The position numbers were made by a program, and so were the translations under genes. Below the pieces are notes generated by a model. The model worked only from the letters and a program-made list of their open reading frames with translations, searched no databases and was not told the DNA's origin. Positions 1 to 22,713 of a DNA stretch of 22,713 bases are shown here, piece after piece. This DNA comes from a virus: positions 1-22,713 of the IMG/VR virus record IMGVR_UViG_3300027801_000178. One strand, given 5' to 3'. The first letter of the stretch is position 1; each line of letters starts with the position of its first letter.

Positions 1-1566
1 GATACTGTAAATTCTGCTGGAAACTTAACATCAACAACTGGAACTATTACTACTTTAGGAACAACTACTCTTAACGCAACAAGTATAAATTTAAACGGAA
101 CGCCTTTCAGTCCCGCAACTCTTCCAACAGTAACATCAATGGTAGAAACTTCTGGTGGATTATCTTCTATTATTCCATCAACTCCTACAGCATGTACTAT
201 TACCGGTACCGGTTTTGAAACAGGTGCAACTGTACAAATGATTTCTACAACAGGAGCTATCTTTAATGCCGCGTCTTCAACTTTTGTAAGTGCAACTTCT
301 ATAACATGTTCTATCGATTTAGCAGAAGGTGCATATTATTGTAGAGTAGAGAATACAAGTGGTTATGCAGCAAGATCTGTATCGACCGCAATAACAGCTT
401 CTAATAATCCGTCTTGGACAACTATCGCAGGTTCTCTTGGATCATTTGGAGTTGGAACTACAGGAACAATTGCAACTGTTGTTGCGTCTTCAACAGATTC
501 TCCAGCAACTTTAACTATGACAGAAGTTTCGGGAACTGGTTTAACTGGAGCAGGACCAACGAACGCGAACTGTCAATTAACTTATGCAACAGTTGGAGCA
601 AATACGACTGGAACTATTGCATCTTCAGGTGGATTTGCTTTAGGGCAAGCTTCAACAACAACTTATTCATTTACAATTAGAGCTACAGATGCTACACCTC
701 AAAGTACCGACAGAATTTTTACATTATCTACAGCACCTAACTATATGTCAGCAACTGGCGGAACTATTTCATATGATGGAGATTATAAAATTCACACTTT
801 TACTTCTAATTTAAATTTTATAGTAACTGAATTAGGTATAGATGTTACTTATGGAGATCAAGTAGAATATTTAATAGTAGGTTCTGGCGGAGGTGGAGGT
901 ACATCTCATGCCGGTGGAGGTGGCGCAGGAGGTTATAGACATAATTCAGCATATAATCAGGCAGTTACAGTTCAAACTTACACAGTAGTCGTAGGAGACA
1001 CAGTTGGCATTGGTACAAGTGGTAATGCTAGTTCAGTTTTTGGATTATCATCAGCAGGTGGTGGTAAAGGTGGTACAACCGGAGCCGTAAATGGTGACGC
1101 TGGTGGTTCTGGTGGTGGTGGTGCTGGTTATGCTACTGCAGGAACTGGAGGAGCAGGAAATACTCCAGTCACAAGTCCAGTTCAAGGTTATGCAGGTGGA
1201 CTTGGTGAACGTACTTCTCCTGCCTATGGTGGCGGCGGCGGTGGTGGTGCTTCTGGTGTTGGAGTTGCTGGTACACCTACAGCAGGTGGAACTGGTGGAG
1301 CAGCTTCGTCTAATGATATACATGGTTCAGCTTTATTTTATTCAGGAGGAGGAGGAGGTCATACTCATGGTGCTGCTTCAGGTGGTGCTGGTGGTTCCGG
1401 TGTCGGTGGTGACGCTGAAGTAATTACTACAGGTGGAAGAAATATAGCAGGTAATTATGGAGCAGGTGGTGGTGGTGGACAAGCCGTTAATGGTACAATT
1501 CCAGGACAGCCAACATCAGGTAATTCATCAGCAGGTGTAGTCATTATTAGATATAAATATCAATAA
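1..1566 (+). CDS. Tail fibre/adhesin with C-terminal glycine-rich domain (5' end missing)
   Basis: The reading frame is open from base 1, so the ATG at 139 is internal and the gene starts upstream of the window; 521 codons are visible. Residues about 60-131 resemble an IPT/TIG immunoglobulin-like fold (CTITGTGFETGATV, then a Cys-containing strand and YYCRVENTSG). Residues about 138-240 look like a second beta-sandwich rich in Thr, Ser and Ala. From residue 288 (VEYLIVGSGGGGG) to the end there is a glycine-rich domain with many GG-x and Gly runs, closing with the typical GVVIIRY strand. Such domains are known from phage tail tips and adhesins, where polyglycine helices display receptor-binding loops; the role here as host-binding adhesin is inferred. 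It is the first of a run of virion genes, followed after 13 bases by a halogenase. Confidence 0.8.
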   Translation, partial: DTVNSAGNLTSTTGTITTLGTTTLNATSINLNGTPFSPATLPTVTSMVETSGGLSSIIPSTPTACTITGTGFETGATVQMISTTGAIFNAASSTFVSATSITCSIDLAEGAYYCRVENTSGYAARSVSTAITASNNPSWTTIAGSLGSFGVGTTGTIATVVASSTDSPATLTMTEVSGTGLTGAGPTNANCQLTYATVGANTTGTIASSGGFALGQASTTTYSFTIRATDATPQSTDRIFTLSTAPNYMSATGGTISYDGDYKIHTFTSNLNFIVTELGIDVTYGDQVEYLIVGSGGGGGTSHAGGGGAGGYRHNSAYNQAVTVQTYTVVVGDTVGIGTSGNASSVFGLSSAGGGKGGTTGAVNGDAGGSGGGGAGYATAGTGGAGNTPVTSPVQGYAGGLGERTSPAYGGGGGGGASGVGVAGTPTAGGTGGAASSNDIHGSALFYSGGGGGHTHGAASGGAGGSGVGGDAEVITTGGRNIAGNYGAGGGGGQAVNGTIPGQPTSGNSSAGVVIIRYKYQ

Positions 1567-1579
1567 AAAGTAATTAAAT

Positions 1580-3205
1580 ATGATATCGGAAATAAACAGT
1601 ATTTGGATTGTTGGAGGGGGTATTGCAGGCACTTCAACGGCTTGTGTTTTAAAACAAACATTTCCCCATAAAGATATAAGACTTATAGAAGGTAAAAGTA
1701 TCCCAACCGTAGGAGTCGGAGAAAGTACATTAAGTCAAATTAATAGTTTCTTACAATTATTAAATATTCAAGATAAAGATTTTATGAAGGAGTGTGATGC
1801 TTCTTATAAATTAAGTATTAGATTTGAAAATTGGAAAACAGAAAATAGTGGTAGCTTTCACTATCCTTTTGGTAGTCCATACTATAGTGAAAGTGTTTTA
1901 AATTATAATTATTGGTATTATAAAAAGTTTTTAAAACCAGAAACACCCAATTCAGATTTTGCTGATTGTATGTTTCCACATATGGCATTAATTAATGAAA
2001 ATAAAGTTTGTCCCAAAGAAGGTGTATTTCCAAGTTGGAATATGAAAAATGATGCTGCGTATCATTTTGATGCAAATAAATTAAGTGACCTTTTAAAAAA
2101 GAAATTTAAAGAATTAGGTGGAAGAATACTTGTAGAGGATATTGTTAATATTCAAAGAAATGAAGATGGTAGTATTAAACAATTAGATTTACATACAAGC
2201 AATTCAATAAAAGCTGATTTGTATATTGATTGTACAGGTTTTAAATCTTTATTATTAGATAAAACAATGAAAGAACCCTTTGAAAGTTATGAAGATATGC
2301 TTCCTAACAATTCAGCTTGGGCAACTAAATTACCTTATGTAGATAAAGAAAAAGAATTAGTATGTTACACAAATTGTAAAGCTGTAGAAAATGGTTGGAT
2401 TTGGAATATTCCGTTATGGTCAAGAATGGGTACAGGATATGTTTATTCAGATAAATATATTTCCGATGATGATGCTCTTAAACAATTTCAAAATCATTTA
2501 GGTACAGAAGATTTAGAATTTAAAAAATTAGATATGCGAATAGGTGTGCATAAAAGACTTTGGGTCAAAAATGTATGTGCTATTGGTTTATCGGCAGGTT
2601 TTATAGAACCTTTAGAAAGCAATGGTTTATTAACAATACACACATTTTTAATGAAACTTGTTCCTATTCTTAAAAAGAAAATAGTTAATGAGTTTGCTAT
2701 ACAACATTTCAATTTAGCTTGTAGAAGGATGTTTAGAGGTTTTGCTGAATTTGTAGCAATGCACTATGCGTTATCAGATAGAACTGATACTGAATACTGG
2801 AAAGATATTCAAAAAAGAAATTATCATATAGAAGAAAAATTCATTGATGAAAAATCAGATTTTCAATTAGCTTTTAGAAATAAAATGGAAGAACACTACT
2901 GGCACACTACAGGTGGTTTTCCTTGTATCGCAACAGGAATGGATTGGTTTCCAACAACTTTTGAAGAAATTAGATATGCAGAAGCAAATTTTAGTATTGA
3001 ACATTATGAAAAGGAATGGAAACATATACTGGAAAATTTAGAAAAGAGGAAAAAAGACTTTAAAAAGTTGGCTAGTGACTGCCCAACTCTTTACGACTAT
3101 CTAAATAAAAACATTTACAATGTAGAACAGTCTGATAAACAATACATGACAATTGTCGAAAACCCACAATTTGAAACTAAACTCGTTTCAGAAAACGCTA
3201 GGTAA
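1580..3205 (+). CDS. Flavin-dependent halogenase (tryptophan-halogenase family)
   Basis: The 541-aa protein is close in length to PrnA-type FADH2-dependent halogenases (about 540 aa), which use FADH2, O2 and halide to halogenate aromatic substrates. Visible elements are the FAD-binding GGGIAG (residues 12-17), GVGES (45-49), Lys77 in a YKLSIRFENW context matching the catalytic Lys79 of PrnA, the family signature WxWxIP (Trp273, Trp275, Pro278), and FIEPLESNG (341-349) with Glu346 at the position of the PrnA catalytic Glu. Asn348 replaces the Thr of PrnA near the halide site. Trp441 (YWHTTGG) may correspond to the substrate-stacking Trp of PrnA. No flavin reductase is seen, so reduced flavin would come from the host. 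The gene lies in the tail operon. A homologous viral enzyme, VirX1 of cyanophage Syn10, is described as an iodinating halogenase; substrate and halide here are unknown. Correspondences are by eye. Confidence 0.92.
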   Translation: MISEINSIWIVGGGIAGTSTACVLKQTFPHKDIRLIEGKSIPTVGVGESTLSQINSFLQLLNIQDKDFMKECDASYKLSIRFENWKTENSGSFHYPFGSPYYSESVLNYNYWYYKKFLKPETPNSDFADCMFPHMALINENKVCPKEGVFPSWNMKNDAAYHFDANKLSDLLKKKFKELGGRILVEDIVNIQRNEDGSIKQLDLHTSNSIKADLYIDCTGFKSLLLDKTMKEPFESYEDMLPNNSAWATKLPYVDKEKELVCYTNCKAVENGWIWNIPLWSRMGTGYVYSDKYISDDDALKQFQNHLGTEDLEFKKLDMRIGVHKRLWVKNVCAIGLSAGFIEPLESNGLLTIHTFLMKLVPILKKKIVNEFAIQHFNLACRRMFRGFAEFVAMHYALSDRTDTEYWKDIQKRNYHIEEKFIDEKSDFQLAFRNKMEEHYWHTTGGFPCIATGMDWFPTTFEEIRYAEANFSIEHYEKEWKHILENLEKRKKDFKKLASDCPTLYDYLNKNIYNVEQSDKQYMTIVENPQFETKLVSENAR

Positions 3206-3208
3206 TTT

Positions 3209-3658
3209 ATGTTATTCGGATTTGATTCATTTGCCAGATTTCCTTTTGCAACCGTAAGTGATGGCAACAATGCTTCAATTAGTACAGGTAATAATGCTTT
3301 AACTCTCTCTATTGGTAATATTGGTATTACAGGAAATAGTATTGTTCAAATTGCTTCACCCGATGAGTTAATCTTAAATTGTCCCGGTGTAACTGTTATT
3401 ACAAGTTCTCTTTTAGCATTATCAGCAATGCCTTTACTTTTAAATAGTGCAGACGCCCCAGCAAGTGGTAGCGCCGTTGTTCAAGCTTCTTTAAATAACT
3501 TGACTTTAGCAAGTAATATAACTACAGTAACTGGAGGAGCGGTTGTAAGTCCGGATCCCAATGCTCTTACATGTAATGTAAGTGATGTTGGTATTATCAC
3601 TTGGAATCCAATTGATCCTGGACCCACTAATGTATGGGTTCCAATTAAACCGTATTAA
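3209..3658 (+). CDS. Putative virion protein, beta-rich, 149 aa
   Basis: This starts three bases after the halogenase stop. The protein is acidic to neutral, dominated by Ser, Thr, Asn, Ala, Ile and Val with almost no charged residues in the middle, as expected for a beta-structured particle protein. It opens with LFGFDSFARFPFATV and closes with ITWNPIDPGPTNVWVPIKPY, a Trp/Pro-rich tail that I recall from small proteins next to tail genes in marine phages. The family has no assigned function that I can name. Position between tail genes supports a structural role, for example a tail or fibre accessory protein. No signal peptide or membrane helix is evident. Confidence 0.6.
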   Translation: MLFGFDSFARFPFATVSDGNNASISTGNNALTLSIGNIGITGNSIVQIASPDELILNCPGVTVITSSLLALSAMPLLLNSADAPASGSAVVQASLNNLTLASNITTVTGGAVVSPDPNALTCNVSDVGIITWNPIDPGPTNVWVPIKPY

Positions 3659-3663
3659 AAATT

Positions 3664-4416
3664 ATGGCACACTCAACCGATTTACAATTAGAACTTATTG
3701 CAACTGGCGAAAAAGCTGGTCTTTGGGGAACAATTACAAATAACAATTTAAAAATTTTAGAACTAGCTTCTACAGGTTTATACCAAGTAGATATTGCAGG
3801 CGCAGATTTAGTATTAACTTTAGATGCGGGTTCTGCTTTAGGTAGTTCTACTGCAACCGGTAAAAATTTATATATTAAATTAACAGGAAATTTAATAGCA
3901 AATAGAACAGTAACAATGCCAGTAACGGCTGAAAGAGTTTTTATTATTGAGGATGCTACAAATAGAGCACCAGCAGGTACTAACTATACAATTACTGTTT
4001 CAACAGTTGGCTCTGCAGTAACTCCTATTAGTCTTCCCATTGGATCAACATCTTTATTATATTCTAATGGAACCGATATGTTGTCTGGTGGTCTTTTAGG
4101 CCAAGGTCATGTCACTATAACTGGAGGTACTAATAGTCCTTATACAGCAGTTGCCGGTGATGAAATTTTTGCCAATGTTACAACAGCTGTCGTTCAAATA
4201 CTTTTACCTGCGTCACCTGTTCAAGGAGATCAAGTAACTATTATGGATGGTTCAACAACTGGGGGTTTTTTAACAAACAATTGTACTATTTCTAGAAATG
4301 GTAATCCTATTAATGGTCTCGCTTCTGATGTCGTGCTTGCTATTAATGATCAAGCTTTAACTTTAATATACTCCAATGCGACTAAAGGTTGGATATACAA
4401 ATCAACGAATCAATAG
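3664..4416 (+). CDS. Putative tail/virion protein, 250 aa
   Basis: The N-terminus (STDLQLELIATGEKAGLWGTITNNNLKIL, about residues 4-32) matches a recurrent opening in tail-associated proteins of marine phages, of the type LxLELIATGEQSGTWG with following Asn/Leu residues. The rest is a Thr/Val/Gly-rich beta protein: one region at about residues 40-125 (strand-like LVLTLDAGSALGSS, NRTVTMPVTAERVFII) and a second at about 150-245 ending GWIYKSTNQ. This organisation suits a trimeric fibre or tail-tip component. The start codon is preceded by an A/T-rich leader (taaaaatt) without a purine Shine-Dalgarno box. The role is inferred from context and the N-terminal pattern. Confidence 0.65.
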   Translation: MAHSTDLQLELIATGEKAGLWGTITNNNLKILELASTGLYQVDIAGADLVLTLDAGSALGSSTATGKNLYIKLTGNLIANRTVTMPVTAERVFIIEDATNRAPAGTNYTITVSTVGSAVTPISLPIGSTSLLYSNGTDMLSGGLLGQGHVTITGGTNSPYTAVAGDEIFANVTTAVVQILLPASPVQGDQVTIMDGSTTGGFLTNNCTISRNGNPINGLASDVVLAINDQALTLIYSNATKGWIYKSTNQ

Positions 4417-4425
4417 GGCAATTAA

Positions 4426-6738
4426 ATGCTCACTGAAATAAAATTTGCTCCCGGAATTGATAAGCAAGATACGTCTGTTGGCGCTAGTGGACGGTGGACC
4501 AATTCAGACTTAACAAGATTTAGATATGGACTACCAGAAAAAATAGGTGGCTGGTCTTCTTTACTTACCGATACTATTCAAGGTGTAGCCAGAGCACAAC
4601 ATTCTTTCGTAGACAAAGATGGAAATAGATATGTTGCTATTGGTACCGATAAATTTTTAATTATTTATTTTGAAGGACAACTTTACGATATAACTCCTTG
4701 GGTAGATAATAATGTTGGCACCCAAACAACTTTTGTATCTACACTTGCAACAGACAGTGTTGCAAATAAAACTTGTACAATAACTACTGCTACCGCGCAT
4801 GGTTTAATTGATGGAGATATGGTAGTGTTTGATAGTGTAGCACTAGCTGCAAATTTATTAGCGGCTGGTTTAACTAATATAGAATTTGAAGATAAACTTT
4901 ATCAAGTTTTAACTGTACCTACTTCTACAACTTTTACTATTGAATCATTAAACCAAGCCTCTGCAGTAGAGGCTACATCTACATTTGGAACAACTCAACC
5001 TTATACATCTATTGGCCCCGCTGAACAAACATATGGTTATGGTTTTGGTACTGGACTATGGGGTGGAACAGTAACAGGTGCACTAACAAATACTTTAAAT
5101 GGATTATTACAAGCAGACACTGCTGGAACAGGTGGGGTAGGAACATCAATTACTTTAACTTCTACTACAGGATTTCCAACAGCAGGAATTATAGCTATTG
5201 CGGATGAACTAATTACTTATGCGAGTATTCTAGGTAATGATTTAATAGGATGTGTTAGGGGAGCTTTAGGAACAGCTACAGCTGGAACTTCAGATGGTCA
5301 AGCTCATTCTACACTAGCTGTTGTTACTAATGCTACAGATTATAATGGATGGGGTGCAGCAGTAGATGCTGGAACAATTGTATTAGAACCTGGCTTATGG
5401 TCTTTAAGTAATTGGGGGGATGTATTAGTTGCAACTGTTGCAAACGGTAAAACTTATACATGGGATTCTTCAGCTTCGGCTAGATTTACTACTAGAGCTT
5501 CAAGAACAACTCTATCCGCTGGATCAACAAATATAAATAATTCTTCGTATTGGACAGCAAGTGGTACTTTATCAGCTGGTAATACTTTAGGAGGACAAGC
5601 TAATGAATTAGTTGGAAACCCAACATCATCAAGAATGACTTTAGTATCTCCTACAACACGTCACTTAATTCATTTTGGAACAGAGACTACGGTTGGCGAT
5701 CCTACTACACAAGATGATATGTTTATCAGATTTTCAAACGCCGAACAATTAAACCAATATACACCTCTTGCAACAAATGCTGCAGGTACACAAAGATTAC
5801 AAGATGGAACTAAAATTGTCGGAGCGTTGATCGCTAAAGAAAATATTTTAATATGGACTAATGATGCACTATACACAATGAAATTTGTGGGGGCTCCATT
5901 TACATTTGGTTTTGAACAGGTGGGCACGAACTGCGGATTAATTGGTAAAAATGCAGCCATTGAAATTGATGGTGTTGCTTACTGGATGTCTAATAATGGT
6001 TTCTTTGCATTTGATGGTACAGTTAATTCACTACCTTGTAGTGTAGAAGATTATGTATTTGATGATGTTGATACAACTAAAGGTCAACAAATTTGTGCAG
6101 GTTTAAATAATTTATTTACTGAAGTTATATGGTGGTATCCGGCTGCAGGATCAGATTTTAATAATAGATCAGTTGCTTATAATTATGGTGAAGCTAAACA
6201 ACCACCACTTGGTACATGGTATACTAATACCAATACTAATTTTAATAGAACTAATTGGATGGATACTTTAGTTTATCCTCAACCCTACTCAACCGCTTAT
6301 AATAGTACAGGCACAGGAACTTTTCCTATTGTACAGGGACAATCGGGTTTAGGTAATACTACTTATTACGCACATGAAAATGGTACAGATCAAGTTAATC
6401 CAGATGGTAGTACCACAACTTTAGAGTCTTTTATTCAATCATTTAGTTTCTCTTTACAACCAGATCAAAGTGAAGTATTTCTAGCTATGAGAAGATTTTT
6501 GCCTAACTTTAAAGTGCTAACAGGAAATAATCAAATAACTGTTGGAGTTACAGACTATCCAGCAACAGATGAAGTTGCTTCTACCTATAGTCCTTTTACT
6601 GTAAACTCTACAACTACACATGTAGATACTAGAGCTAGAGGAAGATATGCAAATTTAAAAATACAGAATACAGGGGCTGGCGAATCGTGGAGATTTGGTA
6701 CATTCCAAGTAGACATTCAACCAGATGGTAGAAGGTAA
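4426..6738 (+). CDS. Large tail/neck structural protein, 770 aa
   Basis: The N-terminus (FAPGIDKQDTSVGASGRWTNSD, then RFRYGLPEKIGGW at about residues 33-45) is a pattern I recall from a large virion protein common in marine podoviruses. The remainder is a long beta-rich chain with repeated strand-turn units; YWMSNNGFFAFDG at about 520-535 resembles a propeller-like blade. A short insert near residues 240-290 (SITLTSTTGFPTAG, DELITYASILG, LIGCVRGALGTATAG) resembles modules seen in other phage structural proteins. A hub, nozzle or packaged-DNA-stabilising function would fit its size and place before the internal proteins, but I cannot choose among these. It ends TAATG, its stop overlapping the next small gene's start. 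Confidence 0.7.
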   Translation: MLTEIKFAPGIDKQDTSVGASGRWTNSDLTRFRYGLPEKIGGWSSLLTDTIQGVARAQHSFVDKDGNRYVAIGTDKFLIIYFEGQLYDITPWVDNNVGTQTTFVSTLATDSVANKTCTITTATAHGLIDGDMVVFDSVALAANLLAAGLTNIEFEDKLYQVLTVPTSTTFTIESLNQASAVEATSTFGTTQPYTSIGPAEQTYGYGFGTGLWGGTVTGALTNTLNGLLQADTAGTGGVGTSITLTSTTGFPTAGIIAIADELITYASILGNDLIGCVRGALGTATAGTSDGQAHSTLAVVTNATDYNGWGAAVDAGTIVLEPGLWSLSNWGDVLVATVANGKTYTWDSSASARFTTRASRTTLSAGSTNINNSSYWTASGTLSAGNTLGGQANELVGNPTSSRMTLVSPTTRHLIHFGTETTVGDPTTQDDMFIRFSNAEQLNQYTPLATNAAGTQRLQDGTKIVGALIAKENILIWTNDALYTMKFVGAPFTFGFEQVGTNCGLIGKNAAIEIDGVAYWMSNNGFFAFDGTVNSLPCSVEDYVFDDVDTTKGQQICAGLNNLFTEVIWWYPAAGSDFNNRSVAYNYGEAKQPPLGTWYTNTNTNFNRTNWMDTLVYPQPYSTAYNSTGTGTFPIVQGQSGLGNTTYYAHENGTDQVNPDGSTTTLESFIQSFSFSLQPDQSEVFLAMRRFLPNFKVLTGNNQITVGVTDYPATDEVASTYSPFTVNSTTTHVDTRARGRYANLKIQNTGAGESWRFGTFQVDIQPDGRR

Positions 6739-6902
6739 TGACAAAAATTGTAGTAAGATTACCGGAACCTAGAAAAGAATATAGTGAAGATAATCAAAGA
6801 CAAATTAACAGATCAATTAGTTTAGTTATAGAACAATTAAATTCTACATACTTAACTCAATTAAAAGAAGATCAAGAAAGGTTTACGTGGTTTAATGGCT
6901 AA
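6738..6902 (+). CDS. Small conserved-type protein, 54 aa
   Basis: An ATG at 6738 overlaps the preceding stop (TAATG) and opens a 54-codon frame ending at TAA 6900-6902, eight bases past the next gene's ATG at 6895. The protein begins MTKIVVRLPEPRKEYSEDNQ and ends QERFTWFNG. It is charged, probably alpha-helical, with a pattern (LPxPRxEYxxxNQRQINRSI, LNSTYL, QERFTWF) that I recall from tiny genes at this same spot in other marine phages. Without it the 156 bases here would be an unusual gap in a densely packed operon. Overlap at both ends suggests translational coupling. Function unknown; perhaps a small tail or assembly accessory. Confidence 0.75.
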   Translation: MTKIVVRLPEPRKEYSEDNQRQINRSISLVIEQLNSTYLTQLKEDQERFTWFNG

Positions 6903-7230
6903 TATATATAGAAAAATAAATACTGATTTAATAACAGCAACCGTTAACACTGCGTATACGGTTCCCGATAACTCAAGAACTTTAATTAAATCTATTCATG
7001 TTTATAATGGTGGAGCAGGAGCTGCGGATGTTACAGTTTCTATTGGAAATTTTGCTGATGGAACTGATTATATCTATGATAATTCACCTACCTTAGCCGC
7101 AGGAGCTACAGAAGAATTTATACAAAACATATTAGTCTTAGAAGAAAATGATACGTTAAAATTTTTAACAGATCTAACAGGTCCTGATGTAACTGTAAGT
7201 TTATTAGAGATGAATAGGGTAGATAAATAA
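6895..7230 (+). CDS. Putative small virion protein, 111 aa
   Basis: This is a beta-rich protein with the sequence pattern of a small sandwich domain: IYRKINTDLITATVNTAYTV, then RTLIKSIHVYNGG at about residues 28-40, DVTVSIGNFADG, and LKFLTDLTGPDVTVSLLEM near the end. It starts inside the last codons of the 54-aa gene and its stop overlaps the next ATG (7228-7232, TAATG), so all three are probably translated in series. It may be a decoration or tail accessory protein. That is inference from its place among virion genes and from its likely fold; I do not recognise a named family. Confidence 0.6.
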   Translation: MANIYRKINTDLITATVNTAYTVPDNSRTLIKSIHVYNGGAGAADVTVSIGNFADGTDYIYDNSPTLAAGATEEFIQNILVLEENDTLKFLTDLTGPDVTVSLLEMNRVDK

Positions 7231-7475
7231 TGTCATTTATAGAACAAGAAGCATCAATAAAATATGAGATGATTAATGGTCGAAAAACACCAGTTATTAA
7301 ACCAAAAATAGAAGTTACTTTAAAAAATAAAAAAACAGGTACAGAATATGAGTCAGATGCAGCAGCGATGATTGATGTTCAAGACCCTAAAACGGAGACA
7401 AAACCAGAAGATATTCAAAGGGATGTTAAGATACACGTAGCTGAAATTCCTATGGGTGGAAACAGTAGCTTTTAA
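7230..7475 (+). CDS. Hypothetical protein, 81 aa
   Basis: This small, charged protein (MSFIEQEASIKYEMINGRK...) has a Lys/Glu-rich centre (EVTLKNKKTGTEYESDAAAM) and an acidic stretch before the end (KTETKPEDIQRDVKIHVAEI). There is no membrane helix or recognisable catalytic motif. The start codon overlaps the previous stop (TAATG), which supports its being translated. It is the last gene before the 94-base gap holding a promoter, so it closes the tail gene block. Function is not known. Confidence 0.6.
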   Translation: MSFIEQEASIKYEMINGRKTPVIKPKIEVTLKNKKTGTEYESDAAAMIDVQDPKTETKPEDIQRDVKIHVAEIPMGGNSSF

Positions 7476-7485
7476 TTGACTGGAC

Positions 7486-7514
7486 TTGAAAACTCTAGTA
7501 AATTGGTATACAAT
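7486..7514 (+). promoter_or_regulatory. Sigma70-like promoter before the internal-virion genes
   Basis: TTGAAA (7486-7491) and TACAAT (7509-7514) are separated by exactly 17 bases, and a TATA precedes the -10 box. It lies in the widest gap of the + strand virion operon (7476-7569). A start near 7521 would leave a roughly 49-base leader before the ATG at 7570. Found by eye only; in AT-rich DNA chance matches are common, but the spacing and location are favourable. Confidence 0.55.
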
Positions 7515-7569
7515 AGCATATATACAAGTCTTGCGAACTTGCTTTTCAACAATTAAAATATAAAAAATT

Positions 7570-8805
7570 ATGGGTTGGCTATCAAAAATAAACGAAAAAC
7601 GTAAAAAGGCTACTAACAAAGTACTAAGTCCTTTTACTAAAGGTTTTGCTAAAATTTCAGATAAAATTATACCTAATGAATTAAGACCAGCTATGCCTTA
7701 TTTAGCCGGTATTGGTTCACTTATGTTACCTCCTGGAATGGGTCCTTATATGAGGGCACTTGCTTCAGGTGCTATTAATGTAGGTGGACAGATTGCAGCC
7801 GATGAAAGTTCGGAAGGTGATCTAAGTGATATAAATATGTTGTCCACAGCAATAGCTGCTGGGTATGGGGGATTAGGTTCTGATAAATTTTCAAGTGGTA
7901 TGAGAAGTGGTATCGATAAAGGATTTAATGAAGGTCTACCATATAAAGATCCTATGTCTGCCACAGGTGGAGTAATGAGAGATAGCCCAGGATTTTTACA
8001 AGGTGCAGAGAATATAGGTAGAGAAGGATTAGCTTCATTAGGTGATTACGCAACTGGTGCTAGAGAAACTTTAGCAAATCTTGGATCCAGACCAGAAAAT
8101 TTAATGAGTTTAGGTGGAGCTAAAGATGCAGCAAAAGCATTAGCACCAACTTTTTCTCAAGCAACAGGTGATGTAGCATATGAAGCTGCAATAGATCAAA
8201 AAAATGCACAAGAAGCTTTAGACGCAGAAGAACAAGCAACATTTGATTCAACTAATAAAGCAACAGATTCTAACAGAGCAGAATTACAAATAAAATTTAT
8301 GAGACAAGCAGGTCACGATGAAGAAACAATTATAGAAACTTTAGATATGAATGATCTAGGGGCATATTATACAGCCCCTGTAGAGGGAGCAGCTCATGGT
8401 GGATTAATGGGAAGACCTGAATATGAATTTGGGGGTATAACTGAAGCTCTTAAAAATGCAGGTGCAAGAGGATTAATGACTCAAAATAAAGCTATGGGTG
8501 GTATGATGAGTAATGATAAAACTTATCACCAGTACCATGATCAAACAAGACCAATGGACATGGAGCAAATGATGGGTTATAATATGGGTGGAAGTGTGTT
8601 ACCCCAAGGTATGGAAATGGATTACAGAGGAGGTGGTTTTATTCCTATTGGATCTAAAGAGAGAGCTGATGATGTTAAAGCAAGAGTCAGTAAAAATGAA
8701 TTTGTTATGACTGCCGATGCGGTGAAAGCTGCGGGTGGTGGAAGTGTAAATGAAGGTGCAAGAAGAATGTATAATTTAATGAACAACTTAGAGGCAAAAG
8801 CATAA
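7570..8805 (+). CDS. Putative internal virion/ejection protein, 411 aa
   Basis: The N-terminus is basic (MGWLSKINEKRKKATNKVL), followed at residues about 36-80 by a hydrophobic Gly/Met/Ala stretch (AMPYLAGIGSLMLPPGMG, ALASGAINVGGQIAAD). The middle is Ala/Gln/Glu-rich helix (about 165-260). The C-terminal third has repeated Met/Gly/aromatic patches (HGGLMGRPEYEFGG, YNMGGSVLP, YRGGGFIPIG). It then ends with KERADDVKARVSKNEFVMTA and DAVKAAGGGSVNEGA, a tail I recall as recurrent in marine phage proteins. No enzyme motif is seen. The next gene starts in its stop codon (TAATG). A role in DNA ejection or internal core is inferred from the module (hydrophobic, Ala-rich proteins ahead of a giant protein). 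No Shine-Dalgarno box precedes the ATG. Confidence 0.65.
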   Translation: MGWLSKINEKRKKATNKVLSPFTKGFAKISDKIIPNELRPAMPYLAGIGSLMLPPGMGPYMRALASGAINVGGQIAADESSEGDLSDINMLSTAIAAGYGGLGSDKFSSGMRSGIDKGFNEGLPYKDPMSATGGVMRDSPGFLQGAENIGREGLASLGDYATGARETLANLGSRPENLMSLGGAKDAAKALAPTFSQATGDVAYEAAIDQKNAQEALDAEEQATFDSTNKATDSNRAELQIKFMRQAGHDEETIIETLDMNDLGAYYTAPVEGAAHGGLMGRPEYEFGGITEALKNAGARGLMTQNKAMGGMMSNDKTYHQYHDQTRPMDMEQMMGYNMGGSVLPQGMEMDYRGGGFIPIGSKERADDVKARVSKNEFVMTADAVKAAGGGSVNEGARRMYNLMNNLEAKA

Positions 8806-9566
8806 TGGCAATTGAACAAACACAGGTACTACCGGCACCGGTATTAGAAGCAGCCTTAACGGCATACACACAAAAATTACCACCAATGATGGGTAAAGCC
8901 ATCAACACAGCATCATACAATCCACAAGTAGCAGCACAGAATACATTACAAACCGGCGCTCAAACAGCAGCGGGTGGTTTAGGAAGTTTAACAGGTACTG
9001 GAGCAGGTACTGGAGCAGGTTCAATTGCTTCTTATATGTCACCTTACCAACAACAGGTAATGGATGCGACGATGACCGAGTTTGATAGAAACGCGGCTGT
9101 ACAAAATGTAGGTTTAAGAGACAACGCAATTCAGATGGGAGCTTATGGTGGAGGCAGAGAAGGTGTAATGGCTGCTGAAGCAATGAGAGGTAGCGAAATG
9201 AATAGAGCAATGCTTCAAGCACAAATGTTAAATCAAGGTTACGGCCAAGCTCAACAAGCAAGAGCAACTGATCTTGCAGCACAACAAGGTTTAGGAACTT
9301 ACCAAGCACAACTTGGTCAAGGACTACAAGGTTTTGATCAAGCAGGACTTGATGCTACTACATTAGCAGCAAGAGAACTTGAGTACGAACCATACACAAG
9401 AATGGGATTAATCGGTCAACAGTTAGCACAAATACAACCAGGAGCCTTTGCTTCTACTAACGTTGGTTATCAATCAAGCCAAGCCCCAGCAAGTCCAATG
9501 GCTAGTTTCTTAGGAGGAGCAGCAGGAGCAGGTGGAGTACTTGGTAAAATGGGAATCTTCGGATAA
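8805..9566 (+). CDS. Putative internal virion/ejection protein, 253 aa
   Basis: This Ala/Gln/Gly-rich, almost certainly helical protein contains MSPYQQQVMDATMTEFDRNA (about residues 78-97), then AIQMGAYGGGREGVMAAEAM (about 108-127), then a long Gln/Ala helix (about 130-190), and a hydrophobic Gly/Ala end (MASFLGGAAGAGGVLGKMGI). This combination is one I recall from marine phages beside internal proteins. A TGAG(TGAG) repeat at about residues 64-72 comes from a 12-base tandem repeat. The first 200 bases are richer in C than neighbouring genes. Start and stop both form TAATG overlaps with flanking genes, suggesting coupled translation and fixed stoichiometry. A DNA-ejection role is inferred. 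Confidence 0.65.
   Translation: MAIEQTQVLPAPVLEAALTAYTQKLPPMMGKAINTASYNPQVAAQNTLQTGAQTAAGGLGSLTGTGAGTGAGSIASYMSPYQQQVMDATMTEFDRNAAVQNVGLRDNAIQMGAYGGGREGVMAAEAMRGSEMNRAMLQAQMLNQGYGQAQQARATDLAAQQGLGTYQAQLGQGLQGFDQAGLDATTLAARELEYEPYTRMGLIGQQLAQIQPGAFASTNVGYQSSQAPASPMASFLGGAAGAGGVLGKMGIFG
8993..9020 (+). repeat. 12-base tandem repeat in the 253-aa virion gene
   Basis: AGGTACTGGAGC occurs twice perfectly (8993-9004 and 9005-9016), and AGGT starts a third copy (9017-9020). It stays in frame and encodes alternating Thr-Gly-Ala-Gly units, so copy number changes would not shift the frame. Confidence 0.8.
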
Positions 9567-10816
9567 TGAGTAGAATTTTAAACAGACCAATGTTCAGAGG
9601 TGGTGGTAAAGTTTCCAGCTATGGAAATGGTATTGCTACTGGGCTAGCGGACGGCGGTAGAGTTGGTTTAGAAAGTGGTGGAAATCCTATAATGGCCAGA
9701 GGTGGTTTAGGTGGAAAAAGACCAACACCAACAGGTGGTAGTATCATGAGTAGAATAAGAAACATTCCTTATCTTGGAAGAATGATACCAGCAATGGGAG
9801 GAACAGCAGGTGCAATTGGAAGTCAAGTTGTTTTACCAGCAACAATAGGGGCTGGTCTTGGTAGTCTTGCTGATTTTTTAGCAAAATCTACAGACACTCC
9901 CGAAGGATACAGAAGAAGAAAAGAAATGGGTGGAGCTAATTTTAATTTTGATGAAACAAATCCTGATGTTGGAGAAATTTTTGAATACATAGATGAAGGA
10001 AATACTATAGGAGAAGCACCAGGTTTTTTTCCAAGAGGTGGTAAAGATAAATTTTATGAAGAACAGGGATACCTTCCAGATGGAACAAAAATAAAAGTTG
10101 AAGAAGAAGGTGATGGAAAAACTGATACAGAACGAAGATTAGAAATGGAAAGAAATGCAACAAAAGAACTTTTAGATAGATTGGGAGGTGGATCTAGTAA
10201 AGAAGATACTGAAGACGAAGCCTTAGCTGCTATAGAAAAGAAACAAAAATTATTAGAGAAAGTAATGGGTGGTGGCAAGTCTGCTAAAATTTCAGATGCA
10301 TCAGATATGGCAATAAGTTTTGCAAGTAAAGCTTTAGGTGAAGGCGCTACAGTTAAATCGGCCTTTGCTGATTTCTTAGGTGATGAATCTAAACGTCCTA
10401 GTAGATCTCAAAAAGTTAAAGACGCAGCAGCCAACGCAGCTATTCAAGCGTACCTAACAGAGAAAATTTCTGAAAAAGATTTTAGTAAACAGATGGCTCT
10501 TATTACAGGCCAAGCACAAATAAAACAAAAATTTGCTAAGGCTGCTGTAGCAGATCTTACTGTTCAAGATTATGTAAGATTAAAAGGTACAAATACAAGT
10601 AAGTCTGAAGCCATTGAAGATGGAGCTAGGGGTGTAGTTCAAAACAATCCAAAAAAATATAAAGGTTTTACTAAAATAGAGTCTAAAGATAACATACCTG
10701 GTTTACTTATTGAAGCTAATTTAGGTGAAGTATTTTTAGATAAAAAAACTAGAGAAGTATTTGCAGTAATAATTTTAGAAGATGGTACAGTAGGCAAAGA
10801 AATATTATACAATTAA
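9566..10816 (+). CDS. Putative internal virion protein, 416 aa
   Basis: The N-terminus carries Gly-rich hairpin-like motifs (NRPMFRGGGKVSSYGNG, then LADGGRVGLESGG) that I recall from marine phage particle proteins. A basic patch and a hydrophobic region follow at about residues 60-112 (IPYLGRMIPAMGG, VVLPATIGAGLGSLADFL), possibly membrane-active. From about 115 the chain is charged: an acidic, Glu-rich segment (150-240) and a helical C-terminal part ending VFAVIILEDGTVGKEILYN. No catalytic motif was recognised. It lies between two presumed ejection proteins, starts in the previous stop (TAATG), and is followed after 11 bases by the giant gene. I infer an internal/ejection component; a scaffold-like role cannot be excluded. 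Confidence 0.6.
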   Translation: MSRILNRPMFRGGGKVSSYGNGIATGLADGGRVGLESGGNPIMARGGLGGKRPTPTGGSIMSRIRNIPYLGRMIPAMGGTAGAIGSQVVLPATIGAGLGSLADFLAKSTDTPEGYRRRKEMGGANFNFDETNPDVGEIFEYIDEGNTIGEAPGFFPRGGKDKFYEEQGYLPDGTKIKVEEEGDGKTDTERRLEMERNATKELLDRLGGGSSKEDTEDEALAAIEKKQKLLEKVMGGGKSAKISDASDMAISFASKALGEGATVKSAFADFLGDESKRPSRSQKVKDAAANAAIQAYLTEKISEKDFSKQMALITGQAQIKQKFAKAAVADLTVQDYVRLKGTNTSKSEAIEDGARGVVQNNPKKYKGFTKIESKDNIPGLLIEANLGEVFLDKKTREVFAVIILEDGTVGKEILYN

Positions 10817-10827
10817 AGGATTAATAA

Positions 10828-13800
10828 ATGGTATACTTACCCTCTCAAGATAATCCCACTAAAGAAAAGAAAAATATAGGTGTCACTCAATCAATGCTTG
10901 CAGGCATAGGTTCAGGTATTTTTAAAATATTTGAAGGTGGTGCTACTTTAGGTGCTACTCTTTTAGATTTAGGTGTAGATAAAGATAGAGCAGAAGCTGT
11001 CGAAGCATTTTTTGATGACATCAATCCTTTTGATGAAATGGCAGAAGCAACCGCTGCTGGAAAAATTACAGAATTAATTGTTAACTTAGGTTTCCCTGGT
11101 GGTTATGCTTTTAAAATAGGTAGTGGTTTAACTAAAGCTACATTGAGAGCTAAGGAAGCTGGAACTTATTTAGGTAGAGCAGAAAAAGTTAAAAGATTTG
11201 CTAAAGGTGCAGGTCTTGGTGGTGTAGCTGAAGGTGTATTTGTAGGTGACGTAGAAGATGCAGGATCATTTGGTGATTTATTAGGTGGACCCACAGAAAT
11301 AGATAGAGAATCTCAAACACCAGAAGCAGAATTACTTAACAGATTAAAATTTGGATTAGAAGGTGCAGTTTTTACCGGAGCATTAGGTGGAGCCGGTATG
11401 GGTATTAAAAAACTTAGAAGCACTAAAGGTACAGGTAGAGTTATAGATGATCCGTTATCTAAATGGATTGATAAATATATTTCTAAACCTTTAAGAACAA
11501 GAGGAGCTGAAACTCCAGAAGGTTCAGCAAATAGAATGGAATTAGAAGGAGCTAAAGCATCGGATGCTGCTAAAGCAGAAAGAGCTTCTACTACTATATT
11601 TAACATCACTGAAAAATTAGAAAAAAATTTTAAAAAAACTCTTGCTGGGAAAGCATTACCTAAAGATTATAAAAAACTATCAGAAGAAATGAATGAGATC
11701 ATGATGTCTAATCCTAATGGTAAAGGATTAGTTCCTATCTTTAGACAAATAGATGAAATAGATGAAGACATTCTTACTGGAAGACCTTACGAAGCCGGTG
11801 CTAAGAATGGTCAGTTTAAAAATTTAAATCCCGGAGATCCATTACCAGAATCTTTTAAAATGATAGATCCCGACACGAATTTAGAAGTTATTAAACAAAC
11901 TAAAACAGGTGAAAAAATATTTGATCTTAAACTTAAAGGTATGGATCAAACTAGACTTAATAGTTTTAAACAAAAATTAAGAGATACATACAAAGCAAGC
12001 GATGAACAAATCGATCAGTTAGTTTTAAATATGGATGGTATGAGACTACAAAATGAGAAACTTCTTACTTCTATGGGTAGAAGGTTAACTGCAGAATCTT
12101 TAGAAGAATTTCAAGAAACATTACCTGGAAAAATTAATGACGTTTTAGATAGAGGCTATGCTGTATTCCAAAAAAATCAAGGGATTAGACGTAGACCAGG
12201 TATTGAAGGACTAGTAGATAACTACGCTCCGACAGCTGCTATTATTAAAGAAACTGTAAGGGAAGTTCAAAAATTAGGAGCTTTAAAAGGTTTAACAATT
12301 ACCGATGAGGTAGGTAAAAAAATAGTAGATGACATGTGGAAAGGTGCAGAAATAACACAAGGTTTAGCTATTAAAGATCCGGGAGCAGTTTCGACAAGTA
12401 TACCTGATTTTATGAACAAATCAGTAGCTGCTGAAATAATGGATCCTAAAAAATTAATGACGATAGACGGAGTACCTGTAAGAGACACCATAAAATTAAG
12501 TGAAGTAACTGGTGTTGCTCGTCCCATCCTAGATAAACTATTGGGTAAAAATAAAACTATCATGAGTACTTTAGTGGAAGGTACTAATAACCTTTCAACT
12601 TTTGTTAGAAAAAATGAGTACTGGGACAAAATGTTAAAAGATTCTGATCGAATGAAATTAAATTGGGATAAATGGGACCAAGGTTTTACTAAAGCAGATG
12701 GTACGATTGTACCTCCTAGAACAGGAGAAATGCCACGACCCCCAATGTTTGTTGATAACCCAGGTCAAGCAAGAAAATATTTAAATGCTAATACCAGAGC
12801 TGACTGGGGTAGAATTGGAATTATAAAGGAAAGTGAAGAAGGAATTAAAAAACCTCAAGGTCTAGAAGAATTTGGAAAAACTGATTACTCAGCTAAACTA
12901 AAACCATTAACTCCTACTGAAGCAATCAACAGAGCTAATGAAGAAATTTTAAATCCTTTACAAGGTAAGTATGCATTAGCTGAAGTCGTACAAGCTATTA
13001 GAGGAACTAAAGAATCAGTAAAAGGTATACCAGAATTACTATATCAAAACGCAATCCTATATCCTAAAGCTACAGCACAGATGGCTAAAACAATTCTTGC
13101 ACCTTTCACTCACGCAAGAAACTTTATTAGTGCAGCAGCATTTGCAGGAGCCAATGGTATAATGCCTTTTGGAAATACTAAAGACGTAAAAGCAGCGTGG
13201 AATGCATTACAAGTTGCAGGTCCAGGTACAAGACAATCAAATGAATTCTATCAAGAACTATTAGAACTAGGTGTAGTAAACTCTAACGTACAACTGGAAG
13301 AAGTTAAAAGATTATTAAAAGATGTAGATTTTGGAGCTACATTAAATAATGTTAAAGGTTTAAATGGTTTTCTTAAAAAATTATCAGGAGCTAAAAAGTT
13401 TGCACAAGATGCTTACACTGCTGAAGATGATTTCTGGAAAATATTTACCTACCTTGGTGAAAAAGGAAGAATGGAAACTGCATATAAAAATGCTGGGTTA
13501 AAATTGGGACAAGAATTTATAGATCCAAAAGGAATTACTAGAAGATTTAATGATCAATATTTAAAAGAAGCAGCGGCTGACTTGGTTAAAAATAATGTAC
13601 CTAACTATGCATATGTATCAGACTTTATTAAAAATTTAAGAAAATTACCTGTAGGAAATTTTGTAGCTTTCCCTGCGGAAATTATGAGAACCGGAACTAA
13701 CATAGTTCAAACTGCTTTAGATGAAATTTTTTATTCAGTAAAAATAAATAATAAAACTGTAAATCCGTTAAGGGCTAGAGGAATGCAAAGATTAATGGGT

Positions 13801-15081
13801 ATGGGTATAACAACTACTGCATTACCTTTGGGTACAGTTGCAATGATGCAAACTATATATGATGTTAATAAAGAAGAGTTAGATGCAATGAGAAGATATG
13901 TTGCAGACTGGTCTAAAAATTCTGTGCTTGTACCTTTTAGAGATGATGAAGGTAATTTAGAATACGTAGATTTTTCTCACCTTAATGCCTATGATACTTT
14001 AACAAGACCTATTCAAACTGTACTTAATGCAGTGCAAGAAGGTAGAGGAGATAAAGATGGAATCATGGATGATTTTTTATTAGGTCTTATAGAATCTACA
14101 AAAGAAATTGGATCTCCCTTTTTTACAGAAGCCATTTGGACAGAAGCCTTACAAGATATAGCTCCTATATTAGGTAGAGGTGGTTTAACTAGTGAAGGCA
14201 GGAAAGTTTGGAATGATAAAGATAGTACAGGTGATAAAATGTATAAAGCAGTAGCTCATTTAGTAGAAGCACAAGCCCCCCTTAACTGGAAACAATTAGG
14301 TAGATTAGGTTTAGCTATGGTTCCTACTGATAGTGAAGGTAAATTTGATGAAAGAGGAAATGAATATGAATTAGGTAATGAGTTATTAGGTATTGCAGGA
14401 TTAAGAAGAGTTAAAGTTGATCCTGAAAAATCTATTAAATATAAAATTAACCAATTTCAAAAAGGTATTAGAGATTCAAGAGGATTATTTACATCAGCTG
14501 CATTAAAAGGTGGACCTATAAGTCCTGAAGAAATTGTTGATGCATATATAAATGCTAACAGAGCAACTTTTGAAGTTAACAGAGAAATGTATAAAGACAT
14601 AGAGGCTGCTAAACTTTTAGGTATGAACGAAGGAGACATAGATGAAAGTATGTCTGCTAGGGGAGCAGGTTCTGCTTTTAATTATTTAGGTGAAGGAGAA
14701 TTTAGACCCTTTGTACCTTCTGCAAATGTTGTAAATTTATTTGAAGAAAATGCTTCAAATTTAGGAATTTCTAATCCATATGATGGTGCAGAATCTACTA
14801 TTGATAAGTTAAGAAATGTTTTTGAAACTCTTCCTTTAGGTGGAGAGTTCCCTGATATTATTAACCCATTAAAAAATCTAGGTGCACCAGCACTACCACA
14901 ATTAAACACAACAGGCTTACCACCACTACCAGATCCAACAGCTAACACAGGCACACAATTTGGTAACATCAGTCCAGTAAGTGGACTAACTATTTCTGAA
15001 GAAATGTTTTTAGATCCTTTAGAAAAAAGATATACTGCAAACAAAAGAAAACAAAATCAACAACCAACAAAACTAGGTTAG
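10828..15081 (+). CDS. Giant internal virion/ejection protein, 1417 aa
   Basis: This is the largest gene of the window. Hydrophobic Gly/Ala segments occur at about residues 20-50 (MLAGIGSGIFKIF, GGATLGATLLDLG), 110-190, about 735-785 (PELLYQNAILYPKATAQMAK, then THARNFISAAAFAG) and 993-1010 (ITTTALPLGTVAMMQTIY). The rest is mainly charged helix. The tail, from residue 1352, is Pro/Leu/Thr-rich (APALPQLNTTGLPPLP). Giant proteins with the LYPKA..HARNF region are something I recall from marine phages. Size, helical content and place before the lysis genes match podovirus internal core proteins that form a DNA-ejection channel. I see no lysozyme, transglycosylase or protease motif, so a peptidoglycan-degrading activity is not supported. 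A purine box (AAAGGA) precedes the ATG by 8 bases. Confidence 0.7.
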   Translation: MVYLPSQDNPTKEKKNIGVTQSMLAGIGSGIFKIFEGGATLGATLLDLGVDKDRAEAVEAFFDDINPFDEMAEATAAGKITELIVNLGFPGGYAFKIGSGLTKATLRAKEAGTYLGRAEKVKRFAKGAGLGGVAEGVFVGDVEDAGSFGDLLGGPTEIDRESQTPEAELLNRLKFGLEGAVFTGALGGAGMGIKKLRSTKGTGRVIDDPLSKWIDKYISKPLRTRGAETPEGSANRMELEGAKASDAAKAERASTTIFNITEKLEKNFKKTLAGKALPKDYKKLSEEMNEIMMSNPNGKGLVPIFRQIDEIDEDILTGRPYEAGAKNGQFKNLNPGDPLPESFKMIDPDTNLEVIKQTKTGEKIFDLKLKGMDQTRLNSFKQKLRDTYKASDEQIDQLVLNMDGMRLQNEKLLTSMGRRLTAESLEEFQETLPGKINDVLDRGYAVFQKNQGIRRRPGIEGLVDNYAPTAAIIKETVREVQKLGALKGLTITDEVGKKIVDDMWKGAEITQGLAIKDPGAVSTSIPDFMNKSVAAEIMDPKKLMTIDGVPVRDTIKLSEVTGVARPILDKLLGKNKTIMSTLVEGTNNLSTFVRKNEYWDKMLKDSDRMKLNWDKWDQGFTKADGTIVPPRTGEMPRPPMFVDNPGQARKYLNANTRADWGRIGIIKESEEGIKKPQGLEEFGKTDYSAKLKPLTPTEAINRANEEILNPLQGKYALAEVVQAIRGTKESVKGIPELLYQNAILYPKATAQMAKTILAPFTHARNFISAAAFAGANGIMPFGNTKDVKAAWNALQVAGPGTRQSNEFYQELLELGVVNSNVQLEEVKRLLKDVDFGATLNNVKGLNGFLKKLSGAKKFAQDAYTAEDDFWKIFTYLGEKGRMETAYKNAGLKLGQEFIDPKGITRRFNDQYLKEAAADLVKNNVPNYAYVSDFIKNLRKLPVGNFVAFPAEIMRTGTNIVQTALDEIFYSVKINNKTVNPLRARGMQRLMGMGITTTALPLGTVAMMQTIYDVNKEELDAMRRYVADWSKNSVLVPFRDDEGNLEYVDFSHLNAYDTLTRPIQTVLNAVQEGRGDKDGIMDDFLLGLIESTKEIGSPFFTEAIWTEALQDIAPILGRGGLTSEGRKVWNDKDSTGDKMYKAVAHLVEAQAPLNWKQLGRLGLAMVPTDSEGKFDERGNEYELGNELLGIAGLRRVKVDPEKSIKYKINQFQKGIRDSRGLFTSAALKGGPISPEEIVDAYINANRATFEVNREMYKDIEAAKLLGMNEGDIDESMSARGAGSAFNYLGEGEFRPFVPSANVVNLFEENASNLGISNPYDGAESTIDKLRNVFETLPLGGEFPDIINPLKNLGAPALPQLNTTGLPPLPDPTANTGTQFGNISPVSGLTISEEMFLDPLEKRYTANKRKQNQQPTKLG

Positions 15082-15085
15082 TCTT

Positions 15086-15304
15086 ATGTCTATAGAACCC
15101 AAAACAACTAGAGAACATATCATATCCCTTTACGGACACATGACCGGTATCAAAAAAGATATACATAAAATCAAGAACAATGATTTAAAACATATCCACG
15201 CAGATGTCGAGAAATTGGGCGGTAAAGTAGATAAGATCTATTGGGTTCTTTTAATGGCTGTTGGGTCTGCCATACTTCTTGCCGTGGATATTATATTTAG
15301 ATAG
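15086..15304 (+). CDS. Holin-like membrane protein, 72 aa
   Basis: A hydrophilic, Lys/His/Asp-rich helix (residues 1-50) is followed by one C-terminal transmembrane segment (about 52-71: IYWVLLMAVGSAILLAVDII). There is no signal peptide. It sits four bases after the giant virion gene and nine bases before the peptidase endolysin, the usual spot for a holin. A single tail-anchored helix with an N-terminal cytoplasmic coil resembles class III holin-like or antiholin proteins. A spanin component is less likely because there is no lipobox or long periplasmic part. The role is inferred from topology and neighbour. Confidence 0.65.
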   Translation: MSIEPKTTREHIISLYGHMTGIKKDIHKIKNNDLKHIHADVEKLGGKVDKIYWVLLMAVGSAILLAVDIIFR

Positions 15305-15308
15305 GAGA
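15303..15308 (+). promoter_or_regulatory. Shine-Dalgarno site of the endolysin gene
   Basis: AGGAGA lies five bases before the ATG at 15314 and overlaps the stop codon of the holin-like gene (TAG 15302-15304), tying translation of the two lysis genes together. It is one of few strong ribosome sites in the window. Confidence 0.7.
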
Positions 15309-15313
15309 AGATT

Positions 15314-15820
15314 ATGAAACCTAATAAAAAACCATTTCAACTTTCAAAACACTTTACTTTAGAAGAGATGACAAAATCAATGACTGCCACCCGAAAAGGA
15401 ATTAATAACATTCCAGGACCAGGTGAGATTAAAAGTTTAGGTGACTTATGTTATGAAGTTCTTGAACCACTACGCGCACACTTTGATTTACCAGTTACAA
15501 TTACCAGCGGCTACCGCTCAGAGGCGCTTTGCGAAGCGATCGGTAGCAAAAAGACATCCCAGCACGCCAAGGGGCAAGCGGTCGACCTAGAAATTCATTC
15601 AGTACCTAACATTAAGGTCGCTTACTGGCTGCAAAACAACGTGGACTTTGACCAGCTGATCATGGAATTTTATGACAAAGAGGACCCGGCAGGAGGTTGG
15701 ATACATATTAGTTATCACGAGTCTAATTCAAATAGAAAGCAAATTCTTACGTTTGACGGTAAAAGTTATTCTGAAGGTCTTCCTGATATGGAATGGGCCG
15801 ACGGAAAAGTCGTCTCATAA
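15314..15820 (+). CDS. Endolysin: M15-type zinc peptidase (D-Ala-type carboxypeptidase/L,D-endopeptidase)
   Basis: This 168-aa protein shows the M15 zinc-site pattern SxHxxGxAxD (SQHAKGQAVD, residues 82-91) and GWIHISY (128-134), giving zinc ligands His84, Asp91 and His131. ITSGYRS (63-69) precedes them, and Glu118 is a candidate catalytic base. Known family members cut peptide cross-links or stem peptides of peptidoglycan; here it would degrade the host wall at lysis. There is no signal peptide, so release would depend on the holin-like protein upstream. Bases 15481-15660 reach about 49% G+C, against about 30-40% in flanking lines, with codons such as CGC and GCG that are rare elsewhere. This suggests a differently derived core. 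The transcript then meets the opposing minus-strand genes. Confidence 0.88.
   Translation: MKPNKKPFQLSKHFTLEEMTKSMTATRKGINNIPGPGEIKSLGDLCYEVLEPLRAHFDLPVTITSGYRSEALCEAIGSKKTSQHAKGQAVDLEIHSVPNIKVAYWLQNNVDFDQLIMEFYDKEDPAGGWIHISYHESNSNRKQILTFDGKSYSEGLPDMEWADGKVVS
15481..15660. other. GC-rich island within the endolysin gene
   Basis: Counted by line: 30/60, 32/60 and 27/60 G+C, about 49% in total, compared with 24/60 in the line at 15361 and 19/60 in the line at 15721. The island covers the zinc-site core (about residues 56-116) and no more, so the change is inside one gene. Confidence 0.75.
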
Positions 15821-15854
15821 TTCTGAACAAAAAATACTTTTGTCTTAGAAAATC

Positions 15855-16049
15855 CTAGACACACATACACCCAATAAAGGCACTACCATCTTTTAATAAA
15901 TGTTTATTTATCTCTTCTTTATATATAGTTAATTTTTCTCTCATTATATCACACAAATCAAAGCAGTTTTTAAAAACTTCTCCATCAACCATTTCTTTTG
16001 TAACTTCAATTAAATAATACAGACCCTCATGTAAAATAATTAGATCCAT
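15855..16049 (-). CDS. Small hypothetical protein, 64 aa, partner of the SNF2 helicase
   Basis: The ATG (complement of 16047-16049) overlaps the end of the helicase gene by 10 bases and is preceded by the purine box AGGGA. The protein is largely helical and charged (YYLIEVTKEMVDGEVFKNCF, MREKLTIYKEEINKHLLKD) and ends in GSAFIGCMCV, with four Cys in all. I do not recognise a family. The overlap suggests it is translated with the helicase and may act with it. It ends facing the endolysin gene, leaving 34 bases with no convincing terminator. Confidence 0.6.
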   Translation of the reverse strand: MDLIILHEGLYYLIEVTKEMVDGEVFKNCFDLCDIMREKLTIYKEEINKHLLKDGSAFIGCMCV

Positions 16050-17473
16050 TCCCTAAAACCTTCATCCATAATAGTGTTAGCAATATTCATTTTAGATCTT
16101 AATGCTTTTACTATCTTTTCATCTACAGTTTTTGGTGCTATAAAGTCTACATATGTTACCGATTTCTCTTGACCTATCCTATGTGCTCTATCTTCTGATT
16201 GTAATCTTTTTTCTAAGTCATAACCATTAGAGTAATAAACAACTGTATTTGCAGCTGTTAATGTTATACCATAGCCGCCGGTTTGAGGATTACCAATAAA
16301 AAATCTAACTTTAGAATCTTTATCTTGAAATTTTTTAATAGCTTCTTGTCTATCATCAGAACTAATCGCTCCATAATATTGAACAATAGATTCTGCTCCA
16401 TATTCATCTGTTATTTCTTTAACAATATGTTGTATATCGTGAATATAGTTAGCCCAGATAATAACTTTACCCTCAACTTCATCTAATAAATTAATTAATT
16501 CTTTAACTCTATTATTTTTTATTTCTGTAATCGTTCCATCATCATTTTTTAAATGACCACAAGTAATTTGGTGCAATCTCATCATTTGCGTTAAAACGTG
16601 AGGCGCGGTAGCCATTTTGCCTTTCAGTAGAGCAAGGGCCGCGGATTTCATAGTAGAATAAGCCTTACTTTGTTCATCTGTAAGTTCTACTTCACGTCTG
16701 GTATAAACTTTAGGAGGCAAATCTAAACAATCTTCTTTCAATACTCTATAAGAAAATACTTTTATTTTATCCGATAATTCATCTAGTCTTTTATAACTAC
16801 CAATAAGTTGAACTCTCCTACCACCAAAATTTCTATCTATCATGTTGGCATATCTATTTCTGAAAGCATAAAACGAATCAAACCCTAATAAAAAAGAATT
16901 TAAAAAACCACATTGAGTGTATAAATCTAAAGGTGATTTAGTAACAGGAGAACCTGTTAATATTCTTCTATATTTAGCCTGTTTTCCCAACAATAAAATT
17001 GATTTAGTACGTTTAGCACTAGGATTTTTGATCGTAGTGGACTCATCTATTGCAAGCATTGTTTCATGACAACTCATAAATTTAGCTGCAAATGCTAATC
17101 CTTTTTTAGTACTTAAGGCCTCAACATTCATAATAAGGATGTGAAGGTCATGTCCTGTTTTAAATAATAATTGATACTCTTTATCCTTTGTCTTCGAAGT
17201 TGAAGCGGTCCATAATACCATTGTAGGTTGTATATGACTAGCTAAATGTGTTGGAATTTCTTGCTCTAACCAGGTTCTATATACACCTTTTGGTGCCACA
17301 ATAATGGCTCCATTTATTTTTCCTTTGTCATAAAGCATAGCCATATTATCAACTAACACTTTAGATTTACCAGTTCCCATTTCCATGAAATAACCATATT
17401 CAGTTTTATCCCATGACTTTTCTAATGCAATCAATTGATGTGCATAAGGTTTTGTTTTAAATTTATAGTCCAT
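16040..17473 (-). CDS. SNF2-family (SF2) DNA helicase/ATPase
   Basis: 477 aa from the ATG (complement of 17471-17473). Motifs: I, MGTGKS (residues 32-37); Ia, IIVAPKGVYRTW (57-68); II, DEST (143-146) in place of the common DEAH/DEGH; III, LTGSP (172-176); V, GGYGITLTAANTVVYYSNG; VI, DRAHRIGQ (428-435) with arginine fingers. These define a SNF2/RapA-like DNA translocase; phage members are thought to act in replication, recombination or branch handling. A longer reading starts at TTG 17500, but the predicted -10 and transcription start lie at or downstream of that codon, and a purine-rich leader directly precedes the ATG, so I choose the ATG. It is the only large minus-strand gene and overlaps a 64-aa gene downstream. 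Confidence 0.9.
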   Translation of the reverse strand: MDYKFKTKPYAHQLIALEKSWDKTEYGYFMEMGTGKSKVLVDNMAMLYDKGKINGAIIVAPKGVYRTWLEQEIPTHLASHIQPTMVLWTASTSKTKDKEYQLLFKTGHDLHILIMNVEALSTKKGLAFAAKFMSCHETMLAIDESTTIKNPSAKRTKSILLLGKQAKYRRILTGSPVTKSPLDLYTQCGFLNSFLLGFDSFYAFRNRYANMIDRNFGGRRVQLIGSYKRLDELSDKIKVFSYRVLKEDCLDLPPKVYTRREVELTDEQSKAYSTMKSAALALLKGKMATAPHVLTQMMRLHQITCGHLKNDDGTITEIKNNRVKELINLLDEVEGKVIIWANYIHDIQHIVKEITDEYGAESIVQYYGAISSDDRQEAIKKFQDKDSKVRFFIGNPQTGGYGITLTAANTVVYYSNGYDLEKRLQSEDRAHRIGQEKSVTYVDFIAPKTVDEKIVKALRSKMNIANTIMDEGFREWI

Positions 17474-17478
17474 AAATA

Positions 17479-17495
17479 ATTTCTTCTTTCTAGTT
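17479..17495 (-). promoter_or_regulatory. 17-nt translation leader of the SNF2 gene
   Basis: Read on the minus strand, AACTAGAAAGAAGAAAT precedes the helicase ATG by five bases. The identical 17 bases occur on the + strand at 17943-17959 before another gene. The purine run AGAAAGAAG probably serves as ribosome site. Confidence 0.65.
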
Positions 17496-17521
17496 GACAA
17501 TTATATAAATCACTGTATAAG
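17494..17521 (+). promoter_or_regulatory. Rightward sigma70 promoter of the replication module
   Basis: TTGACA (17494-17499, perfect -35) and TATAAG (17516-17521) are 16 bases apart on the + strand. The expected start near 17528 would give a leader of about 19 bases before the ATG at 17547. It overlaps the leftward promoter. Confidence 0.7.
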
Positions 17522-17530
17522 AACTGTCAA
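17500..17530 (-). promoter_or_regulatory. Leftward sigma70 promoter of the SNF2 helicase
   Basis: On the minus strand TTGACA (17530-17525) is followed after 17 bases by TATATA (17507-17502), or after 19 by a perfect TATAAT (17505-17500). The expected start near 17493-17495 places the 17-nt purine leader at the 5' end of the message. Confidence 0.68.
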
Positions 17531-17546
17531 GTAAAAAGAAATTAGA

Positions 17547-17948
17547 ATGAAAAATAAAATATTTGAATTATATAAACCCAATTCTTTAGAAGAATTTTTA
17601 ACGTTTTATAAAAATAATCCTGAAGAAAAATTTGTCTATGTTGCACAAGAACCGCCTAGACATATTAATATTATAAGTGCATCCGATTTTGGATATTTAG
17701 TTTTTTGTTTACCTAATAGTGGACCGGAATCGCAAGCTGTTTATTCTACTTCTCCATTCGTGAGAAAAATGAAAAAAAATTTACAAAATATAAGACCACA
17801 AGATTATTTGTTAGCAATAGGGGATCCAATTATAATTGGGATTTGCAATATTGCTATAAGTGATGTAACCAATGGAAAGTTTAATGTTTTAAAATGGGAT
17901 AAAAATGGTAGTCGATACTACCCATTAGAAATAGACTTTTATAACTAG
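17547..17948 (+). CDS. Hypothetical early protein, 133 aa
   Basis: This is the first gene rightward of the divergent promoters, with an ATG about 19 bases after the predicted start site. The sequence (MKNKIFELYKPNSLEEFLTF) is mixed alpha/beta, with hydrophobic strands (KFVYVAQEPPRHINIISASD, YLVFCLPNSG at about 50-60) and IIIGICNIAISDV (about 99-111). There is no clear catalytic, zinc or helix-turn-helix pattern, and I do not recognise its family. Its position as a leader gene of the replication module suggests an early function such as host takeover or regulation, but nothing in the sequence proves that. Confidence 0.6.
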   Translation: MKNKIFELYKPNSLEEFLTFYKNNPEEKFVYVAQEPPRHINIISASDFGYLVFCLPNSGPESQAVYSTSPFVRKMKKNLQNIRPQDYLLAIGDPIIIGICNIAISDVTNGKFNVLKWDKNGSRYYPLEIDFYN

Positions 17949-17959
17949 AAAGAAGAAAT
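17943..17959 (+). promoter_or_regulatory. 17-nt translation leader of the 187-aa gene
   Basis: AACTAGAAAGAAGAAAT lies three bases before the ATG at 17963 and is identical to the minus-strand leader of the SNF2 gene (17495-17479). It also contains the stop (TAG 17946-17948) of the preceding gene. Confidence 0.65.
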
Positions 17960-17962
17960 AAT

Positions 17963-18526
17963 ATGAGTAATGATATGACCAACAGAATGCTAAAAGATTC
18001 TAAAGACCTTTTAGATGATATAGAAATAACAGATATAGCTTCGGAGTGTATTAAGCTCAAACAAAAAGAAGATGAGATTGCACAAATAGAAGAACAACTT
18101 AAAAATAAAAAAGCAGAGGCTGATGACATCAGCTCTCGTGTAATTCCCGAATTATTAGCAGAACAAGGTTTATCAGAAATTAAACTTTCAGATGGATCTA
18201 AGGTAGCTGTTAAAAAAGAATTCAGAGCAACTGTTCCCAAAGACGATTTAAAAAGGGAAGCTGCTCTACAATGGCTTCGAGATCAAGGGCTGGGAGATAT
18301 TATTAAAAACAATGTCTCTGTATCTTTTGGTAAAGGAGAAGATGACAAGGCGGAGCAATTGCTTCGACTTGCAGCTGATAATGGTTTTGAACCGCAACAG
18401 AAATCTGATGTGGCTTGGAATACTTTATCAGCTCTATATCAGGAGCGTGTTGAGGCCGGTCTCGACATGCCTTCTGAAAGCTTTAGTCTTTGGATTAAAG
18501 ATAAAACTAAAATAACCCGGAAATAA
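17963..18526 (+). CDS. Coiled-coil phage protein, 187 aa, replication module
   Basis: Residues about 25-60 form a charged coiled coil (CIKLKQKEDEIAQIEEQLKN). After this comes a small globular part: VIPELLAEQGLSEIKLSDGS at about 60-79 and VAVKKEFRATVPKD at about 81-94. It ends with helices (LLRLAADNGFEPQQKSDVAW, then WNTLSALYQERVEAGL). I recall similar proteins of unknown function directly before ssDNA-binding or replication genes in phages; a Gam-like or DNA-end-binding role is only a guess. The start is fixed by the purine leader and the 14-base spacing to the previous stop. Codon use near the end is somewhat richer in G+C than the genes on either side. Confidence 0.65.
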   Translation: MSNDMTNRMLKDSKDLLDDIEITDIASECIKLKQKEDEIAQIEEQLKNKKAEADDISSRVIPELLAEQGLSEIKLSDGSKVAVKKEFRATVPKDDLKREAALQWLRDQGLGDIIKNNVSVSFGKGEDDKAEQLLRLAADNGFEPQQKSDVAWNTLSALYQERVEAGLDMPSESFSLWIKDKTKITRK

Positions 18527-18546
18527 ACAATAAAGGATAAAAAAAA

Positions 18547-19317
18547 ATGAGTAAAGAAGTAATGAATAAAGAATCTGGATCTGTAGCCTTATTTGGCAAT
18601 GATTTAGACCAAGGTTTTGAAAATGTAACGCAAGCAGATACTTCGTTACCTTATGTCAGAATCTTAGGACAATTATCAGCTGAAGTAAATGAAGGTGATG
18701 GTAAATACATAAATGGTGCTAAACCAAGTATGATTTATAATAATATTACCAACGAAATCTTTGATGGTAAAGAGGGTATCAAAGTAATCTCTTGTTATTA
18801 TAAGAGAAACTTTCCAGAAAAATCAGATAAAGGAGATGGAATGGCTACAACTGTAGCAGTTCATCAACCAAATAGTCCGATTGTTCAAACAGGTAAAAGA
18901 GAAGGTTCTAAAATTAGATTACCGAATGGTAACTATTTAGAAGAAACTGCCTATTACTATGTTTTAATGGAAACAAAAGCAGGTGGAATGACACCAGCTT
19001 TAATTACTATGAAATCTTCACAGCTTAGTGTTAGTAAAAAATGGCTTGCCATGATGAAACTAATAAAAATAGCTGATGGTAAAGGTGGATTTGGTAGACC
19101 TCCAATGCATGGAGTTATGTATAACCTGTCTTCCGTACTACAAAAGAACGAAAAAGGTTCTTGGTATGGTTGGTCTGTTACACAAGACAGAATTATGGGA
19201 CAAGGAGATGAGGCTTTATATGATGAAGCTAAACAACTCCAATCTACGTTCTCTAAAGAAAACGTGCAAACAAAAGTAGATGTGAAAGAGAAAGCTAACG
19301 ATAGTACTCCGTACTAA
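18547..19317 (+). CDS. Candidate single-stranded DNA-binding protein, 256 aa
   Basis: AAGGA lies about 9 bases upstream of the ATG. The central part (about residues 30-215) is beta-rich with many aromatic and basic residues (LPYVRILGQLSAEVNEG, VISCYYKRNFPEKSD, ETAYYYVLMETKAGG, SSQLSVSKKWLAMMKLIKI, GSWYGWSVTQDR). The C-terminus is polar and mixed-charge (KENVQTKVDVKEKANDSTPY) rather than strongly acidic as in classic phage ssDNA-binding proteins. Position immediately before a primase and SF1 helicase, plus the exposed-aromatic pattern, suggest ssDNA binding. I cannot see a diagnostic signature and the call is inference. It is followed by a stable hairpin that probably marks the end of a transcript segment. 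Confidence 0.6.
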   Translation: MSKEVMNKESGSVALFGNDLDQGFENVTQADTSLPYVRILGQLSAEVNEGDGKYINGAKPSMIYNNITNEIFDGKEGIKVISCYYKRNFPEKSDKGDGMATTVAVHQPNSPIVQTGKREGSKIRLPNGNYLEETAYYYVLMETKAGGMTPALITMKSSQLSVSKKWLAMMKLIKIADGKGGFGRPPMHGVMYNLSSVLQKNEKGSWYGWSVTQDRIMGQGDEALYDEAKQLQSTFSKENVQTKVDVKEKANDSTPY

Positions 19318-19327
19318 ATTTAGTTTT

Positions 19328-19349
19328 AAGGGGATCGCAAGATCCCCTT
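19328..19349 (+). terminator. GNRA-capped hairpin after the 256-aa gene, possible terminator
   Basis: AAGGGGATC (19328-19336) pairs perfectly with GATCCCCTT (19341-19349) around the tetraloop GCAA, closed by C-G. Nine pairs with four consecutive G-C make it by far the strongest hairpin noticed in the window. Only three T follow, so termination may be partial; it may instead protect the upstream 3' end or attenuate primase expression. Confidence 0.65.
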
Positions 19350-19373
19350 TACAAAGAAATGAGAATGTAATAT

Positions 19374-20891
19374 ATGAATAAATTCAAACAAATATTTAGC
19401 GGATTAACAATAGCATATGGACAATATCAGCCCGGTGACAGAGGAGAAAATGGTAAGCAACAAGGTAAAGCCTTTATTGTTCGTAAAACCGTTACCGACG
19501 ATCTCTGGACCAATCACCTTGCAGGAAAAGGAGCAGCTCTTGGGATTATCCCTATCACAGAAAATAATGATTGTAGGTGGGGCTGTATTGATATTGACGA
19601 ATATGACTTTAATCACGCTAGCCTCGTTAAAAGTATTAGGGATCGTAAACTCCCTTTAGTAGTTTGCCGATCTAAATCCGGCGGAGCACACGTATTTTTA
19701 TTTACTAAAGAAAATATCTCAGCATCATTGATGCAATCAAAATTAAAAAAAATGGCGATCGTTTTGGGCTTCGAAGGTTCAGAAATATTTCCTAAACAAA
19801 CAGAAATTTTAGTGGAACGTGGTGACACTGGAAACTTTTTAAATTTACCTTACCACAATCAAATGAAAGGACTACGTTATGCTATCAACGATACTGGCGC
19901 CGGCTGTACACTTGAGGAATTTTATAAGCTCTATGATATTTATGCTTGTACAAAAGAAGCCGTTGAAAAAATTAAAATTGAAGAAGAAAAAATAGAAGAA
20001 GCATTTCCTGGAGGACCCCCTTGCTTAAACAAATTGGCATCAATAGGTTTTGGTGAGGGTTCCAGAAATAATGCATTATTTAATATAGCAGTTTATTATA
20101 AACAATCTAATCCGGACACATGGGAAGATAAAATTGTAGAAGCCAATTCAAAACATATGACTCCCGCTCTAAGTAATAGTGAAGTTCAACAATTAATTAA
20201 ATCAGTTAACAGAAAAGGTTATGATAAATATAGATGTAAAGATGAACCTATTAATTCTGTTTGTCAATCTGGTTTGTGTAGAACTAAAAGATTCGGTGTG
20301 GGTTTTGGGGAAGAAGAAATGCCATTACTTGGTAGTTTAACTAAGTATAGATCAACACCACCACAATGGTTTTTAGATGTAGATAAAACTAGAATAGAAT
20401 TAAAATCAGAACAACTTTATAATCCAGGTATGTTTGCTTTAGCTTGTTTAGACCAAGCCAATAAAATTGTACCTGTACCCAAACCTAGAGATTGGAAACA
20501 ACATTTTTTAAAACCAATGATGGGAAACTTACAAGAAGTAGAACCATTAGAATCTTTAGATCCTATTAATGAACTTACAGGACTTCTACAAGATTGGACT
20601 ACCAATAGACAGTCCGCTAGAACTTTAGATGATATTTTTAACAAACTTCCTTTTACAGAAAAAGAATTTACTTATTTTAGAATGGAAGACTTTTATTCAT
20701 TTTGTAAAAAAAATAATTGGGAAATGGATAAAACTAAAACAGGTAACTTAATTAAAAGACTTGAAGGAATTTTTGTAGAAGAAACAAGAATGACTATTAA
20801 GAAACAACAACCAAGATTAGTTAAGATTAATACAATGAAAAAAATAGAGGCTTCTGTTTCTAAAGTTGCATACCAACAGGAGGATTTTTAA
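19374..20891 (+). CDS. Archaeo-eukaryotic-type (AEP) DNA primase, 505 aa
   Basis: The N-terminal domain shows AEP hallmarks: WGCIDIDEYD (residues 69-78) with the metal-binding pair Asp73/Asp75, and SKSGGAHVFLF (100-110) with the SGGxH nucleotide-binding motif, His106. PKQTEI and GNFLNLPYHN follow further on. KGAALGIIPI (52-61) is typical of the phage/plasmid and TOTE-type primase group. A second region holds Cys288, Cys297 and Cys302 (YRCKDEPI...CQSGLCR), a likely zinc knuckle of the primase C-terminal type, then a helical tail. It would make primers for replication, and some relatives also polymerise. There is no fused helicase domain; the SF1 helicase two genes on may supply unwinding. Its stop overlaps the next start (TAATG). 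Confidence 0.85.
   Translation: MNKFKQIFSGLTIAYGQYQPGDRGENGKQQGKAFIVRKTVTDDLWTNHLAGKGAALGIIPITENNDCRWGCIDIDEYDFNHASLVKSIRDRKLPLVVCRSKSGGAHVFLFTKENISASLMQSKLKKMAIVLGFEGSEIFPKQTEILVERGDTGNFLNLPYHNQMKGLRYAINDTGAGCTLEEFYKLYDIYACTKEAVEKIKIEEEKIEEAFPGGPPCLNKLASIGFGEGSRNNALFNIAVYYKQSNPDTWEDKIVEANSKHMTPALSNSEVQQLIKSVNRKGYDKYRCKDEPINSVCQSGLCRTKRFGVGFGEEEMPLLGSLTKYRSTPPQWFLDVDKTRIELKSEQLYNPGMFALACLDQANKIVPVPKPRDWKQHFLKPMMGNLQEVEPLESLDPINELTGLLQDWTTNRQSARTLDDIFNKLPFTEKEFTYFRMEDFYSFCKKNNWEMDKTKTGNLIKRLEGIFVEETRMTIKKQQPRLVKINTMKKIEASVSKVAYQQEDF
20878..20883 (+). promoter_or_regulatory. Strong Shine-Dalgarno site before the 67-aa gene
   Basis: A perfect AGGAGG lies seven bases before the ATG at 20891 and inside the 3' end of the primase gene. 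It is the best ribosome site noticed in the window, and it serves the small gene rather than the helicase at 21006. Confidence 0.75.
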
Positions 20892-21094
20892 TGAAAGTAG
20901 GAATTAATTGGCATCTTAGATTCAGAGAAGAAATTAAATATCTTAAAGAAGAGTTAGAACTAACCCAAATATGGTTAGATAGAGCAGAAAAACAATTGGA
21001 AAAATATGAAAACAATAATACTGGGGCCGCCGGGAACGGGAAAAACAACAACGTTGTTAGACTTAGTCGACGAGTTCATCCAACAAGGGATTAG
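20891..21094 (+). CDS. Small coiled-coil protein overlapping the helicase start, 67 aa
   Basis: The start is set by AGGAGG seven bases upstream and by the TAATG overlap with the primase stop. Residues 1-42 form a charged amphipathic helix (MKVGINWHLRFREEIKYLKE, ELTQIWLDRAEKQLEKYENN). The last 27 residues are the alternate frame of the helicase Walker A region (NTGAAGNGKNNNV) and read as low-complexity and basic. The 89-base overlap means ribosomes leaving the ORF pass through the helicase start at 21006. It may be a real small replication cofactor, a translation-coupling leader, or both; the function is unknown. Confidence 0.6.
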   Translation: MKVGINWHLRFREEIKYLKEELELTQIWLDRAEKQLEKYENNNTGAAGNGKNNNVVRLSRRVHPTRD

Positions 21095-22514
21095 ACCTAA
21101 ACAAATAGGTTACTTTTCTTTTACTAAGAAAGCTGCAAAGGAAGCAGCAGAGAGAGCTGCGGAAAAATTTAACTTAGATATAGACAATGATCTAACTAAT
21201 TTTAGAACTTTACACTCATTAGCTTTTAGAAATTTAGGAATGACTAAAGAGAAAATGATGAAGACAGAAGACTATAAAGAATTTGGGCAGAAATGTGGCA
21301 TCCCTATTAAGACAGCTAGTTATTCATCCGACGATGGTACATTTAATTCTGATAATGAATACCTAACAATTATAAATACAGCTAGAGTAAAACGTATGGA
21401 CTTGATGGAGTATTATGATTCAAGACAAAATATATTAGATATAGAAAGAGGAACTTTATTTTTATTAGCAGAAGAATTAGAAAAATTTAAAAAAGAAAAA
21501 GGTTTAAAAGATTTTACAGATTTACTAGAAGATTTTATAGCTGAGAAAGTTAAACCAGGATTTGAAGTATTATTTATAGATGAAGCCCAAGATTTATCTT
21601 TACTACAATGGGATATGGTAAGAAGTATTTGGGCCAACGCGAAGAAAACTTATATAGCCGGTGATGATGATCAAGCAATATTTAAATGGGCCGGAGCAGA
21701 TGTAGATCACTTCATAGCTTTAAAAGAAGAAGTTAATGACATAAAAGTATTAGATCAATCATATCGTATTCCAGGTGGTCCTATCCATGAGTTATCACAA
21801 AGAATAATAAACAAAGTACAGAATAGATTTGAAAAAGAATATAAACCTAGAGATGAGATTGGTATTTTAAAAAGATATTCGGACATTACCCAGGTTGATA
21901 TGAGTGAAGGTAATTGGTTAGTTTTATCTTCAGCTAATTATTTTTTAGACGACGCAAAGGACCTTTGCGAGATTCAAGGATGGTATTATCAATATAAAGG
22001 TATGAACTCTGTATCTTTAAAACTTTTACTAGCTTTAAATAATTGGGAAGCATGGCGTAAAGGTGCGTTCTTAAATCATTTGGAGATTAAAAATATGTAT
22101 GAGTATCTTGGATCAAATGTTTTAGTAGGCTTCCAGAAGGGTAAAACTTTAAATTCGGATGCGAAGTATACACTAAAAGAATGCCAAGCGCAATATGGAT
22201 TAACAACAGATAAAGTTTGGTACGATTCTTTTGAGGGCTTAGATAACATGACGGAAACCTACATTCGTAACATGAGGGCGAATGGAGAAGCTATAAATAA
22301 AAATCCTCGTATAAAAATGTCAACCATACATGGAGCGAAAGGCGGAGAAGCTGATAAAGTTTTATTACTCCAGGACATAACCGGTGCGGCTATCGAAACG
22401 TTTAGTCATGACCCAGATGAATTACATAGATTATTTTATACTGGCGCGACGAGAGCGAAGCGTGAATTGCATGTGTTAGATCCTAAAAACTTTGATCGAG
22501 CTTATATAATATGA
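21006..22514 (+). CDS. UvrD/Rep-like SF1 DNA helicase, 502 aa
   Basis: Complete SF1A motif set: I, GPPGTGKTT (residues 7-15); Ia, FSFTKKAAKEAAERA; II, FIDEAQD (DEAQD 192-196); III, AGDDDQAIFKWAGA (GDDDQ 219-223); IV, VLDQSYRIP; V, STIHGAKGGEADKVLL; VI, YTGATRAKREL (478-488). This is an ATP-driven 3'-5'-type DNA unwinding protein. At 502 aa it is shorter than bacterial UvrD (about 720 aa), so the 1B/2B insert regions are reduced. ATG 21006 lies within the preceding 67-aa ORF with only a weak purine site, so translation is probably coupled. Together with the AEP primase it probably forms the replication fork machinery; recombination or repair is the alternative. The stop overlaps the next gene (ATGA). 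Confidence 0.92.
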   Translation: MKTIILGPPGTGKTTTLLDLVDEFIQQGIRPKQIGYFSFTKKAAKEAAERAAEKFNLDIDNDLTNFRTLHSLAFRNLGMTKEKMMKTEDYKEFGQKCGIPIKTASYSSDDGTFNSDNEYLTIINTARVKRMDLMEYYDSRQNILDIERGTLFLLAEELEKFKKEKGLKDFTDLLEDFIAEKVKPGFEVLFIDEAQDLSLLQWDMVRSIWANAKKTYIAGDDDQAIFKWAGADVDHFIALKEEVNDIKVLDQSYRIPGGPIHELSQRIINKVQNRFEKEYKPRDEIGILKRYSDITQVDMSEGNWLVLSSANYFLDDAKDLCEIQGWYYQYKGMNSVSLKLLLALNNWEAWRKGAFLNHLEIKNMYEYLGSNVLVGFQKGKTLNSDAKYTLKECQAQYGLTTDKVWYDSFEGLDNMTETYIRNMRANGEAINKNPRIKMSTIHGAKGGEADKVLLLQDITGAAIETFSHDPDELHRLFYTGATRAKRELHVLDPKNFDRAYII

Positions 22515-22702
22515 AAAAAGAACAAAGAAAGGAATGGTATAATTTAAATAAAGAAAAAGAAAGTATAAGAAAAAAAAAATGGTATTCTTTAAATAGAGAT
22601 AAAATATTATTTAAATATAAAATAAAAAGTAAAATAAAAAAATTATTATTAAATGAAATAAAAATAGAAGAAGAACTTTTACAAGAGGAAAAACTAATAT
22701 GA
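22511..22702 (+). CDS. Small Lys-rich protein, 63 aa
   Basis: The ATG overlaps the helicase stop (ATGA). The protein contains two similar units, KEWYNLNKEKESIRKK and KKWYSLNRDKILFKYK, then a Lys/Ile/Leu helix and an acidic end (KIEEELLQEEKLI). Such aromatic-Asn-Lys repeats are known ahead of HNH nuclease domains in phage proteins, but no HNH domain is present here. The strong A richness of the DNA makes the protein composition partly a consequence of base composition. A nucleic-acid-binding role is a guess. The next start overlaps its stop. Confidence 0.5.
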   Translation: MKKEQRKEWYNLNKEKESIRKKKWYSLNRDKILFKYKIKSKIKKLLLNEIKIEEELLQEEKLI

Positions 22703-22713
22703 GAAAAATAACA
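22699..22713 (+). CDS. Start of a further gene (five codons, cut by window end)
   Basis: ATG at 22699 overlaps the previous stop (ATGA) and follows the purine box AAGAGG by about 11 bases. Only MRKIT is visible, so nothing can be said about the product. The overlap style matches other gene junctions in this window. Confidence 0.4.

Follow-up and report, generated by a model that had tools for sequence, protein, structure and literature searches.

Divergent promoters packed into a short intergenic region are familiar from phage switches of the lambda PR/PRM type, in which operators and repressors do the switching. A related arrangement is the Pc/Pr pair of pLS20, where the -35 and -10 boxes of two divergent promoters overlie one another, the Pr start lies 6 bp upstream of the Pc -35 box and, as described for overlapping promoters, RNA polymerase binds only one of the two at a time (PMC4207663). 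One promoter of this pair is very strong and the other very weak, and the system also has a regulator (Rco), operators and DNA looping (PMC4207663). According to the same work, overlapping promoters act as a switch only when their basal strengths are unequal and a regulator acts differently on each (PMC4207663). Bacterial bidirectional promoters with a symmetric -10 element, in which two divergent starts arise from one promoter stretch, are summarised in PMC10268837, where, after Warman et al. 2021, the two starts are defined as lying 7-25 bp from one another. The sigma70 consensus of S. meliloti is reported as CTTGAC-N17-18-CTATAT (PMC4696191).

We compared these systems with a divergent junction of 73 bp (17474-17546) in a viral DNA stretch of 22,713 nucleotides from IMG/VR, hereafter the window. 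For a 3.4-kb query from the window the nearest annotated records were the genome 023Pt_psg01 (psg01), with a DNA identity of ~75% over half of the query, and Pelagibacter phage HTVC027P. The window helicase is 76.5% identical to that of psg01, 57.3% to that of HTVC027P and 45% to that of HTVC023P, which makes the window an HTVC023P-type pelagiphage; given this relationship to known pelagiphages of SAR11, its host is presumably SAR11. To the left of the junction, the helicase is followed by a 64-aa ORF for which the Pfam/PHROG search returned no family, and in psg01 a small gene occupies the equivalent place. To the right are Pam3 gp32-, gp33- and gp34-like genes, a primase and a UvrD-type helicase (Table 1), and in psg01 the series continues with DNA polymerase A. 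As far as annotation goes, both sides of the junction appear to serve related helicase and replication functions. Elsewhere in the window, among structural genes, we observed a gene for a flavin-dependent tryptophan halogenase of 541 aa (1580-3205, + strand; Pfam PF04820, E 1.4e-110); the word "halogenase" is absent from the main text of the large HTVC023P-type survey (PMC9599517).

Table 1. Predicted promoter elements and neighbouring genes at the divergent junction (positions in the window)
Feature	Position	Strand	Basis or remark
Rightward -35 box TTGACA	17494..17499	+	Contains predicted leftward start; TTGAC invariant in 38 distinct 37-bp cores
Rightward -10 box TATAAG, spacer 16	17516..17521	+	Position conserved, element least conserved; mostly TATATA in relatives
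Leftward -35 box TTGACA	17530-17525	-	Contains predicted rightward start; GTCAA invariant in 38 distinct 37-bp cores
Leftward -10 box TATATA, spacer 17	17507-17502	-	Sequence and conservation in relatives
Alternative leftward -10 TATAAT, spacer 19	17505-17500	-	Sequence
Predicted rightward start	~17528-17529	+	Inferred from -10 position
Predicted leftward start	~17494-17496	-	Inferred from -10 position
Leftward leader, A-rich	17474..17493	-	ATG-to-box distance mostly 17-21 bp in relatives
Rightward leader, A-rich	17531..17546	+	Length variable in relatives
SNF2-type helicase, 477 aa	16040..17473	-	Pfam SNF2-rel_dom 6e-22, Helicase_C 3e-14; PHROG 62
64-aa ORF after helicase, probable second leftward gene	15855..16049	-	ORF list
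First rightward gene, Pam3 gp32-like, unknown function	17547..17948	+	Pfam PF23992 1.8e-25
Pam3 gp33-like (DUF7307) gene	17963..18526	+	PF23984 3.4e-31
Pam3 gp34-like gene	18547..19317	+	PF23977 5e-59
Primase	19374..20891	+	PHROG 21866 3e-90; Pfam AEP-TOTE 2.5e-13
UvrD-type helicase	21006..22514	+	PF00580 4e-31

An earlier note on this DNA, made from the sequence alone, had described the middle of the junction as two interlocked promoters, and every coordinate, strand and spacer that it gave (16 on one strand; 17 or 19 on the other) was verified. A recognisable -35 and -10 stand at an allowed spacer on each strand, 16 and 17 bp, and all four boxes lie within a core of 37 bp, where the elements of one promoter overlap those of the other. 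With starts placed ~7 nt past each -10, our recomputed positions agree with the further claim that each predicted start falls in the -35 box of the other promoter: they lie ~34 bp apart, each within the TTGACA of the opposite strand. The leaders match as well, 17477-17491 being 87% complementary to 17530-17544, and the self-complementarity of the whole 73-bp intergenic region was equalled in 9 of 2000 dinucleotide shuffles. The junction can thus be read as a nearly symmetric cassette of leader, predicted promoter, predicted promoter and leader. A leader of 20 bp, AACTAGAAAGAAGAAATAAT (17943-17962), also precedes the second rightward gene, and is 95% identical to the helicase leader on the opposite strand (17476-17495). 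The A-rich leader recurs without a GGAGG Shine-Dalgarno sequence, and the corresponding junction of the HTVC023P clade has AAGGAGG.

The locus resembles pLS20 Pc/Pr in the overlap of its divergent boxes and differs from it in having two consensus -35 boxes, a nearly symmetric layout and, by annotation and Pfam/PHROG matches, no regulator at the junction. Like PR/PRM, it places divergent phage promoters between closely spaced genes, although no operator/repressor system was seen in the window. The distance between the predicted starts and the separate -10 and -35 boxes of each promoter place the window outside the type with a symmetric, shared -10 (PMC10268837), and, unlike that type, both window promoters would drive protein-coding operons. 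The host group and S. meliloti are both alphaproteobacteria, and the phage boxes agree with the reported S. meliloti consensus in the TTGAC of the -35, the TATAT-type -10 and a nearly identical spacing, whereas in the phage promoters TTGAC and TATAT mostly lack the preceding C and the rightward spacer falls about one base under the N17-18 range.

Conservation of both boxes and of their spacing among related phages had been proposed as a check, and alignment of related intergenic regions shows it in many relatives. Relatives of the window clade, drawn from IMG/VR via the helicase and gp34-like genes, yielded 53 distinct cores, with a span of 37 bp in 45, 36 bp in five and 38 bp in three. The outer TTGAC and GTCAA are invariant in the 38 distinct 37-bp cores; across the same 38 cores the information content is 1.1-1.4 bits per position for the leftward TATATA and lower, ~0.3-1.2 bits, for the rightward -10, and between the rightward -10 and the right box the sequence is almost unconstrained. 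In clade A the rightward -10 is variable, reading GGTAAA or GTTAAA at some loci. Leaders outside the core vary among relatives, most on the right side. A scan of IMG/VR with the 37-bp pattern found at least 119 stretches; among the matches listed, all 117 exact ones examined adjoin the first rightward gene (gp1) and/or the helicase (106 flanked by both, and eight and three with one neighbour). A second group, the L203 relatives, which include a member (L640) whose helicase is 64% identical to that of the window, is also interlocked, with spans of 33-38 bp. Together, the distinct sequences from three helicase searches comprise 94 cores in two clades at the same helicase/replication junction, with spans of 33-38 bp, mostly 36-38. 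In this set the spacers are mostly 16 or 17 bp on both strands and the span tracks them, from 16/17 at span 37 to 17/17 at span 38: all 24 cores of span 38 have TATA at spacer 17 in either direction, the 53 cores of span 37 have it at rightward spacer 16 in 33 and at leftward spacer 17 in 40, and 10 of the 12 cores of span 36 have it at rightward spacer 16. Some relatives carry extra, apparently coding sequence between the helicase and the junction (L186, L193), and in one of this kind (L043), with an insert of ~200 bp, the interlocked core is retained beyond it.

A different geometry occupies the same junction in HTVC027P-like phages, where TTTACT, 16 bp, TATATA, 17 bp and AGTCAA follow one another. 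Of 36 distinct sequences, 35 have the resulting total length of 51 bp and 31 have the 16/17 spacers. Here the promoters are nested, both using one self-complementary -10, TATATA, and this form fits the 7-25 bp definition of bidirectional promoters cited in PMC10268837, its predicted starts lying ~19 bp apart. In a helicase tree of 59 sequences, whose root depends on a distant outgroup, the nested form makes up a single clade with a support of 100/100 within the interlocked ones, and on this placement the interlock was most likely replaced once. The HTVC023P clade carries TTTGCA-N16-TATAT in 29 of 53 distinct regions and a leftward TTTGA-N17-TTAA in 28, which suggests promoters that are probably, though not firmly, back-to-back. 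Across these geometries each strand keeps a -35 and a TATA separated by 16 or 17 bp, while the distance between the two -35 boxes changes, from 37 to 51 bp overall. The earlier note had expected both box pairs to persist in related phages that keep both gene sets, and this holds in part: HTVC027P- and HTVC023P-like phages retain the helicase/primase junction and overlapping geometries, but not the interlocked pair. Since the spacers are kept while the span changes, what is conserved is two overlapping sigma70-type promoters rather than the 37-bp interlock itself.

The genomes point to the host as the source of the polymerase that would read these promoters. The window is itself a fragment; in the complete relatives psg01, HTVC027P and HTVC023P neither a T7-type RNA polymerase (PF00940) nor a sigma region 4 was detected, although the T7 control and the positive controls for sigma were found, and the HTVC027P transcriptome paper describes RNAP as specific to the other phage studied (PMC12753301). 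Host (SAR11) RNA polymerase is therefore the likely reader of both. A gene annotated as "RNA polymerase sigma-G factor" in phage DSL-LC04 (OR003939.1 31404-31661), which encodes 85 aa between primase and UvrD helicase, matched no Pfam family, sigma or other, and was set aside. In SAR11 upstream regions (two 400-kb stretches), TTGAC-to-TATA spacings between 10 and 25 occurred only at 15-18, with nine hits; after removal of duplicates the signal is modest and made up of few independent sites, with seven distinct ones at 15-18 against one at 22, where ~0.36 are expected per spacing. An exact search for TTGACA-N16-18-TATAAT, which says nothing on weaker promoters, gave zero in three SAR11 genomes. 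The gene-level expression classes reported from RNA-seq of HTVC027P include gp33 and gp34 as highly expressed, early to middle, genes (PMC12753301). Both are preceded by TTGACA and then TATAGG at ~15-17 bp, which fits the promoter model. A repeated TTGACA...TATAGGAT-like sequence occurs in HTVC027P at 388, 17395(-), 17718(-), 19224 and 19774, upstream of gp02, gp33, gp34 and others, and these are probably early or middle promoters.

In our view the 37-bp core probably consists of two divergent sigma70-type promoters that overlap, are read by the host RNA polymerase and share initiations without forming a bistable switch. Each promoter would consist of a TTGACA -35 and a TATA-type -10, with a spacer of 16 bp rightward and 17 bp leftward. 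The footprint of RNA polymerase is too large for two polymerases to occupy promoters that overlap to this extent. With predicted starts ~34 bp apart and each on the -35 of the other, two polymerases could not sit together; the earlier claim to this effect is supported by the geometry, and, provided that both promoters are active, exclusivity is nearly certain. A polymerase at one promoter would thus block the opposite one until it had cleared, and over many rounds the strengths of the two promoters would determine how initiations are apportioned to the helicase operon on the left and the replication operon on the right. In such a scheme the junction would be a compact bidirectional promoter under common regulation, with competition between its two directions built in. 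The arrangement is ordinary in kind, and unusual in its conservation and change of geometry.

Within this explanation, it is quite possible, if somewhat short of an even chance, that the overlap results purely from genome compactness, with two spacer constraints that interlock to fix the spacing and an exclusivity of no consequence; this is a sub-case that differs only on whether the competition matters. Each base between the boxes belongs to a spacer or to a -10, so any indel inside the interlock shifts one promoter, and spacing constraint alone can freeze the interlock without selection for exclusivity. In agreement with this, spans change by 1 bp together with the 16/17 spacers, and it is the leaders outside the core that vary. 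Packing is not forced everywhere, however, since a second divergent junction in psg01 (16853/17094) extends over ~240 bp with its TTGAC boxes well separated, and overlap at the helicase/replication junction persists through a change of geometry. That selection keeps the exclusivity of the polymerases itself, as a means of setting how many helicase transcripts are made per replication transcript with no regulator involved, with the geometry rebuilt and the spacers kept, seems doubtful to us. We also considered a genome terminus, as related records start at or next to the junction; psg01 is circular and starts at the ATG of the first gene, so that the record start is probably a numbering convention.

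The earlier note had gone further and proposed an either/or switch, in which the exclusivity of the polymerase commits each phage genome to the helicase or the replication side. The geometry does make simultaneous binding very unlikely, and in pLS20 RNA polymerase itself has been called part of the switch (PMC4207663). The requirement cited above for unequal promoters and a regulator nonetheless weighs against the proposal: both -35 boxes are the consensus TTGACA, the rightward -10 being the less conserved of the two, and the junction showed neither a regulator nor a feedback gene. The note had itself seen no repressor gene nearby, and this held among the annotated neighbours and Pfam/PHROG matches, several small proteins there having no family. 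Moreover, the helicase and replication sides look functionally linked rather than alternative, sister clades retain the helicase/primase junction without the interlock, and the spacing is explicable by the spacers. We regard a switch as improbable; with two consensus -35 boxes, no regulator seen and apparent replication functions on both sides, competition would instead divide initiations in a fixed ratio.

It is also decidedly improbable that TTGACA-N25-TGTCAA is primarily an operator, an inverted-repeat site for a dimeric regulator whose likeness to promoters is secondary. Two invariant, identical half-sites at a nearly fixed distance, about three helical turns apart, and the self-complementarity of the entire intergenic region are what such a site would offer. 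Against it, spans of 33-38 bp change the helical phase between the half-sites, and the sister clade has TTTACT and AGTCAA as its halves, separated by 39 bp, with the TATA spacers unchanged at 16/17; constant spacers with a changing distance between the -35 boxes are as promoters predict, and not as the operator of a dimer. The TTGACA/TGTCAA pair occurs once in psg01, once in the window and not in HTVC027P, so that these sites do not make up a regulon; nor was a regulator found.

Chance, whereby AT-rich DNA yields promoter-like boxes everywhere, is a negligible explanation, as sigma70-like sites are indeed common by chance (31 found against 45 expected in the scanned part of the window) but invariant -35 boxes and spacers kept across many distinct sequences rule it out, and TTGACA is depleted elsewhere in the window. 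The window holds five TTGACA sites against 15.7 expected, with five or more in 99 of 100 shuffles, and psg01 holds 34 against 50 expected, as if stray promoters were avoided; the window contains a single TTGACA..TGTCAA pair separated by 18-32 bp, against 0.035 expected per shuffled window. Genome-wide, TTGAC-N16-19-TATA pairs are not far above random (7 against 3.7 in psg01, 8 against 2.8 in HTVC027P). A strict sigma70 scan of the window, requiring T at position 6 of the -10, listed neither promoter, because the -10 boxes are TATAAG and TATATA.

HTVC023P-type pelagiphages are regarded as some of the most abundant marine viruses (PMC9599517), and the main text of two pelagiphage papers mentions no promoter. 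The present comparison provides a first conservation-based promoter model for these phages, of TTGAC, 16-17 bp and TATA, together with a set of naturally occurring geometries at a single junction, by which it becomes testable whether overlap is selected or a by-product of compaction. While the kind of arrangement is known, what appears to be new is that it is so conserved, and that a single junction has changed between geometries, in a very abundant phage group. On the sequence evidence, the original observation is confirmed and its reading as promoters well supported, and its reading as a switch is not. The junction looks like a compact, shared on-signal for the DNA-replication genes rather than a proven switch.
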